Virus record (IMG/VR): IMGVR_UViG_3300031754_000010
Span: 1-38,905 of that record
Reading direction: 5' to 3' (one strand)
DNA length: 38,905 bases
Source of the DNA: a virus
Numbering within the stretch: the first letter of the stretch is position 1; each line of letters opens with the position of its first letter. Shown piece after piece: positions 1-38,905 of the stretch. The notes under the pieces were generated by a model. The model saw nothing but the letters and a program-made list of their open reading frames with translations, had not been told where the DNA came from and searched no databases. The translations under genes were made by a program, and so were the position numbers.

Positions 1-26
1 TTACCTTCGTCTGTATCTGGGAATTC
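1..26. repeat. Terminal direct repeat, left copy
   Basis: Bases 1-26 are identical to bases 38880-38905 in the same orientation. An open reading frame continues without interruption across the join, so this is the overlap of a circular assembly or of a circularly permuted genome. It is too short to be a typical phage direct terminal repeat. Both copies end in a GAATTC site, which may be coincidence. Confidence 0.95.
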
Positions 27-959
27 GTTAGAATGGCACACTCCCCAAGCTCCAAGTACACCGTAGTAGTTTGTTACTTCCCCCATAGCTTCGAAGCGCT
101 TCTTTAGGCCACCGAAGGCTTGCAACATGTCAATCAGGCCGGCGGTCTTGGCGCCCTTTTTGGGCTTTTTGTCGCCGTACATTTCGATGCTGGCTCGAAG
201 TTGGGCGGCTAAATCAATAGCTGGAATCTCATCCTCACTGGGCATCGGCTCTTCAGGGACTTCCTCATAATATACCGGGCCTTCAGGGATCTCTTTTTGC
301 GCCGCCTTTACCCGTGCCTTTAGCTCCCGATCTTTCTTGAATGCGGCCAATTTTAGCTCTGCTACGGCCTGGGCGGCTTCCTTTGATCCTGCTGGATTCT
401 CCGATTGGCCCATTTCATCGGCGGTATACATGCCGGAAAGATCTTGCGGGAAAGCTGCCCGAAGGCTCAAGGCTTCAGCGCATTTTGCAAGCTGATTAGA
501 TGGCATCCGTGCCCAGAACTGAGTTGGTGTATTATCCTTTGTCTGAACGTATTCACTCCACTTAGCGATGCGATAGAGAGCCTGCCTAAAGCCAGTACGG
601 AATGTTCCAACCTTAGCTGCAATCGGAGGCTGATCAGAGATCCAGACATCATGCCAAATACCGTCTTCGCCGCACCAATAGGGGCCGTCTTGCCCTTCAT
701 ATCGTCCAGTACGCTCAGCGATGACCCGGAATCCATCAATGGATGTCTGAGTAGTCATCACTTCACGGCCAAGCTTCTTATCCCATCGCTTTACGGCATA
801 GATCTGTTTGGCGAAGGGATCTAGCCCGGTACGCTGGCAGATATGCTGGAATAATTGCAATTCATCGTCTGTTGCGCCCCTGCAAACCGTCCGCTTTATC
901 AAGTCGAGCTGTTCGGGAGTGAACAGGGCTGCGGCTGGGGCAGTTAATGCTTGGCTCAT
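1..959 (-). CDS. bet: Bet/Red-beta family recombinase, N-terminal 319 codons (continues at 38879)
   Basis: This is a single-strand annealing recombinase of the phage Bet (RecT/Red-beta-like) family, which anneals complementary single strands during phage recombination. Translation from ATG at 959 gives a start rich in TPEQLDLIK and then the family hallmarks: [73 protein letters not shown] and [14 protein letters not shown]. The frame is open through base 1 and rejoins at 38879, ending in TAG at 38777-38779, for 353 residues in total. That is longer than the usual 260 or so, the extra being a charged C-terminal extension. The start overlaps the stop of the upstream 63-residue gene (ATGA). No lambda-type exonuclease partner is seen; the VRR-NUC-like gene at 34881-35180 is the nearest candidate nuclease. 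The family call is secure. Confidence 0.93.
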
Positions 960-1147
960 TCGGCCTCCAGTGCTGCAAATGCGCGGTCTATCTCTTCGTC
1001 CTGTAGCTCCTCGCCGCAATCAGGGCATTTGAGGATCGTTCCGGCATCGTAATAGCCGGTTTCGGAGTCGCAGCAGTGATAGTAGTGCGTCAAGGTCGCG
1101 TTCTCGCTACCGCAAGTGGGGCAGTCGCATCTATCGGTGATAATCAT
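956..1147 (-). CDS. Small zinc-ribbon-like protein (63 aa)
   Basis: A short acidic protein with two CxxC knuckles (CPTCGS near residue 10 and CPDCGEE near residue 42) plus HYYHCC between them, which looks like a compact zinc-binding fold. I chose ATG 1147 because a longer reading from 1288 would lie inside the neighbouring gene in another frame. Its stop overlaps the bet start as ATGA, so it is probably translationally coupled to bet. The function is unknown. It belongs to a run of Cys-rich early genes (956-1958). Confidence 0.7.
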
Positions 1148-1358
1148 GCGCCTCCCGTTTGGCTTCGAATTCTTCCGTCCAGCCGAAGATATGACCGAAG
1201 TCCGTCCTAACTCTTGGTATTTGTCCGTCCAGATGCTCTTGAGCGTTATAGAGAACAGCCCAGGCCCAGGACTTACCAAGTTCCTCATACGTAGAGGGAT
1301 GCGTGCCGAAATAGACTACCGCACCACGGCTGGCAGACAAAATCTCTTGGGCTGTCAT
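1131..1358 (-). CDS. Hypothetical protein (75 aa)
   Basis: This starts at ATG 1358, which overlaps the stop of the upstream Cys-rich gene as ATGA, and ends 17 bases inside the next gene. The product (MTAQEILSASRGAVVYFGTH...) is rich in aromatic and charged residues, has no signal peptide or membrane segment, and contains an FGHIFGWTEEFEAKRE stretch. I do not recognise the family. Position in the tightly overlapping early operon supports that it is real. Confidence 0.65.
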   Translation of the reverse strand: MTAQEILSASRGAVVYFGTHPSTYEELGKSWAWAVLYNAQEHLDGQIPRVRTDFGHIFGWTEEFEAKREAHDYHR

Positions 1359-1693
1359 GCTGCCTCCAGTGGGTCTGCCCCGATGCAGATGTCTTCGGAG
1401 TTCTCTTCGGCCGCGCAGATTTCGCAAACCATCTCGTCTTCCTGTAGCTTGAGATGTTCGGCACAGGAAGAAAGGCCACAAATGTCACAGATAGCGCGGC
1501 AGTCTTCGCATAACATCTCAGAACAATTAGGGCTACCTTCGCAGGGCCAGAGTTCGATCGATCCCGAGCCGTCCTCGTCGCAGTCCACTACTTGGCTGGA
1601 TTCACAATGGGCGCATTCCACGAGAAGGTAATTAGCTCCCCGCGTGCCCACTATTCGCTGCGATTTCGCCGCCCGCGCGGTTGGTTTAAACAT
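1355..1693 (-). CDS. Cysteine-rich zinc-binding protein (112 aa, 13 Cys)
   Basis: The first 25 residues are basic. The rest is acidic and carries 13 cysteines, many as CxxC pairs (CAHC, CEDC, CDIC, CEIC) with a nearby His (CAEH). This suggests two or three zinc sites of RING or ribbon type. It overlaps the HNH-like gene upstream by 8 bases and the next gene by ATGA. The family is not recognised. Binding of nucleic acid or of a host protein is possible but is only an inference. Confidence 0.72.
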   Translation of the reverse strand: MFKPTARAAKSQRIVGTRGANYLLVECAHCESSQVVDCDEDGSGSIELWPCEGSPNCSEMLCEDCRAICDICGLSSCAEHLKLQEDEMVCEICAAEENSEDICIGADPLEAA

Positions 1694-1958
1694 GCTTCGC
1701 CTCCCTTCTATCCTTTAGAATGCTGATCATCATGTTATCTGCGGATTCGCGGCGATCCATGGCGTGTAGCCTGCTATGGCATTTCGCGCACAACCAGATA
1801 ACATCAAGCGGTCTACTATAATCCTCGTGATGGCCATGCAATAGCCTGCGATCCGGCAACCAACAAGATTCGCACACTTCAGGCCTGCGCAAGCCACCAC
1901 CCCGTACCGCCTCATTCACAAGCCATCTGGCCCGTTGTCTTAAGGAAAATTCATCCAT
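1686..1958 (-). CDS. Small HNH-like zinc finger protein (90 aa)
   Basis: The product has the layout CESC (residues 29-32), LLHGHHEDYSRPLDVIWLC, then AKCHSRLHAMD. This is the compact CxxC-HxHHxDY-CxxCHxxxH pattern common in small phage HNH-superfamily proteins. Known members may be nucleases or DNA-binding proteins. It starts at ATG 1958 directly after the stop of the RHH-like gene. It lacks the extra domains of a typical free-standing homing endonuclease, so a resident phage gene is more likely than a mobile one. Confidence 0.75.
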   Translation of the reverse strand: MDEFSLRQRARWLVNEAVRGGGLRRPEVCESCWLPDRRLLHGHHEDYSRPLDVIWLCAKCHSRLHAMDRRESADNMMISILKDRREAKHV

Positions 1959-2144
1959 TTACTTGGCCTCCCGTGGAGGCAGCTTGAACGCGCCCCTTAG
2001 TGCGTCATCCAGGATTTCGAAGAGGGTTACGCGCCACTCGATTGATTGCTTCATGGCGTGCTCCCACACGTCATCAGCAACCCGGACCACCTTGTCAGTC
2101 CGGCTTCTTTCCCGCCTTGCTTGGGCTTGTGATCCCTTGTTCAT
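1959..2144 (-). CDS. Putative ribbon-helix-helix DNA-binding protein (61 aa)
   Basis: A basic N-terminus (ARRERSRTDK) is followed by a VVRVADDVWEHAMKQS strand-helix and a second helix (TLFEILDDALRGAF). This is the spacing of an Arc/MetJ-type ribbon-helix-helix domain. A longer start at 2171 would put its ATG over the predicted -10 of the early promoter, so I prefer ATG 2144. It is the first gene of the leftward early operon and lies just below a palindrome (2204-2215), which would suit an autoregulator. The fold call is by pattern only. Confidence 0.6.
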   Translation of the reverse strand: MNKGSQAQARRERSRTDKVVRVADDVWEHAMKQSIEWRVTLFEILDDALRGAFKLPPREAK

Positions 2145-2161
2145 TTGTTCGTCCCAAGCAC

Positions 2162-2191
2162 ATTCTTTCACTCATGGGGGCGAACTGTCAA
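2162..2191 (-). promoter_or_regulatory. Putative early leftward promoter
   Basis: On the minus strand there is a perfect -35 TTGACA (2191-2186), an 18-base spacer and a -10 AAGAAT (2167-2162; 4 of 6 consensus bases). It is correctly placed to drive the RHH-like gene and the long early operon that runs through bet. Confidence 0.6.
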
Positions 2192-2203
2192 GGGGAAATT
2201 GGG

Positions 2204-2215
2204 TTACAGTTGTAA
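2204..2215. promoter_or_regulatory. Palindromic operator candidate
   Basis: The sequence TTACAGTTGTAA is a perfect 5-bp inverted repeat around a 2-base centre. It lies 12 bases upstream of the -35 of the putative early promoter and next to a putative RHH regulator gene. Confidence 0.4.
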
Positions 2216-2226
2216 ACTTTGCGATA

Positions 2227-2388
2227 TTATTTGTGTAGCCAGTGCGCTGCCGCATTGGCCACGGAGGCCGCCAGCAGAAGTAGGAACTGCCAGTGCGATA
2301 TGCCCCTGTTCAATCGTTCTTTCAGATTCCGCATTTCCACCTCAAGGGCTGTAAGCCGCTGAAGGACCTCCCGCAGTTCATCTGGCAT
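2227..2388 (-). CDS. XhlA-like small membrane protein (53 aa)
   Basis: A short gene with a good Shine-Dalgarno (AGGA, 7 bases before ATG 2388). The first 30 residues (LREVLQRLTALEVEMRNLKE) form a coiled coil. Residues 33-48 (WQFLLLLAASVANAAA) form one membrane segment, with a short basic tail HWLHK. Coiled coil plus C-terminal TM matches haemolysin XhlA-type phage proteins, which act with holins in some phages. It is the last gene of the late virion operon, a common place for lysis genes. The lysis role is inferred. Confidence 0.65.
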   Translation of the reverse strand: MPDELREVLQRLTALEVEMRNLKERLNRGISHWQFLLLLAASVANAAAHWLHK

Positions 2389-2397
2389 CGTGGCATC

Positions 2398-4062
2398 CTA
2401 GAACTTCGTCCCCATGTTCCCCATCGAAAAGCCCGCCGGCGGCCGGATCGTTTGCCGCGTTGCCTTCAAATTCGCAATGCCTTGCTGAATCATCGGCCAG
2501 GACTCATCTGGGAAGACTTCCGTATTCTTGATATAGCCGCCCGCTGCAAGCGCCTGCCGAAGAGTACCCGGTGTCATGCTGGCGTTAGCCGTAGCCGGGT
2601 GATCGCGGAATAGCTGGGCCGTAGCGTCTACAAAACGCTGGGCCTTGGCTTCGATGTTAGCTTGATGTGGCGAACTTCGCACGCTGGGGGCTTCAGATGC
2701 GGGCGTAGCCGCTGGCGAAGTCGCTGGCGCCTGGGCTGGCTTGCTTAAACTCTGGAAATCAGCGACCTGCTCATTCGGCACCATTACGCCTACAGTGTGA
2801 TCACCAGCGTCCCGCATGGCGGCGAACCTGTGGCGCCCATCCTCGAAAGCAATACGCCCATTTTCGGCCATCGAAACGCGCGGGGCTTCAACGGGAGTGC
2901 CGCTTTGGATGAACTCTTGGGCACGTGCAAGACGTCCGCCAATCTCAGCCCCGCCGCCTCCTGGCGGGATATAAAACGCTGGCCCTTCTTTGCTCCATCC
3001 GGCATCAATCTTGCCTGTTGGCACTTCCATCAGTGTGTAGTCTTCAGCCGATGGCCTAGAGTCCTTCACAAAGGTACGATTGGCCGTTTTAACTACTTCC
3101 GGTGGCGGGGTTTCTGCCGGAGTTGCGCTTACTACTGTGGGGGCGGCGGAAGCTGGCGTAGCTGCTTGCGCAGTAGCGGGTTGGGCGCGAGGAGCGCTCT
3201 GGGTAGGGCTAGGTGGTGGGGCTCCCGCCGCCGATGTTGGCGCCACAGCTTCGGTGGCTTTCAGCTTATCAAAGATGCTCTGTGCGCCAGCCTTCTGGTC
3301 TGCCGTGGCATTCTTCCAGGATTTGATGCCCTGGCCACGGGCGATATCCTGAACCGTGGAACCGTCAGCCAGGGTTTCCGCCGCTGCCGCGCCTGCTGCC
3401 GGCGCTGCAGCCGAAGCTTTGGCTGGAGTGGGCGATAACGATTCGCCAAAGGCTTCCCCGAATTTGCCCATGCCCTTGCCGATTTGCCGCGCGCCGGGAT
3501 AGCCTAGGCCGATCCTGGCCGGGAACTCCATGCCGGGAACTTTGGCCAGCGCTTCGCCGGCTAGAACCTTGGCTCCTCCAGCCGCCACATCGGGCGCCGC
3601 GGCAGCAATGCCAGCCCCAGTAGCCTTCAGGCCGCGGCCGATGGCAGGCGCTTGGGATGCAATAGCCGTCTGTGCCACAAGTGCAGCCGCATCGCCCAGC
3701 GCGCCAGCTTTGTCGCCAGAATCCCACTTGTTTGAGGCTTGCTCCACCGCAGTATCGATACCTGGAATCGGCAGCGCCGCCGTCTGCATATGGCGTACAA
3801 ATCCGGTCCAGTCGCCCTTAGAAAGCGCCGTTTCCGCATCGGTGACCATTTTCTGCTTGGCTTCCAGGTAAGCCTTGGCTGCATCAATTGGGTGGGAAAC
3901 GGTCTGCCAGATCCCCTTAGCGATAGACACTGGATTCATCTGGTGACCGAATTCCTTAACGGCAGTGCCTACAGACTGCTCTGGTAGTACATCCGCGTCG
4001 GTATAACGGCCAGCCGAAGGCGGCGAAACAGCATCAGCGTCGGTATATTGTCCGGTTGCCAT
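2398..4062 (-). CDS. Large internal virion/ejection-like protein with ParB-like motif (554 aa)
   Basis: This is the third gene of a run following the tail genes, the place where P22-like phages encode proteins ejected with DNA. The N-terminus carries a short tandem repeat (GQYTDADAV and GRYTDADVL, residues 4-26). An Ala/Gly-rich hydrophobic stretch spans about 120-175, and a long Ala/Pro/Thr linker about 210-325. Then comes a compact domain with FEDGRHRFAAMRDAG near residue 406. DGRHR-F is the signature of ParB/sulfiredoxin-like folds, which can have nuclease or NTPase activity. Start ATG 4062 lies two bases after the previous stop. The ejection role is inferred from order. Confidence 0.62.
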   Translation of the reverse strand: MATGQYTDADAVSPPSAGRYTDADVLPEQSVGTAVKEFGHQMNPVSIAKGIWQTVSHPIDAAKAYLEAKQKMVTDAETALSKGDWTGFVRHMQTAALPIPGIDTAVEQASNKWDSGDKAGALGDAAALVAQTAIASQAPAIGRGLKATGAGIAAAAPDVAAGGAKVLAGEALAKVPGMEFPARIGLGYPGARQIGKGMGKFGEAFGESLSPTPAKASAAAPAAGAAAAETLADGSTVQDIARGQGIKSWKNATADQKAGAQSIFDKLKATEAVAPTSAAGAPPPSPTQSAPRAQPATAQAATPASAAPTVVSATPAETPPPEVVKTANRTFVKDSRPSAEDYTLMEVPTGKIDAGWSKEGPAFYIPPGGGGAEIGGRLARAQEFIQSGTPVEAPRVSMAENGRIAFEDGRHRFAAMRDAGDHTVGVMVPNEQVADFQSLSKPAQAPATSPAATPASEAPSVRSSPHQANIEAKAQRFVDATAQLFRDHPATANASMTPGTLRQALAAGGYIKNTEVFPDESWPMIQQGIANLKATRQTIRPPAGFSMGNMGTKF

Positions 4063-4064
4063 GG

Positions 4065-5576
4065 CTATTGAGCATCAAAGGATCCATCGGGATGAACCGC
4101 CGTTACGGTAACCTCTTTGCCGCCTTTGAGAGTGACCTTGTCGCCCACTTTGCGTCCGGCCCCAGGAGCCCTCGGCGCCGTGGTAGATGCATACGGCAGC
4201 GGCTCATGCTGAGCCCTGAAGTTGGGGTATGCCTTAGAGATCGCATCCACAGTAGCGTTATGGCGCACGGTAGCCCCATTGGCAATCGTCTGGACATAGG
4301 GCGCAATCTCATTCATTACCGAGTCGGATAATGGCTTGCCCTTGGCGATGCTGGCGATTTCGCTGGAGAGATGTTCTTGCGCACTGCCTAAGTTCTTATC
4401 GCCCTGGCTGGCAGCCATGCGTTTAATATCCTGCACCGCATTCGTGAACTCTGGCACCATGGCCTTAAGCTGTGAGCCCGCAATGGCGTTACCGCTCCTG
4501 GAGAGGTCCAGAACCTTCTGAATAGTCGCCGCCGTCGCCACCGACTGCTGTACATCCGACAGCGATTCGAAGTACTTAGCACGCGCCGTATCGCCCTGCT
4601 GTAGCGCATTTTGGTAAGACGCCTGGGCCTGCTGCTGCTTCTGACGAATGGCAAGGATTTGCGGATCAGTTTCAAGGGCTTTGGTTTTCTCGAATTCCCG
4701 GATATTCTGCCCATGCTTGGCGACAACTTCGTTAATCCCCTTCAGGTCAGGCTGCTGCTGAGCTTCACTGAGTGTAGCCTGGAACTCTGCTTGATTTTGG
4801 CGTGGAACTGATCGACCTACATACGCCTCAAGCGCCCCAGGAACAGACATCAGCGTCTTATAGTGATTGATCTGCTCTTGTTCAAGCTGATTCTTGAGAT
4901 TTTCTCCGACAGTCTTGGCTTCCGTCTCGGCCTGAGTAGCCGCTAAGCCTTTCGTCTCCTGCTTCGTCTTGGCCTCTTCCAGCATGGCCTTCTGGTGCCC
5001 AACGTTCCCTATCATGGAATCGAGGGCCACGCCTAACGGGGGATTGGTTGGGTCAAATTGGCCCACACCCAGGCGATTCAGGGCTGGCGCTGAAGACTGC
5101 GCCCACAGTTGTGGCTTGGTGGCATCGGGGGCATTCTTGAAGGTTGATAGGATTTCATAAGCCCGCGCATTGGTTGCCTCTTCCAGCTTTAACCGATTCT
5201 CATCTAAGCCAAGATGGGCCTGCTGGAACTGGAGCATTTTATTCTGGTAATCCAGCCGGCCGCCCCAGGATACCGGGCTCTTAGCCAGATCAGCATTGAA
5301 TGCTTCCTGCGTCTTTGGGTCGGTCCAATCGTCATCCGCGTGCTTGGCGTAAATAGCTGAGATCCCCTGCATATCGTTAAGCTGAATGCGCCGCTGCTGA
5401 TTCTCAAGCTGCGCCGCCTGGGTCTGCTGCTGAATCAGCGGAATGCTGGCCTGTTCCCGCTGTGCTTGGACCTGGGCCGCATTGATGGCCGCCTGACGCT
5501 GCGCGTTCTCAATCTGCGTAGTGGGGTTGTTATAGGCCTGAGCCATCAACGAATTGAAGCCTGAAATAGTACTCAT
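4065..5576 (-). CDS. Coiled-coil internal virion/ejection-like protein (503 aa)
   Basis: A Gln/Ala-rich protein with long helical, coiled-coil segments (about 20-75, 185-240, 300-370) and no signal peptide. It ends in a small SH3-like or KOW-like tail (KVGDKVTLKGGKEVTVTAVHP). Size, helix content and position between the DNA-transfer protein and another large internal protein fit the ejection proteins of podoviruses such as P22 gp16 and gp20 in function, though not in recognisable sequence. The start overlaps the stop of the upstream gene (5573-5576). Confidence 0.6.
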   Translation of the reverse strand: MSTISGFNSLMAQAYNNPTTQIENAQRQAAINAAQVQAQREQASIPLIQQQTQAAQLENQQRRIQLNDMQGISAIYAKHADDDWTDPKTQEAFNADLAKSPVSWGGRLDYQNKMLQFQQAHLGLDENRLKLEEATNARAYEILSTFKNAPDATKPQLWAQSSAPALNRLGVGQFDPTNPPLGVALDSMIGNVGHQKAMLEEAKTKQETKGLAATQAETEAKTVGENLKNQLEQEQINHYKTLMSVPGALEAYVGRSVPRQNQAEFQATLSEAQQQPDLKGINEVVAKHGQNIREFEKTKALETDPQILAIRQKQQQAQASYQNALQQGDTARAKYFESLSDVQQSVATAATIQKVLDLSRSGNAIAGSQLKAMVPEFTNAVQDIKRMAASQGDKNLGSAQEHLSSEIASIAKGKPLSDSVMNEIAPYVQTIANGATVRHNATVDAISKAYPNFRAQHEPLPYASTTAPRAPGAGRKVGDKVTLKGGKEVTVTAVHPDGSFDAQ

Positions 5577-6673
5577 AGAAATGGCACCACAGCTTGTAAC
5601 GCAGTACTACCGGCGCTAGCCAGGTTATTGTATTGCGACAGGATTCCCTGGGCATTCGCGCCAGCGCCTTCAAGCGCAAATCCGCCGGCCTGCTGCGCCG
5701 CATTCTGCATGAGGTTGCCCTGGAACTCGGTTCCTTGCAGGCCTTGCGCCGCGTTAAACAGCGCATTAGAGTTGATGGTGTTTCCGCCGAATAGCCCGGT
5801 GTTGTAAATATCCTGAGCCGCCGGCAGGCCGAATCCAAGTAGGGCCTGATTCGCCTGCCCGGTTCCAGTAAGGCCGGCATTGGTAAGTAGGCCGAGGTTT
5901 CGGGCGGTGACGTTCTGGTTCTCCCCAAATGCGTTCAAGGAATTGTTGAAGGCGCTGTTGTAGAGGCCGCCTGCCGCTCCGACAGCGGCCGTGGTGTTGG
6001 CGAGCCCCGCTTGCTCGTTAGTATTGTAGGTATTCAGCGCGTTCTGGAACTCATTCTGATAGGTCTCGGAGGCCAATCCTGTTGCGTACTTGGCTGCATC
6101 GAGATTCTGATTCGAGCTATTCCCAAGGCCGCTGGCGGAATTCCGGTTCTGAATCGCATTTTCGCCTTGCTGCAAAGCGAACTGATACCCAGGCGTGGCA
6201 GCAAGCTGCTGCATCGTGGGAGCGAAGCTGAATGGATTTTGGGACTGATTGCCTACGAAGTTACCGAGATTGCCGACCGCGGCCTGATACTGTCCCTGCT
6301 GGGGCGCAAACGTGTATGGATTGAACTGCGGATTACTCTGTGCGTAGTTTTGCAGAGTCCCCACACCGGCCTGGCCAGCCTGAATGAAAGGATTGATGTT
6401 TCCTTCAGCCGTTCCCAGGTTTCCGCCCAGCGAATTCAGCGCTATGTTCCCATAGTTGGAAACATCGCCTATGGCCTGTCCCTGCGCCCCAATGACAGCA
6501 TTGGAGTTGCGGTTCAGGGTATCGCCAACCATTCCGGCGGCAGTTTGATTGGCGCCCAATACGCCGTGCTCTGCCGCAACAGCCGCATCCGATACCGCGC
6601 CAGCCGCTCGCCCCGCGCCCAAGAAATTGAAGATGTCTCCGAGAATGCCTGGACTTCCGCCGCTTGGTGACAT
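5573..6673 (-). CDS. DNA transfer/ejection protein, p32-like (366 aa)
   Basis: The N-terminus is Gly/Ala-rich (GILGDIFNFLGAGRAAGAVSDA). A central signature near residues 160-180 (TPGYQFALQQG...NR...SG) is followed by helices with regularly spaced Tyr/Asn (ETYQNEFQNALNTYN). The TPGYQF-L-QG-A--N pattern is typical of the 'DNA transfer protein p32' type found in many podoviruses, where it is thought to be ejected into the host. The product is Asn/Gln/Gly-rich. It sits between the collar-type fibre and the coiled-coil protein, spaced 2 bases from the former. Confidence 0.72.
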   Translation of the reverse strand: MSPSGGSPGILGDIFNFLGAGRAAGAVSDAAVAAEHGVLGANQTAAGMVGDTLNRNSNAVIGAQGQAIGDVSNYGNIALNSLGGNLGTAEGNINPFIQAGQAGVGTLQNYAQSNPQFNPYTFAPQQGQYQAAVGNLGNFVGNQSQNPFSFAPTMQQLAATPGYQFALQQGENAIQNRNSASGLGNSSNQNLDAAKYATGLASETYQNEFQNALNTYNTNEQAGLANTTAAVGAAGGLYNSAFNNSLNAFGENQNVTARNLGLLTNAGLTGTGQANQALLGFGLPAAQDIYNTGLFGGNTINSNALFNAAQGLQGTEFQGNLMQNAAQQAGGFALEGAGANAQGILSQYNNLASAGSTALQAVVPFL

Positions 6674-6675
6674 AG

Positions 6676-7500
6676 TTATTGCCTGTAATAAGCCAACATC
6701 GTGATATTCTGCACTGGATCTGTAGCTGTCGTGGTAGCCTCGGCTGGAACTACATGGGTATGCGTGGAGGACGCCACCGTGGCCCCGCTGCCGCTTTGTA
6801 CAACTGTCGTTGCGCTGGGGCCGCCAGTATTCTCGCTTGGAACCTGGGGAATCCCGGCTAGGTTTATGGTGCCGCCACCATATGCGCCCGTAGCCTTCAT
6901 ATAAGATGGGTTGCCAACAAGATTCGGAACTGTCTCGGTTCCCGTGCCCCCATTGGAGATCAGATAAGACACCGCGGATCCATCGCAGATATGCCAGCCG
7001 ACGCCAGGATTAGATGTGAATAGCTCTATCTTGCGGTTCTTGCCTTCGCCAGGCCCCCAGCCCCAGCCGCCACCGCCCCATTGAAGAATATGCCCGTAAT
7101 CCGACACTGCCGCGAGGAAGCCGGCATCATTGACCCCCAGGTCGGTTGGCAAGGCCGCTTGGGTAAAGAAGCCAGTGCCAGTCAGATAAGCCCAATTTCC
7201 ATTGATAGAGCCATATATTACCGTGCGGTCTGTTTCGTAGAAAAACAGCCCGGTATAGTTAGCCGCGGGATAGTTCGCCAGCCTGTGAGCGTGGGTATCA
7301 TAAATAGCAGGCAACAAGTTGGTGCGTGTCGTTACAGCCTGAAACCATCCAATCCACGGTGGTGCTACACCGGAGAAGTCCAGCGAATCCTTATTTCGCT
7401 GAAGAGCCGGCAAAGCGAACTGTGATCGGTCTACCTCGTGCAGCGGCGTCCGAATGGGAGCGATCGGAACTTGGGCCAGGGGTGCATTTACATTGCTCAT
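6676..7500 (-). CDS. Tail fibre protein with collar-like C-terminal domain (274 aa)
   Basis: The N-terminal 50 residues are Pro-rich and probably attach to the tail hub. The middle holds repeated aromatic segments (GLFFYETDRTVIYGSINGNW) like other phage fibre shafts. The C-terminus has GWHICDGSAV, TVPNL, YMKATGAYGGG and HTHVVP, the order seen in phage tail-collar domains (CDG, PDL/PNL, G, H-H). It probably forms the distal fibre or knob. ATG 7500 overlaps the stop of the gp10-like gene. Confidence 0.75.
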   Translation of the reverse strand: MSNVNAPLAQVPIAPIRTPLHEVDRSQFALPALQRNKDSLDFSGVAPPWIGWFQAVTTRTNLLPAIYDTHAHRLANYPAANYTGLFFYETDRTVIYGSINGNWAYLTGTGFFTQAALPTDLGVNDAGFLAAVSDYGHILQWGGGGWGWGPGEGKNRKIELFTSNPGVGWHICDGSAVSYLISNGGTGTETVPNLVGNPSYMKATGAYGGGTINLAGIPQVPSENTGGPSATTVVQSGSGATVASSTHTHVVPAEATTTATDPVQNITMLAYYRQ

Positions 7501-9041
7501 TGGCCATCCCCTGCGTCCAGATCCAGCGTTGCGCCAGCCATGCGGATATGGTTAAACGTATCCGTGATGTTCAGTTGATAGATGCGCCCGCGGCTGCGAC
7601 CTAACTCAAGTGCATAGTAGCGCTGGAAGCCAGTAGCCCCAGGATTGAAGCCCACATCCGTTCCAGGGCCATTCAATTGATACGCATTCTTGTAGGTGAC
7701 CCCAAAGTCATCGGAATAGGACAACGACGGTACAGCTGTTCCGAAGTTGCCAATCACTTCGAAGCGCCTATGCATGACAACCTTGGTAAGGTCCTCCACA
7801 TATGGTGCTTGGCGCACATAGGCAATAGACTGATTCGCCCCGCCGGTGGTTATATCCCCGGTATTTGCTAGTGACTGCTGAAGCACTTGGCCGCTGGTAG
7901 CGGAGCCCACGAAGTTGGCTATCCCAACTCCCGATAGCTGCCCCGGTGCCGTGGCTTCACAGCATGGGATCACCCCGCCATATTGGCGGCTATGCCAGAT
8001 CCCTTCGGTCAGGTCATAGACAAGGGCCGTTCTTTGCGTGGTCGTGCCAAGCCCGCCATCTCCGAACAGCAGCACATAGAACGTGTGGCCCGCTTCCTGG
8101 TAGCCATGCGCCCACGCCCGGCGCAAATATTGGTCGCCCAGCGTATTGGCAATATTCGATAAATAGCCCTCGATATACGGGTCGCTGATCTTTACCGGGC
8201 TCATGCCTTTGCTCATGTAGACCTGCGCGTACCCGGTGTGGTCTTGGCCTAACCAGATAATTGTGTTGAAAAACTTCACCACCGAAAACGGGGCGATACA
8301 GCCCAGGTTTATGGTCGCGCCTTGATACCTTTGAAACGGAAATGGCGAAGTGCCTGCGTTGAACCAAATCTCGGTAGCCTGCAGGCCAAACACCCAAAGG
8401 AAACCATTAAGCACAGCCAGAGCATTAACGAAGTCCGAAGCCCCTGAGCGCACCGCAAAGGCTTGAGTGCCTGCTGGGCCCGGTATCCAATTCGTCGCAT
8501 CACCAAAAGCCGAAACATTGATTTGATTGGGCTGTGAGGCATTCTGCAGGCTCGCTCCATTCGCCACAGCTATGGCGAAGCCGTCCATGTATTCCAGATA
8601 GCGCCCATTGAACTGCGACACCATATTGGTGCCGTTGTAGGTATAAATCTGGCTAGAACTGGAGTCCTGCACTACGGTAGTATTGGCGCTCGTGCCGCCA
8701 CCCATCTTGATCAGCTTTGCGGCCGCTACCCCGGTACTACCAGGCATAGACCCAAAATCCGTTACTGATGCCCCCGTCTGTACCTGATAGAGATGCGTAC
8801 CTGAAACCACGTATATAATATTGGAATCCGGCATGATTCCACGTACTGGACTAGCTGCCAGAGTAGTGTAAGCAGACATTCCGGGCCGCGCTATGAGAAA
8901 GCGCCGCTGGCGCGAGCTTGGCAATGCCGTATCAGGATAGAGATTCTGGCAGCGCGAAGCATCAAGCTGCGAGGCTCCATAGAAGGGAACGGAGTAATCG
9001 TACTCGGGGCCAGCGAAGTTTGGGAACTCGATGCGGGGCAT
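7497..9041 (-). CDS. P22 gp10-like packaged DNA stabilization/tail hub protein (514 aa)
   Basis: This resembles the P22 gp10 family, which plugs the portal after packaging and links tail parts. Features are an N-terminal NLYPD motif (RCQNLYPDTALP), FLIARPGMSAYTTLA, and many short beta-blade repeats such as IIYVVSGTHLYQV and NALAVLNGFLWVFG. It ends with RYYALELGRSRGRIYQLNITD, typical of the family. Length is close to P22 gp10 (472). I chose ATG 9041 (MPRIEFPNFAG); the longer reading to 9095 adds residues unlike the family. The gene now faces an inserted HNH gene. Confidence 0.82.
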   Translation of the reverse strand: MPRIEFPNFAGPEYDYSVPFYGASQLDASRCQNLYPDTALPSSRQRRFLIARPGMSAYTTLAASPVRGIMPDSNIIYVVSGTHLYQVQTGASVTDFGSMPGSTGVAAAKLIKMGGGTSANTTVVQDSSSSQIYTYNGTNMVSQFNGRYLEYMDGFAIAVANGASLQNASQPNQINVSAFGDATNWIPGPAGTQAFAVRSGASDFVNALAVLNGFLWVFGLQATEIWFNAGTSPFPFQRYQGATINLGCIAPFSVVKFFNTIIWLGQDHTGYAQVYMSKGMSPVKISDPYIEGYLSNIANTLGDQYLRRAWAHGYQEAGHTFYVLLFGDGGLGTTTQRTALVYDLTEGIWHSRQYGGVIPCCEATAPGQLSGVGIANFVGSATSGQVLQQSLANTGDITTGGANQSIAYVRQAPYVEDLTKVVMHRRFEVIGNFGTAVPSLSYSDDFGVTYKNAYQLNGPGTDVGFNPGATGFQRYYALELGRSRGRIYQLNITDTFNHIRMAGATLDLDAGDGQ

Positions 9042-9074
9042 TAAACCACCGCCCCGTGGTAAGATAACTGAGGC

Positions 9075-9109
9075 GAGCCGCTGCAGCACTGACATGCCGC
9101 AAGCGGCTC
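9075..9109. promoter_or_regulatory. Stem-loop upstream of the HNH gene
   Basis: GAGCCGCT (9075-9082) pairs perfectly with AGCGGCTC (9102-9109) around a 19-base loop. It lies between the gp10-like start and the plus-strand HNH start. It could be the transcription stop or boundary of the mobile insertion, or a leader structure of the HNH mRNA. There is no T-run. Confidence 0.4.
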
Positions 9110-9139
9110 TAAGCAGACCGATCTGAGTAGGAGACCGAT

Positions 9140-9592
9140 ATGCCTGAACAGCATTCTACCGAACTTTGGAAGCCGATCGACGGCTATCCTGGATACGAGA
9201 TCAGCAACCAGGGGAATTTGCGCTCCAGCCGTGGCTTTGGCCGTGTAGGCGGTAACGGGCGCGTGCATATGCTGAAGCCCCAACTGAACCGCTTCAACGG
9301 CTATATGCAGGCTGTTTTTTCGGTTAACTGCAAAAAGACTGGGCAGCGCATTCATGCCTTGGTTGCGCGCGCCTTCATCGGTCCAATACTCAAAGGAATG
9401 ACGGTTAACCACATCAACGGAATTAAGACGGATAACCGCGCCGAGAATCTGGAGATCGTGACTCTTAGCGAAAATATGCTCCACGCCTTCAGGGTATTGG
9501 GGCTCAGGCCGGTTCCGGCAGACGCAATCATCCGCGACCCTATTACTGGCCGCATTAAAGGCCGACGGGCATATAAGAATCAAGGACATTAG
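9140..9592 (+). CDS. Free-standing HNH homing endonuclease with NUMOD4 domain (150 aa)
   Basis: The N-terminus has a NUMOD4 motif (W10-KPIDGYPGYEISNQGNLRS). The catalytic part is an HNH_3 type: H72 in QRIHALVARAFIG, then TVNHINGIKTDNRAENLEIVT (N90, H91, N99, N103) and SENMLHAF. Such genes are mobile and cut homologous sites in related phages. It has a good Shine-Dalgarno (TAGGAG, 6 bases before ATG). It runs against the late operon and fits exactly between the gp10-like and gp4-like genes, ending 3 bases before the next stop codon. This is a clear late insertion. Confidence 0.92.
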   Translation: MPEQHSTELWKPIDGYPGYEISNQGNLRSSRGFGRVGGNGRVHMLKPQLNRFNGYMQAVFSVNCKKTGQRIHALVARAFIGPILKGMTVNHINGIKTDNRAENLEIVTLSENMLHAFRVLGLRPVPADAIIRDPITGRIKGRRAYKNQGH

Positions 9593-9595
9593 GGC

Positions 9596-10387
9596 CTAAT
9601 TATATTCTCCCGTGCCGTAATTCCACGCACCGCCCATATGATTCTTGCCGTTATACATCGGGTCACACTTAGCTGGTGCCGCAGGCGCATTGAAGGACTT
9701 GACCCACATCTTGGCTTCAACAGCCTGCATCTTCACTTCTTCGAGCATCAGCGGATCGTACGAACGCATCCCACCGGGGCCTGGAACCTTGGCATACAGC
9801 CGCATCATGGGCGCGATGCTGACGGCTAGATTCTTGCGGAGTAGCCGCTCATAGCCCGGCGGGAATGTTAGGGGCGTGACCAGATCGGGGAATGTCGACA
9901 GCTGCTGCCAGGTGAACAGTTCCAGGATGTAGCCGGAGATCGGCCCTGGCCAGATAAAGATGGTTCCAGCCTGGGATGTGGTAAAGCCGTAATCGTAGTA
10001 GATCTTCAGCGGCAGAGCGCTCGGAATCTGCTGTACCCGGATATTGGCGTATTCCTCATGATTGAGAATTGTCATTGGGCGCCGCACCACGGGAGAAACC
10101 GTATTGATAATTATGTTGGCGTTCTCAATCTTCGTGGGGCGAGTGGCCCGGAAGTTGGGGGGGTTCTCGTTCGGGCCAATGGTATAGAACTGCGATAGCG
10201 CGGTCAGCGTGTAATCAGATTGCAGAATGGTGAACACCATGAGTTCGTCCATCAAGAACATCTGCAACATCTGATTAGCCTCGGTAAGGCAATCATTCAG
10301 GACGTCGGTAGATGTTGTCTGGCCGGGGCGCAACGCCCCTATGTCGCGCAGGGCCTGGTATGTTAGTTGCGTGAGGGTAACACTCAT
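9596..10387 (-). CDS. P22 gp4-like tail adaptor / head completion protein (263 aa)
   Basis: The start TLTQLTYQALRDIGALRPGQ, then CLTEANQMLQMFLMDEL and YTIGPN, is the helical adaptor layout seen in gp4-type tail accessory factors of P22-like phages, which bind under the portal ring. It is followed by Pro-rich and aromatic segments (IIINTVSPVVRRPMTI, IFIWPGPISGYILELFTW) and FPPGYERLLRKNLAVSIAPM near 175. At 263 residues it is larger than P22 gp4 (166). It overlaps its partner gene at base 10387. The role is inferred from pattern and order. Confidence 0.7.
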   Translation of the reverse strand: MSVTLTQLTYQALRDIGALRPGQTTSTDVLNDCLTEANQMLQMFLMDELMVFTILQSDYTLTALSQFYTIGPNENPPNFRATRPTKIENANIIINTVSPVVRRPMTILNHEEYANIRVQQIPSALPLKIYYDYGFTTSQAGTIFIWPGPISGYILELFTWQQLSTFPDLVTPLTFPPGYERLLRKNLAVSIAPMMRLYAKVPGPGGMRSYDPLMLEEVKMQAVEAKMWVKSFNAPAAPAKCDPMYNGKNHMGGAWNYGTGEYN

Positions 10388-10812
10388 TATCCTGTGCCCT
10401 CATCGCCGCGCTGTGGGAACGCGAACTGCAGCATTATGGGCGTTGCGGCCTTGCGGGCTTCTGCAGCCTGCTTAACTAGGGCCTGCGTAGGCTGTACGCC
10501 ATATTCAGGAGAAAGTTCAATCGCCAGATTGAGTTCAAGCGCCCGGATATAGGCCAGTGGCAGAGTAATCGGCGTAGTTGGATTAGCGAAGCTGGGTTGC
10601 GTGGCCGGGGTGTACGTTCCGCCGGCCAAGGTATAGAGCGCCAGGAATGTCTGCAGCGAGAGTGTTTGTTCCTGATACCAACTCTCCAGCAGATTATTGG
10701 CTACTGCCTGGGCGTCAGTAAGCTGCTGGGCCGATAGCAGTTCGCCAGAATCCAAGGAGCCCAGCATTTGTACAGCTACCGTGGCGGCCGTCGTTAGAGT
10801 AATGCTGGGCAT
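10387..10812 (-). CDS. gp4-like head-tail adaptor, second copy type (141 aa)
   Basis: TAATVAVQMLGSLDSGELLSA, then NLLESWYQEQ and PLAYIRALELNLAIELSPEYGV, match the common small podovirus adaptor fold (helices, a GE-SA hinge, and a 'LA-ELAPEYG' helix). It is distantly like the N-terminal part of the downstream 263-residue protein. It probably forms a ring between portal and hub. Its stop shares a base with the start of the next gene. Confidence 0.68.
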   Translation of the reverse strand: MPSITLTTAATVAVQMLGSLDSGELLSAQQLTDAQAVANNLLESWYQEQTLSLQTFLALYTLAGGTYTPATQPSFANPTTPITLPLAYIRALELNLAIELSPEYGVQPTQALVKQAAEARKAATPIMLQFAFPQRGDEGTG

Positions 10813-10823
10813 TTAGCCCCTCC

Positions 10824-10925
10824 TTAGCGGATCGCCAAAGATTCAATCAGGCGCTTGGTCTTGCGAAGGAACCGCAGGGCCCTCTTGGTTTTACGCTCGC
10901 GCTTGAGATGTTTTTCTCTGCTCAT
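10824..10925 (-). CDS. Very small basic protein (33 aa)
   Basis: MSREKHLKRERKTKRALRF... is almost half Lys and Arg. A strong Shine-Dalgarno (AAGGGAG) precedes ATG 10925 and the gene fits neatly between its neighbours. It may bind nucleic acid or be a virion cement peptide. The family is not known. Confidence 0.55.
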   Translation of the reverse strand: MSREKHLKRERKTKRALRFLRKTKRLIESLAIR

Positions 10926-10935
10926 TGTTTCTCCC

Positions 10936-11616
10936 TTAGTTTTCGTCAACAGGTGGCGGCAAGGTCGGCCCAGTATTAGGGTCATTGGGCTGTTTCTTAG
11001 GGGGACGGCCACGGCGCTTTCCCTGGTTAGGTTCTGGCTTACCCTGGCGTGGCTCGTTGACCATTACATCCTTGTGGCCTGCCAGTTGCCCTTCGAGGCG
11101 AGCGATGGTGACGGCCGGATCTTCTCCGGGGCCCTCGTTCAGGGGCTCGATATCCGTCAGCCTGTAGACCCACGGCCCGACTTGATACTTTCCGTGGTAT
11201 TTTTCGCCCAGCAGGCGCTTTTCGTGCGCTTCGTCTTTAACGATGCGCTCCTCGACAAAGGCATTGCCCTGATACAAGCCGGTCGGTCCATCCAGCTTAG
11301 AATCGTACTTCGGGTCCATATTGCGCCTGAACATGGTACGCGGGTAGAGATGCGGGATATACGTGGTGGTATACCCCATCTTCTCCAGCTCGATCTGTTG
11401 GTCTTCGCGTGTGACATACTGGGCCTCCAGCGTGTGATGGTATAGCCAGATCGGGTAGCCGCCGTTCTTGGCTTTAATCAGCGGTGCCTGATCGATAACC
11501 AGGACGCGCGGATTGCCAGCCTTGGGCGGCTTGAGCGAGCTCATGATGCTCTGTACTCGCTCCCAGTCGGTATACTGGCCTCCGGTGGGGCCAATGATGC
11601 TACGGTAATCTTCCAT
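10936..11616 (-). CDS. Hypothetical protein with AT-hook-like tail (226 aa)
   Basis: The body begins MEDYRSIIGPTGGQYTDWERVQSIM and holds aromatic-rich segments (GYPIWLYHHTLEAQYVT, KYHGKYQVGPWVYRLTD). A helical stretch with a QLAGHKDVMV end leads into a basic Pro-rich tail with KRRGRPPKK near residue 205, an AT-hook-like motif. It lies between the coat and adaptor genes, so a head-associated or DNA-contacting role is plausible. The start is linked to the preceding gene by TAATG. I do not recognise the family. Confidence 0.68.
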   Translation of the reverse strand: MEDYRSIIGPTGGQYTDWERVQSIMSSLKPPKAGNPRVLVIDQAPLIKAKNGGYPIWLYHHTLEAQYVTREDQQIELEKMGYTTTYIPHLYPRTMFRRNMDPKYDSKLDGPTGLYQGNAFVEERIVKDEAHEKRLLGEKYHGKYQVGPWVYRLTDIEPLNEGPGEDPAVTIARLEGQLAGHKDVMVNEPRQGKPEPNQGKRRGRPPKKQPNDPNTGPTLPPPVDEN

Positions 11617-11795
11617 TACGCCCCCTTGTTGTCGTGCGGATGACGCCAGCCATCCGCGCGCGCCGCCTTCTCTTCAGCGGCATTCTTGACGGTGCGCTCA
11701 AGGTCGCCTTTAACCAGGAACTTCGGGTACGGAGTCCCGGCGGGAGCGGCCTTGGGCATGTCGCCTACTGTGACTGCCTCTCTTTTAGGTGGCAT
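11616..11795 (-). CDS. Hypothetical small basic protein (59 aa)
   Basis: MPPKREAVTVGDMPKAAP..., ending WRHPHDNKGA. It starts at ATG 11795, on the last base of the exported-protein gene, and stops as TAATG with the next gene. A charged helix (DLERTVKNAAEEKAARADGW) fills the second half. It is too short to assign, but the coupling on both sides supports it. Confidence 0.62.
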   Translation of the reverse strand: MPPKREAVTVGDMPKAAPAGTPYPKFLVKGDLERTVKNAAEEKAARADGWRHPHDNKGA

Positions 11796-12670
11796 TAGTA
11801 AAGTGCTCCAAGCGGCCCGGTAGCGGTAGTAAAGCTGCTGGGCGGGGTGATGGTGGTCGGAATGGTACCAGATGTGCCGGTCTGACTACCGGCCTGTTCG
11901 CTCAATCCAAGCTGTCCGGTAACGTATTTCTGAACCAGGGCGGTAGTTCCGTTGCTCTGGAAGCCGATAAAGAACGAACGTAAGCCGCTGATTTCGATTG
12001 GCGTAAGCAATGGCTGGCACTGATATTGATTGGTACCAGCAGCCAGGGTAGCGGCTGTTTGTCCCAGGAGGTTCCCGGCATAGTCGTAGATAAAGAAGAT
12101 GTGGTTGTCGGTACCTACGGTTCCACCATTCAGCATGCAGATTCCATTTACCGGGCGGCTATGCTCAACGGCAATCTCACTGATGTATAGCGTTCCGGCT
12201 ACTGGAGCCGCCGAACTGGAGGCCGGGCCACCAAATACAGGTTGCGGACTGTTCAATGGTGCTGGGCTGGCATCCTCTACAGGAAATAGGTTCAGGGCGA
12301 TTGGCCTGGAAGTGTCGCCCGTGTTGGTAGCCGGGTTGCCAATCCAGATCACTGAGCCGTTGGCGTGCTGCTGGGTCGGAGTTCCAAGGCGGCCACGAAA
12401 GACGCGGAAGCAGGTAGCGGAATTACCCGATCCTTGAACCTGGAGCATTTCACGGTCGATAAACAACATCGACCCGGTTTGACCACTGGTCAAAGACGGC
12501 ACCACAACGCCGGTCGCAGAAGCAAGGCAAGCCTGAGTTTGAGTAACGGTAACTACCTGCGATAGGGTTGTGGTCCCTACCAACGGGTTGCTCACAGGAA
12601 ACCCAAAGGTCTGGAACTGCGCGAAAGCCGCGCCCGTGGTAAACGCGAAAGTTAGGAGTAGTTTTTTCAT
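11795..12670 (-). CDS. Exported phage protein with signal peptide, in the head gene block (291 aa)
   Basis: It begins with a clear Sec signal peptide (MKKLLLTFAFTTGAAFA, cut before Gln). The mature part is Thr/Ser/Gly-rich beta-type sequence with IDREMLQVQGSGN, RVFRGRLGTPTQQHANGSVIW, YISEIAVEHSRPVNGICMLNGG and FFIYDYAGNLLGQTAATL. The 'RG..GT....H..G' stretch resembles phage fibre or decoration domains. It lies immediately downstream of the coat gene, where decoration proteins are often found. A cleavable signal on a protein in this position is odd, since heads assemble in the cytoplasm. Confidence 0.72.
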   Translation of the reverse strand: MKKLLLTFAFTTGAAFAQFQTFGFPVSNPLVGTTTLSQVVTVTQTQACLASATGVVVPSLTSGQTGSMLFIDREMLQVQGSGNSATCFRVFRGRLGTPTQQHANGSVIWIGNPATNTGDTSRPIALNLFPVEDASPAPLNSPQPVFGGPASSSAAPVAGTLYISEIAVEHSRPVNGICMLNGGTVGTDNHIFFIYDYAGNLLGQTAATLAAGTNQYQCQPLLTPIEISGLRSFFIGFQSNGTTALVQKYVTGQLGLSEQAGSQTGTSGTIPTTITPPSSFTTATGPLGALY

Positions 12671-12687
12671 GTTCGTAGATTCCTCCT

Positions 12688-13953
12688 TTACGAGCAGACT
12701 CGGCAGCAGCCCTCGATGTAGACTGGCGCGATTCCATAATAGACATCGAACCTATTGATCCACATGTCGCGGTAGCCGTCGTAAATGCGCACGAAACGCA
12801 GCGAAACGCCGATTTCGTTAGAGCGATCCTCAAAACCCATATCCACTCCCTCTGGCACATCCCCTGGAAACGAAACATAAGCAAAGGCTTCGTGATGGAA
12901 CACAAGGCCCTGAGGAGTGGAAACGCCGGCCAGCGCAGCTTGGCCAGCCGCCGCAGTGTGGTACACGTTGATTAGTGCGCCGCTCGCCGGGGAATTGGTG
13001 ACGTTCTGGAATTGCCCGCTGGGAACAATCGCCGGAGCGATAATCAGCGTGGAGTTGCCGGAACCGTCCGAAGCCGCCGTGGCCTGGATGACAAAATCCT
13101 GGAGAGCGCCGGTAGACTGCCTATTCTGAGGATTGACAGCGAACACACCGGCAATGGTGATGTTGTCGCCAATATTCAGCAGGCCGCTAACGTTGTTAGA
13201 CCAGCCATTAGTGACTAAGCTGGTTCCGGTCTGGCCCGCTCCGTTCACCGCAGGAGTCCCACCTAACGCCCCGATTACCTGAGTCGCTAAGTTGTTTTCC
13301 TGAAACCACTTGTAGCCGAGAGCGTTGGAGATCTGCCCCGGAATCATCACGCCATACTCAACCTGCTTCGAGATCATCGCTGGCGGATTGAAGAATGCCT
13401 TACTAAAGTCCACCCATGCCGTACGCATGTTCGGGGTGATTACGCAGCAGTATTCATCCCTAGGCGGAAAGCCCATTTCAACGAGCCGCTGCCCAGCCTG
13501 TGCGTAGATTTGATAAGCATCTGAGGAACTGAAGCCAGGAGCTGTTCCCGGTGTTCCCACCAGATTGGCCGTATTCTGCTCGGCCACAAGGGCGCACCGC
13601 AGGTCCAGCTTATTGGCTAAAGCGATGCCGTACTTTTCGAGGTAGCGCCGGCGGAAGTCATCCAGTGAAAGAAACTTCTCGGCAGACGAAAACTCGAAGT
13701 CCACACCGGACTGTTGGTTAATGGTGACCGGTACCTCGGTATCGGTGATTCCCTCGGGCTGGTACGCTTGGCCGTCGCGGCCGATGGCGCGCGCTGGCTT
13801 GCGTAGAAAGATCGTGTCACCGATCTTTCCGCCCGCTTTGCCGAATTCTTTTTCCGGGTCGCGGTAAAAATGCGGGAGAACGTGCAACTCGTTTTCGAGG
13901 ACCATCACGGTTTCGCGTGTGATCTCCTGACGAGTCAGTAATTGATTGGCCAT
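12688..13953 (-). CDS. P22 coat-like major capsid protein (421 aa)
   Basis: This is the major head protein of P22 gp5 type (HK97 fold). The N-terminus LTRQEITRETVMVLENELHVLPHFYRDPEKEFGKAGGKIGDTIFLRKPAR is followed by VPVTINQQSGVDFEFSSAEKFLSLDDF (the beta-hinge region). RTAWVDFSKAFFNPPAMISKQ follows, and then an inserted beta domain (about 235-320) where P22 has its I-domain. The C-terminus GVSLRFVRIYDGYRDMWINRFDVYYG is diagnostic. Length is near P22 coat (430). A GGGGGCGGA Shine-Dalgarno precedes ATG 13953. Confidence 0.92.
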   Translation of the reverse strand: MANQLLTRQEITRETVMVLENELHVLPHFYRDPEKEFGKAGGKIGDTIFLRKPARAIGRDGQAYQPEGITDTEVPVTINQQSGVDFEFSSAEKFLSLDDFRRRYLEKYGIALANKLDLRCALVAEQNTANLVGTPGTAPGFSSSDAYQIYAQAGQRLVEMGFPPRDEYCCVITPNMRTAWVDFSKAFFNPPAMISKQVEYGVMIPGQISNALGYKWFQENNLATQVIGALGGTPAVNGAGQTGTSLVTNGWSNNVSGLLNIGDNITIAGVFAVNPQNRQSTGALQDFVIQATAASDGSGNSTLIIAPAIVPSGQFQNVTNSPASGALINVYHTAAAGQAALAGVSTPQGLVFHHEAFAYVSFPGDVPEGVDMGFEDRSNEIGVSLRFVRIYDGYRDMWINRFDVYYGIAPVYIEGCCRVCS

Positions 13954-13993
13954 TCCGCCCCCTAGCGGCTTGGCCCGGTCTATTCAGCCGGGG

Positions 13994-15028
13994 CTAACCG
14001 GCCCGTTGCGCTTTGCGGAGTGCCCGATGCTCTTCCATCGAGCGGGCCTCTGAAGTCGATTTAGCAACAGCGGGTTCGCTGCCGCCAATTGGTCTACTCG
14101 GCGCTGGAATCCGCGAAATCGGAACGGGTGCGGCTGGTTTCCGTGATTCAGGAGGCGTAGCTTGAGAAGGTTTAGCGGGAGCCTTTGATATCAGGCGGGA
14201 TATAAAACGGCACTCATCGTACTGCTCTGCCGGTTGCATCCGCTGAATACCCAGAAGCTCATCGGGGTGATCATGCAGGTAGACCAGAACGTCAACCCAA
14301 TTGGCTACGTTCTTTTCCAGTTCACCGATAACGGTTATTACCTGGCCCTGCTGATTCTTAACGCCGCCGAGCATGACCCCGCCGCCATCTGCTCGCCCGA
14401 AGATATGCTCTTCCGGGTCCACATCCGGCCGATCAGCCCGCAGCTTTTCGATAGCTGCGGTACGGCGTTCCCCTAACGTGCGCGTTTCAGCTTGCCGCTT
14501 TTCTTGCTCGGCAGCCGCCTGGCGCGTCCGTTCGCGTTCCCTATCGCGCAAGTCAATCCACTCTTCGATTAATTCCTCTTGAAGTGCATTGGGACGACGC
14601 TTGAATTGCTCGCGCGCATATTCGGCCATTGTCGGGAGTTTCGCGGCTTCAGCAGCGGGCTTCGGAGGCTCAGGGGCAGGCGGCGAAACCTGGGGTACGC
14701 TCTTTTTCCTGGACTCTTCGAGTTCCTGCTTGATGCGCGTGTTCTCCCGAAGCAGGTCCGCTATGCGGGCTTCGGCGTCTGGCTTGCGCTGTGGGTGCTT
14801 CTTCTCTTCTCGTTTTTCCTGAGGTTGTGAGGATTCCGGGGCCTCGGCGGTTTGCTCTTTAGGCTTTGGTCTGCCTTCAGAGGCGGAAGGAGGTTCCTTT
14901 TCTACCGATGGAGGTACGCCCTCCATCAGCGGCTTGCCTGCTGCCGCGGCTTTGCGAATCTCTTTATGAGCCTCGAAAGTATCGGCTTCGGCGGTAGATT
15001 TAGGAACCTGTAATTCGGTCTTTTCCAT
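13994..15028 (-). CDS. Scaffolding protein (344 aa)
   Basis: A highly charged, Pro/Ala/Glu-rich helical protein between portal and coat genes, the position of P22 gp8. The N-terminal third is disordered (KEPPSASEGRPKPKEQTAE). A coiled coil spans about 85-110. A helix run (RPNALQEELIEEWIDLRDRERERTRQ) and a structured part (NVANWVDVLVYLHDHPDELLGI) follow. The C-terminus is basic (EEHRALRKAQRAG), as needed for coat binding in P22-type scaffolds. The call rests on order and composition. Confidence 0.8.
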   Translation of the reverse strand: MEKTELQVPKSTAEADTFEAHKEIRKAAAAGKPLMEGVPPSVEKEPPSASEGRPKPKEQTAEAPESSQPQEKREEKKHPQRKPDAEARIADLLRENTRIKQELEESRKKSVPQVSPPAPEPPKPAAEAAKLPTMAEYAREQFKRRPNALQEELIEEWIDLRDRERERTRQAAAEQEKRQAETRTLGERRTAAIEKLRADRPDVDPEEHIFGRADGGGVMLGGVKNQQGQVITVIGELEKNVANWVDVLVYLHDHPDELLGIQRMQPAEQYDECRFISRLISKAPAKPSQATPPESRKPAAPVPISRIPAPSRPIGGSEPAVAKSTSEARSMEEHRALRKAQRAG

Positions 15029-15091
15029 TGGTACAGTTGACTCCGCCCGGCTCCCTATGGGGACCGGTGCTCTGCACTCTTCTACAAAACC

Positions 15092-15121
15092 ATTTTACGC
15101 CCAAAATGTTTTGAGCGTCAA
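15092..15121 (-). promoter_or_regulatory. Putative promoter for scaffold/coat genes
   Basis: On the minus strand: -35 TTGACG (15121-15116), an 18-base spacer and -10 TAAAAT (15097-15092), five of six consensus bases in each box. It lies in the only sizeable gap of the head block (15029-15122) and points at scaffold and coat, the most highly needed products. Confidence 0.65.
15097..15118. promoter_or_regulatory. Palindromic operator over the capsid promoter
   Basis: ACGCCCAAAA and TTTTGAGCGT form a 22-base inverted repeat with 10-bp arms and one mismatch. It covers the whole spacer between -35 and -10. The core AAAATGTTTT recurs at the replication promoter (34224-34233), and related inverted repeats occur at 26334-26355. 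Confidence 0.5.
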
Positions 15122-15122
15122 T

Positions 15123-17183
15123 TTACGCCGCCGCTTGACCTCCAGGCTGCTGCGGCTGCTGCTGGGCCTGATTCATGGCCATCATAATATCCAGCACCTT
15201 TTCAATAGCTTGCATTCGGTGATCGCCCATCATTTCGTGGTGCGCCTGGGCATGTTCGCCCTGCTGCTTCATTAAATCCCCGATGAGCGTTAGCTTGTTG
15301 CGCTGGAGTTCGCCGGCCTGCTTGGTATTCTCCACCGCCAACCGGCCCTGCTGCTCCACCTGCTTGGTCTTAATTGCCATCCCAAGCTGCTGAACTGCCT
15401 GCTGTAATTGCTGCACCTGGGCGCGAAGTTGAACCTCTGCCGGCGAAATTCCTTGCTGCTTGCCCTGCATGGACTGCTGAATTTGTGGCGGCAGTAGCAG
15501 GGTGGCCCGCTCTTCCAGATCGGGGTAGCCCATCAGGTGGAATACGCGGTCTAGGTACATCGGCAGCAATTGCGGATTGGCGGTCACCACTTCAATTAGC
15601 GAGTCTAATTCCTCTTCCACGCGCGCCTGGTAGCCCTTACCGCTAGAAATCTCAACAGAATAGCTGCCAGAGTGTATATCGTGGTGCGGCTGGCCCTCGA
15701 AGCCCGGCACTTGCGGCACGGAGCCGTCTGACATGGCCACTCCGACCGGCTCGAGGCCAGTTTTACCATCCTCGGATCTCGTCCTGACTGCCCGACTGGT
15801 ATCCGTGAGCTTCAAAAACAGATCCAAGCACACGCGCGTCCGGTGCCATTGGGCATGGATCAAATTACCCTCAAAGTGGAAATTATTCAGTTCAGCCTGA
15901 TTATCGCGCCGCTGGATGGCGATTCCCGACACATTAGCCTGGGAAGGGCGCAGCAGGTTATCCGTGTAGCCGCTCGAAGCCTTCGTCTGATCCGACGCCA
16001 CCAATAGCGCCTGCTGGTAGTCCTGTAGCGATGGCTGAGCCGGATTGGGGATAGGTAAGGGCGCCGGCGTTCCCCCAATTGTAACTGGCTCTATCTCCAG
16101 ATAGCGGTGGCTCTTGCCATCGCGCCATTTACCGTCCGAGAATTGGCCTTTGGTGCCGATCAGCTCGCCGCGAGATCCCAGCCGCTCTGCCATCGAGGAA
16201 GCCGCAGCATTAAGAAGTTGCTGTGGGTCACGCTGGTAGCGCAGCGCCGACTTGAACCGCCGCTTGCCTTCAACAACAATCTCTTGGCCAAGTACCGGAA
16301 TGATCGGTATCCATTCCCCAGGCCAGATTTCCTCTTCGAGCTTCTTTTCGCCATCAATCACATCGCGGTGTACGATGCGGACCTCAACCGCCCGCCGGTT
16401 GGTCACATGCGGATGGTCCTCTTCTACGATGCCTTGCGGGAACAACGTATCCTCGAAGTCCTCAAAGCGGCCCAACTCTGGATCTTCGAAGACGATACGG
16501 TCGCGTGTGGTGATCTCGACCCACCAGTATTCCGCGATGCAGACATGATCGTTGTCCGCCCATTCGGGAGCATATTCAGAATCCGCCTGTATCGGCTCGC
16601 CCGGATAGCCTCGTCGCTCATATTCGTCTCGGGTGATCCATTCCCGCGAGAACCAGAACTTCGCATCGCTCCAATCAAATTCCTGCACCGTAGGATCGGG
16701 GTATTGGCTGAGCGGGTCCAGAATGCGCCGGATGCGCGGCTCCTGATTGAATCCCTTCGAGTCGGTATACTCACAGGTTACCCGCTCATAGCCGAAGCCG
16801 CCGGCCGCCGCATACATGATGGCGCAATCATCGGCCACATCCGACTGCGAGGCATACTGCATGTGGCGCAGCTTGCCTTCCAGCATCTCGGCGGTTTCGG
16901 TCTGTCCGTCATCCCCTGGTACAATCTTGGGCTGCGGGCGGTCCTTACGGGCCTGATTGACGATGCCCTGAACAAGCGGGCCACAGCGATCAAATGTCAG
17001 CGCCGGCTTAGGCTCCTCGGCATTGACGCGGTTTGAGTATACAGCCGGATCCCAATGATCTTTAGGGTCGCCACTTACATATTTCAGATCATCCACCCAG
17101 TCCTTACGCGCTGCTGCCAAGCCATCGCGCGAGGCGCGATACCTATCCATTGCGAGCGACATATAGGAGTCTGATCTAGGCAT
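15123..17183 (-). CDS. P22-type portal protein (686 aa)
   Basis: This is the dodecameric DNA-entry ring protein. The start SYMSLAMDRYRASRDGLAAARKDW is followed by a family-typical KPALTFDRCGPLVQGIVNQARKDRPQPKIVPGD. Then come CAIMYAAAGGFGYERV, LSQYPDPTVQEFDWSDAKFWF, RFKSALRYQRDPQQLLNAAASSMAE and SGIAIQRRDNQAELNNFHFEGNL. The C-terminal third is Gln-rich helix (barrel-like), ending QQPQQPGGQAAA. Length is near P22 gp1 (725). I chose ATG 17183 because the longer reading to 17267 runs into the HNH leader and lacks family features; no clear Shine-Dalgarno is seen at either. Confidence 0.88.
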   Translation of the reverse strand: MPRSDSYMSLAMDRYRASRDGLAAARKDWVDDLKYVSGDPKDHWDPAVYSNRVNAEEPKPALTFDRCGPLVQGIVNQARKDRPQPKIVPGDDGQTETAEMLEGKLRHMQYASQSDVADDCAIMYAAAGGFGYERVTCEYTDSKGFNQEPRIRRILDPLSQYPDPTVQEFDWSDAKFWFSREWITRDEYERRGYPGEPIQADSEYAPEWADNDHVCIAEYWWVEITTRDRIVFEDPELGRFEDFEDTLFPQGIVEEDHPHVTNRRAVEVRIVHRDVIDGEKKLEEEIWPGEWIPIIPVLGQEIVVEGKRRFKSALRYQRDPQQLLNAAASSMAERLGSRGELIGTKGQFSDGKWRDGKSHRYLEIEPVTIGGTPAPLPIPNPAQPSLQDYQQALLVASDQTKASSGYTDNLLRPSQANVSGIAIQRRDNQAELNNFHFEGNLIHAQWHRTRVCLDLFLKLTDTSRAVRTRSEDGKTGLEPVGVAMSDGSVPQVPGFEGQPHHDIHSGSYSVEISSGKGYQARVEEELDSLIEVVTANPQLLPMYLDRVFHLMGYPDLEERATLLLPPQIQQSMQGKQQGISPAEVQLRAQVQQLQQAVQQLGMAIKTKQVEQQGRLAVENTKQAGELQRNKLTLIGDLMKQQGEHAQAHHEMMGDHRMQAIEKVLDIMMAMNQAQQQPQQPGGQAAA

Positions 17184-17237
17184 AGGATATAATTGAAGGG
17201 GCCGCAGCTCTGACGAAGCTACGACCCCAAGCACCAT

Positions 17238-17254
17238 GAGCCTCAGGAGGGCTC
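17238..17254 (+). promoter_or_regulatory. Hairpin holding the HNH ribosome binding site
   Basis: GAGCC (17238-17242) and GGCTC (17250-17254) can pair around the loop TCAGGAG, so the strong Shine-Dalgarno AGGAGG (17245-17250) sits in the loop and stem edge, 6 bases before ATG 17257. Sequestration of the site in hairpins is known for homing endonuclease genes in T4. Here it is only a structural inference. Confidence 0.4.
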
Positions 17255-17256
17255 GA

Positions 17257-17763
17257 ATGATGCCCAAGCAATGTTATCAGTTTCTGCTCGATGCCATCGC
17301 AAGCCCCGGTGATGCGTGTATTGAGTGGCCCTATGGATTTTTCGGGAGCGGCTATGGGCAGATCCATATTAACCAGATTTCCTATGGCGTCCATGTTGTC
17401 GCTTACGTCATAACCCACGGTCTCAATATTCCTTTGCCCGCAGGAACCTTTGTCTTGCACGAATGCGACAATCGGAAATGCTTCAATCCCAGGCACCTGA
17501 GAGCAGGAACGCCCAAGGATAATTGGCGGGATGCCGTCGATAAAGGCCGCATGACTGTGGGGGTCATCGATAACGGGATTAAGGGGACGGCTCACAGGAA
17601 TTCCAAGCTTACTGATGACGATGTGCGATTCATCCGAAAACACTATGTCCCGTATGGTAATAATTCCGAATTCAATACAGTGGGGCTCGCCAGACGCTTC
17701 GGAGTTTCCCAGGGATTGATAGCGCATATCATCAACAGACGGAATTGGACTCATGTTCAATAG
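17257..17763 (+). CDS. Free-standing HNH homing endonuclease with C-terminal HTH (168 aa)
   Basis: The HNH_3-type core is FVLHECDNRKCFNPRHLRAG (H68, C70, C75, N77, H80), followed by TPKDNWRDAVDKGR, a very common phage homing nuclease signature. The C-terminus has KLTDDDVRFIRKHY and VGLARRFGVSQGLIAHIINRRNW, a helix-turn-helix that probably directs DNA binding. Start ATG 17257 is fixed by AGGAGG just upstream. It is inserted on the plus strand between portal and an upstream small gene, overlapping that gene's end by 7 bases. No NUMOD domain is present, so it is unrelated to the HNH at 9140 except in the core. Confidence 0.92.
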   Translation: MMPKQCYQFLLDAIASPGDACIEWPYGFFGSGYGQIHINQISYGVHVVAYVITHGLNIPLPAGTFVLHECDNRKCFNPRHLRAGTPKDNWRDAVDKGRMTVGVIDNGIKGTAHRNSKLTDDDVRFIRKHYVPYGNNSEFNTVGLARRFGVSQGLIAHIINRRNWTHVQ

Positions 17764-18005
17764 CTGGAATCTTCTTCGTCTTTTTCTTCTTGCTCTGGCT
17801 CTCCTTTGAAATTCCCGGCAAGATGTTTAGATATGTGAGCTTGCAAATCATCCATGCTACCGTGGTGTTTCTTTTCATGCTCCATATCGTACATGGGTCC
17901 GCCGCCCTGGCCACTGCGCTTAGTCTCGTGCGTCGTGTGACTCATCACTCCGCTCTTGCCGTCTAGCGGCTCAAGGCGGATTTCAGCTATTTTTGCTTTG
18001 GCCAT
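17757..18005 (-). CDS. Small His-rich, acidic-tailed protein (82 aa)
   Basis: MAKAKIAEIRLEPLDGKSGVM..., then His-rich helices (MEHEKKHHGSMDDLQAHISKHL) and a strongly acidic tail. ATG 18005 has AAAGGAG about 9 bases upstream, so I reject the longer reading to 18071. TAATG links it to the preceding gene. The pattern resembles small phage proteins encoded near portal and terminase. The function is unknown. Confidence 0.65.
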   Translation of the reverse strand: MAKAKIAEIRLEPLDGKSGVMSHTTHETKRSGQGGGPMYDMEHEKKHHGSMDDLQAHISKHLAGNFKGEPEQEEKDEEDSSY

Positions 18006-18199
18006 TAGCTTGGCTCCTTTATCACAACTCTGAACTTCTGAGTATGAGGTATCGGTATCCCCGTGCGCCAATCCCGCGCAGGATTCCCTTCGCTCCCCAA
18101 GGTAATGATGTCACCCTCGTTCAGGCCAGGCGTACCGGCTGGAATATCAATCGGCAGAATGTCAGACGAAGGCGGCGTTTTTATTGCTTGATTGGCCAT
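18005..18199 (-). CDS. Hypothetical small protein (64 aa)
   Basis: MANQAIKTPPSSDILPIDIPAG..., with a beta-type C-terminus (GIPIPHTQKFRVVIKEP). A clear GAAGGAG precedes ATG 18199. It overlaps the end of the GroES-like gene by 19 bases. It has no membrane segment or known motif. It may work with the co-chaperonin or portal only in the sense of sharing an operon. Confidence 0.62.
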   Translation of the reverse strand: MANQAIKTPPSSDILPIDIPAGTPGLNEGDIITLGSEGNPARDWRTGIPIPHTQKFRVVIKEPS

Positions 18200-18696
18200 T
18201 GTGGCTCCTTCTCAATCACTGCTAAAACGTGTTGCTCAAGATGCGCGAAGACGTATTCCTCGCCGTCGATGACAGTATTGTTGGCTGGTGCCCGGTGGTA
18301 GGCAACGATATCACCCACTTTCAAAGGCATCTCGGCATAAGTCTTTTCCCCAAGGGTCATGTCGTTCCCGCAGTTGGGACATTTCCTGTTAATAGACCAA
18401 GAGCGAGTTCCGCTCGGGTGCATATCAGTCTTCACTAAACGGGTCACGTAACCACTGCAATCAGGCGTATCCATGCAATACAGCCCCAGCATTTGATCCC
18501 CAGGCCCAACCGCCATCACCTCACCGTACTTAGTGCCCTCCACGCCCTTATTACGCCACTGCGGGCCGTATATGGGGCTGCAGCCCTCTAGCCGGTGCGA
18601 TTCGGCCTCGCCGAGACGACGCACTAGGACAAAATCGCCCATCGGCTTTACGGAGGCCAGTTCGGCGGGGACATTGGGATGAAGCGGGGGTTTCAG
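18181..18696 (-). CDS. GroES-like (cpn10) co-chaperonin with inserted zinc knuckle (about 171 aa)
   Basis: The fold signature is VKPMGDFVLVRRLGE at the N-terminus (as GroES 'IRPLHDRVIVKR'), then YGEVMAVGPG, then MPLKVGDIVAYHR, and EEYVFAHLEQHVLAVIE at the C-terminus. Between the second and third blocks about 55 residues are inserted with Cys56, Cys62, Cys88 and Cys91 (counted from ATG 18642), a likely zinc site. It may cap host GroEL to help fold coat protein, like T4 gp31. The first ATG (18642) lies inside the conserved N-terminal strand. CTG 18696, overlapping the previous stop as CTGA with GAGGT just upstream, restores it. The exact start is uncertain. Confidence 0.78.
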   Translation of the reverse strand: MKPPLHPNVPAELASVKPMGDFVLVRRLGEAESHRLEGCSPIYGPQWRNKGVEGTKYGEVMAVGPGDQMLGLYCMDTPDCSGYVTRLVKTDMHPSGTRSWSINRKCPNCGNDMTLGEKTYAEMPLKVGDIVAYHRAPANNTVIDGEEYVFAHLEQHVLAVIEKEPQWPIKQ

Positions 18697-18950
18697 ATTG
18701 ACCTCATCTTTTCGTTGTGCGAATGCTGGTTGACGATATTGTGATGCCCGGCCGAGTGGCTTTTGTTGGCCTTACGAAATATCTTGGCCTCGGTGGACTT
18801 GGAGATGACGCCCTTATGCTCCATCATGGAAGCTCGCGCCTTCGCGTTCTTCCGGTGGCTCTCATCCATAATTGGATATTTGCGTTGCGCTGGCAGAGCA
18901 AAGGCGCTATCCGGCAAAGCATTGCGCTCTTTGGTGGTCAATTTCGCCAT
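18693..18950 (-). CDS. Small DUF6582-like protein with GHHN C-terminal tag (85 aa)
   Basis: MAKLTTKERNALPDSAFALP, then KYPIMDESHRKNAKARASMM and STEAKIFRKANK, is a pattern I know from many small phage proteins near head genes (DUF6582-like; 'ALP-s-FA-P-...YPI-D--HA-NA-ARAS'). Its usual C-terminus is replaced or extended by GHHNIVNQHSHNEKM in the last 18 residues. The same tag ends the proteins at 18951-19253 and 20935-21159. ATG 18950 directly follows the previous stop. Confidence 0.75.
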   Translation of the reverse strand: MAKLTTKERNALPDSAFALPAQRKYPIMDESHRKNAKARASMMEHKGVISKSTEAKIFRKANKSHSAGHHNIVNQHSHNEKMRSI

Positions 18951-19253
18951 TTAGGTGTGCTCAAGCTTGTGCGCATGCGAATGGGGATTCACCACATTGT
19001 GATGGCCATACTTATTGGCGTGCTGGCCCTTGCTAGGTGGCGTATCGCCGCTCATGCGGTTATCCCGATTGGACTTGACCTCCCCACGTTCGGCCATCAT
19101 GACCGGCTCTATGCTGTGCTTGCTGGCCAGCTTGACTTTGGCGCCGTAGGTCTTACCGGATTTCATCCCGCCGGCCATGCGCTTGGTGTTCTCTTTTATC
19201 TCATCGCCGTGTTTCAGCATCACCGGCTCTGCTTCATGCATCATTCGTGCCAT
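18951..19253 (-). CDS. Small His/Met-rich protein with internal repeat and GHHN C-terminal tag (100 aa)
   Basis: The body contains an imperfect duplication: EPVMLKHGDEIKEN (residues 9-22) and EPVMMAERGEVKSN (49-62), each followed by a basic stretch and RM-G. The last 18 residues (83-100) are GHHNVVNPHSHAHKL plus three residues, the tag shared with two neighbours. It has six or more Met and many His. There is no signal peptide. The function is unknown. It is adjacent to the 85-residue protein, with which it probably shares translation. Confidence 0.68.
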   Translation of the reverse strand: MARMMHEAEPVMLKHGDEIKENTKRMAGGMKSGKTYGAKVKLASKHSIEPVMMAERGEVKSNRDNRMSGDTPPSKGQHANKYGHHNVVNPHSHAHKLEHT

Positions 19254-19256
19254 TTT

Positions 19257-19445
19257 CTAGCCTTTCTGTTTTAATTTTATACCTAGGATTCGAATAATTC
19301 TACGATCGGCGTGGCCAGGCTTGGCATTTGGATGCGATGCTCTCATTAGGATACGTTGGCCATTCGCAGTCCACTCAGTAAGCTTCTGTCCTTGGTCCTT
19401 GCTGTCATGTCGCCATCGAACAATCGGCTTGATTAACTCATCCAT
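19257..19445 (-). CDS. Hypothetical basic protein (62 aa)
   Basis: MDELIKPIVRWRHDSKDQGQ... ends in a Lys-rich tail (RIIRILGIKLKQKG). It overlaps the end of the terminase gene by 13 bases and has a purine-rich GGGGG upstream of ATG 19445. No motif is recognised. Confidence 0.58.
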   Translation of the reverse strand: MDELIKPIVRWRHDSKDQGQKLTEWTANGQRILMRASHPNAKPGHADRRIIRILGIKLKQKG

Positions 19446-20935
19446 GCTGAATGCCCCCTGGGTGCCTGCGATATATACTGCCCCCGCGACTCCGAACGAT
19501 GCACGGCCACCGGCTGCGCGAATGTCAGGGCCAGAGCGTCAGCGTCATCTGGCGAAGCGATGCCGCGATCACGCATCGAATCCTTGCTCTCCACTACCAG
19601 CGCACCATCGCCGCCAAGCTTGTGATGGAAGCCGGGGCCGATGAGATCAGCCGCCAACTTCTTATCCTCTTTGTCGATTGCGCCTTTGCCCAGCCAATCG
19701 CGCATCTGCTTGGCCCACATATAGGCCCGCATATTGGCGAACTCCCGGTCTGGCGACTTTCCACCGAAACTGATCTCTACCACGTTGCGATAGCCCAATG
19801 CCTTCAGCCGCTCCACAATAGGGGCTCCAAAGGCCGAATCCACGAACATCTGCGTAATCCGGTGAGTGGGCCGGTTATCGCTCAAGGCCTCCGCCAGAAT
19901 CGTAACCATCGTTTCCCGGTCAATACGACTACCAGCCGCCCGAATGGGCTCAGGGACCAGAATTCCTGGACGCGCGTCCAAGCCCCGCCTGAATCGCACC
20001 ACGAACCAGGCCGAGCCTCCATCAGGTACATCAACCCCCGCGATAAGCGGATCATTTGGCAGTGTTTGCACATTACGGTTCTGTGCCGCCTCCACCACAT
20101 CGCGGCCAATAAGCTGCAGCTCAGCTTGTTTCGGAGGCATACCCAGGATACGAACTCGGACGTAATCGGAATCAATTCCGTGGTCCTCAATCCATTCTGT
20201 ATGTAGTCGATGGTTGGGGAACTTGCATTTTCTGGCATCAATAGACCTCGTATTCCACCTGTGAGCCTCAGTTCCGAAACAGGCCTCGTAGAACCAGCCG
20301 GTATTGCGTGTGGGATTGCCGGCGGCAAAGAACATCGGCTCGCCATCAGTCAGGCCGGCCATAGCAACTTCTTTGATCTTGTCAGGAATCAGGCTCGATT
20401 CATCCATTAGAAAGAAACTGGTAGAGTTCTTGTTGTGCTGGCCGGCGAACGCTTCCGAGTTCTCCTCGGCGCAGGTGATTGGCACGCTAAACCAGGATTC
20501 AGGCTCGGATACCGCCCGGCACTTACTGCCCGTCACCTCGAACCAATCCTTGCAGCACAACAACTTATGCCACTTCTGAATCTCAGCCCACGTGGTTGTC
20601 TCAAGCTGCGTGTAGGTATTAGCGGTAACGCGGCCCTTGGCGCCCGGCCGGGTGCACATGATCCACCAGTGAAGCCATGCGAACAGGGTTGACTTCCCAA
20701 TGCCGTGTCCGCTGGCTACCGACATCAGGATCGGATCGGCCGGATTCTTTCCGTCGAAATGGCGCGCTGCTACCACATTTCCAAGATCCACTAGAAACTG
20801 CCGCTGCCATTCGTCCGGCCCAGGCTCCTTATCAAGCACTCCTTTACCCCATGGGAAGCAATCCAGCACGAATCCCAGCGGATCGTCCGTGTACTCAGCG
20901 ATCAGTTCCACCAGGGGATTGGGCGCAGCTGTCAT
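19433..20935 (-). CDS. terL: Terminase large subunit (500 aa)
   Basis: This is the packaging ATPase and nuclease. Walker A is SGHGIGKS (75-82) and Walker B FFLMDE (174-179, D178 E179). The coupling motif is FAAGNPTR (203-210). The nuclease part has AGVDVPDGG (D302), MFVDSAFGAPI (near 370) and SPDDADALALT near the C-terminus, giving the three acidic motifs of the RNase H-like fold. Length is normal for the family. ATG 20935 is joined to the previous stop as TAATG. A small subunit is not recognised next to it; the gene at 29221-29505 is a weak candidate. Confidence 0.94.
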   Translation of the reverse strand: MTAAPNPLVELIAEYTDDPLGFVLDCFPWGKGVLDKEPGPDEWQRQFLVDLGNVVAARHFDGKNPADPILMSVASGHGIGKSTLFAWLHWWIMCTRPGAKGRVTANTYTQLETTTWAEIQKWHKLLCCKDWFEVTGSKCRAVSEPESWFSVPITCAEENSEAFAGQHNKNSTSFFLMDESSLIPDKIKEVAMAGLTDGEPMFFAAGNPTRNTGWFYEACFGTEAHRWNTRSIDARKCKFPNHRLHTEWIEDHGIDSDYVRVRILGMPPKQAELQLIGRDVVEAAQNRNVQTLPNDPLIAGVDVPDGGSAWFVVRFRRGLDARPGILVPEPIRAAGSRIDRETMVTILAEALSDNRPTHRITQMFVDSAFGAPIVERLKALGYRNVVEISFGGKSPDREFANMRAYMWAKQMRDWLGKGAIDKEDKKLAADLIGPGFHHKLGGDGALVVESKDSMRDRGIASPDDADALALTFAQPVAVHRSESRGQYISQAPRGHSAWMS

Positions 20936-21159
20936 TAGTTATTCCTGAGTTTCCTCGCGTGGCTGGCCTTGTTGACTACATTGTGGTGGCCGCTGTCGAT
21001 GTGCTGCTTTACATCACGCTCATGCTTGGCTTCGAGCTTGGCCCCCTTCGCGGTCTCTTTCGATCCGCGCATATAGCCCTTGGCGTTCAAGGTTCCATAG
21101 ACCGCGTGCGGATTATTGGGATATTCACGCTTTAACTTATCTTCCAGGAATTTTGGCAT
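20935..21159 (-). CDS. Small conserved phage protein with GHHN C-terminal tag (74 aa)
   Basis: MPKFLEDKLKREYPNNPHAVYGTLNAKGYMRGSKETAKG is a pattern common in phage genomes ('F--KLK-EYG-N--AYGTLNK-G-M-GNK-T-KG') next to terminase genes. The final 18 residues (57-74) carry GHHNVVNKASHARKL, the tag shared with two proteins downstream of terL. I chose ATG 21159 because GGAG lies 8 bases upstream. The function is unknown. The body differs completely from the other two tagged proteins. Confidence 0.72.
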   Translation of the reverse strand: MPKFLEDKLKREYPNNPHAVYGTLNAKGYMRGSKETAKGAKLEAKHERDVKQHIDSGHHNVVNKASHARKLRNN

Positions 21160-21195
21160 TCCATTTCTCCAAATAGGCAAGCATAGCGAGGCATT

Positions 21196-23562
21196 TTAGT
21201 GTACCCACGCGCCATTTTCCCGGAAGCAGGTACGCCCCGTGGAGGCTCCGGCCGTGCATGTCGAGTTACAGTCGGTGCAGAAGATTTGCGAGCCGTTGCT
21301 TGGCCCCAGGCTGCCTGAAGTGATCTGAGCGAAGGTAAGCCCGCTTATCATGTCGATAAACGTAGACGTTCCTAGGTACTGTGTCGTTGTGCCTATCATC
21401 TGGTTATCTGAAACCTCCAGAGAGCCGGAGTTGCCGGAACTGAACAATATGCCATTCGTCGATCCGCTGATCCTGTTCCCTTGAATCTTGATTCCGTTAG
21501 TGCTGGCTATATTCACGCCTGTGGTTGTCGCCGATATAATGTTGTTGGAGATTGACATGTTTGTTGTTCCGGCCCCAACACTTATCCCTATATTGCTGCC
21601 GGTCGCAGAAGCTATTTGACTCCCGGTAACCAAGACGGTCTGAACCAGCCCGGTAGTGTTCAGCCTGACAACTCGCACACCCACCCCAGAGAAGAGCTCC
21701 AGCGAGCAATTCGTTATCACGAAGTCCGACGTGTTAACGCCATCGGCCGCAGCGATATTTATCGAATAGGTGTGATTGAGTATCTTGGTGTTAGCGATAT
21801 ACAGCCCGCCGCCTGACTCCCATTCTATCCCGACCCCAGTGGTTATTGAATTATCTATGAACGTATTGACAATGGAGTTGTCACCCGCATCCGTACCGTT
21901 GGTATTCTGAATGTAGATGTCAAAATTATGCCCAGCCACAATGTGCGCGCTAACTATAGACCACTGTCCAGCACTTACAGAGTGGATGCAGTTCCATTGT
22001 CCTTGGCATAAGATACTATCCATCACGGCGCCCTTGCCGGAAACACCACCCGCGCCGTTTAGCTGAATCGCATCGCCCGCTGTCTTGGTCGGTGCCGTGC
22101 TGAAATTGCAGTTAGATACCTTAAACCTTTGAGTGGTAGTAGTTACAGTTGATACAAGGATATTCTGGGTAGCGCTGTTGGCCTGGAGAATGGCATGGTT
22201 AGATGCGCAGATTACATTGGTATCTCCAGTAACATCGATTTCGGATTGAAGCACGTAAGTCCCATCAGGAATGAAGATCGTCGGGCTTACATTGGCTGCT
22301 TCTTTTATGCCCACGGTCGCACTTGAAACATTCCATGCCCCGCTATGCGTGCCGCCGGCTGTGAACGTGATCGTTCCAGTAGAAGAGCCGGATGTGCAGC
22401 TTCCCCCGGTGATTGCGTCCGCCTCGGCCGTTCCCACACCACCGGAAATATAAATGAAGTGATTGGTATCTGTGCCATTCAGGCCCAGTGGGCACGGAGT
22501 CAGGGTGATGGTGTTAGAACCCGCCGAAAGGGAACCGCCAGGGGTTTGCGCTGGGAAGTTGTAATCCACCACATTAACGTAGTCCTTGGTGGCGAACTGC
22601 AAAGTAGTGTTGTTTCCCGTATTCGGCTGTAGGCGTAGGAATTGAGTTTGTGTGCCGGTCGGCAGCGAGTTTCCTTCCACTGTCCATGTGCCAGGAGATC
22701 CTACCGTGGTGCAGCCCCAAACGTTCTGCCCCGCCGTAGCATCGGTCTGAAAGTAGGTTTCCCCTACCGTGGCGCAGTTGTCGCGCCCATTGGGGCTGCC
22801 AGTTCCAGAACGGTTGGGAAGCGTTTTGGTGGACCCATGCAAGTCAGTAACACCGCCGCTGAAGGTATTGGTGGACCCATTAAACGCGCTGGTGCCACTG
22901 AATGTGGTACTCGAGCCGTTAAATGCGTTAGTGCCAGTCCAAGTATTGTTGGAGCCTAATAGGCCCACGCCCGCCGATGCAAGATCAGTAGAACAGATTG
23001 CCCTGAAACCGGGGCTCCCGCTGGCTCCGCAAGGAGAAGCATAAAACAAATCGGCCCCCTGTGCCGGAAAGTTGGGGGCCGTAGGTGAGAGTCCAACAAT
23101 TTGGGTGAATGGCGCCAGATAAACGAACACGGTACCTTTGGCACCTGCTACTGCCTGCCCGGTTATGGATAGGCTGATACTGCCAAAGATTGGCGGCGAA
23201 GTCGGTGAGCCTACGAATCCCTGCGCATTCGATGAGCTTACATCAGCGGAGGCCGCGCCAGCCATTACGTCAACTCCGGCCGCATCCAGGAGGGCAATGG
23301 AGTAGTTATTCGTGGGCGCTGGAGATCCAGGCGTAGTCTCCATGTTTACAACGCGGTAGCCCTGCACTAGTGGAATGCTCTGCGATTGCACCAAAGTCAC
23401 CGGAACAGTACCGTTTACCGAATCGCCGGTCCAGTACAGTGCTACCGTATAGATGCCGCTGCTACCGACCTGCTGAGTGCTCTGCTGAACCGTCCCTACG
23501 GCTCGGGCAATGCCGCTTATGGCCAGGAGTGCTAGGATCGTCTTCATGCTCGTCAGCTGCAT
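21196..23562 (-). CDS. Exported tail-spike-like beta-helix protein (788 aa)
   Basis: It begins with a signal peptide (MQLTSMKTILALLAISGIARA). AAGGAG five bases before ATG 23562 fixes this start. Residues 24-150 form a beta domain shared with the upstream gene at 23571 (PGSPAPTNNYSIALLDAAGVDV). Residues about 190-260 hold repeats of NGSSTTFSGTSAF type. A head-binding-like part follows (ATKDYVNVVDYNFPAQTPGGSL). From about 430 to 720 there is right-handed beta-helix sequence (FVITNCSLELFSGVGV, NNIISATTTGVNI). It is probably a receptor-binding or polysaccharide-degrading spike; catalytic residues cannot be placed. Confidence 0.75.
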   Translation of the reverse strand: MQLTSMKTILALLAISGIARAVGTVQQSTQQVGSSGIYTVALYWTGDSVNGTVPVTLVQSQSIPLVQGYRVVNMETTPGSPAPTNNYSIALLDAAGVDVMAGAASADVSSSNAQGFVGSPTSPPIFGSISLSITGQAVAGAKGTVFVYLAPFTQIVGLSPTAPNFPAQGADLFYASPCGASGSPGFRAICSTDLASAGVGLLGSNNTWTGTNAFNGSSTTFSGTSAFNGSTNTFSGGVTDLHGSTKTLPNRSGTGSPNGRDNCATVGETYFQTDATAGQNVWGCTTVGSPGTWTVEGNSLPTGTQTQFLRLQPNTGNNTTLQFATKDYVNVVDYNFPAQTPGGSLSAGSNTITLTPCPLGLNGTDTNHFIYISGGVGTAEADAITGGSCTSGSSTGTITFTAGGTHSGAWNVSSATVGIKEAANVSPTIFIPDGTYVLQSEIDVTGDTNVICASNHAILQANSATQNILVSTVTTTTQRFKVSNCNFSTAPTKTAGDAIQLNGAGGVSGKGAVMDSILCQGQWNCIHSVSAGQWSIVSAHIVAGHNFDIYIQNTNGTDAGDNSIVNTFIDNSITTGVGIEWESGGGLYIANTKILNHTYSINIAAADGVNTSDFVITNCSLELFSGVGVRVVRLNTTGLVQTVLVTGSQIASATGSNIGISVGAGTTNMSISNNIISATTTGVNIASTNGIKIQGNRISGSTNGILFSSGNSGSLEVSDNQMIGTTTQYLGTSTFIDMISGLTFAQITSGSLGPSNGSQIFCTDCNSTCTAGASTGRTCFRENGAWVH

Positions 23563-23570
23563 TTGTCTCC

Positions 23571-24494
23571 TTATTCGACGTCGTATCCGCTTAGGGATAC
23601 GGATTCAGAAACAGTAGTCGCCGAAGCATTGAATTCTAAGGTCATCGCCGTAGCCGCGGAACCAATGAGATTCAGCCCGCAGAATGAGAACGTGGCATAT
23701 TGCCCCACAACAGTAGTAGTGGCAATCTCTTGAGTCCATAGCACTGTTCCAGCACCGGTTGCCCCATCTCTGAGATTCACGCTTACTTGAGCCGCCGCCG
23801 CTGGGGTAGCAATGGAGCCCGCCGAGAACGACACGCAATCCGCCACATGGCGCACGCCCGCTGCTCCCGCCGCTTTAGATATCGTTGCCTGAGCACTGGC
23901 GGCCGGCTGCGAAAAGATTCCCCAGCGGGCGCCCTTTTCCACCACACCAGGCGTAACGTTCAGAGCCGAAGTGAGCGTAGCCGCAGTGCTGTTTGGGTAG
24001 AGCGAGACCTGGCCCCCCACAATCGAATTGCCGGAACCAATGAACACCAACACTGTCACATTGGCCGAATTGACCGAATTGCCGGTGATGTTCAACGTCT
24101 CCAATCCGTTGATTGGCGTCGCGGCGGCTCCCGTAGCGAATATCTGCGCCCCTGAGGCATTAAGGTTGGTGGCATTACCGCCTAGCTCATCAACACCATT
24201 AGAATCTGTGATCGTCACCTTATAGCCTGCCGTGGGCTGCGTGGCACCAGGCACAATCTCAACGCGGGTAATGTAGAATCCTTGGAGCTGTTGCGCAGTG
24301 CTGAGCAGTCCTGGAATTGTAGTAGCGGGAAATGATCCGGTGGAGGCATCGCCAACGCAGGTAATAGTTGTCACAAACGGCTGACTATTAGTGTAGACCT
24401 GGGTTTGCCCTATAGGAGTGGGGCCAGTAACCGTGCAGGTCCCCACGGCCCATGCCTTGGCTACGAAAACAGCCGCAAGTAGGTATCGTTTCAT
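23571..24494 (-). CDS. Exported beta-domain protein, paralogue of spike N-terminus (307 aa)
   Basis: The signal peptide MKRYLLAAVFVAKAWA is followed by a domain (17-165) homologous to residues 24-150 of the 788-residue spike: PGATQPTAGYKVTITDSNGVDELGG aligns with PGSPAPTNNYSIALLDAAGVDVMAG, and ETLNITGNSVNSANVTVLVFIG with SLSITGQAVAGAKGTVFVYLA. This domain is common in phage structural proteins. The C-terminal half is a second beta domain (FSAGSIATPAAAAQVSVNLRDGATGAGTVLW). ATG 24494 overlaps the previous stop as ATGA, with GGAG upstream. Confidence 0.72.
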   Translation of the reverse strand: MKRYLLAAVFVAKAWAVGTCTVTGPTPIGQTQVYTNSQPFVTTITCVGDASTGSFPATTIPGLLSTAQQLQGFYITRVEIVPGATQPTAGYKVTITDSNGVDELGGNATNLNASGAQIFATGAAATPINGLETLNITGNSVNSANVTVLVFIGSGNSIVGGQVSLYPNSTAATLTSALNVTPGVVEKGARWGIFSQPAASAQATISKAAGAAGVRHVADCVSFSAGSIATPAAAAQVSVNLRDGATGAGTVLWTQEIATTTVVGQYATFSFCGLNLIGSAATAMTLEFNASATTVSESVSLSGYDVE

Positions 24495-24682
24495 CTGAAT
24501 GGCTCCGTCAAAAGGTAATACAACCTGATCCACCTGGCGCAGATGTCACATGGGGATTTACTGCAGCCGGCATGGTTATGTTTAACAAGAAATGTAAACT
24601 GCTCCAAGGCCACATCCCAAGGAGTGGGCTGCTCGATGTATTCAGGCCGCTTTGCCGGGCTACTGGGAGTCGCTCCCCACAT
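24491..24682 (-). CDS. Small Cys-containing protein (63 aa)
   Basis: MWGATPSSPAKRPEYIEQPTP..., with HNHAGCSKSPCDICARWIRLYYLL near the C-terminus, a possible zinc site (H-x-H, C, CxxC). The stop overlaps the start of the next exported-protein gene as ATGA, which supports this reading over those in other frames. The function is unknown. Confidence 0.6.
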   Translation of the reverse strand: MWGATPSSPAKRPEYIEQPTPWDVALEQFTFLVKHNHAGCSKSPCDICARWIRLYYLLTEPFR

Positions 24683-24725
24683 TTGTCTACCAACATTCGT
24701 ACTTCCCTATATGGTAATTTGGAGT

Positions 24726-24965
24726 ATGAGGCGCGCGGCCCTGGCCTTCATACTCGCCGCGCGATCCTTTGCCCAGGACGATGACTTCGATCGGCGCCTT
24801 ATAGCATTCAACGAGCCATATGCAACTTTCGTGCGTAAGCTCCTTGGCTGCCAACCACACGAGGTCCACATCGAAAATTGCTCCCCTATGCGAGGAACGC
24901 GCGATCAACGTCTTTTCGGCAAATCTCGGGAAGCCGCCAAGAAGCTCTTCGACCTGCACGATTAA
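24726..24965 (+). CDS. Small exported protein on the plus strand (79 aa)
   Basis: MRRAALAFILAARSFA looks like a signal peptide cut before Gln, followed by an acidic start (QDDDFDRRLIAFNEPY) and a charged helix-rich body with two Cys (LLGCQPHEVHIENCSPM). It is one of very few plus-strand genes in this half and lies between two minus genes. There is no good Shine-Dalgarno (GGAG is too close), so a leaderless or coupled start is possible. A minus-strand reading of the same DNA (24687-24983) is less convincing. Confidence 0.5.
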   Translation: MRRAALAFILAARSFAQDDDFDRRLIAFNEPYATFVRKLLGCQPHEVHIENCSPMRGTRDQRLFGKSREAAKKLFDLHD

Positions 24966-24972
24966 GCCCCAC

Positions 24973-25113
24973 CTACCAGACAACAGCTTTGACGGCCTTG
25001 CCCAAGCCCTTCATCACCTTCACCGGATGGCGTACTGGATAGCTAGCCACCTTCAGCGGGCCAGACACAGCCAGCGTACCAAAAAGCAACAACGATGCGA
25101 TCAGTTTCTTCAT
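24973..25113 (-). CDS. Small exported cationic peptide (46 aa)
   Basis: The signal peptide MKKLIASLLLFGTLAVSG is followed by a short basic amphipathic mature part (VRHPVKVMKGLGKAVKAVVW) of about 28 residues. GGGAG lies 8-9 bases before ATG 25113, and the gene begins 2 bases after the upstream stop. A mature cationic helix in the periplasm could disturb membranes or the envelope, so a lysis or superinfection role is possible. This is an inference. Confidence 0.6.
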   Translation of the reverse strand: MKKLIASLLLFGTLAVSGPLKVASYPVRHPVKVMKGLGKAVKAVVW

Positions 25114-25114
25114 T

Positions 25115-25351
25115 TCAATCACTCCCAGATGTCAAGTTTTGCCGCAAGATAGCTTGCTGTATACCATTGATCCGCCGGGTCAATTCCGCCAACCTGTCCT
25201 GGCAGAACGGACAGTGCTTCGGGCCGGACTCGGTTCCTATTCGCTTCGCCAAATCAAACCACTGCTCCAGCTCCGTCTTGGCAGCATCGAGCTTTAGCTT
25301 GGCCTCTTCAATGGCCCTTAGTGCCCCGACAATGCGTTCACTTTCAAACAT
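25115..25351 (-). CDS. Coiled-coil protein with CPFC knuckle (78 aa)
   Basis: MFESERIVGALRAIEEAKLKLDAAKTELEQW is a long coiled coil. It is followed by HCPFCQDRLAELTRRINGIQQ, one CxxC that could bind zinc as a dimer. I use ATG 25351; a longer reading to 25654 lies over two other genes. It belongs to a row of small genes (25.1-26.2 kb) upstream of the tail spike. The function is unknown. Confidence 0.65.
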   Translation of the reverse strand: MFESERIVGALRAIEEAKLKLDAAKTELEQWFDLAKRIGTESGPKHCPFCQDRLAELTRRINGIQQAILRQNLTSGSD

Positions 25352-25356
25352 GGGGG

Positions 25357-25560
25357 TCACTTTGCCAGCGGTTGTCCCGGCGGCTGCGCATCCCGGCCTT
25401 CGGTGTGCAAATATTGCTGCGCACCAGCCAAAAACGCGGATACGCAGATTGCTAGGGCCACATTGCCGTGCTGCATTGCTAAGGCCACATTGATGACCTG
25501 CCCGGCGGCTACCCCGGCCTGGACAAGGCTCAATACCCGCTGATATGTTCGATCCGTCAT
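25357..25560 (-). CDS. Small membrane protein, possibly holin-like (67 aa)
   Basis: Residues about 11-50 are hydrophobic and Ala/Val-rich (VQAGVAAGQVINVALAMQ, NVALAICVSAFLAGAQQ), probably one or two membrane passes. The tail is polar and Pro-rich (HTEGRDAQPPGQP). It overlaps the upstream gene by ATGA. Size and layout allow a holin-type role, but other small membrane genes in this genome compete for it. Confidence 0.58.
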   Translation of the reverse strand: MTDRTYQRVLSLVQAGVAAGQVINVALAMQHGNVALAICVSAFLAGAQQYLHTEGRDAQPPGQPLAK

Positions 25561-25745
25561 GCTTTTGGGGATTGCGCCTTCGCCGCATTAGCAGCCATCG
25601 TGATGGCCGCATGAGAAGCTGCAGGAGCCTGCGCGGCCGCATGTGCGATAGCAACGATCAGTTGTATGGTCTCAAGGCTAAATGCAGCCAAGGTTGGTTC
25701 GGCCTGCGCAATTGCCTGTAAAATGTTTAACCAATTCCAGTTCAT
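25557..25745 (-). CDS. Small Ala-rich amphipathic protein (62 aa)
   Basis: MNWNWLNILQAIAQAEPTLAA..., then a helix ETIQLIVAIAHAAAQAP and an Ala-rich tail ending AAKAQSPKA. It is coupled on both sides by ATGA overlaps. It may associate with membranes or with the neighbouring hydrophobic protein. No family is recognised. Confidence 0.58.
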   Translation of the reverse strand: MNWNWLNILQAIAQAEPTLAAFSLETIQLIVAIAHAAAQAPAASHAAITMAANAAKAQSPKA

Positions 25746-25894
25746 TTAGTTTCCTTCGTTTCCTTCAATGCGGCTTCTAGCCGTTCCTCATAGCTATCCG
25801 CTGATCCGCAGCCAATCATCAGGCCGATGCCGGCATCGAATGACCGGACGAGCCCCAGTGATAGACCTTCTTCCTGTTCCGGCTTTTGGTCCAT
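25742..25894 (-). CDS. Hypothetical small acidic protein (50 aa)
   Basis: MDQKPEQEEGLSLGLVRSFD..., with a short hydrophobic centre (AGIGLMIGCG) and an acidic-to-basic helix at the end (SYEERLEAALKETKETK). I use ATG 25894, which avoids overlap with the upstream gene. No motif is recognised. Confidence 0.52.
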   Translation of the reverse strand: MDQKPEQEEGLSLGLVRSFDAGIGLMIGCGSADSYEERLEAALKETKETK

Positions 25895-25901
25895 TTGTTC
25901 C

Positions 25902-26237
25902 TCACGGCTGCGACAGATGTCCGCCCAGCGGGTTGTACAGCCACTCGTACACGGCCGCGTCACGGAAACATTCCCGTCTGCCAATCGTCCCTTCGTTGGT
26001 GGCGGGCGAAAGACCCGTTAACGGAAAAAGCTGCGTCATGGTGTTGTACACCAGTGTATCCCAGGTCCCCCAGTCGTACACGCCGCTGGCAGACGGGCAG
26101 TCGGATGTGACGGACGCCATCTCCGCCTTATAGCCCGCGACCAACGTATCGGGCCAAGCGGGGTTGAAGTTGGCCTCCGACGTTATTAGGAAGTCCGACA
26201 ACGCGGGCGCCCCGGGGTACTGTGCTGAAATCGACAT
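25902..26237 (-). CDS. Hypothetical protein, first gene after the 26.3 kb promoter (111 aa)
   Basis: MSISAQYPGAPALSDFLITSE... is Trp/Tyr/Pro-rich with no signal peptide. It ends VYEWLYNPLGGHLSQP and holds DCPSASGVYDWGTWDTLVYN in the middle. GGAGG lies just before ATG 26237, which decides the start over a longer reading. It is the first gene downstream of the putative promoter at 26322-26350, so it is probably well expressed. The family is not recognised. Confidence 0.62.
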   Translation of the reverse strand: MSISAQYPGAPALSDFLITSEANFNPAWPDTLVAGYKAEMASVTSDCPSASGVYDWGTWDTLVYNTMTQLFPLTGLSPATNEGTIGRRECFRDAAVYEWLYNPLGGHLSQP

Positions 26238-26321
26238 TATCCTCCGATGGTACCGTCTTTTAAGCTGGCGGTAAGGAGGTCTCGGAAAGAAACCCGCCCG
26301 CTCTCGCAGCACTCTGCCTTC

Positions 26322-26350
26322 AGGATAGACCAAAACATTTATGGTGGCAA
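26322..26350 (-). promoter_or_regulatory. Putative late promoter
   Basis: On the minus strand: -35 TTGCCA (26350-26345), a 17-base spacer and -10 TATCCT (26327-26322). It lies in a 183-base gap (26238-26420) that has no gene. The spacer ends in TTTTGGTC, like the TTTTGGGC of the capsid promoter spacer. Confidence 0.55.
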
Positions 26351-26355
26351 ATGTT
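26334..26355. promoter_or_regulatory. Inverted repeat AACATTT...AAATGTT
   Basis: AACATTT (26334-26340) and AAATGTT (26349-26355) are exact inverted copies, 8 bases apart, overlapping the -35 and spacer of the putative promoter. The same pair with a 7-base gap lies at the replication promoter (34211-34231). Confidence 0.5.
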
Positions 26356-26365
26356 CTCCTTCCAC

Positions 26366-26380
26366 TGTTTCACGGAAACA
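26366..26380. promoter_or_regulatory. Small perfect inverted repeat upstream of the late promoter
   Basis: TGTTTC and GAAACA flank ACG, 16 bases beyond the -35. It may be an activator or repressor site, or a short hairpin. TTCCACTG next to it also occurs inside the 34211-34231 operator. Confidence 0.35.
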
Positions 26381-26420
26381 AAACATGGAGCGGCAAATTG
26401 ATGCTTCTTCCACTGGCTAG

Positions 26421-26588
26421 CTAAATCTGGAATCCGGCCTTTCTAGCCTCTAGGATGTTCGCAAACTTGAAGTGCCGGCCGCCCCAATAGATTTGGATGC
26501 TGTGCCCTGGCAAGTCCCAAGCAATCGTTTCAATGGGTTGCGGCTCGGGATTCTCGAAGAAGTCGTCCACCGCGGTCCAATTGGGCAT
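26421..26588 (-). CDS. Hypothetical small protein (55 aa)
   Basis: MPNWTAVDDFFENPEPQPIET... has a beta-type centre (HSIQIYWGGRHFKFANILEARKAG). It starts 3 bases after the previous stop and is the last gene before the 26.3 kb promoter gap. No motif is recognised. Confidence 0.58.
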   Translation of the reverse strand: MPNWTAVDDFFENPEPQPIETIAWDLPGHSIQIYWGGRHFKFANILEARKAGFQI

Positions 26589-26591
26589 CGC

Positions 26592-26930
26592 CTATTTCTC
26601 CACCTTCAGGTAAAAATTCTGTGCACAAACGCGGCCATGGGAATCCGGCGCCCAGGCCCTCACAATGCGATACTCGTTCGCACGGATTAAAAATCTCAGC
26701 ATCCGCCTGGCATTTTCCCATTCAGTACCTTGAGATTCCGCAAACTCCGCGACAGTAAAGCCGCCCGCCGGCCGGCCAATAGGCAAGTCGCCTGTCAGCT
26801 TGGTATGGAGCACCTTGGCCTCCGACATGACATCAGCCAAGCTTTCCATATCAGACAGAGCTTTAGACGTGGCCGGCTTGAGCATTTGTCCGTTATGTGC
26901 GGACATTTTTCGGACAGCCCTTGGCTTCAC
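26592..26930 (-). CDS. Putative winged-helix protein (112 aa)
   Basis: The second half (GGFTVAEFAESQGTEWENARR, then MLRFLIRANEYRIVR and a hairpin ending AQNFYLKV) has the helix-turn-helix plus wing rhythm of a small regulator or replication accessory protein. It starts with GTG 26930, which overlaps the previous stop as GTGA. An internal ATG at 26906 is possible. As it precedes the late promoter, a late regulator is a reasonable guess but unproven. Confidence 0.6.
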   Translation of the reverse strand: MKPRAVRKMSAHNGQMLKPATSKALSDMESLADVMSEAKVLHTKLTGDLPIGRPAGGFTVAEFAESQGTEWENARRMLRFLIRANEYRIVRAWAPDSHGRVCAQNFYLKVEK

Positions 26931-27136
26931 AGCGGGTAATCCTCACATAGTGGTGTACCACGGACGCATGGCGGTCTACCGGCAGAAAGGTAGCATGTAC
27001 GTCGGTTATGCCAAATAAATGAGGCTGTTACATCTATGTACCATAATTCCCAGTGACCACCGCAGCGCCTGCGATACCAGCGGAAGCGGTCAAACAGATA
27101 GTCGACGAACCACCACCTATCGTTTATTTTGTTCAC
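26927..27136 (-). CDS. Aromatic- and Arg-rich small protein, GTG start (69 aa)
   Basis: It starts at GTG 27136, overlapping the metallophosphoesterase stop as GTGA, and stops as GTGA with the next gene. NDRWWFVDYLFDRFRWYRRR is followed by four Cys (CGGHW, TCYL, PPCV, PLCED). It has no signal peptide. Its two junctions share the same 10 bases (CCGCTGTGAA). The function is unknown. Confidence 0.55.
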   Translation of the reverse strand: MNKINDRWWFVDYLFDRFRWYRRRCGGHWELWYIDVTASFIWHNRRTCYLSAGRPPCVRGTPLCEDYPL

Positions 27137-27876
27137 AGCGGAAGCCTCCAGTTCTTAGCCTGCCCCTGCGGACAGCTCGCCAGGTTGATGTGACAATACG
27201 TATCGTTGTACTCGCCCCAGGCGAAGCCGTGGCTCCAGCGGGCCGTAGCACGCCTGGTCTTAGCGTACTCCATCATTCCGATCGTGGCCAGCGTCCCTAC
27301 GCAATAGCATATCGGATGATCATCGCGGCGACCGCCGGCGGATTCTGCTCTATGAAAGTGAGCACATATGCACTTGCCGAAGTGCTCAGCGTGGTCACGT
27401 AGGGCATTCTCGCCGCCCATGCCGAAGCCGTGAATAAACTTTGTGTCTCCGAGCTGGAGTTGCGCAGCATTGATGTCATAGATATCAATCAGCTTAGCCT
27501 TTAGCTTGTTAATGGCGGACCGGAATTCGTCACGGCAGTGAGCTGCAGCTAGGGCAATGATGGCGTTATGGTGATTGGCGTCTCGGAATACCCGGTCGTC
27601 ATGGTTACCCAAGATGACATGCGTTGGTCTAAACTTGTAGAGGAATTCGATTCCAGCGGTGAGATCGGGCCCCAACGCACAAGCTTCATCTCTGGAGCTG
27701 GGAGCACCGGACCGAAAAGCTGCGTAGTCACAGACATCGCCATGATGAATCCTGGTCTCCGGCTTGAACTGCTCCGCAAACTTCAATACGGCTGCTATCG
27801 CATCAGGGTCAGCGAATATCCCATGGCTACACCCACAACTAAGGAATTTAAGCCATTTGTGTCCGATATGTGCCAT
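27133..27876 (-). CDS. Calcineurin-like metallophosphoesterase (247 aa)
   Basis: Motifs in order: GCSHG (15-19), HHGDVCDY (44-51), ILGNHDDR (88-95), KFIHGFG (146-152) and CAHFHR (171-176). These are the metal-binding blocks of the calcineurin-like superfamily; targets in phages range from nucleic acids to phosphate esters. The first block normally reads DxH and here is C-S-H, so one metal ligand may be missing. The gene begins next to a tiny plus-strand frame, with no Shine-Dalgarno visible. It ends in a GTGA overlap with the next gene. Confidence 0.82.
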   Translation of the reverse strand: MAHIGHKWLKFLSCGCSHGIFADPDAIAAVLKFAEQFKPETRIHHGDVCDYAAFRSGAPSSRDEACALGPDLTAGIEFLYKFRPTHVILGNHDDRVFRDANHHNAIIALAAAHCRDEFRSAINKLKAKLIDIYDINAAQLQLGDTKFIHGFGMGGENALRDHAEHFGKCICAHFHRAESAGGRRDDHPICYCVGTLATIGMMEYAKTRRATARWSHGFAWGEYNDTYCHINLASCPQGQAKNWRLPL

Positions 27877-28183
27877 AATGATCTATATGAGACGTCAATG
27901 TAAACGCTGTGGCCAGAGCTTTCGGCTCAGGGACGTACCCGTGCAAGCCTCGGAAGGGGATTTGTAGTGGATGCTGCCGTGATATCCAACATTGCCCTTT
28001 GCAAATACTGGAAGCACGTCATCTAGGCTGAGGAACCTGCGCCACCTGCTTGTGATGGCTGCCACATATTACTTCTAGCACATTTCCACAGCTTTATGTC
28101 TTAGGCCCGTGAATGAGGCCGCGCAGCAGCAGCCCTGCATCTGCCTCACTTCTTACCGGCTGCTCGACGGGGGATTGCCGCGT
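27877..28183. other. 307-base gap without a clear gene
   Basis: The minus strand holds only very short frames (13 to 31 codons), the plus strand a 29-codon frame at 27878-27967. No convincing promoter or terminator was found. It may be a leader for the metallophosphoesterase gene or the remains of a lost gene. Confidence 0.5.
27878..27967 (+). CDS. Tiny plus-strand frame with a CxxC (29 aa), doubtful
   Basis: MIYMRRQCKRCGQSFRLRD... resembles the first half of a zinc knuckle. It begins one base beyond the metallophosphoesterase start on the other strand. No Shine-Dalgarno is visible. It could be a relic. Confidence 0.25.
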   Translation: MIYMRRQCKRCGQSFRLRDVPVQASEGDL

Positions 28184-28669
28184 TCATAGCTCTGTCGCAG
28201 ACTTCATCAATCGAAACACGCCTTTATGGGTCTGAGCATTGCAGCAGGCCAGCGGCTTAACCTTTACATTCAGGTCGAAATGCTCCGGCATGGTCTTATT
28301 CAGCATTTCGTAAAGCTCACAATCGCTTTCTTCTTCATCGAAGTACGCGCAGTTCTCGCACCTAACCTCTCGCTCAACCAGCCCAGCCTCTTTCGGGGTG
28401 ACGAAGTCATGCGCATCCCGCTTTTCGGCTTGCTTGAGTTCAGCTAGGTGATTCCTGACAACTTCTGGATTCGGCTTACCAAGCGGCCACGGGGAATAAA
28501 GGCAGCACGATTTGCCGGCGACAATTCGCGGCTTGGGGCCAAGCTCGATGCACTTATCATCAGTCGAAATGAACTTACGGCAAGTTTCGCACTGGGCGAA
28601 CTCCTCTGGCTGATAGTAGCCAGCTGGGGGTTCCATGTAGAGAAACGTGCTGCGGTCAATTTTGGCCAT
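28184..28669 (-). CDS. Cysteine-rich, HiPIP-like protein (161 aa)
   Basis: The first half reads FLYMEPPAGYYQPEEFAQC then ETCRKFISTDDKCIELG, then GKSCCLYSPW. That C-x2-C...C...CC-LY order is common in small phage Cys proteins resembling high-potential iron-sulfur proteins. The second half repeats a looser set (CENCAYFDEEESDCELYEML, LACCNAQ). So there may be two metal sites, iron-sulfur or zinc. I use ATG 28669 (MAKIDRSTF). It overlaps the preceding coiled-coil gene by 14 bases. Confidence 0.65.
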   Translation of the reverse strand: MAKIDRSTFLYMEPPAGYYQPEEFAQCETCRKFISTDDKCIELGPKPRIVAGKSCCLYSPWPLGKPNPEVVRNHLAELKQAEKRDAHDFVTPKEAGLVEREVRCENCAYFDEEESDCELYEMLNKTMPEHFDLNVKVKPLACCNAQTHKGVFRLMKSATEL

Positions 28670-28958
28670 GCGGGAGAGCTTTGCTACGGCAACACCATGT
28701 TTTAGCCTCGCGGATGCGCTCAGCAATCTCTTCCCCGGTTTCGCAGCCAGTTTGGCAGGCGCCAGGGTGAGATTCCGCGATCTGGGCGCAGCGCTCCCGC
28801 TCGGCTAGAATGGCTAACTCAATCAAATCTTTGAGTGACACCTCCAGCTCCGCCACCCGCGCCCGCAGGCCTTGGTTCTCTGCGGCCAGCGCAGCCGGCC
28901 TGTCAGGCTCCAAGGTGTTGCTCCTTATCGGGCTCCTCGGCCGGGTCGAATTGGCCAT
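28656..28958 (-). CDS. Coiled-coil phage protein of the ERERCAQIAE type (100 aa)
   Basis: After MANSTRPRSPIRS, a coiled coil (AALAAENQGLRARVAELEVSL) leads to AILAERERCAQIAESHPG and GEEIAERIREAKTW. The 'A--AERERCA-IAE...EIA--IR' pattern is very widespread in phage and prophage small proteins of unknown role. It contains five Cys (CAQ, CQTGC, WCC). ATG 28958 is preferred to a TTG at 28967. Confidence 0.68.
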   Translation of the reverse strand: MANSTRPRSPIRSNTLEPDRPAALAAENQGLRARVAELEVSLKDLIELAILAERERCAQIAESHPGACQTGCETGEEIAERIREAKTWCCRSKALPHGQN

Positions 28959-29055
28959 ACTTCCCAAGCTGGTTGATGCGCGCCAGGATTAGCTGCAGGT
29001 AGGCTTCTAGGGTCAAGAGCCGCTCTTCAACTTTTCTTTCTCGTATAGTCATCAT
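28903..29055 (-). CDS. Small coiled-coil protein (50 aa)
   Basis: MMTIRERKVEERLLTLEAYL... forms a helix of about 30 residues, then an acidic tail ending EQHLGA. GAGG precedes the double ATG (29055/29052). It overlaps both neighbours (29 and 56 bases) in other frames. The overlap makes it less certain. Confidence 0.5.
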   Translation of the reverse strand: MMTIRERKVEERLLTLEAYLQLILARINQLGKYGQFDPAEEPDKEQHLGA

Positions 29056-29224
29056 GAGCCTCTATCAGCTTAAGCTCGGCTTCCCTTAAAGCCTTCTCGG
29101 CTTCATAGTATCGGGTCAATAGCGCCTCATCTGCCTCGAACACGTCAGGGTGGTTGTCATCTTCTCGTTCGGGCCGATAGAAATATCCATACGGCCCGCT
29201 GTCCCATGCTGCCTTTATTCTCAT
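29027..29224 (-). CDS. Hypothetical small acidic protein (65 aa)
   Basis: MRIKAAWDSGPYGYFYRPER... is followed by a long helix (EADEALLTRYYEAEKALREA). It starts as ATGA with the stop of the upstream gene. No motif is recognised. Confidence 0.6.
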   Translation of the reverse strand: MRIKAAWDSGPYGYFYRPEREDDNHPDVFEADEALLTRYYEAEKALREAELKLIEAHDDYTRKKS

Positions 29225-29505
29225 TTGGAATCAATCACTTTCGGCACCGCGGCTAACCTGGCATTCCTGGCCGCTCGGAGCTCCTCGGCAATGGTGTACT
29301 CCACGGTTATTTTGTGGTCCCCGATCTTAGTCTCAGCCACCGCCGGCAGACCAGCGCGATCCAGGATGGTCTTGACTATCGCAATCTGGGCTTGAGCATT
29401 CCTCCCTGGCCGACGCATGACCGTGGCGGCCGTCTCAATTGCTTCGGGGATCAGGGCCACCAGAGCAGCGCGACCGGCTTCGATTATTTCCTGCTCGCTC
29501 GGCAT
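29221..29505 (-). CDS. Small helical protein, weak candidate for terminase small subunit (94 aa)
   Basis: EIIEAGRAALVALIPEAIETAATVM, then AQAQIAIVKTILDRAGLPAV and a beta-type stretch (KIGDHKITVEYTIAEEL). Helical 'A-A----ILDRAGLPA' proteins of this size are common in phages and are sometimes placed with small terminases, though usually annotated only as hypothetical. It lies far from terL, but near the head of the rightmost leftward operon. The assignment is weak. Confidence 0.5.
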   Translation of the reverse strand: MPSEQEIIEAGRAALVALIPEAIETAATVMRRPGRNAQAQIAIVKTILDRAGLPAVAETKIGDHKITVEYTIAEELRAARNARLAAVPKVIDSK

Positions 29506-29925
29506 CTAGAGTATAGCCTCGGGTTCAGCCCGCCCCTGTCCCCACGGTGGCAATCCATCGTCAGTGGCCGGAGAAGCTTTAGTTTTGGGGGCCGCTGCAT
29601 CGGCTAAGGCTTGCACTCTTGCCCGCTCGGCGCTCCAGGTGTAATTATTCCAGCCATACTTGGTGCGCCGCCGCTCTTTTTGTTCTGGAGACCAAGCGAC
29701 CCATTCATGCTTGGGCTTACGCCTGATTTTGGTTTTATCGACTCCGCCCGCCATATATATATTTAGGCCCTTCGTCTTGTATTTTGGTTTAGCTGGTAGG
29801 GGCGTACCGTAAGCATAAGCTAAAGAGCGCTCTCTGGCAGAGTTACCGCGTTCTGCAGACTCTCTTTGCTTGGTTTGCATATGCTTGGACACAGAAACAA
29901 GTCCCCCCATAGGTGGCTCAGGCAC
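29506..29925 (-). CDS. Basic hypothetical protein, first gene left of the divergent region (up to 139 aa)
   Basis: A Lys/Arg-rich protein with HEWVAWSPEQKERRRTKYGW and YTWSAERARVQALADAA, ending in an acidic Pro-rich tail. Three starts are possible: GTG 29925, ATG 29910 and ATG 29880, none with a good Shine-Dalgarno. It directly precedes the 94-residue helical gene. It might bind DNA; no family is recognised. Confidence 0.55.
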   Translation of the reverse strand: MPEPPMGGLVSVSKHMQTKQRESAERGNSARERSLAYAYGTPLPAKPKYKTKGLNIYMAGGVDKTKIRRKPKHEWVAWSPEQKERRRTKYGWNNYTWSAERARVQALADAAAPKTKASPATDDGLPPWGQGRAEPEAIL

Positions 29926-30348
29926 CCGAAAAAGAGTCGAGTAGACACACCAGGCCTATTTCGTGTCTGTACGTGCGTGTCTCCCAGGTCTCAGCCTGCC
30001 GCGGTCACGCCTAACTTCACGTGGTGCCGGGTGCGCGTGCCCGACGCATACACAAACCGATGCGCCGAAAACTCCTCACCCCACGAATAGCACAAAATCA
30101 TTTTGGACGCAAATCTTGGGGTTTTCCACAGATATTTTAGAGGAGCGCTTGACAAACAGCGGCAGTTGGTGGGAGACTGGGGGTGTGAGACAGAGAGAGA
30201 CAAGGCGGAACGGAGAGGGCACCGAGGGGAACAGCGGATTGGAGCAGACCGCCCGGACGACGAAGCCGGCCGAGGTCACCCCGCGCAGCACGGACCCCGA
30301 CAGAGAGTCTCCCGACCGCCTGATCTCTCAATGTAAGGAGCCGGAGAA
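29926..30348. promoter_or_regulatory. Divergent intergenic region (423 bases)
   Basis: Genes run away from this region on both sides. It contains half-site repeats (29943-29982), a DnaA-box-like TTTTCCACAG (30123-30132), and a perfect TTGACA (30149-30154, plus strand) without a good -10. The right half (about 30155-30345) is G- and purine-rich with high GC and may code on the plus strand. It is the best place for divergent promoters or an origin, though neither is proven. Confidence 0.5.
29943..29982. repeat. AGACAC/GTGTCT half-site cluster
   Basis: AGACAC at 29943-29948 is the reverse complement of GTGTCT at 29963-29968 and 29977-29982. Spacing of three half-sites just upstream of the leftward gene suggests a regulator binding site. 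Confidence 0.35.
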
Positions 30349-30352
30349 ATGA
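30185..30352 (+). CDS. Possible hydrophilic GC-rich frame (55 aa), tentative
   Basis: From GTG 30185 a frame with very GC-rich third positions encodes a charged, Thr/Pro/Arg/Glu-rich peptide (EQTARTTKPAEVTPRSTDPD) and stops as ATGA over the next start. The coupling style fits this genome. The base use differs sharply from the next gene and no start signal is clear. Confidence 0.3.
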   Translation: MRQRETRRNGEGTEGNSGLEQTARTTKPAEVTPRSTDPDRESPDRLISQCKEPEK

Positions 30353-30591
30353 AGCCTTTTAAGACAATTAAAGAAGCAATTGCGTGGGCAAACACATCAC
30401 GCCCCATAGCCTGGATTGATGTAGTTGTCCGTGTCGGGCAACGAGTCTATCGTCTCGAAACAACGCACATCGCGTACCTTGACGAGCTAGTGACGCGGGC
30501 AACCGAAGTGTACAGAAGCTCCGAGAATGCGGCCGCAGACCGAGAGTTCCGAAAAGCTTTCACACCGAACAAGTATGGAGAATACGCATGA
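30349..30591 (+). CDS. Hypothetical protein (80 aa), plus-strand cluster
   Basis: MKPFKTIKEAIAWANTSRPI..., a small mixed fold (WIDVVVRVGQRVYRLETTHIAY), then a helix with LVTRATEVYRSSENAAADREF. AAGGAG and GGAG precede ATG 30349. It is the first of three overlapping plus-strand genes. No family is recognised. Confidence 0.68.
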   Translation: MKPFKTIKEAIAWANTSRPIAWIDVVVRVGQRVYRLETTHIAYLDELVTRATEVYRSSENAAADREFRKAFTPNKYGEYA

Positions 30592-30896
30592 CACCCAAAT
30601 GGACCGTGCCGCCGATGGATCTGGAGTGCTGTACTCCCAAAGAATCTCATGCCGAAGCGATTCGCTTCTTGGATGAGGCCTTAACGGCGCTCGATCAAGC
30701 GGTTTCTTGCTTGCGCGACGCCAAAACCTATAACAGCGTGCAAACAATGCACTTATATCCCCACAGTTCCAGCAAAGTAGCCGGCTTCGTCCTGGATTTA
30801 CTGGAGACAGCTCGCGACGCAAGGTGCGAAGACTGCGATGAGCTCATCGCGGTTTGCCGGTGCGCCTGGTCGAATCACAAAAATGTATGCCCATGA
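30588..30896 (+). CDS. Hypothetical Cys-containing protein (102 aa)
   Basis: MTPKWTVPPMDLECCTPKES... is followed by a long helix (AEAIRFLDEALTALDQAVSCL) and a C-terminal CEDCDELIAVCRC knuckle that may hold zinc. It starts as ATGA over the stop of the upstream gene and ends as ATGA with the next. The function is unknown. Confidence 0.66.
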   Translation: MTPKWTVPPMDLECCTPKESHAEAIRFLDEALTALDQAVSCLRDAKTYNSVQTMHLYPHSSSKVAGFVLDLLETARDARCEDCDELIAVCRCAWSNHKNVCP

Positions 30897-31054
30897 AGTC
30901 GCCATCCGCTGAAACCATAGCCGCCGTGATGTCCGAATTGTCACGGCGGCGAGCACCGGAGCAGTGCAAGGGCGGCCGGCCTCCCGTTATGCGCAAGTGC
31001 CCCAAATGCGGCAAGAAGCACTCAGCGCGGGACATGCGCCTTTGCAGGGCTTAA
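30893..31054 (+). CDS. Small zinc-ribbon protein (53 aa)
   Basis: MKSPSAETIAAVMSELSRRRAP..., then KGGRPPVMRKCPKCGKKHSARDMRLC, a basic zinc knuckle (CPKCG with H and a last C). It starts at ATG 30893 overlapping the previous stop as ATGA. It may bind nucleic acid. It is the last gene of the plus cluster. Confidence 0.65.
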   Translation: MKSPSAETIAAVMSELSRRRAPEQCKGGRPPVMRKCPKCGKKHSARDMRLCRA

Positions 31055-31067
31055 GCACAACCTGTGC
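31055..31067. terminator. Small hairpin between converging genes
   Basis: GCACA-ACC-TGTGC directly follows the plus-strand stop and lies 6 bases before the end of the converging minus gene. The stem is short and no T-run follows, so it is a weak terminator candidate. Confidence 0.3.
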
Positions 31068-31072
31068 ATGTG

Positions 31073-31213
31073 TCATAGGTATGTGATCGTGATACAGGTC
31101 CGATGGGCGGTGCCCGGCGCATTACCTCGCGTTGGCAGCACCGTCCAACATTCCATCAAGGGCGACTCCTGCGCGAAGGCCGATGCGCACAACAGTAGCA
31201 GAATCAGTTTCAT
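31073..31213 (-). CDS. Tiny exported protein (46 aa)
   Basis: The signal peptide MKLILLLLCASAFA is cut before Gln. The mature part is 32 residues with two Cys (LMECWTVLPTRG, HRTCITITYL) that could form a disulfide. ATG 31213 overlaps the previous stop as ATGA, with GGAG 6-7 bases upstream. It is the last gene of the leftward early operon. The function is unknown. Confidence 0.62.
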   Translation of the reverse strand: MKLILLLLCASAFAQESPLMECWTVLPTRGNAPGTAHRTCITITYL

Positions 31214-31443
31214 TTGCGCTCCAAACCCTGCCCATTAGCGGACCAATCGGACGCCAATACGGCACATACTTGCCCTTCAACTATTGGCCAGATTAGGAAT
31301 CCTCCGTATTTGCAGTCTTTATACAGAATCCCCAACGCCGCCTCCAGTTCCGCCACGCGCGCCCGCCAAGGCTTTTCGGCATTCTCTTCGCTTTGTCCGC
31401 AGACTTGGCATACGGTTGGATCATTTTGGTCGATTTTCCTCAT
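31210..31443 (-). CDS. Small protein with CxxC and helix (77 aa)
   Basis: MRKIDQNDPTVCQVCGQSEE..., a knuckle, then WRARVAELEAALGILYKDC and a hydrophobic beta part (GGFLIWPIVEGQVCAVLAS). The 'WRARVAELEAAL' helix resembles coiled coils in other small phage genes, including the one at 28656. AAGG precedes ATG 31443. The function is unknown. Confidence 0.6.
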   Translation of the reverse strand: MRKIDQNDPTVCQVCGQSEENAEKPWRARVAELEAALGILYKDCKYGGFLIWPIVEGQVCAVLASDWSANGQGLERK

Positions 31444-31522
31444 TGCACCTTCCCGCCGGCCTCTTTGGCTGCAATCTTCTATCTAGGACGCATCAAAATC
31501 GCCCTTTTCTTGTTTGGTGGTA

Positions 31523-31942
31523 TCACGAGCCCACCTCAGGCTCTCCGATGGATTCTACGGCCGCTGGATGCGGTTTATTCAGGTATGCGCGAGCATGTAG
31601 CATCCTGGCCCGAAGTGCTTGGCGTTCTTCTGGGGATAAGAGGCGTTTCGCCCGTGCCCGGATTATCCGAATGGCCGCTTTCGCATTTTCGGGCGGGATG
31701 CCAGTGATTTTGACATCCTGGACACGATGGCCTCGGCCAGTTGAGCCGATATCGCCCATCCAAAGCTTGCCGCCCAAGGCGGCCCAGCGAGATTGATGCG
31801 CCGGCGCGCCGTCAGTGACCATCAGGCAAAGCTGATTGTCATCGAAGTACATGTGACCCCGTTTCCCAGGTATAACCTGGTCGCCGCATTCATCGAGGCG
31901 CACCTTGAGTCGGTGCCGTGCTGCAAAGCTTTTGATATTCAT
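31523..31942 (-). CDS. Conserved phage protein of unknown function (139 aa)
   Basis: MNIKSFAARHRLKVRLDECGDQ, IPGKRGHMYFDDNQLCLMV, then an indel-rich part and PENAKAAIRIIRARAKRLLSPEERQALRARM. 'F--R-RLK-R-DECGD-IIPG+-GHIY...G' is a recurring pattern in phage replication regions. ATG 31942 overlaps the previous stop as ATGA. The role is not known to me. Confidence 0.7.
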   Translation of the reverse strand: MNIKSFAARHRLKVRLDECGDQVIPGKRGHMYFDDNQLCLMVTDGAPAHQSRWAALGGKLWMGDIGSTGRGHRVQDVKITGIPPENAKAAIRIIRARAKRLLSPEERQALRARMLHARAYLNKPHPAAVESIGEPEVGS

Positions 31943-32127
31943 TTCCCCCTCCTCGCCTTGACCCGCTCGTCGCTCTTGATGTCTCGCTCCCGCTTGGCCA
32001 CCTTAGCACAAGCCGAACAGCGTATATGCGTCGGGCTGTTCTTCATGTAATCGCAGCCGCACGTCTTGCATTGCTCCAGCCGTGGCGGGTACATCTTCGA
32101 GAATCCTGGACTCCAGCCCCAGCTCAT
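31939..32127 (-). CDS. Zinc-ribbon protein (62 aa)
   Basis: MSWGWSPGFSKMYPPRLEQC, then CKTCGCDYMKNSPTHIRC and SACAKVAKRERDIKSDERV. Two CxxC pairs about 15 residues apart form a ribbon, followed by a basic helix. ATG 32127 overlaps the previous stop as ATGA. It is probably a DNA- or RNA-binding accessory. Confidence 0.65.
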   Translation of the reverse strand: MSWGWSPGFSKMYPPRLEQCKTCGCDYMKNSPTHIRCSACAKVAKRERDIKSDERVKARRGK

Positions 32128-32369
32128 ATTCGCTCCCATTCCGTTGTTGGGCGCACGCCGCGGCCCGGCCCTTTGGCTGGATAAAGACAGCATCTCCCGC
32201 TTTCTCCATCAAACCCCACGCGCGCATATCCGTGGCGGATTTGGCTGGTCTTGGCATCAATTCCCCACTGTTCCCGTAGTATTTTCGCGAATGATTCCGA
32301 TGAGTGGTGACCCCATGAAGCCGCGTAAACCCCTCGCCAAGTCCATATCGCTAGTGGGTATATTTTCAT
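32124..32369 (-). CDS. Hypothetical protein (81 aa)
   Basis: MKIYPLAIWTWRGVYAASWG, then SFAKILREQWGIDAKTSQIRH and a basic Gly-rich end. The first 20 residues are hydrophobic but lack a typical signal cut site. ATG 32369 overlaps the previous stop as ATGA. A frame at 32003-32260 on the same strand is its shadow. The family is unknown. Confidence 0.6.
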   Translation of the reverse strand: MKIYPLAIWTWRGVYAASWGHHSSESFAKILREQWGIDAKTSQIRHGYARVGFDGESGRCCLYPAKGPGRGVRPTTEWERI

Positions 32370-32536
32370 TTCGCCCCCTGCCGCCGCTCCACTACCAAGA
32401 AATTCCGACCGCAAATATCACACAGAAGTTTCCAGGAATCCCCCAGCCGTGACTGAATCCAGGCTAGACATTCCGGCTTTAGATCCCCCGAACCGAGGCC
32501 GCAAGTGGGGCAGATGTATTCGCCTTGATACCTCAT
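32366..32536 (-). CDS. Small zinc-ribbon protein (56 aa)
   Basis: MRYQGEYICPTCGLGSGDLK and, about 30 residues later, LLCDICGRNFLVVERRQ give a typical two-knuckle ribbon. It is coupled by ATGA at both ends (32533-32536 and 32366-32369), which is the main support for this short gene. Confidence 0.65.
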   Translation of the reverse strand: MRYQGEYICPTCGLGSGDLKPECLAWIQSRLGDSWKLLCDICGRNFLVVERRQGAK

Positions 32537-32736
32537 GCCGCCCCCTGCCGGCGCGCGATCGCCCGCGCCGTGCTCTTGCAGCCCCTGCCATGAGTCAAGT
32601 AATACGCGCGCATCGCTGCGGCCACGCGCTCCAATCGCGCCTTTTTAGTGTTGCTGCCACGGCGCCTTTCCGAACGGCATAGCCGGCAAATGCCAGCCTT
32701 CACATCGAAGTATGCAAGCATGTGATCGCAAGTCAC
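32533..32736 (-). CDS. Basic protein with zinc knuckle (67 aa)
   Basis: MTCDHMLAYFDVKAGICRLC has C, H and a CxxC in the first 20 residues, followed by a very basic helix region (RRRGSNTKKARLERVAAAMRA) and TARAIARRQG. It is probably nucleic-acid binding. ATG 32736 overlaps the previous stop as ATGA. The family is unknown. Confidence 0.62.
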   Translation of the reverse strand: MTCDHMLAYFDVKAGICRLCRSERRRGSNTKKARLERVAAAMRAYYLTHGRGCKSTARAIARRQGAA

Positions 32737-33236
32737 TTGTAGCCCTCCGTAAATGTTTTGAGCCAGTCAGGCGTGGACCGGCTTTCCGTTTTGGTTACCG
32801 GCTTGGAGAAATTGCCATTTCTGGTTTTAAAGCGATTTAGGGCTTCCACTAAACCAGGATGTCTTTGGGCCTGCCACACGCCCATTTCGCATTTGCACCA
32901 CACGCGGAGTTTAGATTTTGGATCGTCCAGGTGGCCCCAATCACCGCAAAGCTTGCAAGTCGGGGCCTCTGGGGGCGGCATCGGTTTGTATTGATTAGAC
33001 GGGGGAATCTCCGGGTTGCGCCGGTCATAAAGCATTTCCGCCAAGCGATGCGGGCCGCGCCAAGATTCCCATTTCAGTTGCGCCTCGTTCACAAGCCAGC
33101 GGGCTTCTGATTCGTTCCAACATAGCGATTCCAAATGCCGAGCGATAGCCCGAATAGCTTCCTCAGATCTAGGAGTTTCAGGAATAGTGGTAAGCTCCCC
33201 GGCTAGGTTAAAGGCCATTTCACGATTAATAGGCAT
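32733..33236 (-). CDS. Replication accessory protein, possible helicase loader (167 aa)
   Basis: It starts MPINREMAFNLAGELTTIPE, with helices around RAIARHLESLCWNESEARWLVNEAQLKWESWRGP and LAEMLYDRRNPEIPPSNQY, then a zinc knuckle (CKLCGDWGH, CKCE). Proteins of this kind often follow a DnaD-like initiator in phages and are thought to aid helicase loading, though no ATPase motif is present here. It overlaps the replication gene by 11 bases. The role is inferred from order. Confidence 0.6.
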   Translation of the reverse strand: MPINREMAFNLAGELTTIPETPRSEEAIRAIARHLESLCWNESEARWLVNEAQLKWESWRGPHRLAEMLYDRRNPEIPPSNQYKPMPPPEAPTCKLCGDWGHLDDPKSKLRVWCKCEMGVWQAQRHPGLVEALNRFKTRNGNFSKPVTKTESRSTPDWLKTFTEGYK

Positions 33237-34068
33237 TTCGTTTCCTTTGTTCCTCCAGTTCCCTCATTCGCGCATATTCCGCGGCCCGTTCCTCTGATTT
33301 GCTCTTGGGAGAATCGCGGGCCACTGCCCAATTTCCCTGCCATTTGTTCTCATACTGCTGGCGCAGCCACTTCCAGCCGGCCATTACCACCCCACGTTTC
33401 ACCTGATCGCTACGCTTGTAGCGTTCCAGGCAGGCAAAACATGCCTCTTCGGTTTCCGTCGTCACCAGCGAGAGATACTCCCGTACAGTGCTCGCCCGGT
33501 CTGACTGCTCGGGGTAAGCATCTGCAAATTCCACGGAACGCTGGCTGGTTTGCCCTTGAAGGTCTGCTGCTCGCGGCATCTCACGCACACCCACCGCTTC
33601 TGTGTGTGTGTCTGTTCTGTTCTGTATCTGTTCTGTTCTGTTCTGTTCTGTTCTGGGAGTTTCAACCGTTACAGGCGTTTCATGGCCTGTTTCATTTGTT
33701 TCATCGCGTTTCATACCGTTACATTTGGCATTAAGTGCTTTGTTTTCTCTATGGCGTTTTACGCGCTCCGTGGATACGTCGCCATACTGCCGCTTTACCC
33801 AAGCAGCCACCCTAAAATCGGTCAGCATGCCGCGCTCACTCATGGCGACCAAGATCCGGTCCACTGTCAGTATCGGAACGTCAGTTTGAAAGGCAAGCTG
33901 CTCGACGTCTAGTCCTTCGATGCTGCCCCTATCTTCATTTTGCGAAGCATAGTCGAGGAGCGATATCCAAACCCAACCGACTTCGCACTTCTTGGCCTTA
34001 GCCACTCGCGCGATTAGACACAACTTTGCATCATGAGAGATCCCGTGATGAGCGCGCCACCAATTCAT
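33226..34068 (-). CDS. Phage replication initiator-like protein, DnaD/winged-helix type (280 aa)
   Basis: The N-terminal domain MNWWRAHHGISHDAKLCLIARVAKAKKCEVGWVWISLLDYASQ, then DVEQLAFQTDVPILTVDRIL and AWVKRQYGDVSTERVKRHRE, is a winged-helix layout typical of phage replication proteins. A low-complexity linker (TEQNRTEQ) is encoded by a pentanucleotide repeat. The C-terminal part (CFACLERYKRSDQVKRGVVMAG, WLRQQYENKWQGNW) resembles DnaD-like helices. AAGGGGA precedes ATG 34068. The leader carries two large hairpins. It probably recruits host replication proteins. Confidence 0.75.
   Translation of the reverse strand: MNWWRAHHGISHDAKLCLIARVAKAKKCEVGWVWISLLDYASQNEDRGSIEGLDVEQLAFQTDVPILTVDRILVAMSERGMLTDFRVAAWVKRQYGDVSTERVKRHRENKALNAKCNGMKRDETNETGHETPVTVETPRTEQNRTEQIQNRTDTHTEAVGVREMPRAADLQGQTSQRSVEFADAYPEQSDRASTVREYLSLVTTETEEACFACLERYKRSDQVKRGVVMAGWKWLRQQYENKWQGNWAVARDSPKSKSEERAAEYARMRELEEQRKRNAY
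33597..33656. repeat. TG dinucleotide and TTCTG pentanucleotide repeats in the replication gene
   Basis: A (TG) run at about 33600-33610 is followed by about nine TTCTG units broken once. The repeat lies inside the linker of the replication gene. Each unit lost or gained shifts frame, although all frames encode a similar Glu-Gln-Asn-Arg-Thr repeat. Confidence 0.8.
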
Positions 34069-34086
34069 TCGATTTCCCCTTGTTAT

Positions 34087-34132
34087 CCCGTGTCGGTCGG
34101 CAGCCACAAGGGAGGCCCCGACCGAGCACGGG
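34087..34132 (-). ncRNA. Leader hairpin 2 of the replication gene
   Basis: CCCGTGTCGGTCGG (34087-34100) pairs with 34118-34132 over 14 bp with one bulged G. The 17-base loop has GCC/GGC that may pair further. It ends 18 bases before the replication start codon, just before the Shine-Dalgarno. It could be a regulatory RNA structure or an origin hairpin. Confidence 0.55.
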
Positions 34133-34135
34133 TGA

Positions 34136-34181
34136 AATTCTGGACTCTTTGGTAGCTAGCCAAAGAGCTGTACCCAGAATT
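34136..34181 (-). ncRNA. Leader hairpin 1 of the replication gene
   Basis: The outer stem AATTCTGG/CCAGAATT (34136-34143 with 34174-34181) and the inner stem CTCTTTGG/CCAAAGAG (34145-34152 with 34160-34167) enclose a 7-base loop. One side has a single-base bulge and the other a 6-base bulge. The predicted transcript start lies at its outer edge. Confidence 0.55.
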
Positions 34182-34188
34182 CCAATCT

Positions 34189-34197
34189 ATCATATCA
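34189..34197 (-). promoter_or_regulatory. Extended -10 promoter for the replication gene
   Basis: On the minus strand TGATATGAT (34197-34189) is an extended -10 (TG-n-TATGAT, one mismatch to TATAAT). No good -35 is seen, but an inverted repeat covers that area. Transcription would begin at the edge of leader hairpin 1. Confidence 0.5.
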
Positions 34198-34210
34198 GGC
34201 ACTTGTCTGC

Positions 34211-34231
34211 AACATTTCCACTGAAAATGTT
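34211..34231. promoter_or_regulatory. Operator-like inverted repeat AACATTT...AAATGTT
   Basis: AACATTT (34211-34217) and AAATGTT (34225-34231) are exact inverted copies 7 bases apart over the -35 area of the replication promoter. The same arms occur at 26334-26355, and AAAATGTTTT is shared with the capsid operator. Confidence 0.5.
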
Positions 34232-34435
34232 TTATTCGGCCGCCGCTCCGACCGCCATAGCTGGCTTCGCCTTGCGCCCGCGTGGCGCCCTGGGGGATTT
34301 GTTCAGCTTCGGCCCGCGCTGAGACATCAGATTGGTCACAATATCCAGCACTAGTTGAGCTTGGTTCAAAGGCGCATTGGTAAAGTACTCAATGACGCCA
34401 GTGACCGGGTAGTTATCCAAAAATTGCTTTGGCAT
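34232..34435 (-). CDS. Hypothetical protein with basic tail (67 aa)
   Basis: MPKQFLDNYPVTGVIEYFTN..., then a helix (LNQAQLVLDIVTNLMSQRG) and a Lys/Arg/Pro-rich tail (LNKSPRAPRGRKAKPAM). It is the last gene before the replication promoter. It may bind DNA through the tail. No family is recognised. Confidence 0.6.
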   Translation of the reverse strand: MPKQFLDNYPVTGVIEYFTNAPLNQAQLVLDIVTNLMSQRGPKLNKSPRAPRGRKAKPAMAVGAAAE

Positions 34436-34450
34436 GCTTCCTCCTTTCTT

Positions 34451-34711
34451 TTATTCTTCCTCGGGGCTCGGTGTCTGCTCCGGATTATGCCCATTGCAGC
34501 TATTCCGCCCTTCACGAGGGCAGAAACAGCAATCTTTATGGCACTTTGGCGAACACCATGGCTGCTTCTTGGCCAGATGGGCGCAGCTCTTCATGCTGCA
34601 GGGGGCGCCCTCCTTGGAAATGTCGCATTTGGTATTGCCGGCCCGCGCATAGCGCCAAGTCAGGCCGCCGGAGCCAATCAACAGCGTCCACGATAGGATT
34701 AGTGCTTTCAT
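34451..34711 (-). CDS. Exported Cys-rich protein (86 aa)
   Basis: MKALILSWTLLIGSGGL is a signal- or anchor-like segment followed by WRYARAG. The next 45 residues hold nine Cys (TKC, PCSMKSC, WCSPKCHKDCCFC, SCN), probably disulfide-bonded or metal-bound outside the cytoplasm. The end is acidic and Pro-rich. ATG 34711 overlaps the stop of the two-TM gene as ATGA, so the two may act together at the membrane. Confidence 0.62.
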   Translation of the reverse strand: MKALILSWTLLIGSGGLTWRYARAGNTKCDISKEGAPCSMKSCAHLAKKQPWCSPKCHKDCCFCPREGRNSCNGHNPEQTPSPEEE

Positions 34712-34875
34712 GGGTTTTTCTTTTCTCTAGAAGATGCCAAGAAGGCCAGCGCTATACCCAAAAGGCTGCCGATAAGCGGGGGCGCCCACCAGCCCAGAAA
34801 TCCAAGCGATGCTCCCATTACAAGTCCGACCGAAGACCCTATAATGAACTGCGCCGCCGTCCGATCAGTTGCCAT
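34708..34875 (-). CDS. Two-TM small membrane protein, holin candidate (55 aa)
   Basis: It begins MATDRTAAQ. FIIGSSVGLVMGASLGFLGWW and PPLIGSLLGIALAFLA give two membrane segments with several small-xxx-small motifs, then a charged end SSREKKNP. This size and layout match class II/III holins, though small membrane proteins of other roles look alike. GAGGG precedes ATG 34875. It is coupled to the exported Cys-rich gene by ATGA. Confidence 0.6.
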   Translation of the reverse strand: MATDRTAAQFIIGSSVGLVMGASLGFLGWWAPPLIGSLLGIALAFLASSREKKNP

Positions 34876-34880
34876 AACCC

Positions 34881-35180
34881 TCATACCCTCCCACAGCTTC
34901 TAGCGTGCTCAAGGACCGCCTCAACAGCCTCATTCGGGCTGGTAACGATCGCATAAGGCCCAGGCCATCTACTAGCGAATTCTCTCTCGGCCTCGGTGGG
35001 GCCTTCTTTGTAGCGCTTAACTTCTAGGACCATGCACACGCCCCGGAAGCCAGCAAGGATATCGGGCAGTCCATCACCTACAGAGGCGATGGAATGCGCC
35101 GCGATGCCGGCCTGGCGCAGCCCATTGATAATTGCCGCATGGTTCAGATCTACTCTCCCACGGTGCCCAGTCCTATTCAC
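34881..35180 (-). CDS. VRR-NUC-like nuclease (99 aa)
   Basis: RVDLNHAAIINGLRQAG, then VGDGLPDILAGFRG (D40) and MVLEVKRYKEG (E53, K55), carry the PD...ExK nuclease core of small VRR-NUC/Holliday-resolvase-like phage proteins. The start is GTG 35180, with AGAGG upstream inside the previous gene. The first residues (VNRTGHRG) mirror the start of the upstream homing gene (MNRTGHKG). It may process recombination or replication intermediates and pair with Bet. Confidence 0.78.
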   Translation of the reverse strand: MNRTGHRGRVDLNHAAIINGLRQAGIAAHSIASVGDGLPDILAGFRGVCMVLEVKRYKEGPTEAEREFASRWPGPYAIVTSPNEAVEAVLEHARSCGRV

Positions 35181-35736
35181 GTGATTTCCTCTTATTCCTG
35201 GCCTGCTCCAACCATGTAGCCCATCGACAGTTCGCAGGCTCATAATTCCCAAATGGGTTAATGCGATCCAAAGTATGAGATGGGCTCGGTTTTGGACCAA
35301 TGTCGCGCAGGAATGCAGAGAAATCATTGATCCATTCCTGGCAAATCGTTACCCCAAGAGCCCCATACCATGGATAGCCGTATGTCTTACTGTTCAGGCA
35401 TCGCTGTTTCATGGCCGCCCAGGCGTTATATTCCAATGACCCGCAAGCCTTATGTTTTGTGGATCGCTCGATGGTAGTCTGCCGTTTCCAGCAACCACAT
35501 GAGCTGGAGTCCCCATTCCGCAAATGTTTGACGGTTACTGTAGACCTCGTCCCGCAATCACACACCACAGCGGCCAAACGCTGGCCCCATTTATTGCGAT
35601 CCAAGATAGCCCCAACCGTCCATAGGCCGAACCGCCGGCCAATCATTTCTTCAAGCCCCATTCGATGTCGGCCATAGAAGGCAACACGTTTTGGGGTTAG
35701 CTTCTCCACACACCCTTTATGTCCGGTCCTGTTCAT
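35173..35736 (-). CDS. Putative homing endonuclease of the LDRI-NYEPxNCRWAT type (187 aa)
   Basis: A beta zinc part (VVCDCGTRSTVTVKHLRNGDSSSCGC) precedes a domain with EYNAWAAMKQRCLN, YPWYGALGVTICQEW and SHTLDRINPFGNYEPANCRWATWLEQARN. This C-terminal signature is a widespread phage mobile-nuclease family (His-Me finger like). AAAGGA lies 5 bases before ATG 35736. Its first residues MNRTGHKG resemble the start of the nuclease downstream, suggesting insertion into that gene's 5' end. It overlaps the nuclease start. Confidence 0.78.
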   Translation of the reverse strand: MNRTGHKGCVEKLTPKRVAFYGRHRMGLEEMIGRRFGLWTVGAILDRNKWGQRLAAVVCDCGTRSTVTVKHLRNGDSSSCGCWKRQTTIERSTKHKACGSLEYNAWAAMKQRCLNSKTYGYPWYGALGVTICQEWINDFSAFLRDIGPKPSPSHTLDRINPFGNYEPANCRWATWLEQARNKRKSRE

Positions 35737-35817
35737 GTAATCCTTTCGCCCCGCTTCCGCGTGCCTAGTTTCCCCCACGGAACTTAGGTGGCAGTCACGG
35801 GGCTTCCCCTGGGGGAT

Positions 35818-36345
35818 CTAAATTTTATATGTGTTGTTACAGAAGCCTTCTACATTTGTGATTCTGTAAGGCGTGCCCCAGTTTGCGCTCCGGCCTATGT
35901 CCCCGAATAGTGATCCGGCTTCCTGATTGGATTGAACTGCTGATGTCATACCATCGCCAGGATTAGAGCCCCAGGCCCATCCTGTTTGCTCGATATGGTC
36001 CAGATTGCTATCCGAGCGCTCAGAAAATCCAGATGACACAAGCGAGAATTTGATCCCATTGCATTGTGGCGTGATATTTTGTATCCCCAGTACTCCCCCA
36101 ACCGTACGGCCCCACGGCGTAGTCCAGGTACAGGGCGGCAGGGGCGACGGAAACCCAGGCATCGGGATGCCGTTAGAGGTATATGCCGAGCCTTGTACTT
36201 GGACGGTCTGGTAGAGCTGTAGCGTGCCCCCAATGGCCTGATCTCCAGTGTAATTCCATAGCCAGACATCTGGGCTGTATGTGGGACATCCCTGCGCATG
36301 GGCAAGGCCAAGCGCCAAGAACAACAATGCGATAGCTGTTTTCAC
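35818..36345 (-). CDS. Exported protein A of the secretion operon (175 aa)
   Basis: The signal peptide MKTAIALLFLALGLAHA is cut before Gln. The mature part is Gly/Ser/Asn/Trp-rich beta-type sequence with Cys at the beginning, middle and end (QGCPTYSPD, PPCTWTTPWG, ITPQCNGIKF, GFCNNTY), so disulfides are likely. Start and previous stop overlap as ATGA. It has no enzyme motif that I recognise. Style and signal resemble secreted proteins of soil Acidobacteriota. Confidence 0.68.
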   Translation of the reverse strand: MKTAIALLFLALGLAHAQGCPTYSPDVWLWNYTGDQAIGGTLQLYQTVQVQGSAYTSNGIPMPGFPSPLPPCTWTTPWGRTVGGVLGIQNITPQCNGIKFSLVSSGFSERSDSNLDHIEQTGWAWGSNPGDGMTSAVQSNQEAGSLFGDIGRSANWGTPYRITNVEGFCNNTYKI

Positions 36346-36953
36346 TGATTTTCTCCTTTCACATCTGGCAATGAAGCCAGGCGCGCGAGCGCCGCGTCAG
36401 CCGCTTGTTCTCCTTCGTTCTCCCTGATTACCAGCAGCACATGAGCCGTTACGCCTCGCTCAATCCGCTTACCGTGCTCCCTGGCCATATTGCGATCTTC
36501 CTCCATAAGCCTGTACTTGTCGGAAAGATACTGAAAGTCACGTGCCACGCTTCTCCATTTGTAGAGCTGGCTGGTGAATTCCTGGCGCCAATAGTCAGTT
36601 CCCACAAAAGACCCGTCGGCAAATAGCACCGCCACGAGAGAATAGCCAAGAACCTGATCGCGTCCGCCAGGATTAGTAAAGAACGATTGTGATATCCCCA
36701 GTGAATGCTCTTCTCCTGGCATGACCATGCCCTTGGCCAGCCTATTAATGTCCAGGTTCAGGTTTGCCTCGCTATAGCCAGCAAAGTTCTCGTTAACAGC
36801 CCAAGCCAGGATCGGCTTATCGGAATGGTTGACAATCGTAGGCTGGTCAGTTGGACCGCCGATAAAAACTCCGTGGGAGTCATCGACTCCGCCAACTACG
36901 TTTTGCGCGGCAGCACACAGGCTGAGCGCTAAAGTCAACATTAACGTTTTCAT
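36342..36953 (-). CDS. Exported protein B of the secretion operon (203 aa)
   Basis: The signal peptide MKTLMLTLALSLCAAA is cut before Gln. The mature protein begins NVVGGVDDSHGVFIGGPTDQ, then a beta part (TIVNHSDKPILAWAVNENF, FADGSFVGTDYW) and long helices at the end (RLMEEDRNMAREHGKRIERG, ADAALARLASL). The NVVGGVDD string also ends the exported protein at 37515-38159. ATG 36953 overlaps the previous stop as ATGA. The function is unknown. Confidence 0.68.
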   Translation of the reverse strand: MKTLMLTLALSLCAAAQNVVGGVDDSHGVFIGGPTDQPTIVNHSDKPILAWAVNENFAGYSEANLNLDINRLAKGMVMPGEEHSLGISQSFFTNPGGRDQVLGYSLVAVLFADGSFVGTDYWRQEFTSQLYKWRSVARDFQYLSDKYRLMEEDRNMAREHGKRIERGVTAHVLLVIRENEGEQAADAALARLASLPDVKGENQ

Positions 36954-37117
36954 GATTTTCCTTCGTTTCGTTCCTTTCGTTCTAATTTAAGTGCCTTTAT
37001 CGTACCGTATAGCCTCCGGTCTGATTCGCGCCTGAGCTGTCGGCACCTCTCAGGATTACGAGCACGCCAGCGTTTTACGGCTTCATACATACGCTTCTTA
37101 CGTTCTTCAGTGGTCAC
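36950..37117 (-). CDS. Small basic helical protein, GTG start (55 aa)
   Basis: MTTEERKKRMYEAVKRWRAR, then NPERCRQLRRESDRRLYG and a Lys/Glu end. The 'RRWRARNPE' helix pattern resembles the N-terminal part of many HNH-type phage proteins, but no catalytic core follows. It starts GTG 37117 over the previous stop (GTGA) and ends ATGA with the next gene. It is the only cytoplasmic-looking product in the exported operon. Confidence 0.6.
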   Translation of the reverse strand: MTTEERKKRMYEAVKRWRARNPERCRQLRRESDRRLYGTIKALKLERKERNEGKS

Positions 37118-37503
37118 TTAAACACCTTCCAGTTGAGAGTCAGTGGCCCAGGCGTGATAGCGGAAGCCGAAATGTTGCAGACCTCGAAGTTCACCGAATT
37201 CTGGCTAGGGAACGAATAAACGCTAAGCCCAGCAAGGTACCCAGTAACCATCGCTGGGTCAGACGCAAATGTGGCAATGATGACATCAGAGCTAGCCAGG
37301 CTAGTTGCCGCTGTGGCCGCCAATGCGCAGGTTCCCGCCGCTATGACCGTTGTGGGCAGTGGTGTGGACCCCGAGATTATCGTGACTTGCTCCACCACCA
37401 CGGCGCCTGATGGACTTACGCCCATTAGATTGATGGTGGTGAAGGTCTGAGCTGCCAGTGTGGCAACTAGAATTGAGACGCCGACTAACATCCAGACCTT
37501 CAT
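37114..37503 (-). CDS. Exported protein C of the secretion operon (129 aa)
   Basis: The signal peptide MKVWMLVGVSILVATLAA is followed by QTFTTINLMGVSPSGAVVVE and beta-type sequence rich in Thr/Ala/Val (TTVIAAGTCALAATAATSLA, VYSFPSQNSVNFEVCNISA). It ends TPGPLTLNWKVFK. The layout resembles a single beta-sandwich. It is chained to the next gene by GTGA. The family is unknown. Confidence 0.66.
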   Translation of the reverse strand: MKVWMLVGVSILVATLAAQTFTTINLMGVSPSGAVVVEQVTIISGSTPLPTTVIAAGTCALAATAATSLASSDVIIATFASDPAMVTGYLAGLSVYSFPSQNSVNFEVCNISASAITPGPLTLNWKVFK

Positions 37504-37514
37504 TTGGCTAACCT

Positions 37515-38159
37515 CTAGTGGTCACTTGGCCCATCGTCCACGCCGCCAACGACATTGGAACCTGCCGGCGGATCAGGGTATGGAACGTAGAACGCCAGAT
37601 TGCCCCATTGGCTAGGGTTGTTGTACTGGTTGTACATAACTAGTGGCTGCCAGTACCGCCCGAGTGACTTCGTGCTGCTGTACTTTTGCATCTTCGACAT
37701 CGGATTGCTAGAGACGTCGACTCCAGAGCACTGAACAGTATAGACAGCCAAAGTGCTGGTATAAAAGATCGGTCCAGTCACATAGCATGTGCCGCTCGCA
37801 ATAGGGACATTGCCAGTAAACCCGCCGCCGCTGTCCCAATTAGCTGATCCCGTCCATGGGCCGCTCAGGTTGACTGACGGTGGCGGCATATAGGGATTGA
37901 TGCACTTTGGCTCGGTGGTCGTGCACGGGAACACGGTGCCAGTGTTATCCGTGAGATAAGCATAAGCCGCGTTCGGGTCGGTGGTGATATTCCCCACGTA
38001 AGAGCAGTTATTCTCTCCGTTAGTGGTGTAATACCCGACTACATTGATGTAAGTCGGGCATGCTGATCCAGTGTAATGGATGCCCGTAAACTGTTGTGGT
38101 GTGGTTTGCGCGCCGGCGATTCCGGCGAGCGTTAACGTGAATAGCAGCAGTCTTTTCAT
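37515..38159 (-). CDS. Exported protein D of the secretion operon (214 aa)
   Basis: The signal peptide MKRLLLFTLTLAGIAGA is cut before Gln. The mature part has six Cys and is Tyr/Asn/Pro-rich (GSACPTYINVVGYYTTNGEN, TVFPCTTTEPKCINPYMPPP), and ends YVPYPDPPAGSNVVGGVDDG. GGAGG 4 bases before ATG 38159 is strong. The last residues (NVVGGVDDGPSDH) look like a truncated copy of the mature start of exported protein B. It is the first exported gene of the operon. The function is unknown. Confidence 0.68.
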   Translation of the reverse strand: MKRLLLFTLTLAGIAGAQTTPQQFTGIHYTGSACPTYINVVGYYTTNGENNCSYVGNITTDPNAAYAYLTDNTGTVFPCTTTEPKCINPYMPPPSVNLSGPWTGSANWDSGGGFTGNVPIASGTCYVTGPIFYTSTLAVYTVQCSGVDVSSNPMSKMQKYSSTKSLGRYWQPLVMYNQYNNPSQWGNLAFYVPYPDPPAGSNVVGGVDDGPSDH

Positions 38160-38171
38160 TTATCCTCCGAG

Positions 38172-38279
38172 TTATTCCCAATTCGTTGGCCAGGACAACA
38201 GGCACTGCCAGCATAGATAGTGCCCGTGTATCGGCCGAGAGATATCGTTGTGACGCCAGCGGCACCATATGCGCCTCAT
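38172..38279 (-). CDS. Tiny protein with H/C motif (35 aa), tentative
   Basis: MRRIWCRWRHNDISRPIHGH and YLCWQCLLSW give C-x3-H...H-x-H...CxxC, like tiny zinc proteins of phages. ATG 38279 overlaps the previous stop as ATGA. It ends 12 bases before the next start. Confidence 0.45.
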   Translation of the reverse strand: MRRIWCRWRHNDISRPIHGHYLCWQCLLSWPTNWE

Positions 38280-38500
38280 TTGGATTCTCCTCTAGCGTTG
38301 GCGAGAGCGGTTTCCAGATCATCCGCCCATGCCTGATCGGCGTATTTGTGTAATCGCATATAGTCCAACGCCTCACTTGCGGCTTGATACAGTTTCGGAG
38401 CGTTTGTGATTAGCCGCGCGTCGGCCACGCTGGCGCAAAGATCGGCTTGATAATGCGGCCCAGTAGCAGGATTCCCCCAACGAGAGCCAAATACTTCCAT
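38276..38500 (-). CDS. Small conserved phage protein (74 aa)
   Basis: MEVFGSRWGNPATGPHYQ..., then ADARLITNAPKLYQAASEAL and a helix to the end. 'DARLI--AP-LL-A---A' is a common phage small-protein pattern of unknown role. I use ATG 38500; a TTG at 38515 is less likely. It ends as ATGA with the next tiny gene. Confidence 0.62.
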   Translation of the reverse strand: MEVFGSRWGNPATGPHYQADLCASVADARLITNAPKLYQAASEALDYMRLHKYADQAWADDLETALANARGESK

Positions 38501-38539
38501 CGCGCCGCACACCAAATTCCCACGGTCCAGGTGTCCAAT

Positions 38540-38761
38540 TCACAGCACGGGCCTTTCGCTTTGCCAGCCCTCCTCGATGAAGCGAGTGCTGTCGTCATCC
38601 TCCGAGAGCACCGCCATTGCGGTAGCACGTACCGGCGGCTTGTACCACGCAGGCCAGCTGTTCTCCTCTATTTCCTGACAGTCACGACAAAGGGTAGCAT
38701 TCGGCCGTGCCGCCAAACGCGCCCTGCTGATCTTGGTACCGCAATCGTTACACTTCCGCAT
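38540..38761 (-). CDS. DksA/TraR-type zinc finger protein (73 aa)
   Basis: MRKCNDCGTKISRARLAARP and TLCRDCQEIEE place Cys4, Cys7, Cys25 and Cys28 with the 'C-x2-CG--I--ARL-A-P-A--C--CQ' signature of DksA/TraR C4 fingers. Full-length relatives bind RNA polymerase; this version lacks the N-terminal coiled coil and instead has an acidic tail, so it may only resemble the finger. AAGGAGG lies 5 bases before ATG 38761. It follows bet in the early operon. Confidence 0.82.
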   Translation of the reverse strand: MRKCNDCGTKISRARLAARPNATLCRDCQEIEENSWPAWYKPPVRATAMAVLSEDDDSTRFIEEGWQSERPVL

Positions 38762-38776
38762 ATCCCCTCCTTATCC

Positions 38777-38905
38777 CTACTTACTAACCCCCTCCGATTC
38801 TTCCTGCTTTTTCTTGTAAAATGCCTCTAACTCTCCGCATTCGATGGACATCGCCTTGTAACATTTGCGGGCCTGCGATTTACCTTCGTCTGTATCTGGG
38901 AATTC
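38777..38905 (-). CDS. bet: Bet recombinase, C-terminal part (continues from base 1)
   Basis: The frame that leaves the window at base 1 continues here from base 38879 down to TAG at 38777-38779 (the last 26 bases repeat positions 1-26). It adds about 34 residues, mostly charged (ARKCYKAMSIECGELEAFYK and a Lys/Glu end). This proves the contig ends are adjacent in the genome. It is followed by the DksA/TraR-type gene after 15 bases. Confidence 0.9.
   Translation of the reverse strand, partial: EFPDTDEGKSQARKCYKAMSIECGELEAFYKKKQEESEGVSK
38880..38905. repeat. Terminal direct repeat, right copy
   Basis: Identical to bases 1-26; see the left copy. Joining the copies yields a 38,879-base circle with one uninterrupted bet gene. 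Confidence 0.95.

Follow-up and report, generated by a model that had tools for sequence, protein, structure and literature searches.

Three small proteins from the head module of a virus, here called A, B and C, have different bodies and end in a common 18-residue C-terminal tail. The A and C homologues of another phage often share with small proteins nearby a C-terminal tag that is specific to that phage. Carriers in one genome thus have a motif in common that differs from genome to genome; it lies mainly at the C-terminus, is kept at the protein level and is found on small proteins of the head module. With a probability of roughly 45%, the tag is an unfolded docking peptide that would send unrelated small proteins to one lineage-specific head-assembly partner, probably for loading into the procapsid.

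The window, that is the whole stretch of DNA that was analysed, is a 38,905-base virus record with its head module on the minus strand (Table 1). The earlier note had described three small proteins with different bodies and one tail that flank terL and a GroES-like gene; the coordinates, lengths and tails were as it gave them, and both gene annotations (phrog_2 and PF00166) were recovered. Protein A matched phrog_16160 over residues 1-63 (E=2.4e-23), and its resemblance to DUF6582 (PF20223; E=1.2e-4, 22.7 bits) is under the Pfam gathering threshold of 27.3. Neither a family match nor a viral relative of B was found in the searches, and C had no Pfam match at E<=1 and no convincing PHROGs match. 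C begins with the ATG at 21159, and a longer form that starts with TTG at 21180 is listed as well.

Table 1. Genes and tags of the head module in the window.
Feature	Positions	Strand	Description
Protein A	18693..18950	-	85 aa; phrog_16160 body, weakly DUF6582-like, with C-terminal tag
Tag of A	18696..18749	-	GHHNIVNQHSHNEKMRSI
Protein B	18951..19253	-	100 aa; C-terminal tag
Tag of B	18954..19007	-	GHHNVVNPHSHAHKLEHT
Protein C	20935..21159	-	74 aa; MPKFLEDKLKxEY family; C-terminal tag
Tag of C	20938..20991	-	GHHNVVNKASHARKLRNN
terL, large terminase subunit	19433..20935	-	phrog_2, E=3.4e-29; between C and B/A; without tag
Cpn10/GroES-like gene	18181..18642	-	PF00166, E=2.8e-6; downstream of A; without tag
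P22-like portal	15123..17267	-	PF16510, E=7.9e-110; candidate reader of the tag
Presumed scaffold	13994..15028	-	Named by its position between portal and coat; no family match; candidate reader
P22-like major coat protein	12688..13953	-	PF11651, E=6.8e-23; candidate reader

The three tails align in register over 18 residues as GHHN[IV]VNxxSHxxK[LM]xxx, with 10 identical positions between A and B, 10 between A and C and 12 between B and C, and none of the three pairwise scores was reached in 100,000 shuffles. The record contains three matches to a GHHNxVN pattern, always on the minus strand, and the reversed control contains none. A profile of the three tails scored 74-79 on A, B and C versus 23 for the next best of the 459 ORFs of the window, among which no fourth carrier was found. 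As had been claimed, the codons differ and the match is kept at the protein level: different codons are used for 4 of 10, 4 of 10 and 8 of 12 identical residues in the three pairs.

No match was found between the bodies of A and B or of A and C, and the family profiles of A and C did not match (hhalign probability 0.1). Homology along the bodies was absent bar a weak match between B and C (E=0.012 with composition correction off), which leaves a weak doubt on paralogy; judging from the sequences, A, B and C are not full-length paralogues.

The C family is common in environmental viral contigs, with 49 loci in one search and 279 relatives, 80 of which were kept, in a wider one. Only 8 loci were found in bacterial and archaeal genomes, and 50,697 phage records gave no match to the family, either at E<=0.01 or, when a typed consensus was used, at E<=1. 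Relatives of A were found in 18 phage records, and in the four of these that were inspected (Tunturi_1, phiKX1, MY01 and SP154) no tail shared with a neighbour was seen. An iterative search with the A family pulled in the C family via the common tail, and the A body alone was therefore used.

The A and C homologues in other phages do not carry the GHHN tail, in keeping with the claim that two of the bodies belong to families that lack it. A DNA pattern for GHHNVVN, covering the valine form only, gave five matches in viral contigs, none with the remaining motif; the match in L204 begins 19 residues ahead of the stop, within a 44-residue stretch. The earlier note had regarded ordinary descent as the answer if homologues always carried the tail or if the three proteins were full-length paralogues. 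Neither was found, because the homologues lack the GHHN tail and the body and family-profile comparisons speak against paralogy. The comparisons support the view of the tail as a protein-level module found on unrelated bodies, as opposed to a product of whole-protein descent. To this extent the transferable tag of the earlier note stands, but it is not one GHHN tag, as each lineage in which sharing was seen has a sequence of its own on its own group of small proteins.

These lineage-specific tags are diverse. They include LGSGSHGFM[RH]HGAKKY in L023, LRALGG in L118 and L124 (with the related LRV[HF]GG in L052), SALYGD or SLLYGD on three proteins of L158, AFYG[DE] on three proteins of L056, RRKKKMKGM[GA]L on two proteins of L126 with a third that is similar, LG[AS]NLMKG in L143, [LM]T[RK]LMGR in L184 and SHPGM[RK]Y in L116. 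In G001 a tail of the GDGxGH type is found on three proteins, A among them, and in G050 a motif like KKxxMAxKM is found in six. Counted by genome, the window, G001, L158 and L056 have three different bodies with the tag, and G050 has six. About 25 loci with tag sharing were counted by eye and post hoc, some of them near copies.

Comparisons of the tails of all genes within and between genomes gave no excess within genomes in any of three comparisons. This is probably due to homologous genes in the between-genome pairs and, in two of the comparisons, to many spurious ORFs as well. Therefore, a planned test was made in which the tail of C was compared with the C-termini of proteins of <200 aa within 3 kb at 84 loci. 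The within-genome sum was 1756, which was reached in none of 20,000 permutations of the loci (maximum 1530). With shuffled tails the mean was 1390 (sd 27, maximum 1444, 100 shuffles), and the same C tails gave 1392 against the N-termini of the neighbours and 1417 against their middles. These low controls demonstrate that composition does not explain the signal and that it is confined to C-termini.

Tag sharing is a minority pattern among the C loci. An empirical p<=0.05 was obtained at 18 of the 84 loci, where about 4 are expected by chance; the 18 include the related pairs L118/L124, L131/L139 and L035/L158, and three (L109, L128 and L150) rest on short lysine-rich matches that we distrust. 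When 28 further C tails were scanned singly, C was the sole carrier or the second carrier was doubtful in 26, the exceptions being L159 and L174 with clear second carriers.

The exchange of tags between conserved bodies is best seen in A and C. A matrix was made of 10 genomes with C and a tailed A, leaving out L052, near copies (L124) and genomes in which A is tailless (such as L072, L079 and L142). The within-genome scores between the A and C tails were 63, 41, 36, 52, 44, 91, 29, 16, 12 and 22, versus a between-genome mean of 14 and maximum of 26, and the sum of the diagonal was reached in none of 200,000 permutations. The within-genome score exceeded all between-genome scores in 7 of the 10 genomes, or 7 of 11 if L052, where the A tail matches another neighbour and not C, is counted. 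The C bodies of L118 and L023 are 91% identical over their first 46 residues, their tags are unrelated, and each C tag is matched by the A of the same phage.

Among the 136 identical tag residues of 11 genomes, the codons differ at 76; therefore, the tags did not arise by recent copying of DNA. Most tags end at the stop codon. Copies that are internal or near the N-terminus were also found in lysine-rich lineages (G047, G049, G050, L057 and L174), which is a better fit to a linear motif than to a strictly C-terminal signal. In the AlphaFold2 models, A has a confident body (pLDDT 85-93 in most of it) and a disordered tag (about 47-51 for residues 71-85), while in C the tag prolongs a long helix at lower confidence (64-67). 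Structure comparison gave no similar solved structure for either A or C at E<=0.001, and sequence searches of the PDB gave nothing convincing.

In the mechanism that we favour, the C-terminal tag would be a short linear motif that serves as an unfolded docking peptide and directs several unrelated, small and mostly basic proteins to one partner from the same phage. Each phage lineage would have its own pair of motif and reader, so that a change of motif could take in all carriers together and leave their bodies conserved. The tag would thus be a binding site with one reader, which may well be a head-assembly protein, and the aim would be the loading of small proteins into or onto the procapsid or the packaging complex. 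We prefer procapsid loading as the likely purpose because the carriers are small, basic and encoded in the head module, and because two known systems use short terminal peptides to bring divergent proteins into HK97-fold shells: the capsid targeting sequence (CTS) of T4 and the cargo-loading peptides (CLPs) of encapsulins. A tentative extension, possible rather than probable, is that the tags form an address code, in which one receptor per lineage would read a C-terminal password that is changed in concert on its clients, re-addressing conserved protein families.

Alternatively, the small proteins could be accessory factors of packaging and not cargo, with the tag attaching them to TerL, TerS or portal on the outside of the capsid. 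The position of A, B and C on either side of terL is consistent with this, as are two comparisons with L106, the tail of which was not established as a shared tag. The coats of L118 and L106 are 87% identical, yet their TerL proteins fall in different clusters and their tails differ, which argues against a simple coat reader; L120 and L106 have the same tail and a common TerL type (63%), and their scaffolds are only 36% identical. On the other hand, TerL is 51% identical between the window and L184, with unrelated tags, and 74% identical between L063 and L072, with tails that differ (that of L072 is unshared), and the portal does not discriminate, being 58% identical between L118 and L106, as between L120 and L106. 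Docking outside the capsid is unlikely in our view. The similarity of C tails showed a weak Spearman correlation of 0.17-0.20 with the identity of portal, coat and scaffold and of 0.01 with that of the TerL family tested. Validated tags are still related at portal identities of 57% (L052 and L118) and 47% (L156 and L130), and are unrelated at coat identities <=59% with portals <=34%. Taken together, the comparisons with TerL, portal, coat and scaffold suggest that the tags move together with the head module, and they point to none of these proteins in particular.

Partial gene duplication or recombination could have spread one 3' end, leaving tails that are relics or linkers with no common partner. 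Carriers often lie next to one another, A of L052 and the protein beside it have a second common segment upstream of the tag, and duplication is a likely route by which tags spread. However, it would account for the origin of the tags and not for their maintenance: synonymous positions have changed widely while the residues were kept, related tags persist at the portal identities given above, and two carriers in G026 lie ~17 kb apart. As a full explanation we regard it as distinctly unlikely. Less likely again is that the tails bind each other and that A, B and C co-assemble without an outside reader. The same peptide on all carriers is what homotypic association would be expected to give, but strongly basic tags such as RRKKKMKGMAL and KKREMAEKIK disfavour self-pairing, and C is apparently the sole carrier in many genomes.

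A docking role, as suggested in the earlier note, fits the data, but the metal binding that it also proposed, or docking to a chaperonin, is hardly credible as a general explanation: the tag of the window is histidine-rich and the GroES-like gene adjoins A, but many tags of other phages have no histidine (RRKKKMKGMAL, SALYGD, LG[AS]NLMKG), and Cpn10 was matched in only 6 of the 21 tag-bearing records searched, one of them a 6.1-Mb cellular record, with no match at E<=0.01 in the other 15, among them the records G011 and G043 of 40-42 kb (some of the 21 are short fragments), so docking to a chaperonin is not a general feature.

Docking of small proteins to a head-assembly partner has parallels in known systems. 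The P22 scaffolding protein docks to the coat inside the procapsid with a basic C-terminal segment. The likeness would be that of a terminal segment docking a protein to a P22-like coat, with the docking proposed in our case; the presumed scaffold of the window differs in that its two ends carry a repeated motif of its own, which is unlike the GHHN tag. In the passages of PMC9026906 that deal with T4, the CTS of the internal proteins IPI-IPIII is enough to place a protein in the head. As presented there, it is a short terminal peptide common to small proteins of divergent bodies, as are the present tags. The CTS is N-terminal and is cleaved by the prohead protease gp21. In contrast to the CTS, the tags of the window and of most carriers elsewhere are C-terminal, with N-termini at the level of shuffles, and they vary between lineages while the bodies are conserved. 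Encapsulin CLPs are described, in the relevant parts of PMC7355545, as peptides of about 10 residues, mostly C-terminal, that bind a pocket of the inner shell and are found on different cargo proteins encoded beside the HK97-fold shell gene. The present tags are likewise short and mostly C-terminal, and in the window the carriers lie in a head module with a P22-like coat gene; unlike encapsulins, however, the present system has a phage coat as its shell and small uncharacterized proteins as carriers, and its motif varies from lineage to lineage. We do not claim membership in the CTS or CLP families or common descent with them; the tags may work like them.

Targeting peptides as such are known, whereas it appears to be new that the peptide changes in concert on conserved clients; no description of lineage-specific tags common to unrelated phage proteins was found in the open-licence literature. 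If the mechanism is true, clients of head assembly could be found from sequence, since a small protein ending in the tag of its genome would be a candidate cargo. The uncharacterized families phrog_16160/DUF6582-like and MPKFLEDKLK would gain a role. Additionally, capsids could be loaded with proteins by means of natural, orthogonal pairs of peptide and receptor, and the phages would illustrate how a targeting code changes while its clients remain conserved.

Scans with the tags were also made in 22 records, several of which are fragments that lack some genes; the tags used for these scans and for the head-protein comparisons were picked after inspection of the data. The scores of portal, coat, scaffold and terminase are unlike those of carriers. 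The margin is small in G044 and G050, where larger proteins approach the weakest carriers to within 5 units. In G016, a 469-aa protein ending in GTSIASAMQGNQ resembles the tag GRSIGAAMRGR (30 versus 54 for identity), and this protein is a lead.

The presumed scaffold of the window, so named from its position between the portal and coat genes, has the same motif close to its N-terminus and its C-terminus, STAEADTFEAHKEIRKAAAAG and STSEARSMEEHRALRKAQRAG, and the N-terminal and C-terminal motifs are likewise similar in the scaffold candidates of two compared records (G011 and L052). At another compared locus, L085, the C-terminal motif TDEYxxxRxxQxRxG is common to the 304-aa presumed scaffold and the neighbouring 151-aa protein; the latter may be a second client of the partner of this scaffold. 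Two neighbours in L052 have the segment [KR]R[VI]GEQHGP[VI]DD[ML] in common in addition to the C-terminal tag, and this second shared segment suggests a partial duplication. In G055 and G066, a 141-aa frame additional to the full coat gene gives a match to the coat protein of the window, over about residues 257-321 of that protein (E=4.9e-6 and 1.2e-5).

The A family, named after one of the three tailed window proteins, has members in two Schitoviridae phages (L209 and L210). These proteins terminate in KANKVLYG and have no tail, and each gene overlaps the end of the spanin or lysis gene that directly precedes it. In L047, a C-family protein continues by read-through to form a longer protein, the second part of which resembles a secreted protein. 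In some phages a histidine-rich module is free-standing in the neighbourhood of C, and other phages (L032, L034, L046, and L048) carry it as a C-terminal fusion to C; a small window protein was judged by eye to be similar to this module.

Coordinates of the features in the window and in the compared loci and records
Source	Feature	Position
Window	Presumed scaffold	13994-15028
Window	Small protein, histidine-rich module-like	17757-18005
L085	Adjacent 151-aa protein and presumed scaffold (304 aa)	1200-1655 and 1656-2570
L052	Neighbours with second common segment	2816-3327
G055	Match to window coat protein	6584-6769
G066	Match to window coat protein	1238-1423
L209	A-family member	20001-20201
L210	A-family member	6001-6210
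L047	C-family read-through protein	2866-3393

Follow-up and report, generated by a model that had tools for sequence, protein, structure and literature searches.

A gene cluster for predicted exported proteins, including a free-standing fibre-tip-like domain, in a circular P22-like podovirus

The receptor-masking lipoproteins T5 Llp and phi80 Cor are small exported phage proteins that block adsorption. Both the synthesis and the assembly of tail fibres are taken to occur in the cytoplasm, and the position directly after the tail or ejection genes is normally held by virion fibres. To our knowledge, no tailed phage attaches fibres after export. In phage lambda, the exported protein Lom is encoded beside the fibre genes (PMC12309495). 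Signal-peptide proteins of the fibre type are found directly after the main spike or fibre gene in two cultured phages, Burkholderia phage BcepC6B (gp19, L192:3460-4533) and Xanthomonas phage PBR31 (orf35, L104:24674-25483), where the predicted signal peptides read MKKLIAILLAVPALALG/A and MKKLIALFSLFCTSAFG/A, respectively. The two proteins share 55% identity over their matched parts and are annotated as 'tail fiber protein' (gp19) and 'putative structural protein' (orf35); neither PMC10975493 nor PMC3426561 was found to mention their signal peptides. Their C-terminal tip domain is also found at the end of the PPWS1, KpV74 and Mulvp2 fibres, which lack a signal peptide; in PPWS1 and KpV74 the fibre is T7-like, with a non-exported N-terminus before the tip. 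The same kind of tip can thus stand behind a signal peptide or behind a non-exported N-terminus, depending on the phage. No description of such a replacement of a fibre N-terminus by a signal peptide was found in the open-access papers searched.

The window analyzed here, the entire 38,905 nucleotides of IMG/VR record IMGVR_UViG_3300031754_000010, is the whole genome of a circular P22-like podovirus from soil. Its two ends share 26 identical bases, giving a circular genome in which a RecT-like frame becomes continuous (1..1019, minus strand, across the 26-bp terminal overlap and ending at 38777 when circularised; assigned by eye rather than by a family search). The capsid protein is 35–38% identical to the coat proteins of PBR31, VvAW1 and other P22-like podoviruses, and the terminase is 40–44% identical to those of P22-like podoviruses. 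Searches by 8-mer peptide patterns in viral contigs and genome contigs gave no relatives of the portal, and neither Rfam matches nor tRNAs were found in the window. All major genes lie on the minus strand, as do all features given below. Two signal-peptide proteins, scored by the heuristic described below, are encoded upstream of the terminase genes: one of ~783 aa (21196..23562), which is probably beta-helix-rich and spike-like, and one at 23571..24497; by eye their N-terminal parts look similar. A 58-aa protein with two hydrophobic segments (34708-34884) overlaps a Cys-rich, 86-aa protein with a hydrophobic N-terminus (34451-34711), and the pair is a possible holin and partner. Within a replication-initiator-like gene (33226-34107), a run of TTCTG pentamers occupies positions 33612-33656; with a 5-base unit in the coding frame, slippage could switch the frame.

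The cluster of interest consists of five genes, e1 to e5, flanked by gaps of 116 nt and 90 nt. The gene for a DksA/TraR zinc-finger protein (38540..38761; PF01258, 1.5e-10) lies upstream, and an HNH endonuclease gene (35173..35727; phrog_374, 6.8e-51) lies downstream of e5. A possible promoter (TTGACA, 18 nt, TGAAGAAT; 2162..2191) sits between the ejection genes and the RecT/DksA/e1–e5 module, and is a consensus match only, of a kind found twice against 1.5 expected. The original prediction had described an early operon following a DksA-type gene. The cluster does follow the RecT and DksA-like genes, but all major genes share its strand and gaps flank it, and its expression may be early or late.

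The first gene, e1 (37515..38159), encodes 214 aa with a Sec signal peptide predicted to be cut after residue 17, a mature chain with six Cys and the C-terminus NVVGGVDDGPSDH. The product of e2 (37114..37503; mature part 37449-37117) has 129 aa, made up of a signal peptide of ~18 aa and one fibre-tip-like beta domain with two Cys. A basic protein of 55 aa with a net charge of +11 and without a signal peptide is encoded by e3 (36950..37117). It is followed by e4 (36342..36953), encoding 203 aa with a signal peptide of 16 aa, and a Cys-free mature chain that begins QNVVGGVDD, and by e5 (35818..36345), which starts with GTG and encodes 175 aa with a signal peptide of 17 aa and four Cys in the mature chain. 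The chaining by overlaps that had been claimed for the cluster is found from e2 to e5, through the 4-nt overlaps GTGA (e2/e3), ATGA (e3/e4) and GTGA (e4/e5), while e1 and e2 are separated by 11 nt. The GC and GC3 of e1, e2, e4 and e5 are those of the phage.

Signal peptides were scored throughout by a home-made rule, a fixed heuristic that asks for an n-region, a hydrophobic core and a signal peptidase I site at a plausible start, and by it e1, e2, e4 and e5 all qualify for Sec secretion. Each N-terminus consists of MK, a hydrophobic stretch and AxA before the predicted signal peptidase I site (e1 AGA/QTT, e2 LAA/QTF, e4 AAA/QNV, e5 AHA/QGC). The +1 residue is Gln in all four, and the Cys of a lipobox is absent from this position. 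Neither a membrane anchor nor an outer-membrane anchor is visible in the cassette proteins. Signal-peptide genes make up four of five consecutive genes in the cluster versus 7 of 192 internal-control genes of related loci, and four deposited P22-like phages have one to two such genes per 50–65 genes; the clustering is more than chance. Four signal-peptide proteins and one small basic protein are present as first described, and there is good support for the export of the four and for a site of action beyond the cytoplasm.

A degenerate DNA pattern for NFxVCN-12-LNW, which fixes several residues of the family so sampled, was scanned through IMG/VR and found 94 loci, of which 93 encode the e2 domain at the C-terminus of a protein; the best tblastn match of e2 to these 93 loci was 3e-23. 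The consensus of the domain is TIASGTxALGTxAIxSxACATVVTxxATGxATTDVIxAxFNGDPTAVTGYxPxTxGMLTIIxYPTANNVNFKVCNNTxxSITPGAITLNWRVxR. Both Cys are conserved in the family, the first in 90 of 91 sequences, and only this first one is independent evidence of a disulphide since the second lies within the search pattern. AlphaFold2 with an 82-row alignment gave an all-beta model with a pLDDT of 93.9. Foldseek found nothing below 1e-3 in the PDB, where the best, weak matches are mostly C-terminal regions of tailspikes and of pyocin or tail fibres. Among predicted viral structures it found ten matches with E<1e-3 to uncultured phage proteins, and the matches there are mainly to phage pectate-lyase, SGNH and minor-tail proteins. 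Most homologues have 200–1,800 aa. In e2 both the anchor and the shaft of a virion fibre are missing, and the exported protein is a minimal fibre-tip-like beta domain that stands free. The domain is without a Pfam model, PHROGs gave three stray single-member matches to e2 relatives, the domain was undetected in 50,697 deposited phages, and 8-mer peptide patterns revealed no direct e2 relatives in viral contigs. In public genomes, four of the seven matches to the e2 DNA pattern are Acidobacteriota MAGs, and the domain occurs in 16 of 399 Terriglobia-class genomes.

The e2 family consistently carries signal peptides by the heuristic. A signal-peptide start was found in 62 of the 69 e2-family genes with an in-frame upstream stop, and hence a complete start (~90%), versus 23 of 171 control genes taken from the same loci at least three positions further upstream. 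With the starts of the gene caller, the counts were 63/90 versus 7/192 (Fisher 5e-33). When a Shine-Dalgarno site was required in addition, they were 36/69 and 12/171; this requirement was dropped, as overlapped starts need no such site. The next gene downstream of an e2-family gene is also signal-peptide positive in 63 of 89 cases, often with an overlap of four bases as in the window. Domains of lectin and glycosidase type (LamG, F5/F8 C and arabinofuranosidase) occur in these neighbors. Genes upstream of e2-family genes match portal, capsid, terminase, tail and ejection families, which identifies these records as tailed phages with the cassette usually behind the virion genes. A second exported phage family was seen downstream of e2-domain genes (for instance, L018:762-1724 and L095:12045-14429), in which a motif of the Q-x-PFPGPG type directly after the cleavage site is followed by Gly-rich and lectin-like domains.

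The core of e4 has weak matches in Terriglobia-class genomes. One Terriglobia-class protein used as a query led to 19 places (L147-L165), 15 of them with a signal peptide, which share N-S-x-x-PI-x-A, PG and A-x-FADGS-x-G motifs. When a profile was built from these Acidobacteriota proteins without e4, it matched e4 (residues ~38–128) at E=5e-7, and e4 was its sole match among ~1,190 window and locus proteins. Judged by its sequence, e4 is a phage representative of an Acidobacteriota protein family whose members are largely exported, and this membership also points to an Acidobacteriota host. The Terriglobia-class proteins, of ~220–320 aa and mostly with signal peptides, form an undescribed family and are absent from Pfam. 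They have in common with e4 the signal peptide and the core N-S-PI-A...PG...FADGS-xG-W (FADGS-fG-W in the comparison with e4), whereas e4 is shorter and differs in its N-terminus (QNVVGGVDD) and in having a long helix at the C-terminal end. No e4 was found in deposited phages, nor any direct relative by 8-mer peptide patterns in viral contigs. Structure prediction and structural search, proposed earlier as a check, gave an all-beta, fibre- or spike-like fold for e2; for e4, predicted from a single sequence with a pLDDT of 46.9, the model is usable for one helix only, in the C-terminal half that is predicted to be helical and is confident only there. The description of all exported proteins as Cys- or Gly/Ser-rich beta proteins thus fails for e4, given its Cys-free mature chain and helical half, and their supposed lack of known motifs was wrong for e2, with its tail-fibre-tip-like beta domain, and for e4, with its Acidobacteriota family.

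The proteins e1 and e5 are orphans. Neither has direct relatives by 8-mer peptide patterns in viral contigs, and 250 Terriglobia-class genomes searched for each gave scattered weak matches only; those of e5 were judged on inspection to be chance. The octapeptide NVVGGVDD is found both at the C-terminus of e1 (37515-37560) and at the mature N-terminus of e4 (36880-36910), with 18 of 24 bases identical. The pattern also occurs in three other phage contigs, in none of them in a related protein.

Four export-tagged proteins, one of them a fibre-tip copy and another a member of an Acidobacteria family, suggest that the phage probably alters or occupies the surface of its host. The usual route, cytoplasmic assembly onto the virion, is closed to an exported tip that has no anchor, and its simplest use is outside. 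We consider action on the host envelope, by masking or surface occupation of receptor glycans, to be the likeliest role of the cassette, though only tentatively. In the mechanism that we propose, with export, receptor binding, exclusion and timing all inferred, the cassette proteins would be synthesised by the infected cell and would reach the periplasm or surface through Sec. Outside, e2 would be oxidised and folded, and would most likely bind the surface glycan or receptor recognised by the phage family. Occupation of the receptor by e2 would lead to superinfection exclusion and to less loss of progeny to debris. The phage copy of the exported Acidobacteriota family, e4, would act alongside e1 and e5 on this envelope, by modifying or binding it; e3 is a small coupled basic protein. 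Two findings add weight to receptor masking, already among the roles first proposed: in e2 a signal peptide precedes the fibre-tip-like domain where a virion anchor would be, and e4 comes from a mostly exported Acidobacteriota family. Masking is also favored by the lectin-type and glycosidase domains of neighboring genes, by the exchange of a fibre N-terminus for a signal peptide, with another tip, in BcepC6B and PBR31, and by the location of the window cassette with RecT and DksA, apart from the late genes.

The gene order in relatives weighs against masking, as do the absence of a visible anchor and the lack of relatives for e1 and e5. A syntenic relative, G027 (L108/L109), matches the terminase (8e-137), portal, capsid, head-closure gene and one ejection gene of the window, and its e2 homologue belongs to a series of four or more signal-peptide genes that immediately follows the ejection genes. 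L088 carries a homologue of the window gene at 23571-24497 directly upstream of an e2-domain gene, behind the tail-tip gene. As in many other records, the cassette of G027 comes directly after tail or ejection genes, while in the window the RecT/DksA segment separates e1–e5 from the ejection genes. The proteins might accordingly be accessory virion fibres that are disulphide-bonded and trimmed in the periplasm and joined to the particles at or after lysis, which we regard as a serious but rather unlikely alternative. It would account for the fibre position of the cassette in relatives and for the C-terminal domain of the fibre type. In both genomes the gene directly after that of the major capsid protein encodes a signal-peptide protein (window 11795..12670, by the heuristic), possibly an exported decoration protein; its signal-peptide homologue stands at the same place in G027 (L109:1172-1933). 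Moreover, a PGPG motif lies within the first 25 mature residues in 45 of 253 signal-peptide proteins, with 2 occurrences elsewhere in such proteins; conserved in many of the genes that follow, close to the N-terminus left by cleavage, the motif could act as a docking peptide. Nevertheless, in the window the genes are grouped with RecT and DksA, e4 is like host proteins rather than virion proteins, and an exported protein is out of reach of cytoplasmic assembly until lysis.

Less probable again is that the genes are morons, general exported host-modification genes whose products (secreted adhesins, lectins or envelope-stress proteins) would benefit the infected cell or lysogen without a role in adsorption. 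The likeness of e4 to a host family, the copies of the e2 domain in Terriglobia-class genomes, some of them flanked by seemingly ordinary host genes, and the precedent of lambda Lom (PMC12309495) agree with it. However, the e2 domain has a phage fibre-tip-like fold and is linked to phage tail modules, and the window has no recognised integrase gene. That the cassette is a lysis or release module, with an exported endolysin, spanin-like or surface-clearing proteins, is very improbable. No lysis gene was recognised in the window by the scans made, Pfam and PHROGs among them, which speaks for it. But e1–e5 have no match in Pfam, PHROGs or NCBIfam, no known endolysin or spanin domain among them, and show no lysozyme, amidase or spanin features, and the two-helix 58-aa protein mentioned above is a better holin candidate; the lysis role was rejected for want of domains. 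That the signal peptides, scored by a home-made heuristic only, are false positives, being hydrophobic N-termini that anchor the proteins in the virion or membrane, is hardly credible, since the Lys/Arg, the hydrophobic core and the AxA/Q site recur in dozens of unrelated sequences, with Gln at +1 in 98 of 253 signal-peptide proteins.

Dozens of uncultured phage contigs contain e2-family genes, nearly always with a signal peptide and coupled to further exported genes, which indicates that comparable exported fibre genes are carried by many uncultured phages. It is a plausible but still tentative proposition that many such tailed phages export an adhesin set via Sec, oxidise it in the periplasm, and then join it to virions at lysis or block receptors with it. 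If true, Sec-exported adhesins would, in either use, represent an unrecognised step in tailed-phage biology. The family also gives a functional handle on the surface biology of Acidobacteriota and their phages.

Compared with known systems, the cassette resembles T5 Llp and phi80 Cor in its proposed outcome, although e1–e5 have no lipobox and no sequence link to them. Lambda Lom is an outer-membrane beta-barrel, whereas e1, e2, e4 and e5 are soluble-looking and unrelated to it. Closer in fold are the tips of tailspikes and tail fibres, such as phi297 gp61, LKA1 gp49 and Kp32gp38, which belong to an e2-like beta fold class (weak Foldseek matches, E 0.05–0.5, prob 0.84–0.99) and are C-terminal as is the domain in the large e2 homologues. 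These proteins differ from e2 in being unrelated in sequence and in lacking a signal peptide, and e2 differs from them as a domain alone, with neither anchor nor shaft. The fibre-type proteins gp19 and orf35 end in a tip domain of a different, unrelated family. Because BcepC6B and PBR31 thus carry an analogous gene, the choice among masking, surface modification and a place in the virion is directly testable.
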